A stretch of 64,000 bases of DNA from the NCBI GenBank assembly GCA_033439255.1, contig CM065878.1, positions 4,216,001 through 4,280,000 on the forward strand. Reading direction: 5' to 3'. Position 1 is the first letter of the stretch. Each line of letters begins with the position of its first letter. Source of the DNA: Hericium rajendrae (lineage: Eukaryota; Basidiomycota; Agaricomycetes; Russulales; Hericiaceae). This document shows positions 1 through 64,000 of the stretch, piece after piece. Under the pieces are notes generated by a model that saw nothing but the letters and a program-made list of their open reading frames with translations, did no database searches and was not told the DNA's origin. A program made the position numbers and the translations under genes.

Positions 1-434
1 ATATATAAGTTTTTAATCTCTAACTAATAGATATATCAAAATCTTTGATATCTGAAATTTTTGAAAATCTGAGAGTGTCTGATTTCAAATCTGGAGGTCA
101 AATATCAGTCAGATGGATCAGACAGTGTCAGACACCATCAGATGCTCTCAGACAGTTGCAGATAATTTTCAGATATTTGACCTCCAGATTTGAAAAAATT
201 ATCAGATCAGACACTCTCAGATTTAGAAAATTTCAGATATCAGAGATTTTGTTATATCTATTAGTTAGAGATTACAAACTTATCTATCTGACAATAAATG
301 TCTTGACTTAAATGTAAAAGTTTGATCAGATATTTGCCTGTAAAGATTGCTTTCAGGTGGATCAGGTCAATCAGAAGCTGTCAGTAGGGTTAGAAATTGT
401 CAGGTCAATCAGAAAGTTGTCAACCTTCCTGATG
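1..434. mobile_element. Foldback MITE, family A copy 1 (cut by window edge)
   Basis: This is the right-hand part of a foldback MITE that continues past the left edge of the window. It ends in CCTGATG and is followed by TA. The same sequence recurs at 32138-32680, 44299-44879 and 61744-62324, where both ends are visible as CATCAGGAAGG and its complement. The interior is rich in TCAGA/TCTGA words and pairs with itself over almost its full length. It carries no believable gene. It sits beside the remnant of a BED-finger gene, probably inside that gene. Confidence 0.85.
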
Positions 435-3400
435 TAGAGCATACAAAACATATGTTGAAGAATGGGGTCATTGATGATATAGAACAGCCTGTGACTGCCA
501 GTGCACCACAGGCTAGCCAACATGTGGAACTCTTCCTTAGTATATGAAACCCCATGAGCAAATGTTGTAATCTGCTGCTGCTCATCAGGGACTTTGCCAT
601 CACAGCTCCTGATGTGGTGCAAAAGATTGCTTGTGCTATCATTACTTGGTGAAAGAGGGCCAATGCTGTGCATGGCAAAACGATTCCTTTTTTTTTATCA
701 TCAATGAAGGTATATAAATTACCGTCATGTATGGCCATGTACAGGTACACTGACATCTTGCATGCAGGCCTGTACCTCATGCCTTATACTTGGCATGTAG
801 CATTGTGCTAGGGTCAGTGCCTCATGCATGCCTGCTACACCTCATACTAGCCTACTAGTATGCCTCATGTTCACTGGTCACACCCTATGCTGGTCTACCA
901 CATCTCGATGTACCTTGTGGATGGGCCAGTGACAGCTCAGAGATAGCTACAGCTGAATGTGAGCATGTCAGCTAGCATAACCATATACATGCATTGTATG
1001 TTGCTATGTACAGGTGTATCACCTGCCTGTACCTTGTGCCTCATGCCTCATACACAGACATACTGAGCCATGCATAGGCTTAGTGCCTTATGCATGCTCA
1101 CCATGCTACACTACATCTTGCATACAAGCCACCATCCCATAGATGCTTACTGTACTTCATGTACAGGCCCACAGCATCTTGGCACTCTGCACATGCTTGC
1201 AGCACCCTGTGCATGGCCACCACACCCTGTTGATCTCCTGTACAAGCTACTAGCAGCCTTACATATGGGCCTGTATGCCTTATGCTCACCCTCTATGCCT
1301 CATGCATGGCTCTCAATATCTCACACATCCTCACTGCACATTGCATCTTATATATAGGCCCACTACAGCTTAACATTGGTGAGCATGGCCACTGGACCTC
1401 CTGCACAGCTATGACACTTATCATGCCTTGTGCATGAACCTAGTGCCTTATGCACATATGTACTTTTGTTGTGCCTTACCAGTGCACACATGCTTGCACA
1501 TAGCTCTACCTGTACATGATGTGTACCATTGTGCATGTGTGCACTGTTTGAACTTGTAATATACTTGATTGTACTAGTAGCTGTATGAAATATAATTGAT
1601 TTTGGCTTTATATCTCTTGTACCTGATTGATCTGAGACAGTACTAATAGCAGAGATCATAGTAGGGACCATATAGATCAGAGCAAGTCTTTGAATTTATA
1701 TGATTTGTACAACAACTACAGCTATCCTTCAGAAACATGTAGCACTATATAGTGTCCAACTACTGTTATGATAGCTATGATAGGCCTTATAGTCTTACAT
1801 AGTTGAGAACTGTGGTGGCATAAATAGTGATAGACCTTATAGTGCTATGATAAAACATATAGATCAATACTGGGCTATATGAAATTTCAATTTTTCAGAT
1901 GATACACACTACACCAACTCATATATGCACTCTTGGCTCACATTTTTTGACCTATGCATACTTTTGTTGATTAGCTTACACATGTATCAACCTATGAGCA
2001 TCACAACAAACTTACGTATGCTTCTACTACCTCATACGTTTCCTGTTAGCCTGTGCACCTTCTATTAATTTGTATACATTGCTGCTAGTACCAAAGGCAG
2101 AATTTAATTTCTATATTTGGATTTTTTTTTTCTGACTTTTACAAAAAATAACATAAATCATACCAGTTTTTTTTAATAGAGCTTATATCTCTTCAATGTA
2201 TAATCTAGTCAGTATTTTTCTATTTTACATGCATAAAATACTATAAAAATTGAATTCTTACCTTCAAACCATATTTTGTATACTGGCAGAAATTAGTGAC
2301 CAAATATGGCAACTACTTTCTGGTAAAATTGCCTGTCGATTAGCATGAAGGTTTAGAGTAACAAAAAACATATACAAATGTCTAAGAGCATCAATTGTGC
2401 AAACATCACTTTAAGTATATTAGGGTTCAACACAAGTGCACTCGTGAGTGACCTAGATCTGAACTCGCAAGTATTCTATCTGTCCAAGGTGCTGACCTGG
2501 ATCCATGCAGATTTGCACCACTGGGTGATCTGGAGCTGCAGGTCAGGTATCTGTGACATCACAGGTCACTTGCAAGTCAGTTGGTCTTAAAGTTGTGTCT
2601 CACTTTTATGATGCCCTCCTCTTTGTTTCTTCATCTTAATCCTCCCCTTTTCACCCTATCTCCTCAATTCAATGGCAGGATGGGTGTTATGGAGATTTGA
2701 GAGGCTTCTAGGTGAGTCCAAAAGCCTTTTATTTCATTGTACTGTACTAATCTCAGGAGTCTCACTCGATAACAGGCAAGGCTCTCATTTTTCACTGTTC
2801 TTCGACAGGTTTCATGATGTTTGATGGGTTTCATGACATCCCACCATTTTTTGACATCATCCACCATATTTCGTGTACCATCTGTGCTTCTCCCATCATC
2901 CTCATCAACAGGTCAACCAGCCAACCAGCCCTCACCCATCTTCGACAACCAGCACTCATGTGCACCAGAGATTTAATTCTCACTCACAACAGTAAGAGCA
3001 TGCACAGTGCCAGTCTAGCGCTGCAACTGCAAGGCCCACAATGCCTGTCAGATCTTGTTGCTACAGCATTGTTGCTACAACAGCAAGGCTTGACATCTTT
3101 TTGCTGATCATCCGAGCAGTGCCTAGCATGCCTCAACAATGTGCAGTTGTCTACAAACAGCTTTGCATATCCTTGCATGTCTGAGACAGTGTGCATCTAC
3201 CAATACATGCCCTGCCAGCATACACATTTTTGACTGCATGCCCCCACCATCCCATAGTCCATTGCTCAAACTACATGTGTGCATTCATGTCCATGGACAT
3301 CACACATACCACTATGCATGCTGTCATATCATTCGTCTGACAGAAGCCCAATGTGAGGCAAGTTTTATATGCCATCAGTGCTATTCAACAATCAAAATGC

Positions 3401-3558
3401 ACCCTCCCCGGTCTCATTTCCAATTTCTATCCAAGTTGGTGATGTCATTTGTGTGTGCATGCCCACAGCTATGCCAGTACATCAGCACCCACATATGCTC
3501 CCCTTGCACATGTACCAGCCCATGTGCACACACATACTTAAAGCTGCCCCACCGACAT

Positions 3559-3752
3559 CATCAGGAAACTTCTCACTTTCCTGGCTTTACTGTTGTAGGT
3601 CTGATGTTACTGTTTTGGACCTGATATTACTGTTTTCAGACATCTGGATCTGACTTGTGTCTGAAAACAGTCTGAAAACAGTAACATCAGGCCTCAAACA
3701 GTGACATCAGACCTACAACAGTAAAGCCAGGAAAGTGAAGAGTTTCCTGATG
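3559..3752. mobile_element. Foldback MITE, family D copy 1, inside Helentron copy 1
   Basis: A 194-bp near-perfect inverted repeat that begins CATCAGGAAAC and ends GTTTCCTGATG. It is flanked by AT on both sides, a 2-bp target duplication. The termini share CATCAGGAA with families A, B and C, but the interior (TTTCCTGG, TTACTGTTGTAGG words) differs. The second Helentron copy carries the same insertion at 38792-38980, so the MITE entered before the two Helentron copies separated. Confidence 0.8.
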
Positions 3753-4505
3753 ATGCACATGCCCATGTCGATGCTACAAGTATGTCGCATGCAGCCTTTT
3801 GAATCCATGCCTTGCTTGTAGACTTTATACACTTCATGGGTATGACAAGATATAGTGATAATGGGCATATGTGATTGGAGCTGTAAGTCAGTGTTGGCAG
3901 ATAACATATAGTATGTAGTTAGTTAGGGATCATGACATATAGATTTGAACTTTGCAATATAATATGTTAACCAAAATAAAGTTTGGATAGCAGGTTACCC
4001 ACAGGTCACTCACAGGTCAATGGGTTTGAGCACAACCTTGATCTGGATTTGTACAGGTCTCAGCCACCAGGTGATCTGGATCTACAAGTTAGATACCTGC
4101 AGGCCAATTTTGTGGGTATACCCGTGTTGACCTACAGGTGACTCTGACTCGTGTCAAACCCTAAAGCATATAAAAAAACACTGTTTAATCTAATCTAATC
4201 ATGAGTAGTTCAGCTCCTACCTCTAATAACTCTATATTTTCTGCTATGTTATATATCTTAGTACCTTATTATATATATAATCTGGTATGTAATACAGTAC
4301 ACACTTGTCATATCTTATTATACTCAGCTCGATATATGATATACACTATTATATATGCTTATATTATAAATACTTGTAATATCTACAATTATAATAGTAA
4401 TCTAGTTGTATGTCTAATCAAACAAGATTCAAGATTGAATATATGATCAATGTCAAACATTGTATTGTTGAACAAAGCTAATGGCCAATCACGTGATCAA
4501 TAGCA

Positions 4506-4529
4506 GACCTTGTTCGGCCGCACAAGGTC
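4506..4529. repeat. 24-bp near-palindrome GACCTTGTTCGG..., first of two in the Helentron
   Basis: GACCTTGTTCGG is followed by CCGCACAAGGTC, a 24-bp inverted repeat with one mismatched pair. It recurs at 5258-5281 in the same element and at 39734-39757 and 40486-40509 in the second copy. A perfect version occurs outside Helentrons at 54538-54561. It is followed by TGGTGGCTG here and by a TCACATGACC word at 5288-5297. Function unknown. Confidence 0.7.
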
Positions 4530-5257
4530 TGGTGGCTGTGCTTAGCTTATGTCAGCAGTAGTTGATGTTGCGCTCTCTGCTCTCTCTTCTTTTCTTCAGA
4601 TAGCTTTGAAGTCAGTGTGACACTACCAGTAGTGCACACTAACTACAAGGCTTGGACACGCCCAGTCCCCATCTGCAGCGAGTTGCGGCTGAGGTGTCCA
4701 ATGATGGTGTGAGGCCATCACCAACTTTCTGCTGATGATGTGGCATAGAGATCAGGCCATAGAGCTCTCAATACCACATCAATCAGAATGAGTTAAAGCT
4801 TGTTAGAATCAGATTTACAATAGCTCTAGAATAGTGCCACAAACAACAAAATAGCATGACAAAATGCTGACGTATTGGACTATATGTCTATGATGATGTG
4901 GCAAACTGTTTGCTTTATAGCTCCGCTGATACTGCATCAATCATGATGTATGAGGGCTTGTTGAACTCAGATTTACAATAGCTTTCTAACAATACAGTGT
5001 ACAACATCATAGCACCATTGGTTGTTGAGATAGGAGACAATACTGTTTTGCTAATATAGCATATAAATTGAAGAATATCTCTGCTTACAGTGATCCGATT
5101 TTCGTATTCTAAATTGGGTTAGAAAGATGTAATCCAAGGTATATAAACACAATTTACCGTTTGTCGATTGATTGCTTTGTTGCAGAGCTATAAAGCAATC
5201 ACTGTATACAGTGTATTGGCTCTCTAACCGACTTATGCTTATGTAAGCAGGCGCTAA

Positions 5258-5281
5258 GACCTTGTTCGGCCGCACAAGGTC
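5258..5281. repeat. 24-bp near-palindrome GACCTTGTTCGG..., second in the Helentron
   Basis: Same 24-bp near-palindrome as at 4506-4529, here followed by TTGTAAGATCACATGACC. Present at the matching position in the other Helentron copy (40486-40509). Confidence 0.7.
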
Positions 5282-6000
5282 TTGTAAGATCACATGACCG
5301 AGTCTCAGGACCCACTGCTACCGATAAATTGCATTTGTTGCTCATTTTATCAATAAACAGTATGTACATTTGTTTGCTGTGTATCATTTTAGTGGCTGTA
5401 TCTTTCTATAAGCAGTAAATTGTGTTAGAGACCAGCTTTCTGGTATATTTGGATGCATTTGAGAACAAGTGAATCGGTTGAGTACTGATTAAGTTAGCTG
5501 AAGTTCAAGCATTCTAGGGGGAAAATGCAGAAACAATTCGCATTCTGCGAGTTTTGCACCGATCCTAACGCCTAAGGTACTATCAGAAAGCTATCAATAA
5601 GTAGATTCTGATGCATTTTAGAACGAGTAAATTGGTTGAGAATTGGCCTAGTTAGCTAGGGTTCAAGCATTTTAGAAGAGGAAAAAAAGAAACACTTTGC
5701 ATTCTGCAAGTTCTTAACCGATTTGGATGCATGAAGTATGGTAGCAAAGCTATAAGTGAGTAGATTTAGACGCATTTGAGAACGAGTAAATCGGTGAAGA
5801 ATGGACTGAGTTAGCTCAAGTTCAAGTGTCATAGAGGGAAAATGTAGAAATTCATTGCATTCTATGAGTTCTGCACAGATCAGGATGCAAAAAATACTGT
5901 CAGAAAGCAATAAATGAGCAGATCCAGATGCATTTGAGAACAGGTGAATTGGTCAAGAACTGATCAAGTTACATTAAATCAACAAAGTTTGGCTAGAGCT

Positions 6001-6075
6001 GGAGTTGAACCTGCAAACTCGTTAGATTGAAGATATGTGATTATATAAGCCAACTGCCTAATGGGCATAGTCATC
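6001..6075 (-). other. tRNA-like (Pol III promoter-like) segment near the Helentron 5' end
   Basis: On the minus strand this holds CAGTTGGCTTATATAA, which resembles a tRNA D-arm/A box, and about 35 nt later GGTTCAACTCC, which matches the B-box consensus with one change. The same segment is kept near the 5' end of the other non-coding Helentrons: minus strand about 41216-41290 and 28736-28810, plus strand about 26985-27060. A clean cloverleaf cannot be drawn; the anticodon and T stems pair poorly. It may be a decayed tRNA or SINE head captured by the family. Confidence 0.35.
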
Positions 6076-6550
6076 GTTTTGGTGTCGTTTTCACTATGAA
6101 AAGGCGGTATAGAGTAAACGATTCTAAGGAATCGTAACTACGTTCACATATGAGAACAGCACTTGGGCATCTGGAATCATGATTAGTACAGTCAGAACTC
6201 AGAGCTAATCATGTACGATGAACTTTTTGCAGATAAACTTATATTTCACTGCTCCTTTTTTGACGATGATCAAAGGCAAAAGCTGGAAATGCTTGTATAC
6301 AGCAGACTTCCACCACTTCTGCTGCAATTCTGTGAATACAAAGTAATCAGCTAACTTTTGAAATCATAGGTGTCATGACCTTTACTCACCGAGTACTTCT
6401 TCATTGCTTCTCTCTGATGTCTGATACTGGGCGTTGAAGGTTGTCTTTGCGATCTTTGTCGGCGGCTCGGGGGTCGTTGACGTGGAAGATGGCTGGCTCA
6501 ATTCACAAGTGCTCTGACCTGGAGATGCAGAGCGAGCATGCTTTCACACC

Positions 6551-6929
6551 ATTGGAATGGAGGGAGCAATGATGGGGTACAGATGAGGGCAGAGACATCT
6601 GAGAAAATGAAAATTTATATAGCAGCAAGTGTCATTATGGGTCCTATGGGTAAGCTATAGAGGCTATGTGGCTAAGCTATCCAGCTATGGAGGGCTATGA
6701 GAGCTATGATAGTCCCCATAGCATGCAGTGTCAAAGACATAGGGTGACATAGCCTTCATAGCCAGGAGTGTCACATACATAGGACTATCATACTTACTTA
6801 GGGAATCTACATGTACTATAGCTACTATAACCACTATCATAAGTCAAGTAGGCACACAAGATAATGAATCAAAATTGTACTATATTCAAGGCTAAACTAT
6901 GACAAAGTGACTACGAAATCTAGGAGACT
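6551..6929. other. Intergenic, AGCTAT-rich simple sequence
   Basis: No gene is seen. From about 6640 to 6840 the sequence is built from loosely repeated words such as AGCTATG, CTATGAG and CATAG, without a clean tandem unit. It separates the BED-finger gene remnant from a GC-rich block. Confidence 0.5.
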
Positions 6930-8395
6930 AGTAAAGAAAGGTCCCAGGTGAACCTTGCACCCTTGCGCACCTTGCGTGTCGCCGGTTACTGCATGCGCAC
7001 GGTCACGCATGGCTAAACGCAAGTTGGCGGGTCGTGCGTAACCGTGTGCAAGGCGGGGCGGCCATGTGTGGGTGGAGCATCGGCACACAGGTCATGCGCG
7101 GAACGGGGCGGGGTGCGGGGGTCGTGCATGGCCCGCACGCGAGCTGGGCGGCCGTGCGCGGACTCTTATGGACCTGGTGGTCGCGAGCTTACGTGCGGGG
7201 GCTGGCATGGACGTGCCCGCACCCTCGGTCCTCCCGCACGCCGTTGCAGGGGCAAGCGTGTGTTCATGGGGCCAGTGCGGTCATATACTCCCATGCGCGT
7301 GCTGAAGGCCATTTGCGGTGTGCGTGTGCAGCTAAGACTCGCGCAGACTTGCGACCGTGCGCTGACGAGGCCATTCACGCACGCATGGCCAGTGTCATGT
7401 CCGCAAGCGCATTGCCAACGACGCGGGACATGCTAGCGTATCTAGCTCATGTGGAGGGTCGCGCGCGGGCCTATTGAGGGTGTGCGGGGTTGTCATGGAC
7501 GTGCCAGTGGCACAGTGGGTGCGGCAGGACCTAGAGTCGCTCCTCGTTGCCACAGCAACGAGGTGCGGCGATGGCGACGGCGGCGCGGGTGTCGGGGAGA
7601 TGGCCACGGTGGGCTCGGGATGTGTGCGTGGGATATCGGGGCCTCACGCGGGCTTGCATACCATGCGTCGCCATGCGTAATCTCGCGTGGGAGTGCGTGC
7701 ACGTGCTGGCTAGGCTGTTCGCGGGTGCCACGTGTCGTGGCTGCGAGCTGGTTATCGATGGCGGGGACAAGCTGGTACATGCAAACGTTGAGGTGTTGGC
7801 CCGCACATCCTGTTGAGGGCATGCGCGGGTTGGGCTGCGAGGGTGCGGGAGGCCGGGCGAACGACGTCGCGCCCCATTGCCACGGCAACGAGGCACGACG
7901 ACGAGACGCGAACACCGTCTTTGGCGTCGGCGGATGGGGCAATGTGAAGCTGTGGACGTGGGCGTGGGCATGGGCATGGGGTGGCGACAGGTGAGCTGTC
8001 GACCTCACACGCATGGGGCCAGGTCCGCGCACAGTTGTTGGTGACATGCAGCGGGTCGGGGCTGCCTGCGACGTGTTTGAGAGGAGGGAGTGCTGGCGAC
8101 GTGGTGAAAAGACGATGCCGGAGGGGACGTCGGGGATGGGGTCGGGGATGGGGTGCGTCGCGGGCGTCGAAGGACAAGAGTATCGCTCGAGAACGAGCGA
8201 TACTCTCTTTATCAGTACGAACAATACCAGTAGAAAGTCGTATTTTACTTACCTATACCCCTCTGCACCCTATCGAGACCCTCCCATGTTCGATCCGAGG
8301 AGTGAGCGAGAGGAGGAATGGCGGAGAAACGAGGAGGGAGGAGGGTGGTGGTAAAGATGGTATGAGAGTCGAAATTTGAGGTGCTTCAGCCACCG
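6930..8395. other. GC-rich low-complexity block without a convincing gene
   Basis: Base composition changes sharply at about 6930 to very GC-rich sequence with many GCGCG, CGTGCG and GGGCAT words, and returns to AT-rich sequence near 8395. Long open frames exist on both strands, the longest 7493-8224 minus. Their products are Pro/Arg/His- or Ala/Gly-rich with no domain, as expected where high GC removes stop codons. The block resembles the GC-rich filling of the TIR element at 49424-53244; both contain a CGGTGGCTGAAG word (here as its complement near 8383). No terminal repeats or target duplication could be found here. Confidence 0.5.
8177..8206. repeat. Perfect 13-bp-stem hairpin at the edge of the GC-rich block
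   Basis: AGAGTATCGCTCG, a 4-nt loop, then its exact complement CGAGCGATACTCT. No T-run follows, so it does not look like a terminator. It may be a foldback tip. Confidence 0.6.
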
Positions 8396-8599
8396 AACGC
8401 GTGCGAGTTCAAACATTTCGAGGCTTAGTAAATCAAATAAATTCTGTTTAATCCTGAAAAAAAGACCACAGCCAGCTTTTCTTTATTAAACCGGATCATA
8501 TGAGGTGGCTATCTAGCAAAGCTACTACAAGCTACAGGGAAACGAAGTGAACTTACGAAAATCTGGCACTTAGCCTCTGACGCGAGTGCTCGGCAGTGC

Positions 8600-8929
8600 C
8601 CGGCCCGGTCTCGGCAGCCACATTTGGTGCTCCGCTGGCCACGTCTATATAAGGCATGCACGCAACGCGCTTTCTCTCTCTCTTCCCTACCACTATCATC
8701 CCTCGTCTTTCATCTCTCTCCTCTCCTGCTTCAACTCTCTGATGTTTGGTAAGTTGTTATGTTGTTGCTATATTGTTTCATTGTTCATACTCTAATATTC
8801 TTTGTAGACTTTGACATTTTCGCTTTTATTATCTTAAGTTAGTAAGTCTTATATTTTTCTATATCTGTATCTTTCACACTAATAATTTGTTGACTTTGGC
8901 CTCTAGATTATTTTCGCTTTTTCTTATCT
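8600..8929 (+). promoter_or_regulatory. Promoter and 5' end of a gene cut off by the Helitron
   Basis: A TATATAAGG box near 8645 is followed by CT-rich leader (TTTCTCTCTCTCTT and CTCTCCTCTCCTGC), the usual look of a fungal core promoter. An ATG at 8741 (ATGTTTG) is followed at once by GTAAGTTG, a good 5' splice site, so the first exon may be tiny. The Helitron 3' end begins at 8930 and no downstream exon could be matched on the far side, so the gene is unidentified. Confidence 0.35.
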
Positions 8930-8997
8930 ACTTGGTGGAAGAGGGCCGATGCTTCGCACAGCAAGACGATTCCTTTTTCATTGTTAGCTAGTATATT

Positions 8998-11900
8998 TTA
9001 TGAAGGTGTATAAATAAGTAAACTTGCTTCCTTCTCTTTTGCATAATGCAAATTGCCAAAACCTGATAGTATACCTTCAAACTCACATTGTCTGCCAGTT
9101 GTTGCTCCATCATAGTACCAGATTCTTTTTCCTTTATCAATAATTCTTGCAGTAAAATGAACATCTCCAAAATACACTATAGCTACAAGTTTAAATGTTG
9201 TCTTTTCATTGTCTGTGTGATGTTTCATAGTAAATGTGTGATTTATTTTAATGTTGTGATAGTCAAGTTCTACTGCTATCAATGGTGGACTGTTATTGGT
9301 AAAAATAGTAGTGGTATGAAGTGCACTATTGCACTGAGGGCATTTTTTCATACTAATTCCATTCATAATTTTTCCTAATTCACTAGCAGTATTTGAGTCT
9401 GCAGACAAGCTAGGAATATGCCATACAAGATTATGAACATTTTCAGTCACAGAATACTCACAAGATGTACAATTGTCTTCTACATATCCTACATCTGTTT
9501 GACATCCAAGCATAATAGAGGCCAACTCTCTAATGTCAGTTCCCACTCCTTGCTGATTTGGAAATTTGTTACAATCAAAATATGTTAGTAGAGCTCTAAC
9601 GTCTTTTCTTATTAACTCCAAGTCAGGATCTGCTGAATCAATCCAGCCATTATTTAATACCATACAGTAATTGTTCAAATTTGCTAAGTGATCTTCCCAA
9701 AGATCTCTTTTTGTTCTAAAAATATGATAAAGGATGGTAAATAATGTATCATATGCACAGCTCCAAGTTCGACCACACCATTTCAATCCAATGGAAGAAG
9801 AAAATTTCACCTTTGAAGCTTCATTTGTTTTGTGTTTTTTCACCTTTCTCTTATCAGCACCTTTTTTACTAATCTCATTTAATGCTTGTGTTCCACTTGC
9901 AGTTTCAAAGCTTTTTGGATTGTCTTCAAATGTTGCTAGCTTTCTTTTTTTTGAGTTATAGAGCTTATCTACAATCTTTGTATTTCCTTTTCTGTGCTTG
10001 ACTAAAATGGTCCATTCTGCATCTTCTGTGTTCTTTTTAGTCTCAAAAGGATCTAATTTTGTCCATTTAAGTGGAGCAGGTACATTTGATGGCACATAGT
10101 CAGTTCCTTTCCAAAGCTGATACTGCTGGATGCGGGCTGTTCTAGTAGGAGCATCAATAATTGTAGATAGTTTTTTGTAATATTGAAGACGAGTTATTTC
10201 ATCTAGAAGCTCAAGCTCTCTGAATTCTGATCTTAAATATCCAGGAAGTCTTCCTTTAATTTTGTCAGTATTAAATTGCTGAAGAATAGCTGTTCCAGCA
10301 ATACTTGAACTTCTAGACAAAGCAGTGTACACTCCTCTTTGATCTCTACAGTTTTGAATATCAACCACATTGAATATTCTTGTTCTTCCCTGAGAAGCAT
10401 AGTCTGTCATTGAAAAGTTAGGTAGAATAGGGATCTGTGATCTACTAATCCATATTTCTTTGTCATTTGGCATAAAGCATTTTATTTTGTCTTCTACTCT
10501 AGAAATAGGAACCACATTCAGAGGCAGTCCTGTCAGTTGCACTAGCTTAGGTGCACAAGTCAATCTTACAAAGACTACATCTAACACAAGCTTGTCATCA
10601 ATGCCAGTGTGGCACTTCCATCCTACCACCACACCTTCAGCTCCATTGGTAACACACATCTCAGTTGCCTCATTGTGTTTAAGCATGACAGGCATACCTA
10701 TACATAGAGACAGCTTTCCTGCATAATGTTTAGTCATAGAAGGAATCAACTCCCATAGTTTTCTTTGCAAGTTAATGTGAATTTGATTGTTTGCTCTTAT
10801 AGGATCATTGTACAAGTTTTTCTTTTTTTGACTTGATAAAGATTCATCAACTTTGTGCCATCTATCTATAGAGTAAAAGTGTACAAGCTTCTGGCCTGAC
10901 TCTCTCCCACATCGATTTGTTCCTATCAAATTAATTTCATCTCTTTGAATGTTGAATGATGTAATAATAGATACATTTCTAAACTGAGGATCTGCAATAT
11001 TAGGTCTTTTAACTCCAGGACCAGTAATTCTAGATCTAAGAAGGTTGATATCATCCTCTGTACAATATTTATATCTCATATTTTCTAAAGCTGTTCTAAA
11101 CCTAGCATCATCAGGTGTCTGAGTCTTCTGACGCATATTTTCTCTCAGAATTACTACAGTCACAAACTGATGCCACAATGCTTTTCCTAAACAAGCCTTT
11201 TGTTTTGAATGAGAATGAGTGGTGTGAATTATAGTATCTACATCTTGGCTGTACAAGGCACTATTAGCAGGAGGAGGCAGTTGAGCAAAGTCACCAGCAA
11301 GAATGATGTTTACACCTCCAAAAGGCTGATCTTCTACTTTAAGTGCACTGCTCATTTGGGCACTTATATTGTACAAACTATTGCAATCTACCATAGACAC
11401 CTCATCTAGTAGAAAGATGTACTGAACATGTTGAAGCCTGGTACGGATGTCAGCTAGAGTAGATACACCTTTGCCTCCTTCTGGTTGAAATTTATTGATA
11501 GCCAACATAGAATGGTATGTTGATCCTCCTATCAAAGCTGCTGCAGCTCCTGTGGGTGCCATGATTAAAAATTTGTAAGACTCTTGTCTCTGCTCAAAAA
11601 ACTTGGTCATAGCTTTGATGACTTGTGACTTGCCAGTGCCAGCCATACCACCTAAATACATTTTAAGCTGCTCAGACTGAGGAGTTACAGCATGATTTGC
11701 AATAATCTTGAATGCTCTTGATTGCTCAACATTTAGTGTGAATGTCTTAGCTATTTTATCGATGTTTAATCTATCCTGTGGATTTTTTGGACGATAATTG
11801 TAATCTAAATATGCTTTGCTCACCAACTTGACTTCATCTACATTATAAGGATCTCCATATGAAGTATCATTATTCTTTTCTGCATTGCTAGCTTCAAGAT

Positions 11901-12147
11901 CTCTTTTGGCCAAGATAATATCTTTTTCTTGTGCTAGAGTTGCTTTCCATTCCTTTTGAGACTTGGATAACATGACATTCTCATCAACAGCATTTTCTGT
12001 CTGTTCTATTTTGCTTGGATTTAACTATCCAGTACCTTGAATAAGCTTATGCATCTCATACATATCTGCCAGTCTTTTCTGTTGCTTTTTACCTATATCA
12101 TCCCATTCTTCTTGAAGCTTTTCTGTCAGACTATCTACACCCCAGTT
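8998..12147 (-). pseudogene. Helitron protein, C-terminal part: Pif1-type helicase plus USP-like protease domain
   Basis: The 991-residue frame from 11973 carries the SF1B/Pif1 helicase motifs in order: GMAGTGKS (Walker A, about residue 108), LLDEVSMVD (about 195), AGDFAQLPP (about 230), DYASQGRT (about 540) and YTALSRS (about 575). This is the strand-unwinding half of a RepHel protein. After a Lys-rich linker, residues about 738-985 look like a ubiquitin-specific-protease (C19)-type cysteine protease. CGRTWSCAYDTLF resembles a Cys box, CTSC and CPQC form a possible zinc finger, and HFTARI with WYYDG resembles a His box. The frame continues upstream to the gypsy insertion at 12147 but contains a TAG near 12023. 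The protease call is a motif reading, not a tested homology. Confidence 0.72.
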
Positions 12148-12570
12148 TGTCACGGATCGCTCCATTTCTCTCCACCTTCTTCTCTGCCATCAAGGCATCG
12201 CGTCGGTCATGTGCTCCAGCAGCCCCATCACATGTTCACTTCCTCACATGACCTGGGGCTATCCTTCACCCATGCCCTTGTTCCCCTTTGGGACACCCTA
12301 TTGTTCTCCCTCCCATTGTTCTCCTTTTGGCCACCATTGTTCTCACTCTATTGTTCGACCCATTATGGTGTCCATTGTTCTTTTCCCATTGTCGTCCCAG
12401 TACTTATAGGCTCCCTGTCGCTCACCTATTTCCCTAGATTGTCCATTTCGTCTGTACCGTACTGTACCTCCAATACAGGTCACTGCGCTGCTAGTCGCTT
12501 TCTGCTCTCTCGCTCCCATCATCACTGGTGACTTGGGTGGTTCTCTGCTGTCTACGACCGAGTCTTGACA
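12148..12570 (+). repeat. Left LTR of the gypsy element
   Basis: 423 bp, starting TGTCACGG and ending TCTTGACA, almost identical to the right LTR. A TGG-containing stretch suitable as a tRNA primer site starts two bases after it. Confidence 0.93.
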
Positions 12571-15500
12571 CCTGGACAATCTCTCATACACCCGCCTCAC
12601 CTCCCTACTATCGCCCATCATACCTTTCTTCTTTGAACCCTTCACCGCCGACATCTTCACCAAATCTCGACATCCATTCCATCAACCCCATCTCCCCTTC
12701 CCCATCGCCAACACCATCGAGGGCAGCGCACTCATCCCCCTCCTCCGCTATTGTGCTGTGAAGCGTTGGGAAGCCGAAGGAGTTTGGTTTCGATTGAGGT
12801 CGTGGAAACCACGTGCAGGTGCTATCTCCATTGCCTTATACGTTCGAATTCGAGTTTCCTTTGACGTCGACTTGCAAGAATTCACGTTCGGTGCCTCGGA
12901 CATCGCTTACCACTGTCGCCAACCCAACCGAGGATCCCCTGCAAGTATCCTGCCATCGACCTCGTTCCCCTTTTGCACACTAGGTCTCTTCACCCCCGAA
13001 CCCTCGCCTGAGCCTGTGTGGGCCAGAGAACGCCTCGGCCACCGATTCCTCAGAACCCCGTACTCGGACCCCCTGTACCCTCGTGCTCTTGGTCGTCGCC
13101 CAGTTGCGGCTGACTTCCTCTAGACCTCACCATTGATCCCACCGACCCCCGTTTCCAGACCACAGAACCATACCCACTTGGCGTCTTTGCCTCACTCGAC
13201 GAATACTTCATCTACACCCTTTCTGGCATCGTTCGAATAGACTTCGTCTCGGAGGACGACGACGGTCCTGCACAGTGGTACTTCGCTGATCGTGACGATC
13301 AGGAGGACCTCGAGCTTAACGACTTCGACGTCGCAGCTACAGAACACCGCCGTCAACACCCCGCTACCCCACCGTTTCCCACCGTTGCCCTTTCGAGTGC
13401 AGATTCTCCCCCTGCTCGCACCACACCACTTGTTGTTCCCCCAGGTATTACCTTCAACCCGGTAACCAACAACTACTACGCATACCGCTCCGACACCAAT
13501 CGGCTTGTAGTCAGTTGGCGACCCAGCCTCGTAGCCGAAAGTGACCTGTGGTTTTGGCAGGCCAGTACCCTTTTCTTAACCGCTGCAGAACTTGCACTCT
13601 CTCAGGCAGTTATAGAGAATCTCGCTCAGCAACAAGCTACCCGCCTCGATACCCTTCGGGCCCCACTACCACCACCTGTTTCAACGCCTACCCCAGTACC
13701 AGTCCCCTCACCTGCTCCACCCGTTGCCGCTGTTGCATCGACATCCACCGTCAACGTCAAACCAATCATCGCCCCCGCCCCCCCTGTCCAACCGTCCATC
13801 GACATGTCCAACCCTGAGATTGGCGTCAAACCTGCTCCCTTTGAGGGAGATCGTTCCAAGTCCAAGGAATTCCAGCTGCGTATTCGCTTATACCTTCGTG
13901 CCAACTCTGTCAGGTATAAAGAGGATACCGCCCAGATCTCCCTCTTTCTTGACCTCTGCCAGGGCCCCATTGCCGGCCAGTGGGCCACCCAGCGTGTCGA
14001 GGAGATCCTTGAGGACGACGATCTCGTGGCTGCAAAAACATCTCCAGCTCACGTTCCCCGTTACGCCAACCTCACCGCCCTTCGAACTCGCTTCAACTTG
14101 GACTTCTCCCCCCTTGACGACTCCAAGGACGCCTCCCATGCCATCCAGACCCTCCAGATGGGTACGCGCCCGGTAGTCGACTACATCACCGAGTTCGAGT
14201 CCTTCGCCCCTCGCACCGGCTACAATGATGTGGCCCTGATCGACTGGTTCCTGCATGGCCTCAACAGCGCCCTACGGGATGATTGCCAGCGCAGCTACCC
14301 AACGCCCACCACCCTGGATGAGTGGAAGGCAAGGGCCCGTGACAGGAATGCGGCCTACCTCATGCGCACCCGGTTCCAGAGTCCCCGCCCTACAACTGGG
14401 CGCACCTCGGTGAGCACTCGCTCCCCTCAGTCTGCATCTACTGGCCGATCCCGCACAGTTGCTGCTACAGGTGCTCAACTGCCCAAACTCTCGGAGCCTG
14501 ACCGTGAGCGCCTCAGGCGTGAGGGCGGTTGCTTCCGCTGCCGCCAGAAGGGCCATGGCTTCCGCGACTGCCCCCTCAATGCCGACTCCAACCCCCGTGC
14601 CCCAATCCCTCGTGTCCGAGCGCTAGAAACCGGCTCTGCCCCGGGAGTAGCTCCAGAAGATGCAGCCGCCGCCCTCGCTGTCCCCGCCATCAACAGGTCC
14701 ATCGCCGATTTATCATCGCAGTTGAAGGACTTGAGCGAGGAGGAGAGGGAAGAGGCGAAGGCTGCATTGAAGGACATGGTTGAGGGTTTTTAAAGCGCCC
14801 CCCGGTCACGTCGTCCGTGGGTGGCAAGAAACATTTCTTTGATCCATCGAATCGCTTCTCTGTACTATCCGACCCCTGTGAGCAATCGTATCCATCGTCT
14901 TTGCGCATGTCCGCTATCACGCCCAACCGTCAGACACCGTCCATTACGCTCCAGGCCAAGATTATCACTGCCCCGATCAAGAAACAAATCGACGCTGAGG
15001 CACTTCTCGACAGTGGTGCAGAAGGCATCATTATGCACCCCGAGTTTGCCAAGAAACACCAGTTCCCCCTCAAGAAACTCCCTAAACCCTTTCCCGTCCG
15101 CAATGTGGACAACTCCGAAAACATCATGGGCTGGGTTCGCTATTCAGTCAACCAGAACATCCGCATTTACGCCAAGGACTCGACGTCCTTCCATGAGGAG
15201 ACAGCGGAGTTCTATCTCGTTGACATTGGCGACTACAACATTATCCTTGGGACCGATTGGTTACAGGAACACAACCCTGAAATTGATTGGGTCTCTCGTC
15301 GTGTCGACATGACTCGCTGCCCTCCCTCTTGCACTCTGAATAAACCCCCGGTCAAGAACCTGTCCACTCGCACTGAACGCCGCCACTCAGCCCCCGTCCA
15401 CCAGTCCTCAGCGCTGCTGCAGTACTGCTCCCCCCACCTTGCCCCCTCCATTGCTCCCACTGCCCCCACCATTTGTCGCTGCTCCACTTCCCAAATACGT

Positions 15501-18500
15501 GATCCCCGCTCGCCGAGTCCAAGGTGTCCGCCTTCGCCGCATCCACCTGTCCAAAGTCCCTGCACGTCTATTCACCGAGGATGATGACCCCCGACCTAAT
15601 GTCGATGACGACTGGGTTGAAGAGGGCCTTCGTCTAGCTGGTGTTCTCCCTGACTGGGACACACCACCCCCACCAGACGACGACCCCGACTATCAACACA
15701 CCATCCGTATCCGTCGCTCTTTCACCAATGCTCAGAAACTGGCGGAGCGCGTGGCCACTCGTGTTGCAGAGAAGTCCTTTGCTGAGATGGTTCCCCCTCA
15801 GTATCAGGATTTCCAACCTGTCTTCGACGAGGAATCCTCCCATCGCCTCCCTGAACGTCGCCCTTGGGATCACGCCATTGACCTGAAAGATGGTTTTGAA
15901 CCCCGTTCATGCAAGGTCTATCCCATGGCTCCTACTGAGCAGGAGGACCTCGATTCATTCCTTGATGACCACGTCAAGAAAGGCTATATCCGTCCTTCCA
16001 AATCCCCTATGGCGAGTCCCTTCTTCTTTATCAAGAAAAAGGATGGAAAACTACGCCCCGTCCAGGACTATCGCACCCTCAACAAAGGCACCATCAAGAA
16101 TGAATATCCCCTGCCCCTCATCTCTGAACTCGTTGACAAGCTCAAGGGTGCCAAAGTCTTCTCCAAGATGGACGTTCGTTGGGGTTACAACAACGTTCGC
16201 ATCAAGGAGGGCGACGAATGGAAAGCCGCCTTCAAAACCAACCGCGGTCTCTTTGAACCCCTGGTGATGTTTTTTGGTCTTACCAACTCCCCTGCCACGT
16301 TCCAAGGAATGATGAATGAGCTTTTCAAGGATCTCATCGATACGGGCAAAGTCGTCATCTACATGGACGACATCCTCATTTTCACCGAAACCCTCGAAGA
16401 ACATCGCGACCTTGTGCGCAAGGTCCTCCAACGCCTCCAGGACAATGACCTCTTCCTCAAACCAGAGAAGTGCTCGTTCGAGCAGCCCTCAGTTGAGTTC
16501 CTCGGTCTCATCGTCTCCCATAACACGCTCGCCATGGACCCCGTCAAGGTTGCAGGCATTGCTGAATGGCCTGCCCCTCGTAACGTCAAGGACGTCCAGT
16601 CCTTTGTTGGCTTTGGCAACTTCTATCGACGCTTTATCCAGGACTTCTCCAAAGTCGCTCGTCCCATGTTTGACCTTACCAAGAAAGACCATCCTTGGGC
16701 CTGGTCTGCTGAATGTCAACATGCCTTTGAGGCTCTTAAAGCTGCGTTCACCTCGTCCCCAGTCCTTATCATGCCTGACCCGTCCAAACCCTACCTGGTT
16801 GAGGTCGATGCCTCAGACTATGCCACAGGAGGTATCCTATCTCAGCGCGGGGAGGACGAGCAATGGCACCCTGTTGCTTACATCTCCAAGGCCTTCACCG
16901 CCCCCGAACGCAACTACGACATCTATGACAAGGAACTCCTGGCCATCATCCGTGCCCTCGAAGCCTGGCGCCACTACCTGGAAGGTTCTCCCCATACTGT
17001 GGAGATCTGGACCGACCATAAAAACCTGGAATACTTCAAGTCTGCCCAAAAGCTGAGTCGTCGTCAAGCTCGCTGGGCTCTCTTCCTCACTCGTTTCGAC
17101 TTCACCCTGATCCACAAACCCGGTATTCATCACCGGCCAGATGCCATGTCGAGACGACCTGACCATAGAGAGGGGGTGGACGACGACAACTCCGATCGTG
17201 TCCTTCTCGACCCCAAGTACTTCCAGATCCGTGCTACACGTCCAGCTGCTGTCAAGTCCATTGGCAATGCTGATCTTCGCCAACGCATTCGCAATGCCAA
17301 GACCAAGGACATTGAGGTTGTTCAAGCCCTGGATGTGATCCTGAACAATGGTCCTCGCTCCCTTGTCAAGAACCTCCAAGAATGGAACTACGAGGATGGC
17401 CTCATCCTCTTTCGTGGCAAAGTCTACATCCCTGCTGACAAGGACCTTCGTCGGGACATCGTCAAGCTGCATCATGACACCCCCATGGCTGGTCACCCAG
17501 GACGCTACAAGACCTATGAGCTCCTCAGTCGCAACTACTGGTGGCCCGGTATGTCTGTCTTCGTTCGTGATTATGTTGACGGCTGTGCTACCTGCCAGGC
17601 CACCAAGGTTCAAAATCACCGCCCTCATGTTGAAACAATTCCCAATGCCATCCCTACCCGTCCCTTCCAAGACATTACCTCGGACTTCATCGTCAAACTC
17701 CCAGAATGCCAAGGCTATGACTCCATCAATGTGGTCGTCGACCGTTTTACAAAGCACGTCTCCTTCACTCCTTGTAAAGAGACCATTACCAGTGATGGCA
17801 CAGTCGACATCCTTTTTGACAGGATTTATCGGAACTACGGCCTCTGGGAACGCCTCATCTCTGATCGTGGCCCACAGTATGCAGGCAAAGTCATGCGTGG
17901 CATCTTTGACAAACTTGGTATCAAGTCCTCCCTCAGCACCGCCTATCATCCACAGACCGACGGCGAGTCAGAACGTGTCAATCAAGAACTCGAGCAGTTC
18001 CTTCGTACCTTCTGCAACTACCGCCAGGATGATTGGGTCCAATGGCTCCCTTATGCTGAGTTCTCGCACAACCACCGTATCCACAGCGCCACTAACCGAG
18101 CTCCATTTGAAATGCTCCTCGGCTATATTCCCACTGCCATCCCCACTGTCAACCCCACATCGTCTACACCCGCCGTCGAGGATCGTTTCCGTCACCTCGA
18201 ACAACTTCGCACTGAGGTCCAGGCCAGCCTTCAAACAGCTGCTGATCTCATGAAGCGCAACAACCAGGACCATATGCACGACACCATCCACTTCCACGTT
18301 GGTGACAAGGTCTGGCTCGATGGCAAGAACATCAAAACCACGCGACCCAAAGCTAAGCTTGCTGATCGACGCCTGGGACCTTTCGAAATCACTGACGTCC
18401 TGGGCCCAGTCTCTTATCGACTGAAGCTACCGCCCACCTGGCGTATCCACCCGGTGTTCCACACGTCCCTGTTGTCCCCTTACAAGGAAACCGATGCTCA

Positions 18501-18817
18501 TGGTCCCAACTTCCCTGCACCACCACCTGACCTTGTGGAGGGCGAGGAAGAGTACGAAGTTGAGTCTGTCCTCGATGCTCGTCTCACCCGGAACAAACGT
18601 GGCATTGAATATCTCGTCAAATGGGCAGGCTACCCTGATTCGGAAAATCAGTGGCTTTCACGTACCTCCCTTTCCAATGCCCATGGTGCAATCACCGACT
18701 TCTACACCCGCCATCCACATGCACTCAAGGCTCCCAATCTTCGTGGACTCATCTACCTCGACCCTGTCCATGCTCATCACGCACTCCAGGCGAAAGTGCG
18801 TCTTAGAGAGGGGGTGA

Positions 18818-19240
18818 TGTCACGGATCGCTCCATTTCTCTCCGCCTTCTTCTCTGCCATCAAGGCATCGCGTCGGTCATGTGCTCCAGCAGCCCCATCA
18901 CATGTTCACTTCCTCACATGACCTGGGGCTATCCTTCACCCATGCCCTTGTTCCCCTTTGGGACACCCTATTGTTCTCCCTCCCATTGTTCTCCTTTTGG
19001 CCACCATTGTTCTCACTCTATTGTTCGACCCATTATGGTGTCCATTGTTCTTTTCCCATTGTCGTCCCAGTACTTATAGGCTCCCTGTCGCTCACCTATT
19101 TCCCTAGATTGTCCATTTCGTCTGTACCGTACTGTACCTCCAATACAGGTCACTGCGCTGCTAGTCGCTTTCTGCTCTCTCGCTCCCATCATCACTGGTG
19201 ACTTGGGTGGTTCTCTGCTGTCTACGACCGAGTCTTGACA
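18818..19240 (+). repeat. Right LTR of the gypsy element
   Basis: 423 bp, preceded by a purine tract (AGAGAGGGGGTGA) and followed by the CAGTT target duplication. Confidence 0.93.
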
Positions 19241-19245
19241 CAGTT

Positions 19246-20179
19246 GGCAGTTGCTTCATCTTTATCATGTTGACCATCAAGCTCATGCTGAAATGTGCCC
19301 AGAATCTTATCACCAAAACTATTTATCATATCATGTTGTTTTCTTTGTGCAGAAAAGTCATCTCTAGCATCATTGCATTCATATTTGATTTGAAAAAAGT
19401 TCATAACTTGCTTTTGCCTAAAAGTAAATTTATTTTTCTCAAATGCATCATCCCATGATTGTTCTTTGTTCTTAAGGTCAAGACCAGATCTCCATGGTTT
19501 AAATAATGTGAGCATAGTTTGGCAATATTCTTCTCTATTTCCTTTGTCTCTTCTAGGCAATGCACCTTCAGTAAAGTTTGGAACTTTGCTTTTGCTCTCA
19601 TCAAATTTATAAATATAATGACTGTGTGATTGAGGATGTGGCTCAATAAACAACATTTTAGAAAGAATTCTTTTTTTGTACTATGTTTACTATTTTTATA
19701 ATTATGATCTTCATCATCTGGATCCTCCTCCTCCTCTGTCTCCTCCTCTGCATTATCTGGATATATATATTCATCATCATCATTATCATTGTATTTCATA
19801 TCTTCTTCTACTTCTTCCTCCTCTTGCATTTGAAGTGTAACATCTTCATCAATATCCATTTTATCTTCTTTCAAATCACTTTTTTTACTATTATCCATAT
19901 TTATATCCTTGCTATCTTTTGACATATTTGATGTTTGATTTGACTCTAATTTGTCATTTGAAGACTGTGACTTAGATTTTTTTAATCCACTCAAAGGTCT
20001 TTTTTCATACAAACATACCCAATCATACAAAGTCACATCACTGAGTTCTTTTGGTCTATACATGTAATCAAGAATTGGAGACAAAGCTACTAACTTTCCT
20101 TGAATTTGATTTACTATCACTTTATCAGGAACATCCTCATGAAACTCATCAATTTGATTCCAGTCTTGGCTAACTTGTT
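19246..20179 (-). pseudogene. Helitron protein, middle part between Rep and helicase
   Basis: Minus-strand coding sequence lies between the Tc1/mariner and gypsy insertions. Upstream it reads KVIVNQIQGKLVALSP and YDWVCLYEK, then a long acidic run (19730-19880). Downstream it reads VPNFTEGALPRRD and MLTLFKPWRSG, the conserved segment seen in fungal Helitron proteins before the helicase domain. The two halves lie in different frames around a poly-A run near 19670, an apparent one-base shift. The acidic run resembles those between Rep and Hel in large RepHel proteins. Confidence 0.65.
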
Positions 20180-20181
20180 TA

Positions 20182-20483
20182 TTGCTGTTTGCAAAAGAGT
20201 TGGCGCGGCGCGGAATTCACACGAAAGTGTCCACGGCGGCCCCGGCGAAAGAAATTACGATTCTGCTTGAACTACTGTAGCTACACTAAAATGGACTTCA
20301 TATTCTGAACCAGCGATTTTTTCTCATCACGTAAGTGCCCTCGTTTGCATGTTTTGACCGTTTTCTGAAATTCGAGTTCAAAACACGAAGAATGCAAATA
20401 TCTCTGGAAATAAAATACTTAGAGCCTTACTGAGACCATAGAATGTTGACGTACAGTAGTAAGTATATGCACAAAAAGTTTGA
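20182..20483 (+). repeat. Left TIR of the Tc1/mariner element
   Basis: Begins TTGCTGTTTGCAAAAGAG and matches the complement of 24030-24330 for about 300 bp. The outermost bases differ slightly (TTGCTG against TAGCTG). Confidence 0.88.
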
Positions 20484-20641
20484 GAGCAAGCCGTTGTGTC
20501 TGGAATATACTGCGAGCTCTGCATTGCTGAAGGGGGGGAGGAGAGACCGGCCCAAGCCGAATTTGGAATTGTGCGACGCTGCAATAGATACCAGGGCTTG
20601 CTGCAACTCGGATACGACTCGCATTCACTATACCCTCCTTC

Positions 20642-22621
20642 ATGCCACCTTCAACGCGCTCCGGTGACTCGGGGAGTCCTGCGGTAGATCTGCCGGTGCC
20701 CGCAGTCAAGAAGGGGCGTGGTCGTCCTCGGAAGACTCCAACGGGCAACAATACACCTGAACTGGTAATGAAGTCTAAATCGGCAGTTCCTCCCCGAAAG
20801 GTTCCACCTCGACCAACTCACCGTGGGGTTCAGAAGTCCACTCCTAGCACCGAGGCACTGCTCGCTGCCTCAGGCATCGGAGCGCCAGATTCTCGCACCT
20901 GCAGCTCAAAGGCGACAACGCCATCTCATACCGCTGAAGACTCGCTTGCTGCAGAAGCCCTTCTCCAGATCAAGACTGGAGCCCGCGGCGAGGATGATGC
21001 GGTAGTGGATGACAATCGGAGGGAGGCAGAGGGTGATGAGGACCAACAAGATGATCTTGATGGGTCACTGACACCAGTGTCAAGGTCGGACAACGGAGAT
21101 ATGTATGACTGTAAGCATCATTTTGTCCGCTCGTCAATGGATTTGTAACGTACCTTTTTTACAGCTGACCATATGCCCATTGCAAGCAACAGAGCTCCCG
21201 CGCGCACTACCTCGATAGTCAATATCGATGCGGCCTCAGCAGCTACGCTTTCAGAACGCAGCGAATCCATCGAGCCTGCCTTTACCGTCACCCTGCAAGT
21301 TCCGGTTGATGGAGCTCTTGATACACTCACGGTCTTGTCCAATATCGGCTGGGAAAACTTTCAAGATGCAGTCGCTGAGCAGATGGACATCCGTACCAGC
21401 AAGCTGAAGCTGTCGTACAAGTTCTCGAACGATGCCAAATCGGATATGGCTCGACGGCTTGCAAGTGCCGCCAATCTCCTTAGCTTGATGACGGCAATAG
21501 AGGAGAATCAGTTGCAAATGAAGAAGAGCCGGGCCAAGAAACCCTTCACTGTAACGCTCTTCCAAAAAGACATCGAGACGATGGCCACCTCTGAAAACAA
21601 AGGGAAGCATCAGGTATGTACCAAAGTTCCTATGCGAGCGATCGAACAAAATTCACTCGTGAGAACAGGCTTCTGGGTCACGGTCAAAGGCGTCTGGAAA
21701 GAAGACGGAGCACGACGAGAACATGATGGATGCTCAATCTGAATTCCGGAGTTCCAGTTCGAAGTTTGTGATGGCCCTGCAACTGCGGTACAAGTGTGAG
21801 AAAGAGAACTGTCATAGCTACTGCTGGGTTCGAGCAGATGGCATGCATGTCAAGTTGGACACGTCGCACCTTAGTCTGTGGGGACTGCTTCTGGTAAGCA
21901 AGATCACCGTGTACTCTCGGTCAAGATCCATTCTCATCCTCATGCTTCTTAGAGCTTTGAATCTGCAAAGTTGGATGAGTTGCCAGAACAGCTTCTCCGT
22001 GGTGACTTCATTCTGCCGTCCAGTAACTCTATGGATCATGTTCCACGACGTCGTGGAACAAATGGTTCTGCTCAGAAGCCCGCTGAATTGCCACAGCCTC
22101 AATCTTTATCTCCGAGTAACAACCTGTTGATGGCCGGTGCATTCCATCCTCACACTTCACCGTATGGATACTACCAACCCATTCCAGCACCATATCCTCC
22201 CTATCATCACCATCCCCATTCGGGTTCACACCATGCACGTTCCTCTTCGCCAGTCCACGGTGATGCTCCGAGTTCTGACGGGCCGATCTCAATGTCAGCG
22301 GAGGAAGATCCAACAATTTTCCCTTTGGTTACGGAATGGTTGCACGAGCTTGACATGTCTGCTCGTGGGAAGGACGGTACCAAGTATAGCCAATACATCT
22401 ATCTTTTCGAAGAGAGATGTATTGACCGCATTGTTGAAATCGATGACCCTCACTCTTTCAGTGCTCAAGAGCTGGAAGGACTGTTTGGAGGCAATATGCC
22501 AATCGGGCATGCAAATCGCATTATAACATATGCTCGAAAGGATGTCCGCTCGATCCGAGAGCGTTTGCGGCAGGATGTGGCTCACGAGCGCAAGGCAAAG
22601 CGGCCTCGTCATCGTTACTAG
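20642..22621 (+). CDS. Accessory protein of the Tc1/mariner element (AT-hook, Cys-rich and SAM-like regions)
   Basis: Four exons can be drawn: about 20642-21110, 21166-21613, 21687-21892 and 21953-22621. The three introns of about 55-75 bp start GTAAGC or GTATGT and end in CAG, AAG or TAG. The protein is about 580 residues. Near the N-terminus KKGRGRPRKT is an AT-hook. A middle segment (PAFTVTLQVPVDG to ANLLSLM) looks like a small folded domain. Next comes a Cys-rich stretch, CEKENCHSYCWV, then a Pro/His-rich linker. The C-terminal segment (TEWLHELD to GHANRIITYARKD) has the helix pattern of a SAM domain. It begins just inside the left TIR and ends close to the transposase stop, so it belongs to the element. 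A role in DNA binding or transposase assembly is inference. Relatives as multicopy basidiomycete proteins are likely from memory only. Confidence 0.7.
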
Positions 22622-22718
22622 TAACCTTTTTTTGATCATTTCGCACTCTCCACTCCTTCAGTCACTCTCTTTCTTATCTTACTTTGAGATATAATCACTC
22701 TAATGCACATTTCGCACT

Positions 22719-24032
22719 TCACATGTAATTACATTTACGAAAATAACCCTGTGCATGTTCTGCCGTGACTGAGAAAACTGCCTCATGCAGTGCTACATAG
22801 ACATCTTGATCATTGTCAGGGACGGACATGGAAGCCAATATCTCATTCGAATTGCGTCGCAAGCTGCTTTTGATTGCGGAGAAAGCCAGCTCAATCGGGT
22901 TGAAATCGGGTGAATACGGAGGAAGAAATTCAAGTCGCATGCCTCTAGACCTCAATGAGATTACAGATTGTATGCATAGTGAAGTCACTCACCGCTCCTG
23001 AATCATCTCTAATATAATTGGATGTTTATGAATGCGACAATTGTCCATGACAAGAACTGAATTGGGGCCAGGATATGGATTCATCTGATCGAGGAGGCCA
23101 TCGACGAAGCAAGCAAATGTCAGTGATGTAAATGAGCCTTCGATGATATCAAGGGCCAGAATGCCATCAAGAGAGATAGCTGGAAGTAATGAGTATCTGT
23201 ATTGCATATCAAGATCAGAGCCCATATATAAATCACTACAAGCTCACCGCTTCCCGCGAACAAAGAAACAGCGCTTCCGCGATCGGGTACCCATCATACT
23301 CCATCCATTGATGCGTGTTGGTGTCCGCTTGTCACATGCAGCTTCATCTCCGAAGACAAGCTGCTCTGGTGTATAGATGAGGCCCATTCGGAACACAAAG
23401 TCTGCGCATTTCTCGAGACTCCTTTTGATAGCGTCGCATGTAACCTATTTTCGGAGTTAGGTTGATCTAGTACTGAGCATGACATTCAGAGACGCACCCG
23501 TTTCATTGAGAATCCAGATTGCCTTAGAGCCCTCCATACGGATGCCATAGACACCTCAATGTGACAGGTCTTGTCCAAGCTTGCCCGCATCTCATCAAGA
23601 TAGACGTCACAGCTGCGAGCAATGAGCGAATGCAAAAACTAGTGCAAATGATCACGGAACCAAGGTGAGCATATCAAAATATGCACGAAGCAAAGCACAT
23701 ACATGTACGTTCTGAGCTTTCAGCGCTCGGGGCCGGCCCATATTCTGTGTCGGCCGTTGATACCATGGTGCTCCAGTACGTCTCCAGAGTGACTGGATCC
23801 GCTGGATTTGACGCTTGCTCAGACCTGTATAAGCAGAGATATCATCCATATCACGAAGAGGAAGCATGCGAATGATGCACCAGGCCAGATCTTCCGAGGC
23901 CTTGTGGCCACGCATGATGGAAGAATGACAAGTGCGCGACGCCTGCATAAGCGCCGAGTGACATCGGTGATGTACCCGCGGCCACCGGTCAAAACACTCT
24001 ACAATGGTATAGGCTCGACGAACTCCCTCCAA
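22719..24032 (-). CDS. Tc1/mariner (IS630-type) transposase, split by introns
   Basis: Minus-strand gene of about five exons. Helix-turn-helix region: DISAYTGLSKRQIQRIQSLW, followed by GRPRAL, which resembles a GRPR minor-groove hook. Catalytic triad, read in separate exons: FGDEAACDKR (first Asp, about 23350), VMDNCRIH (second Asp, about 23035) and LPPYSPDFNPIELAF (third acidic, Glu, about 22910). Introns of roughly 50-100 bp include one beginning GTGCGTCTC near 23500 and one beginning GTGAGCTTG near 23250. No lesion is evident, so it may be functional. Initiation could be at 24032 or at a Met a little downstream. It would cut at TA and join the 300-bp TIRs. Confidence 0.82.
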
Positions 24033-24330
24033 ACTTTTTGTGCATATACTTACTACTGTATGTCAACGTTCTATGGTCTCCGTAAGGCTCTAAGTATTTT
24101 ATTTCCAGAGATATTCGTGTTCTTCGTGTTTTGAACTCGAATTTCAGAAAACGGTCAAAACACGCAAACGAGGGCACTTATGTGATGCGAAAAAATCGCT
24201 GGTTCAGAATATGAAGTCCATTTTAGTGTAGCTACAGTAGTTCAAGCAGAATCGTAATTTCTTTCGCCGGGGCCGCCGTGGACACTTTCGTGTGAATTCC
24301 GCACCGCACCAACTCTTTTGCAAACAGCTA
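24030..24330 (-). repeat. Right TIR of the Tc1/mariner element
   Basis: Inverted copy of 20182-20483, ending GCAAACAGCTA next to the TA duplication. The transposase start lies at its inner edge. Confidence 0.88.
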
Positions 24331-24332
24331 TA

Positions 24333-26917
24333 ATATATGTACTCCAAAAGAAAACCTTAAACAAGTGACTTGTATAGTGATCTGGATGAGACAAGAGATA
24401 CATGCATGCCATGGGAGATCCCATTTCTAATTTTACAGTTAAAGAATTTACTATCTGAACTATTAACTTTCTTGCCTTTTCTTGTCTAGAATTATCACCA
24501 CCAATATAAGTAGTATTTTTATCAAATACACTGCGGATAGCCTGAAACATGACATGAGTGTTCAAAGGTGACTTGGTAATGTAGTCAGTAATATATGCAA
24601 TAATAGATTTAATACTTGTTCCAGAAAGCATACTAGTTACATCTGTGTTACAACCCAAAAGATATGTCAAAGGTGTTGAGAATGTATTGAGCATGGCCTC
24701 TCCTTTTTTCATGATAATACTGCCACTATCTTGATCTATTAAAGAAGCTGGATAAGTCTCTCTTGGAAATCGAGCTTTGCAACTGTCATATTTTTTATTC
24801 TTACAACCTCCTCTGCCACAGTCGTGAATATTTGATAAATATAATAGTTCATTGACTCTTTTTTTGAAATGTGCCCACCAAGAGCATGTTTTTTGACAAT
24901 TGCTACAATCATTTACAAATTTATCATTTACATGTTCATCATCTGAATTTGGAACTAGAGATGTTTGATCATTTATCACATGTGTTTTGCATGACTGTGG
25001 TGGTGCTTCTGGCAATACTTGAGTTGATTCAACATAATTAGAATTCTTTTCCATTTGTTTTATCATATCATTTTCCACTTTGGCCATAGTGCTATCAATA
25101 AACTCACCTTGATGACAACTTTCTAAATATCTGATCATCTCTTTTTGAAACTCAGATGTAGGCTAAGATGGCCTTGTTGTTCTACAGTACCATAGTATCC
25201 AGCAGTCTTGCCATATAAACCTCTTTCTTTGTCATTGAATCTTAGCACATGCTTGATAAACAAGTCCACCATGAGTTTAAAAAATCTAGCTCCTGCTACT
25301 GGATTGCTAGCAATGAGACGGAACTGCTCATCTTTTTCATAAAGCTTTGGATATAATTTCAAGTCCTTGTCAGCAAAATAAAGACAGATTGGATGTTTAA
25401 GATCAGCTGGCGCAAATGTTATAAACCAAGAGGGAGCACCCAAATATGATATAAGCGACCAGATCTCATTTCTCATGTATTTTTGACCAGTCTTTGAACC
25501 TTGCACATGATGAGCAACATGATCTAAGTCATTGATGATTTGATAGCAGAGTTTTTCTTCTTCTGTTTCTGGCTGTACTCTTTCTCCCTCAGCCAATCTA
25601 TCTATAAGTTGACTTAGAACCTCTGGATTTACAGACATGAGTCTATCTGCTATATTAGAAAAATTAGCTTTTTTGGCTAAGAGATAGCCACCAGTGGTAC
25701 TGTCTTTAATCTGATTATGATTAATACATACCAGGGGAAACATAGCCTCATACCGAAATCTTTTATCATAATACATCAATAGATTTCCTTTTCTTGCTTG
25801 ATCTGATATCTTAACACTGCCATTTTTGTTACCAATGCCACCTAGTCCATATGGAAACAACCATGGAAATATCTGAGGATATAGCTGAGGATTGTTATAT
25901 ATTGACTCAGGATTTGCAACTTGTCCTATGCCTAAAGCTCTATTGTTTTTACCTCTCATATGCTGTAAAGCAATAGCTCTAAGTTGTTGAGTGGTCTTTT
26001 TTTCCAGATCTCCTCCTGTTAGTCCATGTACAATAAAAGGACAAATACCTGACTCTACACCTTCAATAGGTTCATCAGATACAGACATCATTCCAGGCTC
26101 AGTGGCATTGTCTGCAATTTTGCATTCTACAACTACTGCAGGAACATCTTCTGGATATGTATTTAAATTCTCATAAGATATATCCAAGTCAGCATAATCA
26201 ATATGATTAAGCTTCAACCATTCCAAAGCATGAGCCACTTTATTTCTTCGAACTAAAAGAGGAGTCCGCTTGAAATCTTTTTTGGTAGGCTGAGTCTGTC
26301 CTATGTAAATAAAAGCCATCACTTCATCTAGCTCATCAAGACTAAGTGGAAGCTTTGCATATACTTTAGGCATAGGAGTAGAAAAGAAAACAGCATTTGC
26401 AGACATTTTATGCAAGCCAGATTTGTTTACACGTACAATGCATCTGTTGTGACACACCCTAGAAATAAGCATTTTTTCAGTCCAACTAAGGTCCTGTAGC
26501 TGTTTTGGAATCTCACCTATCCAATTGCCATTTATCAAAGCTCCTTTTGGTGTCTTTTTCTTTTTCAAATCTTTCAGACAAGTGTCACAGATATCTTCTG
26601 AGTATATATTCATAATTGGCCCTTCACAAGGCTGTATAGGATTAGATGAGGTATATCTTTCTTGCCTTGCAACAAATGTATTGTTGCTTTCAAGAATAGA
26701 AAAATCAAGATCATGTTGAGAAAGATTAGAAAGATTTTTGATAGGAGTAAGTAAATTACAAACAGCACATGAGCCCTCTAATATCATATTTGGTTGAATA
26801 TCTTTACAATAAGCAGAAACAATGCCTTCAATAAGTTTTTTTGAAGGAGGAATTGGAGGAAATGATTTATTGATATTACTATTTAAATTTTTGTCTTGCT
26901 TTTTATTAGCTCTATAT
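24333..26917 (-). pseudogene. Helitron Rep (HUH nuclease-like) domain, damaged
   Basis: Minus-strand coding sequence starts at the Helentron Y insertion. It contains a Cys pair near the start (GSCAVCN), the segment GAPSWFITFAPAD and then YYGTVEQQGHLSLHL, which is the approach to the HUH motif. The frame then changes: the expected second His and following residues are missing, and the next frame resumes with TSEFQKEMIRYLESCHQGEF. A small deletion with local CATCT repeat at about 25150 explains this. Further on are CGRGGCKNK (zinc-like) and YITDYITK, the tyrosine motif of Rep. The region ends at the Tc1/mariner insertion. Without an intact HUH motif this Rep should be inactive. Confidence 0.72.
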
Positions 26918-27429
26918 TACGATTCCTTAGAATCATTTACTCTATACCGGCTTTTCCTATCAAAAACGACACCAAAACGATGACCATCCCCATTTGGCAG
27001 TTGGCTTATATAATCACAAGTCAACAATCTGACGAGTTTGCAGGTTCAATTCCAGTTCAACCTTGAATTCTTTTCTTTCATTTTACAATCAACATATCTC
27101 ACTGTCACTGTTCACAATCATTATATAGAACATTTATATCTCATTATGATTTCTTGGAATCATTTACTCTAACTAATTTCTCATATAAAGTGAGGTTATA
27201 AGTTTGACTTGGGGGAAGAGGGCCGATGCTCTGCACGGCAATACGATTCCTTTTAAATTGTTCTAACTTTGTAGTGTTATGCTCACAGAATTAATAAGAT
27301 AACAGAGAATTGAATATACTAGTATTGTCATACTGCAAAGATCTCCATCTTCAAAGTATATTGTTTTACACTTATCTCTTATTTTTAAACTTTGTTACCA
27401 GTAAGAGTTGAACTAATGACAAAATAATG

Positions 27430-27477
27430 GTCACGTGCAATAGCGAGCCCAGTCAGGCTCGCTGTTGCACATGACCT
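27430..27477. repeat. 21-bp-stem hairpin in Helentron X
   Basis: GGTCACGTGCAATAGCGAGCC, a 6-nt loop, then GGCTCGCTGTTGCACATGACC, paired at 19 of 21 positions. The stem base carries a TCACGTG E-box-like word. The same hairpin recurs in Y near 29966-30016. Confidence 0.75.
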
Positions 27478-27786
27478 CTTAAAAATTGTGTTTACATTTA
27501 TGAAGTACATAAGTGTGGCCTTTGAAGGTCTGTCAACTGTTGTATGTTGTCTAGATTGATTTTATTTTTGCCTTCTAGGGGTCTGAATCAGTAATTTGGC
27601 TATATCTCTGTCAATTCTCTAGCTATAAACATAAACTCAAGTGTTTCTAAATAGTACTATCAATGGCCATATTAACACGATTTTTACTGATTTTTTATAC
27701 TACTCAGTATGTGTCTATTCTCAGATGATCTGATGATTTGCCCTAGACTTGAATGATTTCTTCGATTTTTTCCTGCTTATAAATTG

Positions 27787-27888
27787 CTTATGTAATCCGC
27801 AGCACGGGCAAAATGACGTACTCCCGTCCCCCTCATGATGTCATGGGACAGGAGTATGTCATTTTGCCCGTGCTGCGGATTATGTAAG
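27787..27888. repeat. 44-bp-stem hairpin in Helentron X
   Basis: A left arm at 27787-27830 and right arm at 27845-27888 pair over 44 bp with about four mismatches, around a 14-nt loop. The arms contain CCGCAGCACGGGCAAAATGA and its complement. It recurs in Y at about 29556-29657, with the central loop in the opposite sense. It could be an old foldback insertion or a source of hairpin RNA. Confidence 0.78.
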
Positions 27889-30237
27889 ACCTTGAAAATA
27901 GTCAAATAGGAGGTTTTGTGATAATTCAAGTGTACCTCCTTAAGTACTGGAGATATCATCGGTCCCTTGATTGCGTCAGAAAGATCTCCATTATATCGTT
28001 TCAACAACGCTAGGTACACTACAATTGGATGAGTCGATAAAAAGATATGGCCTCAACAAGTTTGCCCCTACCTCTAATACCAACCCTTCAGTAATCGCTA
28101 CCGCGTTTTCTCAATACTTATCCGATCGTCTTGTATAATATGCCGTTGGAAAGGTACAAATCAGACCTTTCCAACAGTATCTTTAGCGTGTAAATAGCGC
28201 CACTCATTGCTCCACTACAATGCAATCACTATGATCTCCTCCTCAAGGATATCTTTTGAAGTGATTTGCTCATATCTCAGTCATTTCTGGACCTATTGTT
28301 ATGAAAATAAATGTTCTGAGGAGGTAAAATTTGCTCTCATTATATTACCATACATCACACTCACTTACATCAATAAAAAGATACAAACTTTACTATGAAG
28401 TACATTTATCCACTATCTTGTAACAAGTTTGCACTTTTTCATACTGAGAACTTCTGGTCCTAATATGACTAGCATTGACTTAAATATGCATATAGTCTAA
28501 CAATGATTTAGTTAGATTTAAGAGACTGAATATCTCTAAGAAATAGCCAAAATTATAAGAATGGCAATTGGCAGAATCAAACCTATAATCTCACTTTATA
28601 TGAGAAATTAGTTATAGTAAATGATTCCAAGAAATCATAATGAGATATAAATGTTATGTATGATAATTGTGAACAGTAACAGTGAGATATGTTGATTGTA
28701 AAATGAAATAAAAGAATTCAAGGTTGAACTGGAATTGAACCTGCAAACTCGTCAGATTGTTGACTTGTGATTATATAAGCCAACTGCCAAATGGGGATGG
28801 TCATCGTTTTGGTGTCATTTTCGATAGGAAAAGCCGGTATAGAGTAAACGATTCTAAGGAATCGTAATTCTGCCAATTGCCATTCTTATAATTTTGGATA
28901 TTTCTTAGAGATGTTCAGTCTTTCAAATCTAACTAAATCATTGTTAGACTATATGCATATTTAAATCAATGCTAGTCATATTAGGACCAGAAGTTCTCAG
29001 TATGAAAAAGTGCAAACTTGTTACAAGATAGTGAATAAATGTACTTCATAGTAAAGTCTGTATCTTTTTATTGATGTAAGTGAGTGTGATATATGGTAAT
29101 ATAATGAGAGCAAATTTTACCTCCTCAGAACATTTGTTTTCATAACAATAGGTCCAGAAATGACTGAGATATGAGCAAATCACTTCAAAAGATATCCTTG
29201 AGAAGGAGATCATAGTGATTGCATTGTAGTGGAGCAATGAGTGGTGCTATTTACACGCTAAAGATACCGTTGGAAAAGTCTCATTTGCACCTTTCCAACG
29301 GCATATTATACAAGACGATCGGATAAGTATTGAGAAAACGCGGTAGCGATTACTGAAGGGTTGGTATTAGAGGTAGGGGCAAACTTGTTGAGGCCATATC
29401 TTTTTATCGACTCATCCAATTGTAGTGTACCTAGTATTGTTGAAAAGGTATAATGGAGATCTTTTTGACGCAATCAAGGGACCGATGATATCTCCAGTAC
29501 TTAAGGAGGTACACTCGAATTATCACAAAACCTCCTATTTGCCTATTTTCAAGGTCTTACATAATCCGCAGCACGGGCAAAATGACATACTCCCATCCCA
29601 TGACATCATGAGGGGGACGGGAGTACGTCATTTTGCCCGTGCTGCGGATTACATAAGCAATTTATAAGCAGGAAAAAATCGAAAAAATCATTCAAGTCTA
29701 GGGCAAATCATCAGATCATCTGAGAATAGACACATACTGAGTAGTATAAAAAATCAGTAAAAATCGTGTTAATATGGCCATTGATAGTACTATTTAGAAA
29801 CACTTGAGTTTATGTTTATAGCTAGAGAATTGACAGAGATATAGCCAAATTACTGATTCAGACCCTTAGAAGGCAAAAATAAAATCAATCTAGACAACAT
29901 ACAACAGTTGACAGACCTTCAAAGGCCACACTTATGTACTTCATAAATGTAAACACAATTAATGAGAAGTCACGTGCAACAGCAAGCCTGACCGAGCTCG
30001 CTGTTGCACGTGACCATTATTTTGTCATTAGTTCAACTCTTGCTGGTAACAAAGTTTAAAAATAAGAGATAAGTGTAAAACAATATACTTTGAAGATGGA
30101 GATCTTTGCAGTATGACAATACTAGTATATTCAATTCTCTGTTATCTTATTAATTCTGTGAGCATAACACTACAAAGTTAGAACAATTTAAAAGGAATCA
30201 TATTGCCGTGCAGAGCATCGGCCCTCTTCCCCCAAGT

Positions 30238-30935
30238 CTTTTGCATCTTGCATTATTACCCTTTTCACACACTTGAAATACTGTAATGTATTTTTCACAT
30301 CTATCACTCTTGCAACAATGTCTTTTCAATTTACTTTGCAATTCATTGAGACTATTTCTACCATTTGCATTTATCTTATGTTGCAGACATAAAGTCACAA
30401 GCATAGCTTTGTTCAATTTTATTAGCTTTGAAACTGGGACAGTAGTTCGAACACTATTATCTGTCATTGATGTATAATCTATGCTATGAGAAACAAAACT
30501 CCACATTGTATTTTCTTCAAAATGCATAGGATCTAATATAAAATCAACAATTTCATTATATGACCAATTTGCAGGGTCCTGTCTAGCACCACCTCGTTGG
30601 TTATTATAACTTGATAAGGAGTTGTTACAGATTATATCAGTTGTCTTATGTACTAAAACCTTCAATCGCCATTGAACATGTTTTAAAACTGAACTTATCT
30701 TGTGTAAAAGCATGGTATGTATCACTATCCACAAACATAACACTATTGTTGAGATTAGCATAATTATCCAAAGACGTATGGTCTCTTTAACCATAAGCTC
30801 TTTAGCCATATTATATGTGTTCTTTAACACGAGCTCCTGAGCCATTCTGTATGTGTTCTTTAACACTGACCCTTTGATCAAGATTTGCCACAAATGAGAC
30901 CACAAACCTTGAACACAATGCTTTGTGATATGCAT
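30238..30935 (-). pseudogene. Helitron protein, N-terminal part with SAP-like motif
   Basis: Minus-strand frame ending at the Y insertion. Residues corresponding to about 30300-30420 read SKLIKLNKAMLVTLCLQHKI and then a GRNSLNELQSKLKRHC stretch, the two-helix pattern of a SAP DNA-binding motif. It is followed by a Cys-rich end (CCKSDRC, CEKG, CKR). The reading continues on the other side of Y at 26917 with RANKKQDKN, which places it in the same protein. The 5' start and the Helitron's own 5' terminus are not clear. Confidence 0.55.
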
Positions 30936-31169
30936 GCAGTGGCGGCATTGATGACTACTAGAAAAAGGGAGATCTCTACCTCATCCATCGAACTCTGGTA
31001 CTTAACAGCAACAGAGTTTATTTTTAAACAAAATTTATTTTTAGTTCACACCACGCTTTCAAAACAAAGTCAGAAAAAGCAAAGTCTATTTGAAGAGCGT
31101 AAAAGTAAAGTCTAGTTGAAGAGTGTAACAAAATTAAGCAACTCAGTCAATAATGAACTGTCTAATCTA
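30936..31169. other. Intergenic; expected but unrecognised Helitron 5' end
   Basis: No gene seen. Two imperfect copies of an AAAGTCTA(T/G)TTGAAGAG word lie at 31081-31120. The family 5' terminus (TACGATTCC on the minus strand) is absent here, so the Helitron 5' end is either diverged or lost. Confidence 0.4.
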
Positions 31170-33896
31170 TCACTGCTTTCTAGCAAGAAGATAAATGCCT
31201 TGAACATTCAAGTTCAAGTTGCTGTAGCCGCTCTTTACAAACTCAGTCACGGTGTGAATTACCACCACTAAATCCTCCAACTCCAAGTCACCTTTGGTAT
31301 GCTTTGCAAGCTTGTGAGCCTTCGTGAACAAAAAACGGGGGTCACCTTTGATCGTTGTACCACCTTCACCAAGACGCTTGTAGAACCTGGTACAATTCCA
31401 GACAGGAACTATATAATCAAGTCTCATGGTCAGCAACATCTTTTGAGCTAAGACATAAAAGACGTACTAGTATCCAAAAGTCCCAAGGGACGCTTGGTCA
31501 TGTCTTTGATTCCGATACCAGAACTGGCATCAGTCTGGTTGTCACCAGACATCGGAGTGGGGAACGAGTATTTTCCTCCCTTTGACAAGGAAGAGGAAGC
31601 AGAAGACACAGTAGATTCTAAAGATGGTATTAGTGATAATTACATGTAATTCAGATAAAAGGGGCTTACTTGTAGATTTAGGTGTCTCTGCTTTGCTCGA
31701 TGAGGCAGTGGATTCACGCTCTCCTACCATAGTGCCAAATGGAACACCGCCCTCCATGCAAAAGATGCTCAGCTTCCTCTTGCCAAACACTGACTCATAA
31801 AATGCCAATCCCCTCTCCCAGTCCATGCTAAGAGGAGATACGTAGAGCTCTCTTATGTACCGCTTCCCTAAATGATTACAATTAGACAGAAACAACTGAA
31901 CAACACAACCAAGAACATACCTTTTCCAGTATTCATTATACGGCCCTCCATCAAATCAGACTTCACCACAAAGCCAATCGTGACAAAAAGAGCCACCTGC
32001 CCATTCTCTTTGAAGATGATGCCTCTATGGGTTGCCGTATTCGCCTCAAAAAGATTGGGGTCCATCCGAGCTGGGTTTATCAGATCCAAGGACACATTCT
32101 GACTGAACGTCATAATTTGAACAAGATAGCTATACAACATCAGGAAGGTTGACAACTTTCTGATTGACCTGATCCACCTGAAAGCAATCTTGGAAAGCAA
32201 ATATCTGATCAGACTTTTACATTCAAGAAAAGACATTTATTGTCAGATATATAAGTTTTTAATCTCTAACTAATAGATATATCAAAATCTTTGATATCTA
32301 AAATTTTTGAAAATCTGAGAGTGTCTGATTTCAAATCTGGAGGTCAAATATCAGTCAGATGGATCAGACAGTGTCAGACACCATCAGATGCTCTCAGACA
32401 GTTGCAGATAATTTTCAGATATTTGACCTCCAGATTTGAAAAAATTATCAGATCAGACACTCTCAGATTTAGAAAATTTCAGATATCAGATATTTTGTTA
32501 TATCTATTAGTTAGAGATTACAAACTTATATATCTGACAATAAATGTCTTTACTTAAATGTAAAAGTTTGATCAGATATTTGCCTGTTAAGATTGCTTTC
32601 AGGTGGATCAGGTCAATCAGGAGCTGTCAGTAGGGTTAGAAATTGTCAGGTCAATCAGAAAGTTGTCAACCTTCCTGATGAATCATTATGTTAGGTTGCA
32701 TCTAATGTAATGCAATAATAAGAATGACTTACTCTAAATTGAGATTTCCATACTCAACCTCCGTCAGAAGACTGGCTCCCAACGTCTGAACATTGATGCT
32801 GCCTCCAGTCAGAGAAACAGAATGGCTAAGAGTTCAAATGAGTACATGAGGAATCTGCAGTTAAGCAAGTTGAGATGTACTCCAAGCTGGGCAGGCTTTT
32901 GTAGGAAGTCTTGAGAAGCCTGTCCATCAGATTGACATCTGTGACTGCACAATCCTCTGGAATGCTAATACAATACTAGATGTGAGTCAATTCAAGGACG
33001 TCAAAAAAATGAACATACAATTTGTCTTCATCCTCCAATGGATCCTCGACCGTGTAGTGTGTCTCTTCCTCTTCTATCTCCTCCTCTTTATCTCCTTTTA
33101 CGTCAATCTCCTGCTCCTCAGCTGCCATCTCCTCTACCTTATTCTCAATGGGTAAGGTGTTGGATTCTTCGTCGCTGGAGTCCACGAGTACGACTTTGGG
33201 CTTTTTGCTGCAGATGAAACATTAAAAATCAGACAAATATTGATAAAGATCAATGAAACTCACCGCGTCTGCCGTGGCTTCTTTTCCATACTGAATGGGC
33301 TGTGCAACAAGATACGACTGAGCTGACATGGATCGAAACAAAAATACTGACAAAAGAACATGACTTACTCATCTTCTGAATCTAAACTAACAGCCTCTCT
33401 GTGATCGTATCCAACTCAATAAATCTGAGCAAAAAGTTAAAATTATGACAAGACGTACTTGTTGGCTCTCTTCTTGTCAGGACGAACTTTGGTGCCTTTG
33501 AAGGGGCTTATGACCACTCTACAAATCATGTCATGAGAAGACTACCTACATTGTAGCAATGTTCACTTACTCAACATCCTTTGACTGGAATAGCCGCTTC
33601 GTGAAGGGTACATCTGACTCATCGTCAGACTCGTCCCCTGCAAGGGCCCGCTTTCTGAAGAAAAACACATGTTTTAGACTGGCACTTAGCACGTACAAAA
33701 ATCTCTCAACTTACCAAGATCCTAGCGTGCTTGCACTGGAAGAGTTACGAGCCAGGCCCTTTGGAGCAGATGGTTGAATGCGCTCCTTATCTCGATTGAC
33801 TGGTGTCACTGGCATGGTGTCGGTGCGGCTTAGAGCCTTGGGAACAGTAGAAGCAGAGACCTTTTTGGTCTTAGAACGAAGAGAGCGACCAGACAT
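31170..33896 (-). CDS. Multi-exon protein of unknown function with acidic, Ser/Lys-rich N-terminus
   Basis: The start is MSGRSLRSKTKK at 33896, after a pyrimidine-rich leader. Roughly nine short exons follow with GTAAGT/GTACGT-type introns. Recognisable exon segments are KRALAGDESDDESDVPFTKR, VVISPFKGTKVRPDKKRANK, then KPKVVLVDSSDEES leading into a long Glu/Asp run (33010-33180), GGSINVQTLGASLLTEVEYG, NVSLDLINPARMDPNLFEAN, ELYVSPLSMDWERGLAFYE and a last exon ending GIYLLARKQ. The Lys/Arg-rich and acidic tracts suggest a nuclear protein. No family is recognised. A 543-bp MITE (32138-32680) sits in one intron. It is divergent from the gene at 35047. Confidence 0.55.
32138..32680. mobile_element. 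Foldback MITE, family A copy 2, in an intron
   Basis: 543 bp, CATCAGGAAGG...CCTTCCTGATG, flanked by AA on both sides (32136-32137 and 32681-32682). It is about 40 bp shorter than copies 3 and 4 in the left arm. It lies between minus-strand exons ending GNLNLE and beginning MTFSQN, within a short intron, so splicing may remove it. Confidence 0.9.
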
Positions 33897-34059
33897 GACA
33901 GCTAATAGCAAGACAGAACAATGCAGTAGATGAATGAGGGGACAAGGGGGCAGCAAGATGCTGAAGGGCAGTCGATCCTGTCGCTCAAGATTATATGGTC
34001 TGCATGCTTGCGATTTAGGGCCGGCCAAAGATAGACTTGAAGAATTGACCTCTGCACTC

Positions 34060-34602
34060 GACAAAGGACGAGGGAATTTTGCCATGATCACCTTGGCTGC
34101 AAGACAGAATTGCAAATATTCTGACCAATCAGTAACAACCACATGCTGAATTTATGAGCTACTGACCCTCATCGGTGAACAGATCTTTGGGGCAGACGGA
34201 TATGAACACCTGGTAGTCAAGGAATGTGACCGAATGGAACTGACCTATAGCTCTAGACCACTCAAGCCTCAAGGTTGGTCCTGACATTTTTGAAATGCAG
34301 CGCAGTTGCATCTAACTTGACATTTGTCTGAGGAAAAGAAGGAGACGGGTTGTTAGGTGTTGGTGAAGCGAAGAGAGAATCTGACATACTGAACGTGGAT
34401 TGGACAGATAAGAAATAAGCGAATGCAAAGAAGAAACCTAAGACACGTACCATGAAACAAGATTTGAATCTGGTATCCAATCTGAAACTACAGACTTACC
34501 GAGAATTGGAAGTTCAGCGGAAGAGTTAGAATCGAGTCTTCCGCACCGCTGATCTTCTGCTTTGGTTAAGCGAGAACCAGGAACCTTGATGGAAAGTTCC
34601 AT
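34060..34602 (-). pseudogene. Small gene or upstream exons of unknown function (possibly broken)
   Basis: Minus strand, starting MELSIKVPGSRLTKAEDQ at 34602 with an intron beginning GTAAGTCTG. Further exons read NVKLDATALHFKNVRTNLEA and GQFHSVTFLDYQVFI with CPKDLF, then after a GTCAGTAG...TTGCAG intron AKVIMAKFPRPLSSAEV. A short segment between NLEA and the next stretch is not open in one frame, so either an intron is missed or the gene is damaged. It could be the upstream part of the gene at 31170-33896, since the frame stays open into that gene's leader. Confidence 0.35.
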
Positions 34603-35046
34603 AGTGCTGTTTAACGGAGTTGGCAAACAGCTGAATTGGGACGTTGATCCAGTTGACAGAATCTACAGATCTCTAAAACTTTTAACAATCTTTGCTTCTC
34701 CACTAACACTGTTGCTCCGTCCAATTTTTGCAGCATGGCCTAAGCTGATTGGCAGTGCCCATTGACATAACCCAGATCCATTTCTCAGATGGTCTGGACA
34801 CCTTCGCTTTACTCACATAGAATTGCAAAGTCTATGACTATCCTGGTAACGCTCTTCACCTGTCTATCCACATGATATTTTTCTGACCGTCTACCAATCA
34901 AACAAATATGTGAAATCACCTCATCTCATTTTTTGTCCAGGTCAAACAGCCCAAATTTTCTTGCATCGCTCCTCTTCTTCCTCATTTTGTCTTCATCTAT
35001 TTTCATATACACGCCTCTCTTCATCTCCAACTTCTCTTACCGTACA

Positions 35047-38000
35047 ATGTCTCACTCTCTGATCCAATTTCTGGACAAGTCAGATTGTCGTAAGTCTATG
35101 TCCTTTTGCACTTCCTCCTAGCTAACCGCAATTTGTAGAAACTCATGCTCTCAAAATCTGTGAGGATGCTGCTCAGCAATTGCCACGTCACCTTCAGCTC
35201 AAACATATGTCAGATGTGCGTCTAGCTATATTCTTGCTTATGACCTCTTTCTGAACGTTGTCTTTCTCAGATCAAATTTTTGCATGCAAACTATGTTTCA
35301 CATAAGGCCCCCGATGGTACTGCAAAGGTTGTCTTATGGAACAGTGATCCTGAGGTGGAACTGGAAGAGGCTGTCTGGGAGATGCAGGGTGTCTTGCTTG
35401 ACTATGATTTACCTCCTGTCTTGCATCGTAACCGGTACACGTCAACTTTATCTCTCTTTTGTCTGTAATAACTTGAATGATATCATTTTAGCCTACCTGG
35501 AAAGCCTATCTGGGCCAAGCAGAGCGTGCATTTGCTAGGCTTCAGCTCACCAATCTTTGAGCAGGCTATAATGGGCATCGCTGCCATCCACCATCTCATC
35601 GATAGTGTCTATTCGATAAACAGTCTCAGACCCTGGGTCCCTGATCAGATGGAAGATCATCTGTCTTTCGCCTTTTCCAATCGCTATGTCACTCCCCTCT
35701 CTCAATCTCAGGGTCATAGTCCTGTTCCATTTGGAGACGTCATAGATCCCCAAGGTATCTTGCTGCAAGCTACGTCTAATGTAGGTGCTCACCTCGAAGA
35801 CAACAAAGTGGAGTATTATGAGAGACAATCTGATACCTTATACGATCTCTTGTTTTCATCAGTTCAATGTCGCTTTAATCTGACTTGGTGGAAGAGGGCC
35901 AATGCTGTGCATGGCAAAACAATTCCTTTTTTTTATCATCAATGAAGGTATATAAATTACCGTCATGTATGGTCATGTACAGGTATACTGACATCTTGCA
36001 TGCAGGCCTGTACCTCATGTCTTATACTTGGCATGTAGCATTGTGCTGGGGCCAGTGCCTCATGCATGCCTGCTACACCTCATGCCAGCTCACTATGCCT
36101 CATGTTCACTGGTCACACCCTATGCTGGTCTACCACATCTCGATGTACCTTGTGGATGAGCCAGTGACAGCTAAGAGATGACTACAGCTGAATGTGAGCA
36201 TGTCAGCCAGCACAACTATATACATGCATTGTGTGTTGCTATGTGCAGGTGTGTCACCTGCCTGTACCTTGTGCCTCATGCCTCATACACAGACATACCA
36301 AGCCATGCATAGGCTTAGTGCCTTATGCATGCTTATCATGCTACACTACATCTTGCATACAAGCCACCATCCTATAGATGCTTACTGTACTTCATGTACA
36401 GGCCCACAGCATCTTGACACTCTGCACATGCTTGCAGCACCCTGTGCATGGCCACCACACCCTGTTGATCTCCTGTACAAGCTAGTAGCAGCCTTACATA
36501 TGGGCCTGTATGCCTTATGCTCACCCTCTATGCCTCATGCATGGCTCTCAATATCTCACACATCCTCACTGCACATTGCATCTTATATATAGGCCCACTA
36601 CAGCTTAACATTGGTGAGCATGGCCACTGGACCTCCTGCACAGCTATGACACTTATCATGCCTTGTGCATGAACCTAGTGCCTTATGCACATATGTACTT
36701 TTGTTGTGCCTTACCAGTGCACACATGCCTGCACATAGCTCTACCTGTACATGATGTGTACCATTGTGCATGTGTGCACTGTTTGAACTTGTAATATACT
36801 TGATTGTACTAGTAGCTGTATGAAATATAATTGATTTTGGCTTTATATCTCTTGTATCTGATTGATCTGAGACAGTACTAATAGCAAGGATCATAGTAGG
36901 GATCATATAGATCAGAGCAAGCCTTTGAATTTATATGATTTGTACAACAACTACAGCTATCTTTCAGAAACATGTAGCACTATATAGTGTCCAACTACTG
37001 TTATGATAGCTATGATAGGCCTCATAGTCTTACATAGTTGAGAACTGTGGTGGCATAAATAGTGATAGACCTTATAGTGCTATGATAAAACATATAGATC
37101 AATACTGGGCTATATGAAATTTCAATTTTTCAGATGATACACACTACACCAACTCATATATGCACTCTTGGCTCACATTTTTTGACCTATGCATACTTTT
37201 GTTGATTAGCTTACACATGTATCAACCTATGAGCATCACAACAAACTTATATATGCTTCTACTACCTCATACATTTCCTGTTAGTCTGTGCACCTTCTAT
37301 TGATTTGTATACATTGCTGCTAGCACCAAAGACAGAATTTAATTTCTATATTTGGATTTTTTTTCTGACTTTTACAAAAAATAACATAAATCATACCAGT
37401 TTTTTTTTTAAATAGAGCTTATATCTCTTCAATGTATAATCTAGTCAGTATTTTTCTATTTTACATGCATAAAATACTATAAAAATTGAATTCTTACCTT
37501 CAAACCATATTTTGTATACTGGCAGAAATTAGTGACCAAATATGGCAACTACTTTCTGGTAAAATTGCCTGTCGATTAGCATGAAGGTTTAGAGTAACAA
37601 AAAACTTATACAAATGCCTGAGAGCATCAATTGTGCAAACATCACTTTAAGTATATTAGGGTTCAACACAAGTGCACTCATGGGTGACCTAGATTTGAAC
37701 TCGCAGGTATTCTATCTGTCCAAGGTGCTGACCTGGATCCATGCAGATTTGCACCACTGGGTGATCTGGAGCTGCAGGTCAGGTATCTGTGACATCACAG
37801 GTCACTTGCAAGTCAGTTGGTCTGAAAGTTGTGTCTCACTTTTACGATGCCCTTCTCTTTGTTTCTTCATCTTAATCCTCCCCTTTTTACCATATCTCCT
37901 CAATTCAATGGCAGGATGGGTGTTATGGAGATTCAAGAGGCTTCTAAGTGAGTCCAAAAGCCTTTTATTTCATTGTACTGTACTGATCTCAGGAGTCTCA

Positions 38001-41000
38001 CTCGATAACAGGCAAGGCTCTCATTTTTCACTGTTCTTCCACAGGTTTCATGATGTTTGATGGGTTTCATGACATCCCACCATTTTTTGACATCATCCAC
38101 CATATTTCGTGTACCATCTGTGCTTCTCCCATTGTCCTCATCAACAGGTCAACCAGCCAACCGGCCCTTACCCATCTTCGACAACCAGCACTCATGTGTA
38201 CCAGAGATTTAATTTCCACTCACAACAGTAAGAGCATGCACAGTGCTAGTCTAACGCTGCAACTGCAAGGCCCACAATGCCTGTCAGGTCTTGTTGCTAC
38301 AGCATTGTTGCTACAACAGCAAGGCTTGACATCTTTTTGCTGATCATCCGAGCAGTGCCTAGCATGCCTCAACAATGCGCAGTTGTCTACAAACAGCTTT
38401 GCATATCCTTGCATGTCTGAGACAGTGTGCATCTACCAATACATGCCCTACCAGCATACACATTTTTGACTACATGCCCCCACCATCCCATAGTCCATTG
38501 CTCAAACTACATGTGTGCATTCATGCCCATGGACATCACACATGCCACTATGCATGCTGTCATATCATTCGTCTGACAGAAGCCCAATGTGAGGCAAGTT
38601 TTATATGCCATCAGTGCTATTCAACAATCAAAATGCACCCTCTCCGGTCTCATTCCCAATTTTCATCCAAGCTGGTGATGTCATTTGTGTGTGCATGCCC
38701 ACAGCTATGCCAGTACATCAGCACCCACATATGCTCCCCTTGCACATGTACCAGCCCATGTGCACACACATACTTAAAGCTGCCTTGACATCATCAGGAA
38801 ACTTCTCACTTTCCTGGCTTTACTGTTGTAGGTCTGATGTTACTGTTTTGGACCTGATATTACTGTTTTCAGACATCTGGATCTGACTTGTGTCTGAAAA
38901 CAGTCTGAAAACAGTAACATCAGGCCTCAAACAGTGACATCAGACCTACAACAGTAAAGCCAGGAAAGTGAAGACTGATGATGCACATGCCCATGTCGAT
39001 GCTACAAGTATGTCGCATGCAGCCTTTTGAATCCATGCCTTGCTTGTAGACTTTATACACTTCATGGGTATGACAAGATATAGTGATAATGTGCATATGT
39101 GATTGGAGCTGTAAGTTAGTGTTGGCAGATGACATATAGTATGTAGTTAGTTAGGGATCATGACATATAGATTTGAACTTTGCAATATAATATGTTAACC
39201 AAAATAAAGTTTGGATAGCAGGTTACCCACAGGTCACTCACAGGTCAATGGGTTTGAGCACAACCTTGATCTGGATTTGTACAGGTCTCAGCCACCAGGT
39301 GATCTAGATCTACAAGTTAGATACCTGCAGGTCAATTTTATGGGTATATCCGTGTTGACCTACAGGTGACTCTGACTTGTGTCGAACCCTAAAGCATATA
39401 AAAAAACACTATTTAATCTAATCTAATCATGAGTAGTTCAGCTCCTACCTCTGATAACTCTATATTTTTTGCTATGTTATATATCTTAATACCTTATTAT
39501 ATATATAATCTGGTATGTAATACAGTACACACTTGTCATATCTTATTATACTCAGCTCGATATATGATATACACTATTATATATGCTTATATTATAAATA
39601 CTTGTAATATCTACAATTATAATAGTAGTCTAGTTGTATGTCTAATCAAACAAGATTCAAGATTGAATATATGATCAATGTCAAACATTGTATTGTTGAA
39701 CAAAGCTAATGGCCAATCACATGATCAATAGCAGACCTTGTTCGGCCGCACAAGGTCTGGTGGCTGTGCTTAGCTTATGTCAGCAGTAGTTGATGTTGCG
39801 CTCTCTGCTCTCTCTTCTTTTCTTCAGATAGCTTTGAAGTCAGTGTGACACTACCAGTAGTGCACACTAACTACAAGGCTTGGACACGCCCAGTCCCCAT
39901 CTGCAGCGAGTTGCGGCTGAGGTGTCCAATGATGGTGTGGGGCTATCACCAACTTTCTGCTGATGATGTGGCATAGAGATCAGGTCATAGAGCTCTCAAT
40001 ACCACATCAATCAGAATGAGTTAAAGCTTGTTAGAATCAGATTTACAATAGCTCTAGAATAGTGCCACAAACAACAAAATAGCATGACAAAATGCTGACC
40101 TATTGGACTATATGTCTATGATGATGTGGCAGACTGTTTGCTTTATAGCTCTGCTGATACTGCATCAATCATGATGTATGAGGGCTTGTTGAACTCAGAT
40201 TTACAATAGCTTTCTAACAATACAGTGTACAACATCATAGCACCATTGGTTGTTGAGATAGGAGACAATACTGTTTTGCTAATATAGCATATAAATCGAA
40301 GAATATCTCTGCTTACAGTGATCCGATTTTTGTATTCTAAATTGGGTTGGAAAGATGTAATCCAAGATATATGAACACAATTTACCGTTTGTCGATTGAT
40401 TACTTTGTTGCAGAGCTATAAAGCAATCACTGTATACAGTGTATTGGCTCTCTAACCGACTTATGCTTATGTAAGCAGGCGCTAAGACCTTGTTCGGCCG
40501 CACAAGGTCTTGTAAGATCACATGACCGAGTCTCAGGACCCACTGCTACCGATAAATTGCATTTTTTGCTCATTTTATCAATAAACAGTATGTACATTTG
40601 TTTGCTGTGTATCATTTTAGTGGCTGTATCTTTCTATAAGCAGTAAATTATGTTAGAGACCAGCTTTCTGGTATATTTGGATGCAATTGAGAACAAGTGA
40701 ATCGGCTGAGTACTGATTAAGTTAGCTGGAGTTCAAGCATTCTAGGGGGAAAATGCAGAAACAATTCGCATTCTACGAGTTTTGCACCGATCCTAACGCC
40801 TAAGGTACCGTCAGAAAGCTATCAATAAGTAGATTCTGATGCATTTTAGAACGAGTAAATTGGTTGAGAATTGGCCTAGTTAGCTAGGGTTCAAGCATTT
40901 TAGAAGAGGAAAAAAAGAAACACTTTGCATTCTGTGAGTTCTTAACCGATTTGGATGCATGAAGTATGGTAGCAAAGCTATAAGTGAGTAGATTTAGACG

Positions 41001-41785
41001 CATTTGAGAACGAGTAAATCGGTGAAGAATGGACTGAGTTAGCTCAAGTTCAAGTGTCATAGAGGGAAAATGTAGAAATTCATTGCATTCTATGAGTTCT
41101 GCACAGATCAGGATGCAAAAAATACTGTCAGAAAGCAATAAATGAGCAGATCCAGATGCATTTGAGAACAGGTGAACTGATCAAGTTACATTAAATCAAC
41201 AAAGTTTGGCTAGAGCTGGAGTTGAACCTGCAAACTCGTTAGATTGAAGATATGTGATTATATAAGCCAACTGCCTAATGGGCATAGTCATCGTTTTGGT
41301 GTCGTTTTCACTATGAAAAGGTGGTATAGAGTAAACGATTCTAAGGAATCGTAATGAATATTTTTTTAGAGCATCTAACTATGATTACACTGCTATTGAT
41401 CCAGCAGTCATACACTCAGGTCAAATAGTTCAGCTGCAGGTATCCTTTGGTACTGTACCGCTCTGGGCAAAGAAAGGCATGTATCAAATGGTGTGCAAGC
41501 TCAGATCTATTGCTATTTTGGATCATCAGCTTCAAGAGGCAACTTATTTCTTTTGATCTTTACTCGTCAACCTTGCTCACACATCACTATTAGGCTTACG
41601 ACATGCAAGTATATACCGCACAGTTTACTAAAACTGTTTCCCCTTCCAAGACTATGAAGAGACGCATTGGATATTCAGTGAAGAAGGAGGCGAAGAAGGT
41701 GAAGAGCAGCAGCGTCCAAGGGGTAGATCGTGTAGAAGGATTAGAAGACACTTTTATGCAAGACACAGCACCTTCTGCTACTTAA
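35047..41785 (+). CDS. Basidiomycete protein of unknown function, split by a 5.5-kb Helentron
   Basis: Exons: 35047-35089 (MSHSLIQFLDKSDC), about 35140-35208, 35273-35431 (IKFLHANYVSHKAPDG, VWEMQGVLLDYDLPP), and about 35491-35882 (LPGKPIWAKQSVHLLGF, IDPQGILLQATSNVGAHLED). After the Helentron, coding resumes at 41354 with NEYFFRASNYDYTAIDP, then GQIVQLQVSFGTVPLWAKK and LRSIAILDHQLQ. A last exon from about 41594 ends in a Lys-rich nuclear-signal-like tail (KTMKRRIGYSVKKEAKKVK). The GQIVQLQVSF...LRSIAILD pattern is reminiscent of multicopy Agaricomycete proteins of unknown function (from memory). The Helentron lies in an exon, so the gene is disrupted unless the element is removed from the transcript. 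Confidence 0.55.
38792..38980. mobile_element. Foldback MITE, family D copy 2, inside Helentron copy 2
   Basis: Same insertion and AT target duplication as at 3559-3752. This copy has lost several bases near its right end (AAGACTGATG in place of the full GTTTCCTGATG end). Confidence 0.78.
41216..41290 (-). other. tRNA-like segment near the 5' end of Helentron copy 2
   Basis: Equivalent of 6001-6075: B-box-like GGTTCAACTCC and an upstream CAGTTGGCTTATATAA on the minus strand. Confidence 0.33.
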
Positions 41786-41827
41786 CTTAGTCTTTGCTTT
41801 ATATAATCTCTCTCAGTTTTGAACGCA

Positions 41828-42078
41828 CATCAGGAACCCTTACAACTTTCTGATGCATCTAATTCTGTCTGATTCAATCTGATTTCAATCTGATTGATCT
41901 GATTTTTGAAGAAATAGATATTTGAGAGTTGAAATATAAACAGTTACAATATTTCATTCTTTATATATATAATACACAGCTCAGAAGTCCTTTAAAACAT
42001 TTTTCAGATCAATCAGATTGAGATCAGATTGAATCAGACAGAATCAGATGCATCAGAAAGTTGTAAGGGTTCCTGATG
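41828..42078. mobile_element. Foldback MITE, family B
   Basis: 251 bp, beginning CATCAGGAACCC and ending GGGTTCCTGATG, flanked by CA on both sides (41826-41827 and 42079-42080). The arms pair through TCAGATTGAATCAGACAG-type words around a short AT-rich centre. It sits about 40 bp past the stop of the gene ending at 41785, probably in its 3' untranslated region. Confidence 0.88.
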
Positions 42079-42080
42079 CA

Positions 42081-42765
42081 TATCCTGTTGGTGTTGTAGG
42101 GGGGATGCTTACAGCTTTTGCAGAAAGGATGACAGTCTATGCCATGTAAAAACTTGCTGTGACATCGTCAGTCTTTTGCTAAATTGGGGGTGCCATGTCT
42201 CAGATACAGATAAGCCCTTGTTGCCTCTTACTGTACATCCTTTCTGCATTATTCCTTGTACATCTAGTTTATTACTGTCCTGATTTCAGCTAGTACATTC
42301 AGAAGATATAATCATATTTTGCAACTGCACGAGTGTCAGATGACTGTGCTGAGATCACATGACCTATACTGACCTTGTGTGCGGAAAACGGTCATATCAA
42401 GGGCTCCCGCCGCAGGTGGACCGAAAAAATTGGGCAAGGGTGGTTTCGGAGGGCGGGGCCGAACGGTACCCAGGGTTAGCAGGGAGGGTCTCAGGGTGGT
42501 CCACGGCGGGGTCGGCAAAATCTCATCATGTACCTAATCTCGCATCTTCCGGGATAGCCGAGGCCAATTAGCAGGGCCGTCGCTTGCACCTATGCCCAGA
42601 GATGTGGTGTATGAGGACCGAGATACCGTTTAGATTAAGTAGAAACAAGTCGTCTTCTGCACATCTCTGACTTCGGTCAAGAAAGGCAAAGTGTGGCATC
42701 GCGCGCTGTGCGCTGCCAACTCTAATCGTAACAGGGGCAGAACGACTCATACATCGACCGCCATC
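42081..42765. other. Intergenic region with a possible promoter
   Basis: No gene seen. A GATCACATGACC word at 42355-42364 and a nearby GACCTTGTG half-palindrome resemble the motif cluster at 54480-54600. It lies upstream of the gene starting at 42766. Confidence 0.4.
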
Positions 42766-43560
42766 ATGTCAATTATCCTGCAGCCTCGTCTCCGTCTCGA
42801 AGTACCTTACATCCCATCTCGCGTCCGGGATCTCCATGACCGGCTCTCTATGTACTTTATTATCAACCCTTTGGGGAAGCACCCCGAGCCCGACAACTGC
42901 TCTTTCCGTGGGAGGGCACAATTCAACTCGGGCATCTACTGCAACAATACTCCTTCGTCCATCCAGAACGGCGGCATCGAGTTCAGTGGCTCTGCTGTCA
43001 TTTTCGAACTTGACGCGCGGATCATGTGCGAGATCTGCTTCTTCACGAAGGATGGAGACCGTGATCACCCCGTTTTGAAGAACGAGGCCATCCCCCCCGA
43101 CTTCGCTTCGTGCTGGCTCGAGGCGCCCTCGGCCGCTCTCGAGGATCGTGCGATCTGGCGGTGTGCGGTGCAGCAATTGCGAGAGATCGCCCTCTGCGCT
43201 GATAGCACCGTGCACACTGAGGAGTTCCTCATGCCGGAGGCAGCTGCAGTCGGCACATCGGATGCCTCGGATGCCTGCCCGAGCGCACTGCAGATTTATT
43301 GGTCATCGCCCGTGAGTACTGCATTTTCTTTCGCTTGTCATTGGTGCTCAAGCAATGTACGTCAGGACGGGCTTGATCTGGGCGCACTCCCCGTTTTCAA
43401 TTCCAACCACGAGCACATTCCGATCGCGTCGCAGGAGCACATCCCATTTGACAAGCGGGTCCGTGTGCGTTTCATGCTCATGCTTCTGCCGCCTCACAAG
43501 GCTAGCGACGGGCATCCGATTATCGGCGCCCGCATGCTCTATATGCACACCGTCGACTGA
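42766..43560 (+). CDS. Hypothetical protein of about 245 residues, one intron
   Basis: Starts MSIILQPRLRLEVPYIPSR at 42766 (context CATCATGTC). The first exon runs to about 43311 (ALQIYWSSP). An intron GTGAGTACTG...ACGTCAG ends near 43365, and the second exon reads DGLDLGALPVFNSNHEHIP to the stop at 43560 after LYMHTVD. Reading through the intron would also stay open, so the short intron is a judgement based on its splice sites. No signal peptide, membrane segment or known domain was recognised. It is one of the few genes in the window with no insertion, and its GC-rich coding sequence contrasts with the AT-rich elements around it. Confidence 0.6.
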   Translation: MSIILQPRLRLEVPYIPSRVRDLHDRLSMYFIINPLGKHPEPDNCSFRGRAQFNSGIYCNNTPSSIQNGGIEFSGSAVIFELDARIMCEICFFTKDGDRDHPVLKNEAIPPDFASCWLEAPSAALEDRAIWRCAVQQLREIALCADSTVHTEEFLMPEAAAVGTSDASDACPSALQIYWSSPVSTAFSFACHWCSSNVRQDGLDLGALPVFNSNHEHIPIASQEHIPFDKRVRVRFMLMLLPPHKASDGHPIIGARMLYMHTVD

Positions 43561-44032
43561 TTCTTTATCCCGTGTCGAGCCATCCAATTGTACCATCTAT
43601 CCATCCATGCCACGGTCTTCGCGCTCTCGAGTTCTCGGATGTGTTTGATCATTGCTAACTGTATTTATAAAAAAGATCTTGTATTGCCAGTGTACTATAA
43701 GCTATAACTAACTGTCTCTGTTTCGTATCAAATGCTTGGTTGACCTGCATACTGTACAAATATTAGCTGCTTCTCATCTGTCCAAGAAAACGCAGTTCCG
43801 TCACTTGGAACTCCTTTGAGCTGAGCCGAGTATGGCGCTGGCCGGCTATTGTGTCGTAGCGTCAATGTGAAAAGGTGAAAGATGGACTTGCATTGAAACA
43901 GCAGCCTAGGCGACAGGAGCGTACGACATCACTAGCGATTTGCTCCCGTCGTCCGTAAAAAAGGATGGCCGTGCTCTGCGCAACCCGCCGTGAGCTTTCG
44001 CCTCTCTCCTTCCACCCGTCTCTGCTGCAGCG
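43561..44032. other. Intergenic region
   Basis: Contains the 3' side of the previous gene and the CT-rich leader (CTCTCTCCTTCCACCCGTCTCTGCTGCAG) of the DUF6729-like gene that starts at 44033, with few other features visible. Confidence 0.4.
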
Positions 44033-44298
44033 ATGTCCGTTTTCGAGCCCGACATCGTCCGTCAAGCCATTCGAGGTGCACTCTCCACCGATGTCGAGCG
44101 CGACAAATTCGACGCTAAGTGGGATAAATCCGTGAGTCGCCGTGAGCGCGAGCTCAAGCCTGCAGATTTTACTGACCGCGGACTTCTTGCTGAAGGTCTC
44201 CAACCATGTTTCGACCTGGGGCACCAGTGGGAACAAGTCCGCCGCCGATGAGGTCATGAAAGTGCAGAACATGTGGTCGGCCCAGGTCGTTGCATATG

Positions 44299-44879
44299 CA
44301 TCAGGAAGGTTGACAACTTTCTGATTGACCTGACAATTTTTAACCCTACTGACAGCTTCTGATTGACCTGATCCACCTGAAAGCAATCTGGAGAAGCAAA
44401 TATCTGATTAGACTTTTACATTCAAGAAAAGACATTTATTGTCAGATATATAAGTTTTTAATCTCTAACTAATAGATATATCAAAATCTTTGATATCTGA
44501 AATTTTTGAAAATCTGAGAGTGTCTGATTTCAAATCTGGAGGTCAAATATCAGTCAGATGGATCAGACAGTGTCAGATACCATCAGATGCTCTCAGACAG
44601 TTGCAGATAATTTTCAGATATTTGACCTCCAGATTTGAAAAAAATCTCAGATCAGACACTCTCAGATTTGAAAATTTTCAGATATCAGAGATTTTGTTAT
44701 ATCTATTAGTTAGAGATTAAAAACTTATATATCTGACAATAAATGTCTTTACTTAAATGTAAAAGTTTGATCAGATATTTGCCTGTTAAGATTGCTTTCA
44801 GGTGGATCAGGTCAATCAGGAGCTGTCAGTAGGGTTAGAAATTGTCAGGTCAATCAGAAAGTTGTCAACCTTCCTGATG
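44299..44879. mobile_element. Foldback MITE, family A copy 3
   Basis: 581 bp, CATCAGGAAGG...CCTTCCTGATG, flanked by TG (44297-44298 and 44880-44881). It lies in an early exon or exon edge of the DUF6729-like gene, after SAQVVAY. Confidence 0.92.
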
Positions 44880-45629
44880 TGTCTCCTTCATGTTCAGCCA
44901 CGCGAAGGCGAAGAAGGGGCTGTCGGCGTCAACGTAGCGCCCGCCGTTTCTGAAGAGCAACGTCCCCATCCTCGGTCCACGCTTTCTTCCTCCCTCCCTC
45001 CGGCACGTCGAAAAGCGGTCAGAGTATCCAGACATCAGCCCCGAAGTTGCTTACCTCAAGCCCCTGAACATTATCCATCCTTTTTACACCCCGAGCCTTG
45101 CTGTTTGCCCGCGCTGTCGCAGCTCGAATGTTCGCTGGGACGGCTGGACTTCGACCGGTCCACGTAATGTCGTCTATGGTATACGAAGGCCTGAGTTGGC
45201 GCTGGGCTATCAGTTGCGCTGCAACAGCTGCAAGAAGAAGAATACCGTGCAGTCTGGCGGCGTCACCAAGAGCAAGGGTGGGAAGGGGTTGGGCGGCAGA
45301 GCCACAGGAGTGAAGAAGCCCGGCTGCGTCACCGGCGGCGGCGGAAAGAAGAATGCGCTGACTTACTCATGCTCCATGACGAACCCGCTGTTCTGGGGGA
45401 AGTGGGAATATTGGGAGATCCCGAGTGCGTGTTACCGTGAATTTCGCATGGCCCGAGCCTCTCACTGACATTGATGGTGTAGGAGAAACCCCGATTTTCT
45501 TCAAGAGATGTGCCGTTACCCGAGAGCTCCTCGACCTAATTGTCGAGGTGTGCCTCACGACTACATCGCACGGGCTGGCCAAAAATGTCAAACGTGAGTC
45601 CCGATTTTGTTCCTATCATACACGAACTC

Positions 45630-46030
45630 CATCAGGAACCTTCAAAACTTTCTGATGGACCCTGCAGAGTCTGATCAACTGCAAGACCTGATCCAGCTGC
45701 AGGCTCTAATTAGAGATCAATTTCTGATCAGAGCTTTTATATTTTGAAATCAATAACTATTGACAGATATAGTAGTCATCCAACTCTAATCATTAGATGC
45801 AACAAAGTTTTCAATATCTAAAATTTATATAAATCTGATCAGTTCTGATCAGTCTGTGAGCATTCTGCATTGATACTTTTTTGAATCTTGAGGTCAAATA
45901 TTCTGCAGCTAGCTGAGAGTAGCTGATGTTGTCTGAGAGTATCTGATGTGTCTGATGCAACTGCTGCAGGTCATGCAGACACTGTCAGATGTCTCGCAGG
46001 TCAAACAGAAAGCTTTGAAGGTTCCTGATG
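45630..46030. mobile_element. Foldback MITE, family C, in an intron
   Basis: 401 bp, CATCAGGAACC...GGTTCCTGATG, flanked by TC (45628-45629 and 46031-46032). The interior differs from families A, B and D. It lies inside a short intron of the DUF6729-like gene (donor GTGAGTCCC just after AKNVK), enlarging it to about 450 bp. Confidence 0.9.
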
Positions 46031-47103
46031 TCACCGGGTTTCGAGCAGAGCTACACCTTCTTGAGTATCACCAAGTGGTCAACGAGTACCTTGAGTGCTT
46101 CCAGCGTCGTGACTCCTGGTTCAAGCCACACTCGCTCAAGGAATTCTCAGCACCGTGGGACGAGAAGGGATACAATGGCAAGTCCATATCGGGCGATCTC
46201 ATTACAGAGATCATCCTCGATTATTCCTACCGCACTCGTCAAGAGGAATCTTCTGAATACTTGCGGACACTGAAAGGTATGACTACAGTTGGCTTTCATC
46301 GTTTCGAGGCTGATCACTGATCCTATGCTTTCCGATTGCACGCTGCCTACCAGCAAAAAGCATTTCGATCGACGCTACCTTCAAGGTCACGCAGAAGGCG
46401 ACGGTCGCCAGCTCAGACCTTACACGGACTGATCCACACAAAGGGGGGCTGATAAGTGCTATGGCCGAGACCAACGAGTGCATGAAATGGGTAAGCACCT
46501 CGCTGTTGCCCATACTCTATCGCATCGACTGATGCTGCACATCGAATCAGAAATTTTCGGTGACGCAGTCCAACGGCGAGCTTCAGGAATTCCTCAATGA
46601 GCTAAGCGACCGCTTTGTCGAGCAAGAAGAGCCGCCTCCAGAAGATGTGACCGCAGACAACTGCTGCCATGTGCGCAGCGCCATCGTTCAGGCATTCCCA
46701 CATGCGCACGTCGGCCTCGACGTTTATCATTTTATGTTGAGGTACGGCGTCACGCAGCACTTTCGTCAATACTATTCTGTTCTTACTGACACTTTTGTGC
46801 CTTCATCGTGCAGATATTCCGTCGCTACCGTGAATTCAGCAAACAACCCATGGCACTCCCAAGTGATGTCTGAGATTCGGGATGCGATATTGATCAGCAA
46901 GGCGGAAGACGGGAAGCCGGCCAAGTATCGGACGAAGGAGGAGCAAGCGGAGAGGCTCGAGGCCGTATACGTGAAGTGGGCACAGCATGGCAGTGTCTGG
47001 TCCGCTGCTGCTGTGAAGGTAAGCTGTTATTTGTTCCGAAGGCCGTCTACTCACTCACACATCCCTCAGGTCCATGCCGATCAGATGCGGCATGTTCGCA
47101 ATG

Positions 47104-47619
47104 TGTAAGGACTGACTCAGATTGGTGTGCCACAATGTAACGCCTACGCCAAAAGGGCGCAATGTCAAGCTTGGCTTGACATCTGGCACACGGTATATAT
47201 ACACTTCTAAGTCATGAAGGACCAATTCATGACATCATCCCCTCTTTTAGGACACTCACCCCAGAGTGGAAGGTATAGTATACCCTGGCCCCAAGGGTTA
47301 CCCAATGGGCTTAGACCTTGATGGCTTTGGAGGAATTCCAGAGGACCCGGTCTCAAGCAAGTTGTCGCCTCCTGAGAAGTCTTAGGTAAGCCAAGCAGTG
47401 ACCTCATACCCAAGTGTGTTTCTCAGTCTATCAACAATTACTGTCTCAACCGGGATTCGAACCCTCAACCACTGGAAGCTTGACATTATGTAAGGACTGA
47501 CTCAGATTGGTGTGCCACAATGTAACGCCTACGCCAAAAGGGCGCAATGTCAAGCTTGGCTTGACATCTGGCACACGGTATATATACACTTCTAAGTCAT
47601 GAAGGACCAATTCATGACA
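47104..47619. mobile_element. TRIM-like miniature LTR element
   Basis: A 516-bp element with two 131-bp direct repeats (47104-47234 and 47489-47619) that start TGTAAGG and end CATGACA, the TG...CA pattern of LTRs. A 5-bp duplication CAATG flanks it (47099-47103 and 47620-47624). The 254-bp interior holds no gene. This fits a terminal-repeat retrotransposon in miniature, a non-autonomous LTR relative. The repeats look identical or almost so by eye, so it is young. It sits in the DUF6729-like gene. Confidence 0.85.
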
Positions 47620-49734
47620 CAATGGCTGCTTGACTCGAGTCAACCAGGACATCGCCACAGATGGGAGTCGCATCGAAGGATTCCACAAGGGTTGGAATTC
47701 GATCATGCGCTTGCATGCTAGCAGCATCGAGATGTTCATCGCACTCAGACACGACCACGTCTTGCATCGCAATATCTGGGTTGCTCTTCGTCTCGACACA
47801 CCGACCGCATTTGTTGCATCTACATATGGATCACACCACACCCGACTAGTCAACCGCACAGCGCACACGTGGAACAAGATCCTTGCATCAAAGAAGCGCA
47901 AGGAGCCCCTCACTTACCGTAGGGCTGCTCTTTGGCTGGAATTGCCAAAGGTGTCACGCAAGCAGAAATTCGGTCTCACACGGTCGATTGAAGCAAAGAC
48001 GTACAATGGGCTCCTCAAGGAAGAGCCAGACGATGACGTCCCAACAGACCTCCTGGAGCTCGTGGAAGAAGACAGCGGGATCACTTTCGCGTCCATCAGC
48101 GCCGTCAGCGCGCAGCTGCAAGTGAAACCGGCAGATTTCTTCATCACGCCGGGCTCCTCACATGCACCCAGCACGAGCATGACCCAGCGTGCTGCACGAT
48201 CGTCTCTTACCCCGACTGCCACCCATCTCGCTAAATCACAACCACAAGGCTCGAACTCACGGAGCATTGAAGGGCCGGAGCTTGTTCCATTGAACGGAAC
48301 GCAGGCGATCACCGTGGTACAAGCCATGGATTGTGACTCGGAGATAGAGGAAATCACGAGCGAGGGATTGGCGCGCATCAATGCAGGCACACAGAATGTG
48401 CTTGTGAGTGTGCCGTTTCTCTCAAGTTATACTACGACGGACACTGACCGTCATTCCAGGACTTGACTCTGGATGACGACTCGGACGAGAAACACCCACA
48501 GGCGACACGTCCTCTCAAGCGCAAAGCCGACGCCGACGTGGTTGCCGCGGAAACCGGAGCGCAGCGCAAGAAGGCGCAGGCCTCGACGCCGCAAGGGTCC
48601 TCGCAGGGCATGGTCGTGCGTGGCTCGGGCACAAACCCTGCGCAGCCCGGCACACACATCCTCGCCTTCTTCAAGAATCAAAAGCTGCCGTCGCGCGCAA
48701 CGGGTTCCACGGGCTCGGGTTCGGGATGCACGGCCTCGAAGCCCACCGGCGGCGTGCACTCGACACCCCCCACGCCTCCGGTGCGTGGGATCGACCCCAC
48801 ACAAATCGACCCCATGCTGCTCGCCTCCGACACACCGCCAGCCCCTGCCCCTGCTCCTCCTTCTCAACAGCTGCCTGCCACGGCGCCACCTTCCGGTTCG
48901 CTCCAGAGCTCTGCTGTGGGCACCGTCAGTGCCCACGTCTCATTGGCTGCACGGGCAGCTGCCCTTCTTGGCCCTCCTCTTCCAATTCCCACATCGCCGC
49001 CACCCGCTGGGGGCCCCGGCCTCTCGAGGTCCGAGCGCATGTTCGCACACTTCTCGGATATCGATCTACGTTCGATGCGGATCAAACACGGCATCGAGTT
49101 TTTCATCTTCATGGACCTCCGCCGCCAGGAGAAGTGGGCCACCTTCTCGATGACGGCCCGCAAGTGGGTTGCTGCGACACGGCTGTACAACCAGTGCCTC
49201 AGGGTGAAATATGCCGAGCACAACCTCCCTGCGCCTCCCGTTGTCAAGCACCCTCGTGCACTCGTCCATCAACTCTCTTCCATCGAAGCGACGATCACGG
49301 ATCGCATACTCAAGCAAGACTTCAAAAGTACGTACCTCGCTCCCTGAAACATGCACCCACCTTGCTCACTGAGGTTTTTCAGGCAAGACGGGCAGCGAGG
49401 CCTTTTGGAGGGAGCATTGCACTCACCAGTCCCAGCTATGAAATTATATTGTGTACCAGCAACTTGCCTAAATCATATTACAAAAAACCCGGCAGTTGCT
49501 GCTCGGGACCTTGCCACGCACAATATAATTCACTCGTATTATAATGTACGTCGGGGCTGCTTACCGGGCCGTACACTATGCACTACCGCGCGCTTAGTGC
49601 GCCTACGCACTCGGCACTGTGCTCGCTTCGTCTCGGCACCGTCCACCGCCCTGCGTGCTTCCCGCCTCGGCTACACGCTCACCGCCTCCCGCCCTTGGCT
49701 ATGCGCCCGCGCGCCTCCCGCCCTCAGCTACGCG

Positions 49735-49985
49735 CCTGTGCCCGCCTCCCGCCACCGCCGCTCGCTCCCCGCCACCACCGCCGCTCGCTCCCCACCGCTG
49801 CCGCCGCTCGCTCCCAGCTGCCGCTGCCGCCGCTCGCTCCCCGCCGCTGCCACTGCTCGCTCCCAGCCGCCGCTGCCGCCGCTCGCTCCCCGCCGCTGCT
49901 GCCGCTCGCTCCCCGCTGCTGCCGCCCGCTCCCAGCCGCCGCCGCTCGTTCCCAGCCACCGCCACCGCTCGCTCCCCGGCAACGT
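49735..49985. repeat. GC-rich minisatellite (CCGCCGCTCGCTCCC units)
   Basis: About ten imperfect units of roughly 20-25 bp built on CCGCCGCTCGCTCCC with CGCTGC spacers, inside the 3.8-kb TIR element. Pro/Ala/Arg-rich frames over it are a by-product of composition. Confidence 0.65.
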
Positions 49986-51549
49986 TGCTGCGACGCACGT
50001 CATCAGCGCCACAGGCGCTGCTGCCGTCGTCGTTGCTGCGTTGCTGGCGTGGTGCTACGCCCGCACGCGGCCGCCGGGACCTGTGCGCCGTTGCTACATA
50101 CCCCACGCGGTCGTTGGGGCATTTCGCGTGGGCGTTGGGCATCGCGCGTGGGGCTGGCATTCGGCGCGGGTGCTGGGGCCTGAATGCGAGTGGGTGGGGG
50201 GGAGGGGGCAGCGCGCCGTTGCTACGCTGTGCGTGCTGGTGCTGAGGTGCTGCGCGTTGCGCGGGGACCTGTCGCGAGTATTGAGCGACGATTGCGGATG
50301 TTGGGCCGCGGGCGTGCGATGCGCGATGCCTATGGGCCGCGTGCACACACGCCGGGTGCTGTCGTGTGCGTGGGTGCTGGCGCCACGCACGCGCAAGCGT
50401 GGGTGTTGGGCGCGCGCATCCACGTCGTTGTACGTGGCTGTGTATGCGTCCGGGGGCGTGTTGTGCGTGCTTCTGCACGTGTCCAATGTGTGTGGAGGTA
50501 GGTGAACGGCTGTGGCGGGCCGTGGAGTGTGTGGTCAAGGGGCGTGGAGCGCGGCGAATGCGCGGTTGGCGTGCGAGATGAGAAGGGCGAGCGGAAGGGA
50601 GGCGAGACGCACGAAGAGCGCGGAGGTGAGCGTGAGCGCGAGAAGGGAGGAGGACAGGTAGGAGTGCAGGTGGAGAGGGAGAGGATGAGCGCTGAGCCGT
50701 GACGCAGCTCGGGATTTGCCGAGCCTCGGTGGCTGAAGGCCGAGAAGACCGAGAGAGGAGGAGGAGACAAATCGCAGGCAGTTTCTGGACTGCGTATGAC
50801 CGAAATTGACGCGTAAATACGTACCTATAGTAACTTAGAATACCTACTAGACAAATTGAGCGATTATTTGAAATATTAGAGCCAGGAAGGTGAAAATACG
50901 GGAACCTTAGGTCATCCTAATGCATAGTTCAGGTGGTGCAGGCTTCAGCCTTTCGAAATTGGAGAAAAGAACTGTTCGAAACGTTTTGAGAAGCTATATA
51001 CCATATATTTTCAAAAGTACAAATATTTTAGTGAAGTTTTGAGACCTCGAGACTCGAAAAGCTTGTAGAATCTGGCCTGAAACGACCGAAAAACATCAAT
51101 CTTACCCAGATCCTATAGATCTGGGACACAGAAAAATCTAATAAAGTAGTATTACATGATTACAGTACTCCCCGCTACATGATAGCAGACCGATAGATGG
51201 TAGGAGAGAGGTGTGCTAAGAAATCGCGACTCGAATCGGATGTCCGGCATGCCCGAGACGTCGATTCGAGCTCGACGCGTTTGGCAGTATTGACAAGCGC
51301 CGTCCATTTTAGACGTGCTTATCAGTGCATCACATACAGAACAGCTCTGGTGCATTCAATTCATACAAAACTTCGTATACACGTTATTTAGTTGTATCTA
51401 CAGCTACGCTATTATTTTTAGAGTTTAATGAAATTTATACGCCTGGAGAAACGTGTTCGAATGTCGGCCAGCCTCGTTCGGTGCCCTGTTCAGCAATTGC
51501 CGATCGGTGCCACAAGGCTCGCTCAACCCGTCCTCTTCCTCGTCCTCCC

Positions 51550-51782
51550 ATGATCAAGCGGGGACAATCCAGGGCTCAACAGCCCCCAGATTCGTAAGTT
51601 TTTTGTTTGTACATTCGTATATTGTACTATACTAACCATTTCTTCTCTTTTTTAGCTCCCCGAGTGCGCTGACGTGGCGTAGCAGGCCACACGACGAGCC
51701 CCCCCCACAATACCCTCCTTCCTGCGCACTCACAAACGCGCATCCGGCATCGCCTGCGCGCTCGCGCACTCGTACGACATGA
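51550..51782 (+). CDS. Small spliced gene-like fragment inside the 3.8-kb element
   Basis: ATG at 51550 opens MIKRGQSRAQQPPDS. A 62-bp intron follows (51594-51655) with GTAAGT donor, a perfect TACTAAC branch site at 51630-51636 and a TTTTTTAG acceptor. The second exon continues SPSALTWRSRPHDEPPP to a TGA at 51780. The predicted product is only about 56 residues and matches nothing I know. The intron signals are far better than chance, so this may be the 5' end of a host gene captured by the transposon. Confidence 0.35.
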
Positions 51783-52857
51783 CATACTGCCCACCTGACA
51801 ACGCCGCACGCGCCCTAGCAACCGCGCGTTCGCGCCAGGGCCTCCATCTCGACCACCACCTCCCTCGTGCTTGCAAATGCGCGCCCGACATCTCCCAGCT
51901 GTATGAAGGGCAGCTCACCGGCACGCAAGGCCCCGCGCTCGCAAACGCGTGTCATCAAGGCCTCTCAGAGTCGCGCGGAATGACTCCCGCGGACACCCCA
52001 CCCCCACTCCCCCTGCCCCACGCGCATGCGCATTTGAACGCGCGCGTTCGTGCCAGCCCACTCCCACTCCCACTTCCACATGCACAGGCCCGAAATCGAC
52101 GCGCACGGACCAGCAATGACACGCGGGCGCAAACGTCGCATACTCCATCAAGACACACTCCCCGCGCTCGCCCCATCCCCCTCCCACACGTACATCATGG
52201 TGTTGCATGCCGGGAGCATCAGCACCGCGTCGGCGCCCTTCAGCATCAGGCCCGCGTGCTCCAGCATCATGCCCGTGTGCGTGCATCCCAACCCGTGCCT
52301 GCGCATCCCAACCCCGTGCCCCGCGCGTCCCGGCGCCATCCCCACTCCAGCACCTTCCCCGCGAGCCTCCCACGCTCTAGCGGCGAGCCCCCGCGCCCCA
52401 GCACCGAGCTCGCGTGCCCGAGCACCCATGCCCACGCCCTAGCACCCATGCCCGCTTGAGCACCGTACTCGCTCGCCCCCCGCCATGTCTCGCGCGCCCC
52501 AGCCCCGTACCCGCGCATCCAGCGCCGTGCCCGCCGTCCCAGGCCCGTGCCCGCCGTCCCAGCGCTGCCCCTGCACCCTAGTGCCCCACCCCGATCCTTG
52601 CGCGTGCACCTCGCCCGCCCGCTCCCGCGTGCAGGAGCCATCAGCAGCGCACGGCTGATGTGCGGCCAGTGCAGTGGGCGGCGCGTGCGGAGCGGAACGA
52701 GCGGCTGCGCCGACCGGACCGCGGCGCATACGCTCTGCAGCCGGTGCACAGCGAGTAGCGCGCGGCGCGTGCGTGCAGTGCGTGCGCAGCCGCGGCGTAG
52801 GGGCAGAGCAGCACGAGCGGGCGCGGGGCGGCATCGGCAGGGCGGGATAGGACGGTA

Positions 52858-53040
52858 GGCGCCGGCGAGCGCGCAGCGAAGCGCAAGGAAGCGCCGGCGA
52901 GCGCAGGATGAAGCGCCGGCGAGCGCGGGATGAAGCGCCGGCGAGCACGCGGAGAAGTGCCGGCGAGCACGCAGGGAAGCGCCGGCGAGCGCGCGGAGAA
53001 GCGCCGGCGAGCACGCGGGGAAGCGCCGGCGAGCACGCAT
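52858..53040. repeat. 22-bp GC-rich tandem repeat (GAAGCGCCGGCGAGC units)
   Basis: About eight head-to-tail units of roughly 20-22 bp containing GCGCCGGCGAGC(A/G)CG, at the right edge of the GC-rich filling of the TIR element. Confidence 0.75.
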
Positions 53041-53050
53041 TAGCGACGAT

Positions 53051-53075
53051 GGCCGAGATCCTTAAGATCTCGGCC
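53051..53075. repeat. Perfect 10-bp-stem hairpin near the right TIR
   Basis: GGCCGAGATC, loop CTTAA, then GATCTCGGCC. It is followed by a second hairpin, GCGGCACCC/GGGTGCCGC, at 53109-53127 and the TIR hairpin at about 53160-53181, a cluster of three subterminal hairpins. Confidence 0.65.
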
Positions 53076-53911
53076 GATATGTTTTTCTCGGAATATCATA
53101 TGTTTTCGCGGCACCCTGGGTGCCGCCTTATAGGTGTGAATTATAATGTGCATGGCAAGGCCCCGGGCAGCAACTGCCGGGGTTTTTGTAATACGATTTA
53201 GGCAAGTTGCTGTATATAATGTATTTCAGTGACTGGGACACCTCTTGCACTGTCATTCCGCTCGTCAAGACTGAGCGCGGCGCTAAGGTACGTTGCTTTT
53301 GCCAGTTGTTCTCGCCGCATGCCTCACTGACTGGCACGATTCGAAACACGCCGTGCGCCATGTGCTCTCCCCGATGCGAACCACAGCTCTGTGCCCCGCA
53401 GACATGCCAGTGCTGCAAGTCGATCAAATACACGGCCGGCATCGGCAGCAAAGAAAATCATCGCCGCCTGTGTTGCTCTGACGGTGTCCGCTCCAACATG
53501 CATGTCGCGGACAAGCCGCCGCCGTGGCCTCAGCCGGAGGGGATCTGGACCGAGGGCAAGAAATTCCACGTCGTCACCTTCATCAACATGCTCATCGCCA
53601 TGTACGAGGCGGTGGTGCTCCGCGGCGAGGACGCGTCGAGCTTGTCGCTCGAGTACGATGCATTCCAGCGTTTCCTCGATCGTCGGCTGCTCGTCGACTG
53701 TATGGGCGCCGTCTTCTTCCCGCTGTATGTGGGATACGAGATGGTTCTGGACCTGCACGAGTACCTTGTCGTGCAGCATGCGGGCAAGGAGTGCATCCGT
53801 GTCTCCTGCCTCTCCGGCGCCGAGGCCGCGAGTTTGCAGACAGCGGCGGGCACGTCGCCAGCAGGTGATGCTTCAGGCACCACTGGCGATGCTTCAGGTC
53901 CCGCGGCTTGA

Positions 53912-54701
53912 GCTCGTTGCTCGTACGCGTCGCTCACGCAGCCCGCGCGCCGCGCGCCGTTGTCTGTTCATGTATTCTTGCTTGTTTTCAATTTTTTTTT
54001 TCATATCTTCTGGTGCTGTCGCACCATCACGATCTGTCGCATCTACTATCTACATCATTCTTCACCACCCACCATCAACGGCGCCGCCTCTGCTCAACAG
54101 GCCGCCGCCGCCGTACTCTTTTTGTTTGCCATCCTCGGTTTTTCGGACCCCGTCTTGCTCGCGCCTTTTTCATACCTTGCATTGCCCTCACACCTTTTTC
54201 GAGTACCTTATCCCGCTCAGCAGTAGGCTAGCTGAATAATAGTGATTTTGCCCCGTCGAAATCCCACCCCGCACGCGCCCGCGGCGCTGCCGTAGAGCGT
54301 GCCTGCCAAAGAGCCCCTTTCGACTTAGCCAAAAGTTTCCATCGGGACCCCACCCACGTGATGAAAAGTCACGTGATGAACGGTCTTGAACGTTTCGAAG
54401 GAAAAGGTCAAAACGGTCGACACGGTCGGCCAACGGTCGTACGGTCCCAAAACAGGAAGTCCCTTGGTATGACGATGTTGCCCCTTGTGTGGCCGGACAA
54501 GGTCTGATGGCTGTGCTAAGGTCACATGACCCACTCTGACCTTGTCCGGCCGGACAAGGTCTGGTGGCTGAGGTCATGTGATCTGCTGTGACCTTGTCTT
54601 GTGACATCACATGTATGCCATGCAATCAACGCTATCTCTACTTCTTTTATCTTTCATCTGGCCATCTTCTTTCCATTATTCACTCTCTGCTCTTCACGAT
54701 C
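53912..54701. other. Intergenic region with palindromes and TCAC(A/G)TGA words
   Basis: Follows the stop of the DUF6729-like gene. From 54350 to 54610 it holds two CACGTGATGA copies, a GGTCACATGACC word, a GACCTTGT-type perfect palindrome and its flanking TGGTGGCTG. This looks like a promoter or regulatory cluster ahead of the F-box-like gene at 54702. Long frames at 53960-54240 look like chance. Confidence 0.45.
54538..54561. repeat. Perfect 24-bp palindrome GACCTTGTCCGG/CCGGACAAGGTC
   Basis: GACCTTGTCCGG is followed directly by its reverse complement. A degraded second copy lies just upstream (54482-54505, CCCTTGTGTGGCCGGACAAGG). Near-identical palindromes occur four times in the two 5.5-kb Helentrons. 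Confidence 0.8.
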
Positions 54702-55758
54702 ATGAAACTTCCTACAGAGATATACACTAGAATTTGTGCAGATCCTATGCTAAAAGCTGGAGATATGCGTCTTATCAACAAGGCTGTACTTAGAGCAGTG
54801 GCACATCGCCCTACCACAGTTCATCTTCGTACATCAAGACAGTTCTTCGGATTTCTGAAAACAGTAAGATTATCTATCTTTCTTTGAGCTTGCAATATAT
54901 CAATACCATCTCCTTGCAGCTTTGTCAACACTTTGCTATTATAAATCCTCTTATCTCTTCTCGTTCTGAATTCATCTTTATAAATGTCACCACCATCGTA
55001 TTCCATGAGGGAGTCCTTTTTCCTCGGATTTATTCAATCAACCTTCCACAAAGACTTGTCAAAATTCTTCAAATCTTAGATGCCTATGTTCTCAATCAGG
55101 CAGACACTCTCTTTTCACGTCTCACCACCATCTCTTCTATTGTTATATCCATGGACAATATTCAATCTTATCATCTTCAAGTCATACCAAAATGGATGAA
55201 AAGTCTCAACCAACAATCCATCACTCTTTTCATCATCAATCATTCAGATGAGGACACTGATGTATATAATTTGGGTCTATTGTCTTCTCCAGTTGTTCTG
55301 ACATGTCTTATTTACTGTAGGAGCCATATGGTCATTACACATATCCATGGCTATCAAGACAAATCTGGATCTCATCATTGATGCAGTTTTCAAATGTCAC
55401 ACGTCTTATCATCTCAACCACATGGCTTATCTCAGATTGGCCAGAAGATGCACACTTTCCAGGCAATGAAGACATCTCAGATGCTGATGATGAATCAGAA
55501 CACAATCCAAATCCCGCATATTTTGAAAAATGTGGTGTTCTGATGCACAACCTGGAAACATCGGTGGTATTCAACTCAGTTGCAGGTTTACCTCATCTAA
55601 AAGAGGTTTATCTGCATTATGGCTCTGGTTTTGGATATAGAGAATCATCACATAGAGGAGAAGGAACCTTTAGTTTGTGGGAATGGTCAGATCATAATTG
55701 GATTAGATCAAATACTTGGCCGGTTCAAAAGTATAAGCTATGGTCTCCATATTTCTAA
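54702..55758 (+). CDS. F-box-like protein
   Basis: Starts MKLPTEIYTRICADPML, which resembles the LPxEI start of an F-box, followed by DMRLINKAVLRAVAHR. Introns at 54864-54919 (GTAAGATT to TTGCAG) and 55317-55386 (GTAGGAGCC to TGCAG) join exons reading LCQHFAIINPLISSR to CLIYC and then FSNVTRLIISTTW to the end at WSPYF. Length is about 310 residues. Many Agaricomycetes have hundreds of such F-box proteins, which act as substrate adaptors of SCF ubiquitin ligases. The F-box match is short and the leucine-rich part is only suggested, so the call is moderate. Confidence 0.5.
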
Positions 55759-55771
55759 CTACTCTGCTCTG

Positions 55772-58700
55772 TTATACCTCATTGTCCCAGTATGCATTTC
55801 TTAGCTCTCTACCTCGTCTGGCTCTTGCTTGCTGTCTTGCTGCATTTACTGCTCTCTTTGGAGTAGTTGCACATTGACCTTTGCTTTTTGCAGCTGGACC
55901 TCCTCCCCCTTCTTCCCCTCCTCCTCCTCCTGCAGTGCTTCTCATTTCACGTTTACCTGGCATAATAGTACCATGTGTCTTCTTTGCATTCCACCACCTA
56001 GATTTTTTCAATAAAACATATTTATGTCATAACAAATTTGCTTACCATACACATCCAGGCTGGGTGTGAAAATACACACCGTATGCTGTATAGGCAAAGT
56101 CGAAACTTGTATCCCTCAGGTCTTCAGATTTTGTGAGCTGACTACAGGCTGACCATCCTTCGTCATCGTCACCATGTTGAGGTGCCATGTAATCATCACA
56201 GTAAAAAAGATTGATGCCAGTTGCACCGAGCCTTTTAAGCTCAGCATTGTCCTTGTCACTTCGCAAATCTGCTCTTGCAATGTTTCCTTCTGCTCCAAGA
56301 GATTGGGTTAGGATCTCAGCATCCTAAATCATCCTTAGTTCAAATACTAGCAGTATTAAACAATGCTCTTACCTTGGCATGGTTGAATAAGATCCGAATA
56401 TTCTCAATAGTGTTGGTCTCTGCTCCTGGATATTCCCTATAAATGTCTCCAGCCATACCACCCATAGCTTGTCTTGCTCCTATTGGAATCATATCACCAT
56501 ATGCCCATTGCTGGAAGTCTGAGCCTCTCTTCAACTTGGATCGATTTGATTCAAATAGTTGATTGTGATGCTCCACACACATGTCCAATAGGTCCCCTCT
56601 TATTGCATTGAACTTGATGCCACCAACCTGATGCCACATGTTAGCACACAATACATAAATCAAATGGAGGTAACATTGAAGCTCACTATCTCCTGATCAG
56701 GTGTTAGCACCTGTACTGCATCTCTTCCACATCTATTGAACACTACAGGTCGATGTTCAATCCTTTGCAGATTTAACTCTTCAGGTGTTCGATACTGTAT
56801 GTCCGATTGCAAACTCTTTGGAATGCTCTTTGAATAAAGTTAGCTCAAAATATATGCAAGACACAAAAAGAGCCATGCCTTTGGGACCAATCGATCATTG
56901 GCAGGAGCAGAAGTAATCACAAACCCCTTCAATGCCTCCACATCTTTTTCTTCAACAACCAACTTTAGGATGCATGCCTCACTAGCAGCCAGGTGTCCAC
57001 ATGTATAACATCCCTTCTTTTCTCCTGAAAGTTTTGGTATGTCTTGGTGGAGACCAACTTTAGATCCTGGTTGACTTGTAATTCTGCCGACTTCTGCTCG
57101 GTTGAAACCTTGTTCTTTTGCTCTGTGAGATATGTCCTTCAATTCCTTTGTACATTCAAATATGCACAGAAACCTTTCATCGGTGATACGTGTTGCCACA
57201 TCTTGTACAGTGCCTCTCATAACATCTGAATAAAGATTTGCTAGGTTCCATGTTGAAGTCTGCAAAATTAGTGTTAACTCACAAATCACAATAACTATTA
57301 TGTCACAAATAAAGACATACATTTGATATTCCAGCAATTTTTTCAAGTCCATCTTGCAACCATTGATCCCATGCCAACATAAAATTCTTGAGAGAGACAA
57401 GAAAGAAAACTGTGCTTGGATAAGCAGGTTGAGGAATCAGCTGAGGATGATTTTGAAAAGCATTCAAGAACATGTTCTTGGTATTATCAAGGAATATTCT
57501 TCCCCTTTCAGTTGTTGGTTCTATCTAAATAAAAGTCTTACATGTTATGTTTTTCATAATTCAACTGGACTAACTTACTCTTGCATCTGAATCCGGCAGG
57601 CTACTAAAGACTGTGGCAGGTGTCCACAGATGTTCGATCACAGACAATGCTTGTGTCCAACAGTACCTTCTGTAGCTATTTTGTAAACTTATCCTTTCAA
57701 TTGTAGGAAAGAAGGCTGGATTTGTAATTTCCTTGAAGACATCGTGAAGGCCAGAATGCTGACATAAAAAATATGACATTGATAATAAACCAATCTAATA
57801 TAAATGCACACACCTTGACTGCCTTTCTCCAAGTTTCTTCCTCTCTAATGGCCTTTTTGATGGCTCGCATCTGCCTCAATGCTTCTACAGCTTCTACTTG
57901 TGCTAATTTCACCATCTTTTCATCATCATCCCCCTGAAAATGATTGTAAGTAAGAGTAAATTGAAATCTCTGTAAACTTACATCTACATGAAACAACTTA
58001 TACAAGCTCTCTTTCCAGCGTGTACAGATTTTTAACTTATTTTCAGATGATGTTATCACATATGTAGACAAAGCTGAATGATTTCTGCTAGTAATTTTGA
58101 AGTTGTCCAGATTGAATTCAGTACCTTTGGATACATCAACAAATTTATTCAGTATCAAACATGCAAGATGTGTAAAAATACATACCACTAGGGTTCTGAT
58201 TATCGTCATGTATGCTGTCGACCACCATATCACTACCACTATCACTGCTTATGTCCATATCACTATTCTCATCACTTTCACTATACATCTCTTCAGGAAC
58301 ATAATCTCCATCTATGACAACAGTTGACAGTTAGTGTGTAATTTTTTAGAATGCATATATGAACCTACCATCACTCTCATCCTCAGAGTCTAAATTGTAA
58401 AACTCTCCCCTTCCAAAAGCTATCTGATCTTCAGCAGAGCAGTAGCTAGGTCCATCAAGCTCAGGAGCTGTCATGCTGAGTTTTTGCATTTTTGGGGCCT
58501 GTGCAGTAATCATTAGATGCTTGTCACATTCACTTTTGTCAAATAAACTTACTCCACTACTTTCCAGAAATGTTTGCCATCTTTGCAGGTATTTGTGATT
58601 TTTCTCCTCACCATACTTCTTGATGGTATGCAATGAGCTGAAAAAGATAGCGAGTGCTTGTGCTTGATTGCTCACAGAGCAAGCAGTAGTAAAGGTAATG

Positions 58701-58964
58701 TACTGGAATGCCTGTGCAATCTATATAAATTAGAAAATAAGTCAGTATACTGCAAATCACTATGCATTGAATTCAACCACTCACCCAGCTAGGATCCTCA
58801 ATAATCAGGGCTACAATGGTTTCAGGGAGCCCATGCCAGCAACGGTCAGGCTCTACAACAAACGGTATGTTTCGTATGCAGTCAGCAATGATTCTGGACT
58901 TTAACCACTTTTCAGTGTGAGGATGGGTTTGGATCTTCCATCTGACATGCAGAAGAGTTGCCAT
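55772..58964 (-). CDS. Large multi-exon protein of unknown function
   Basis: Starts MATLLHVRWKIQTHPHTEKW at 58964 and can be followed through at least nine exons with introns of 50-60 bp. Conserved-looking stretches are SNQAQALAIFFSSLHTIKKY, an acidic Ser-rich region (SDENSDMDISSDSGSD), DDDEKMVKLAQVEAVEALRQ, FKEITNPAFFPTIERISLQ, LKNFMLAWDQWLQDGLEKI, GCYTCGHLAASEAC, then RPVVFNRCGRDAVQVL, QWAYGDMIPIGARQAMGG and GDIYREYPGAETNTIENIR. It ends in a Gly/Arg-rich tail (RQQARARRGRELRN). Total length is about 750-800 residues. No domain is recognised. It could be a multicopy basidiomycete family, perhaps transposon-linked. The TCACATGACC word upstream (59073-59084) may be regulatory. Confidence 0.5.
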
Positions 58965-59480
58965 GATCAGTTGAAAATGAGACTGGGATACTAGAATGTG
59001 TAGCAGAGGTTGTTGTAAGAAAGTGAAAGACCAAGGACAGACAAATGCTATCTGATCGGACCATCTGTGGCAGTGCTACACGATCACATGACCGACTTGT
59101 TGAAAAGTCGCGCTTGTGGCTGGCTCTCTTCTTCAGAACTTTGCATCCAGAGCAAGTTAGATTGAGCACGAATGCAAGGACAATAAGGTCATTCGTGCAC
59201 TAACTCACTTGCACTGGCTGCAAGGTTCAAGGGGGCACGCCCATCCTCCATCCGCAGCGGGTTGCAGTTGAGGTGCCCCCGCCCGACGTCTCTATGTGAT
59301 CGTCACCCCCTTTCAAGGTCTCTTCAACATGCTCAAATATACCACACGTGGGCAATCATATCAGGTGCGTAAACCATGTCATAACACCATAATATTCTAC
59401 TCATGTATCAATTACTAGACCTCGCCGTTCTCTCTCCTACTGTTTGTCTCCTGTCCTCATCACCGCCTCGAACCCTTCCA
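58965..59480. other. Intergenic region
   Basis: No gene seen. Contains a GATCACATGACCGAC word at 59073-59087 and a stretch (TTCAAGGGGGCACGCCC...GCAGCGGGTTGCAGTTGAGG, 59226-59272) that resembles the Helentron text at 4648-4700 (GGACACGCCCAGTCCC...GCGAGTTGCGGCTGAGG). It is a likely diverged piece of the same repeat. Confidence 0.45.
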
Positions 59481-59490
59481 CGGCCGTCAT

Positions 59491-59920
59491 ATGCCCTATC
59501 ACATGTTTCGAAGACTAAACGCGATGCTGTTCAACGTCTGCACGCGTTCGCTTAACAACCTTCTATATTTCGTGTCACCAATCATCAGCTCTGTCAACAT
59601 TGATGTCCTGACCAGTACCACTTCTGCCGGCACGTGCCCGTCTTTGCGGGCTGGGGATCCTCACCTTCAGCATCTTCACCGTGCACATGTCGGCCTATCT
59701 ATACCAGCAGTGCGTGCCCCCTTTCTTGTGCCATTGGTCCCTCTCACATCTGTACAGGCACTACACGCACAAGTCGATCCTACCGAACTCGGGGAACATG
59801 GCCATCTACGCAACGACATCTACGACAGCACGTACGTCGTGGGCTTGCTGCCGTATATCTCCTACGAGGTGCTGGACTGGACGTGGCAGTTGATTTCTGC
59901 AAGTAGCACCGCGCCATCCT
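59491..59920 (+). pseudogene. Unidentified, probably decayed gene fragment next to the glycogen synthase pseudogene
   Basis: Two neighbouring frames contain protein-like stretches: MSAYLYQQCVPPFLCHWSLS with HLYRHYTHKSILPN in one, and DSTYVVGLLPYISYEVLDWTW in another. The hydrophobic character suggests part of a membrane protein. No single frame covers both and no clean introns explain the change, so it looks broken. Its identity is not known. Confidence 0.25.
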
Positions 59921-59968
59921 CTCTTCTTGTCTGCCACTCCTTTTTCCCCTCATTCCACCCTCACCATC

Positions 59969-62546
59969 ATGGCCGACTACAAGCACCATGTGCACAACCC
60001 TATCCTGTTCGAGGTTGCTTGTGAGGTCGCCAACGAGGTCGGGGGTATCTACGCCCTGATCAAGACCAAAGTCCCCGTCACCGTCTCGGAGTTCGGCGAC
60101 AGACAGATACACTCTCATAGGTCCTCTCTCCTACAAGACTGCTCCAATGGAGGTCGAAGCCGAGGAACCAACTGATCCGCACATCGTCAGTGCCCTCGAG
60201 ACCATGCGTGCGAAGGGTGTCAAGTCTCTATATGGACGTCGGCTGATAGAAGGTGCTCCACGCATTCTTCTCTTTGACACCGGTAGCCAGTACCACCGCC
60301 TCGACGAGTGGAAGAGCGACCTCTGAAATCTCTCAGGTATCCCTACCCCGCCCAGTGATCACGAAACCAACGAAACCATCGTCTTTGGCTACCTCGTCGC
60401 GTGGTTCTTGGGAGAAGTACGTATTTTCTGTCTAATATTTTGGACCAGATAGTGACGTGTCTCCTCTTTTTGCATAGTATGTGGCTCAACAATTCCACAC
60501 AACGACTGTCACACACTTCCACGAATGGCAGGCAGGAATCACCATACCTCTCTGCTGCAAATGTATTGATGTGACGACAGTCTTCACACCCACACAACTC
60601 TCCTCCCGCGCTAACTCTGCGCTGGCAGTGTCGACTTCTATAACAACCTGCAGTACTTCGATGTCGATCACAAGGCTGGGAAGCATGGCATTTACCACCA
60701 CTACTGCATCGAACATTCCGCAGCCCACTACGCCGACGTCTTTACGACCGTCTCGCACATCACCGTGTACGAGGCCGAGCACCTGCTGAAACGGAAGCCA
60801 GACGGTGTCCTACCCAACGGTCTGAATGTCGTGAAGTTTCAGGCCATGCACGAATTACAGAATTTACTCGACGTTGAAGAACAAGATCAACAAGTTTGTT
60901 AGGGGTCACTTCTATGGACACATGGATTTCGATCTGGACAACACGTTATATCTGTTGACCGCCGGACGCTATGAGTACCGCAATAAGGGCGTCGATATGT
61001 TCTTCGAGGCACTGGCGCGTGTCAACTACCATCTTCAGTCTTTCGGATCGAAGATGACCGTCGTGGCTTTCTTGATTATGCCAGCTGCTACTCATTCCTA
61101 CACCATCGAATCTTTGAAGGGACAAGCAGTAACAAAACAGCTGTACGACACTGTCACCGAAATCCAGAATCGTGTGGTAGCCCGACTCTTTGACATGGCC
61201 GCGAAATCGGGCGGGTACGCATTCGTTCGCTCTTGTCTGTCCCTTTGGCTAACGGTTTGGTCAGTGATTTCTCCAAGCTACCGCCGGCAGATGAACTTTT
61301 GTCAGATGAAGACCAAGTTATTCTAAAGCGTCAGATCTTCGCACTGAAGCACAACAGCCTACCCCCAGTGATTACGCATAACATGTCTGATGACGCGAGT
61401 GATCCGATCCTCACTCAGATACGATGCGCGAAACTCTTCAACACGTCTCATGATAGAGTGAAGGTTGTCTTTCATCCCGACTTCCTGAACGCCAACAATC
61501 CGGTACTTGGTCTTGATTACGAGGAGTTTGTGAGAGGATGTCACCTTGGTGTCTTCCCCAGTTATTACGAACCATGGGGCTACGCTCCAGCAGAGTGCAC
61601 TATCGTAAGTCTTCTGATTTATAACCATCTGCTTGTCCGTGACACCTATGCTAGATGGGTATCCAATCAATAACGACCAATTTGTCCAGCTTTGGCTGCT
61701 TCATGCAAGATATGATCGACCGCCCGGAAGACGAAGGCTGCTACATCAGGAAGGTTGACAACTTTCTGATTGACCTGACAATTTTCAACCCTACTGACAG
61801 CTCCTGATTGACCTGATCCACCTGAAAGCAATCTTAACAGGCAAATATCTGATCAAACTTTTACATTTAAGTAAAGACATTTATTGTCAGATATATAAGT
61901 TTGTAATCTCTAACTAATAGATATAACAAAATCTCTGATATCTAAAATTTTCTAAATCTGAGAGTGTCTGATCTGAGATTTTTTTCAAATCTGGAGGTCA
62001 AATATCTGAAAATTATCTGCAACTGTCTGAGAGCATCTGATGGTGTCTGACACTGTCTGATCCATCTGACTGATATTTGACCTCCAGATTTGAAATCAGA
62101 CACTCTCAGATTTTCAAAAATTTCAGATATCAAAGATTTTGATATATCTATTAGTTAGAGATTAAAAACTTATATATCTGACAATAAATGTCTTTTCTTG
62201 AATGTAAAAGTCTGATCAGATATTTGCTTCTCAAGATTGCTTTCAGGTGGATCAGGTCAATCAGAAGCTGTCAGTAGGGTTAGAAATTGTCAGGTCAATC
62301 AGAAAGTTGTCAACCTTCCTGATGTACGTTATCGATCGTCGGATGAAGTCTTCGGAGGAATCTGTCAACCAGCTCGCTGATGATATGTTCTCACTCTGTT
62401 CGAAGACCCGGAGGCAACATATCGATCAGCGAAACCGCGTCGAAAGGCTGTCTCCGTTGCTGGACTGGAAAAATCTCGGAATCGAGTACTCGAAGGCGCG
62501 CCAGCTGGCCCTGCGCCGGGCATATCCGGGCCTTGAGGTTCTCTAG
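59969..62546 (+). pseudogene. Glycogen synthase (GT3) pseudogene
   Basis: Starts [20 protein letters not shown] and continues [139 protein letters not shown] and [18 protein letters not shown], ending near [11 protein letters not shown]. These are hallmarks of fungal/animal-type glycogen synthase, which elongates glycogen from UDP-glucose. Lesions: a 4-bp ACAG duplication near 60102 shifts the frame after FGDR. A TGA at 60324 replaces the expected Trp after KSDL. Further frame changes occur near 60590 and 60870. A MITE (61744-62324) interrupts the 3' part. At least one short intron (61605 region, GTAAGTCTT) remains. Such genes are normally single and intact, so this is probably a dead second copy. 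Confidence 0.82.
61744..62324. mobile_element. Foldback MITE, family A copy 4
   Basis: 581 bp, flanked by TA (61742-61743 and 62325-62326), with CATCAGGAAGG and CCTTCCTGATG ends. The core is inverted relative to copy 3, meaning opposite insertion orientation. It lies in the glycogen synthase pseudogene between DEGC(Y) and [13 protein letters not shown]. Confidence 0.92.
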
Positions 62547-62994
62547 AAATGCGTGAATGTCTGAAAACGAAGTGATCAGATGACAGTGTTGGCCAGAACA
62601 GGACTCGCAAAGGCGGTCAACAAAGTCCTCTCATACACTCATCAAGGACATAAATTTCCAGCACCGTGTCATTGATCCACAGCACCATGAGGTGTATTAT
62701 ACATCAATATTGGGATATGTCCAACAGGTGAAAGCCACCGTGTACACGTGTATGTACAAGCTGCACGATTGGGATAAAATATAGATACAGACAATCCATG
62801 CAAGTCAGAGCGAAAGGTTCAGAGACAGGGAAAGAGACGTAGCGACTGGGATATTAAGAGTAGATATTGCGATGCGAAAGAGTCCGTAGCAGACCAGAGA
62901 CCTAGAGCAAGAAGTAGGTCAGTCAAGGGAAGGCGGAAACAACAGGGGCAGCAAGAACTATACTCAGTGTGAACACCGATCGTCCAATTTTATC
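62547..62994. other. Intergenic region between two convergent genes
   Basis: No gene, repeat or hairpin stands out. It should hold the 3' ends of the glycogen synthase remnant and of the LRR/F-box-like gene. Confidence 0.4.
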
Positions 62995-64000
62995 TCAATG
63001 AAAGCGTAGCCGCTCGCCCAGTGTCACACCCAGCTCTGCGCCATGCTCGGCCGTGAAGCGCGAACACTGCACGATTGCCACATCCTCCAATGATGCAAAC
63101 TCCACAATGCCATGCCGTGCCAGCCTGTCCATCACGACCACACGCTGCGCGAGGGCCTGCACGATTGCCACACCGCTGAACCGATGACAGTTGAACAGCT
63201 GGACACTTTTGAGGCGTGGTAATGACACGTGGTGCACGAGGCGAGTGCTGTCGGGCTCACGTGTGTTGGGCTCCATAGGCATGAGGCATGGTGCAAGCAT
63301 CGTGATGACGTGGTCCGTCATGTCCGAAGCAACGATGCGGAAGTCCTCCAGGTAACGTGCATGCGCGAAGAGCCAGGCAAAGTCCTTCGTGCGCATGTCG
63401 GCGTGGTCCATTTCGAGCACGCGCAGTGGCGGGTTCGAGCGTAGCAGGAGACTACGGACGCCCATGCCTGTCGCATGGTCACTGAACGGTGACTGGGAGA
63501 AATCGGGCCATTCATCGTCCGAGTCACCGTCTTCGAGTTCGTATGTGCGCTCCGAGGGCCCGGACGGAAGAAACATGGATGGGAAGCTGGGGGCGAGGGG
63601 ACGTGGAGGCGACTCTGGGAGTGGGACGAGTGTCATGGGTGTGTTCGAGCATGCAGGAGGCGGAATGGAGGCGTGTGACGATGCAGAGATGGAGATGGGT
63701 GTAGTGGGATGCGAGTGATGAGTGAGATATGGGTTATGGACGAGAAAAGCGAAATCGACATTGAGGTGCTCGAGGTAGAGCTCTTTAAGGGCGGGGGTGT
63801 CAAGATGGGAAAGGATCACACGTGTGCAAAGTGTACTGTGAAGGACGAGCGAGCGGAGATATGGGAGACGAGCGACTGGAGGCGGAACTTGAAGATCTGC
63901 TTCAGTCAACGTTGGTTCCATCATAATCCCGTTAAAGGAAAAATATTCGAGCATCGGACAGGCAGTAAGGAAATGAAGCAGGTCAGAGGGATGTATGTTG
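62995..64000 (-). CDS. LRR/F-box-like protein, C-terminal part (runs off the window)
   Basis: Open frame on the minus strand from the window edge to a stop at 62995, ending GVTLGERLRFH. Leucine-rich segments include PSDLLHFLTACPMLEYF, YLRSLVLHSTLCTRVILSHL with LKELYLEHLN, LRVLEMDHADMRTKDFAWLF and LPRLKSVQLFNCHRFSG. These resemble the irregular LRRs of Agaricomycete F-box proteins. A Ser/Pro-rich insert (about 63540-63720) separates two LRR blocks. The F-box itself would lie beyond the window. No introns are needed in this part. The function would be substrate recognition in an SCF ubiquitin ligase, by family analogy. Confidence 0.65.
   Translation of the reverse strand, partial: NIHPSDLLHFLTACPMLEYFSFNGIMMEPTLTEADLQVPPPVARLPYLRSLVLHSTLCTRVILSHLDTPALKELYLEHLNVDFAFLVHNPYLTHHSHPTTPISISASSHASIPPPACSNTPMTLVPLPESPPRPLAPSFPSMFLPSGPSERTYELEDGDSDDEWPDFSQSPFSDHATGMGVRSLLLRSNPPLRVLEMDHADMRTKDFAWLFAHARYLEDFRIVASDMTDHVITMLAPCLMPMEPNTREPDSTRLVHHVSLPRLKSVQLFNCHRFSGVAIVQALAQRVVVMDRLARHGIVEFASLEDVAIVQCSRFTAEHGAELGVTLGERLRFH

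Follow-up and report, generated by a model that had tools for sequence, protein, structure and literature searches.

Tc1/mariner transposition, the textbook example of a mechanism run by one protein, underlies gene-transfer tools in wide use. In the 64,000-nt stretch of DNA analysed here (the window), an element of this type was predicted to carry, convergent to its transposase gene, a second and apparently intact gene. The locus therefore raises the question of whether this accessory gene truly belongs to the element and, if so, whether its product and the transposase make up a two-component transposition system.

Boundaries and gene content of the element

Positions 20182–24330 of the window form a complete, TA-flanked IS630/Tc1-type element of 4,149 bp with two genes arranged tail to tail (Table 1). 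Its surroundings are a Helitron-type ORF, and the empty site in the Helitron copies L062 and L063 reads ...ATATATTA/AACAAG.... These empty sites prove the insertion and the duplication of TA, and set the element limits at exactly the positions given above. The predicted terminal inverted repeats (TIRs) of ∼300 bp around both genes were recovered as 304 nt at 96%, a length in which 3 flanking bases per side are counted. The Helitron frame also resumes across the insertion, as had been claimed: when the flanks are joined as protein, the resulting 145 aa find matches at 18 further genomic places at 88–99% (six of them at 99%), 17 near full length and one over residues 33–145. In the three Helitron copies compared, flank pieces of 143–942 nt show 98.6–99.5% identity, so the window insertion looks recent. 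Apart from the window, the genome has no full-length match to the element. The two-gene element as originally observed is confirmed. That two neighbouring genes were merely united by chance or by nested insertions might be suspected, given that the element itself sits inside another mobile element, the Helitron, but the exact match of the empty sites, the duplicated TA, the TIRs that flank the gene pair, and the same arrangement inside the TIRs of six other elements make this exceedingly improbable; we rejected it on account of the empty Helitron sites.

Table 1. Features of the two-gene element, in window coordinates
Feature	Position	Strand	Basis or remark
TA target-site duplication, left	20180..20181		comparison with empty Helitron site in L062/L063
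Left terminal inverted repeat, ∼300 nt, complementary to the right repeat at 96%	20182..20482	+	repeat search
Accessory exon 1 (AT-hook-like GRGRPRK, acidic stretch)	20642..21110	+	gene model; AT-hook sub-threshold
Accessory exon 2 (possible beta-grasp/ubiquitin-like domain, label by eye)	21165..21613	+	low-confidence model
Accessory exon 3 (conserved C/H motif up to WGLLL, then conserved intron donor)	21669..21893	+	gene model and motif comparison
Accessory exon 4 (proline-rich linker, helical SAM-like C-terminus, stop)	21953..22621	+	gene model
Transposase exon 5 (catalytic E)	22719..22944	-	gene model
Transposase exon 4 (second catalytic D)	22993..23196	-	gene model
Transposase exon 3 (first catalytic D)	23248..23444	-	gene model
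Transposase exon 2	23498..23638	-	gene model
Transposase exon 1 (N-terminal part, helix-turn-helix-like by eye only)	23703..23948	-	alternative start 23915
Right terminal inverted repeat	24030..24330	-	repeat search
TA target-site duplication, right	24331..24332		comparison with empty Helitron site

The transposase gene, on the minus strand, has five exons and encodes 337 aa with a Pfam match to DDE_3 (PF13358, E 5e-25). The full DDE set ascribed to it is present on the gene model as D162, D246 and E281, a DD34E triad with 34 residues between the last two. By its DDE_3 domain with DD34E, its TA duplication and its terminal inverted repeats, the element belongs to IS630/Tc1/mariner; the single transposase gene usual in this group, a trait that is typical rather than defining, is not what we found here.

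Convergent to the transposase gene, the accessory (or partner) gene on the plus strand proved to have the four exons originally described, with GT–AG introns and an intact frame of 603 aa without internal stop. No Pfam family scored above cut-off in its protein, nor in six accessory fragments of other elements or the whole C6 accessory protein, and Pfam recognised no enzyme domain in the partner. The domain assignments of the original prediction fared unevenly. Its AT-hook did not hold up, as the motif reached 12.3 bits against a Pfam cut-off of 17.4 and was not seen by eye in the C6/C2 sister proteins; it is thus neither above threshold nor conserved. The SAM-like C-terminus is only suggestive: a single-sequence model of this region has five helices (pLDDT 64), and six of the 15 weak matches in a profile search (best match E 0.056) were SAM chains by title or recall, but none of the 31 Foldseek matches to the C-terminal model reached E 0.001 or better, Pfam SAM had no match in the accessory proteins, and nothing useful came of comparing two single C-termini with PDB sequences. 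Leave-one-out searches recovered 6 of 11 C-termini, four of them above the negatives, and missed that of the window itself, so that sequence does not establish common descent of the C-terminus for all. The model of exon 2 was poor (pLDDT 48).

Linkage of the two genes across the genome

Searching with the window transposase, we found at least 28 transposase places in the genome, 23 with a convergent partner relative, two that are complete single-gene elements and three fragments (C14_916, C3_1994 and C8_1146). One of the 23, C14_255, is counted on the weak support of E 0.049 and an ORF judged by eye. Partner relatives were located by a three-protein profile, a motif search, a motif profile, flank reading and further searches. 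Outside the 28 lie ten further DDE_3 places (two below cut-off), and C7_2631 and C11_1930 were read among these.

The accessory protein of the window, used as a query, matched C2_4367 and C6_2857 at 27–30% identity, the sole other loci at E ≤ 1, and a convergent transposase adjoins the accessory gene in both. Introns 2 and 3 are positioned alike in all three accessory genes; the frame is open in C6_2857 and carries three in-frame stops in C2_4367. Long TIRs surround both genes of C2_4367, and C6_2857 shares the left end, its right end being cut (by eye), with no enclosing repeat found. TIRs around both genes were present in seven of the nine two-gene loci covered by a long stretch of sequence (elsewhere, coverage was ∼1.5 kb beside the match), namely the window, C2_4367, C14_964, C6_2893, C18_146, C3_3487 and C17_50, with arms of 45 to ∼390 nt. 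Four of these seven, read as whole elements, have arms of 45–141 nt at 80–97%; the arms of C17_50 measure 74 nt at 80%. No enclosing TIRs were found for C2_4867, which is located at a contig end.

Seven accessory queries (E < 0.001) produced matches exclusively at the 28 transposase places, except for two on C17 obtained with the C14_964 query. One, C17:368290, is an accessory relic of 66 aligned residues with no transposase match within the 3 kb read, and the other is an unlinked match at C17:410108. Weak accessory matches at E > 0.005 lie at C13:1729838, C10:1225299, C9:721885, C14:1581734, C8:2334318 and C8:2294590. The original prediction had named two observations that would speak against it. 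A stand-alone host gene with no transposase was looked for in this genome, and no intact stand-alone accessory copy occurs among the matches read from the seven queries. Sister elements devoid of the second gene do exist, but only as the near-identical pair C17_251/C1_4687, nested in the two-gene tree (see below). The claim that the accessory gene is not a flanking host gene stands, given the enclosing TIRs, its linkage at 23 of 28 places and the empty Helitron sites.

Beyond this lineage, two elements of canonical Tc1 type (type by eye) in the same genome are 1.3–1.6 kb long, have one gene each and lack the partner. In viral_contigs no partner relatives were detected, and two queries found transposase relatives, which we take to be IS630-type, at 1 and 19 loci (31–63% identity over the aligned pieces, 31–41% over the longer ones); the ORFs of one of these loci, L066, were read.

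Conserved motif, selection and shared history of the two genes

The predicted Cys-rich segment proved both real and conserved. A motif C...C...H...L...WA is common to 13 aligned partner sequences, with two invariant columns (the second C and the W) and four nearly invariant ones. By eye, 11 of the 13 rows have as second ligand an H three residues or a C five residues past the first C, a spacing that would fit a four-ligand metal site, and the pattern makes the motif a possible zinc-binding site. The C/H ligands are missing from the motif of C3_3487, and cysteines were not seen in C10_1738 and C6_3138, two sequences outside the 13-row alignment that were placed in the family because they have the intron donor, retain the motif's tryptophan end and weakly match C2_1192 (E 0.02). 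Leave-one-out motif profiles recovered the left-out partner in nine of nine cases at 19.4–56.7 bits, against at most 7.5 bits for negatives drawn from the window flanks and from three Helitron, two Tc1-type and nine of the viral_contigs transposase loci. Directly past the motif, a GT intron donor occupies the same codon boundary in all 19 partner genes checked, a count without C4_3540, C17_176, C17_50 and C14_255. Within this one genome, common descent of the partner's motif and intron position is thereby shown.

The partner gene is under purifying selection in the older pairs of elements. The comparison of dN/dS across copies, suggested with the original prediction, gave partner values of 0.09 (C6_2893 versus C2_3809), 0.09 (C6_2893 versus C14_177) and 0.11 (C10_1738 versus C6_3138), that is ∼0.1 in all three, resting on 206–243 codons, part of the gene, with C6_2893 shared by two of the pairs. 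The transposases of the same pairs, in the same order, gave 0.06, 0.11 and 0.07; dS is near saturation for the second and third. The partner value for C2_3809 versus C14_177 was also 0.09, and is not independent of the others. Younger partner pairs gave values between 0.23 and 0.64, most of which have wide intervals, among them the full C6/C2 accessory pair at 0.25 (pN/pS 0.16–0.44), and one young transposase pair gave 1.22 on five changes.

Distances between partners correlated with those between transposases (Mantel test on 13 chosen elements of the 23, r 0.82, 0 of 20,000 permutations), and did so more weakly when near copies were dropped (r 0.47, 63 of 20,000). The Cys segment alone, with near copies dropped, showed no significant correlation with the transposase (r 0.18, 3,945 of 20,000). 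In a tree of 25 transposases, with 20 of 22 inner branches well supported, several long end branches and midpoint rooting only, two-gene elements fall on either side of the root. The single-gene elements C17_251 and C1_4687 are nested among them as sister to C2_2085 (97/97), from which they differ at a DNA identity of 81%; gene loss in this pair is the simplest reading under the midpoint root. The two have 1,430 bp in common at 99.4%, with TIRs of 155–182 nt, and seem to have transposed recently with no partner gene in cis.

These results bear on the view that the partner is a captured host gene carried along as a passenger. Gene capture by transposons is frequent, and the accessible part of PMC3627910 reports captured proteins in chimeric Mariner elements, but a passenger would hardly be expected beside 23 of 28 related transposases, with no intact stand-alone copy among the matches read from seven queries, and with a conserved intron, purifying selection in older pairs and correlated distances. 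Linkage, selection and correlated divergence all disfavour this view, and we consider it very improbable. Since the partner has been kept beside most related elements and shows signs of selection, it probably serves the transposon as a functional component.

Possible roles of the partner and comparison with known systems

We put it at even chances that the window element represents a diverse IS630/Tc1-type lineage whose normal set is two tail-to-tail genes inside TIRs, and whose partner works in transposition itself. The likeliest reading of its role is that of a transposition cofactor which binds DNA or the TIRs and multimerises. Binding to the TIRs or to subterminal DNA would be by the basic N-terminus and the C/H motif, a possible zinc site, the helical C-terminus would multimerise, and partner and transposase together would assemble both element ends; single-gene and MITE-like copies would borrow the partner in trans. 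What survives of the two-component system first proposed is the partner as a true second component, backed by linkage, TIRs, co-divergence and selection; the AT-hook does not survive, and the SAM-like C-terminus is suggestive only. Weighing against a cofactor are the recent-looking single-gene copies, the loss of ligands in some partners, the absence of the AT-hook from sisters and the weak SAM resemblance. More tentatively, and somewhat short of an even bet, the lineage may be ancestrally and obligately two-component, with the partner family (C/H motif plus helical C-terminus) integral to the transposition machine and the single-gene copies parasitising two-gene ones.

The main rival to a cofactor is an anti-silencing or expression factor, which would bind element DNA and relieve host methylation or heterochromatin while being dispensable for the cut-and-paste chemistry. 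It fits most of the facts behind the cofactor reading: the partner is conserved with no recognised enzyme domain, is missing in cis from two young copies despite that conservation, and has in-frame stops in one sister copy. VANDAL elements are of the Mutator type, and their protein VANC binds repeated motifs; the left non-coding end of the window element contains no repeated short motif family, and the whole element two-copy pairs only, which counts against such a role. As a precedent, VANDAL elements are likewise DNA transposons coding for a non-transposase protein, the anti-silencing VANC, according to the accessible parts of PMC10398659 and PMC5735166. Overall, we regard an anti-silencing partner as unlikely. 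Rather unlikely, too, is some other auxiliary function, such as element repressor, target choice, nuclear import or a link to a host complex. The same conservation data (dN/dS, tree, distances and motif) would accommodate it, and a helical C-terminus with a proline-rich linker would suit protein–protein contacts, but no specific pointer to any one of these roles emerged.

Several known groups of DNA transposons come closest to this system. Tc1/mariner and IS630 (DDE_3) elements are like the window lineage in their DDE_3 domain, DD34E triad, TA duplication and inverted repeats; the window lineage differs by its conserved second gene. PIF/Harbinger elements have a Myb-like second protein and a 3-bp duplication and belong to another transposase superfamily, whereas the window element has a TA duplication and its partner no Myb-like Pfam match; they are described as two-gene DNA transposons, with a transposase and a second ORF, in the accessible part of PMC5543537. 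Tec/TBE elements of ciliates are Tc1/mariner-type and, like the window element, have more than one ORF, the second Tec ORF being a site-specific recombinase (PMC7325037, accessible part); unlike the recombinase characterised there, the window partner has no Pfam enzyme domain. Mariner elements whose TIRs and TA duplications also enclose genes for Fanzor1, an endonuclease or a methyltransferase have been described too, and in the four related elements presented there the extra genes vary from one to the next (PMC3627910, accessible part), whereas here one homologous partner runs across a deep transposase tree; the partner gave no Pfam match to a TnpB-like protein with a C4 zinc finger or to a nuclease. 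Among the open-access matches listed, no title or abstract start described the two-gene pair; prior cataloguing, for example in Repbase, is possible.

A second protein has been retained through deep divergence and, in the element pairs analysed, is constrained about as strongly as the transposase. Such a two-gene lineage makes the contribution of the partner testable, whether it aids the synapsis of ends with long TIRs, lets the element escape silencing or has a part in regulation, and gives an unnamed protein family a functional context. Partner genes of this kind may be mis-annotated as host hypothetical proteins.

We also observed two MITE-like copies of 767 bp, mutually 100% identical and TA-flanked at different sites, which have 20 of their 22 first bases in common with the window element. 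They suggest recent activity of some related machinery, whichever element mobilised them.

Apparent derivatives and relatives of the two-gene lineage

The two nearly identical single-gene elements at loci L030 and L032 (99.4% identity; coordinates in the table) apparently derive from a two-gene element like C2_2085. At L051, a 1.9-kb copy (4255-6130) retains inverted repeats of 349 nt at 95% identity and only a remnant of the transposase, and is probably an internal-deletion derivative. The MITE-like copies at L019 and L020 are 100% identical to each other; their inverted repeats, 318 nt long, are similar at the ends to the repeats of the window element. A third MITE-like copy, at L018 (3264-4061), is more diverged than this pair.

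Pieces of the accessory gene, of the type found in the two-gene element C14_964, were also detected at L065 (1376-1636), with no transposase detected in the 3 kb examined, and, by an accessory-protein genome search, on contig C17 of the same genome (410108-410416), away from the 28 transposase places found.

Coordinates of the interrupted host frame and of related elements (each locus in its own numbering)
Feature	Location	Strand	Remark
Helitron-type host ORF, split by the window element	window 19401-20181 + 24331-26916	minus	type label from the original prediction
MITE-like copy	L019 3216-3982		767 bp
MITE-like copy	L020 2892-3658		767 bp
Single-gene element	L030 890-2319		
Single-gene element	L032 890-2319		

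The interrupted Helitron-type gene

A genome search recovered at least 18 further copies of this ORF family, which match the tested piece at 88-99% identity; five lie within open frames of >1,600 aa.

IS630-type and Tc1-type relatives

Transposases of the two-gene lineage are fairly close (31-41% identity for longer matches) to those of loci L066-L085 from viral_contigs, which we take to be IS630-type; this proximity hints that the two-gene clade connects with IS630 instead of with canonical Tc1. L061 carries a one-gene Tc1-type element (2371-3690), which appears, from flanking ORFs judged by eye, to be nested in a retroelement.
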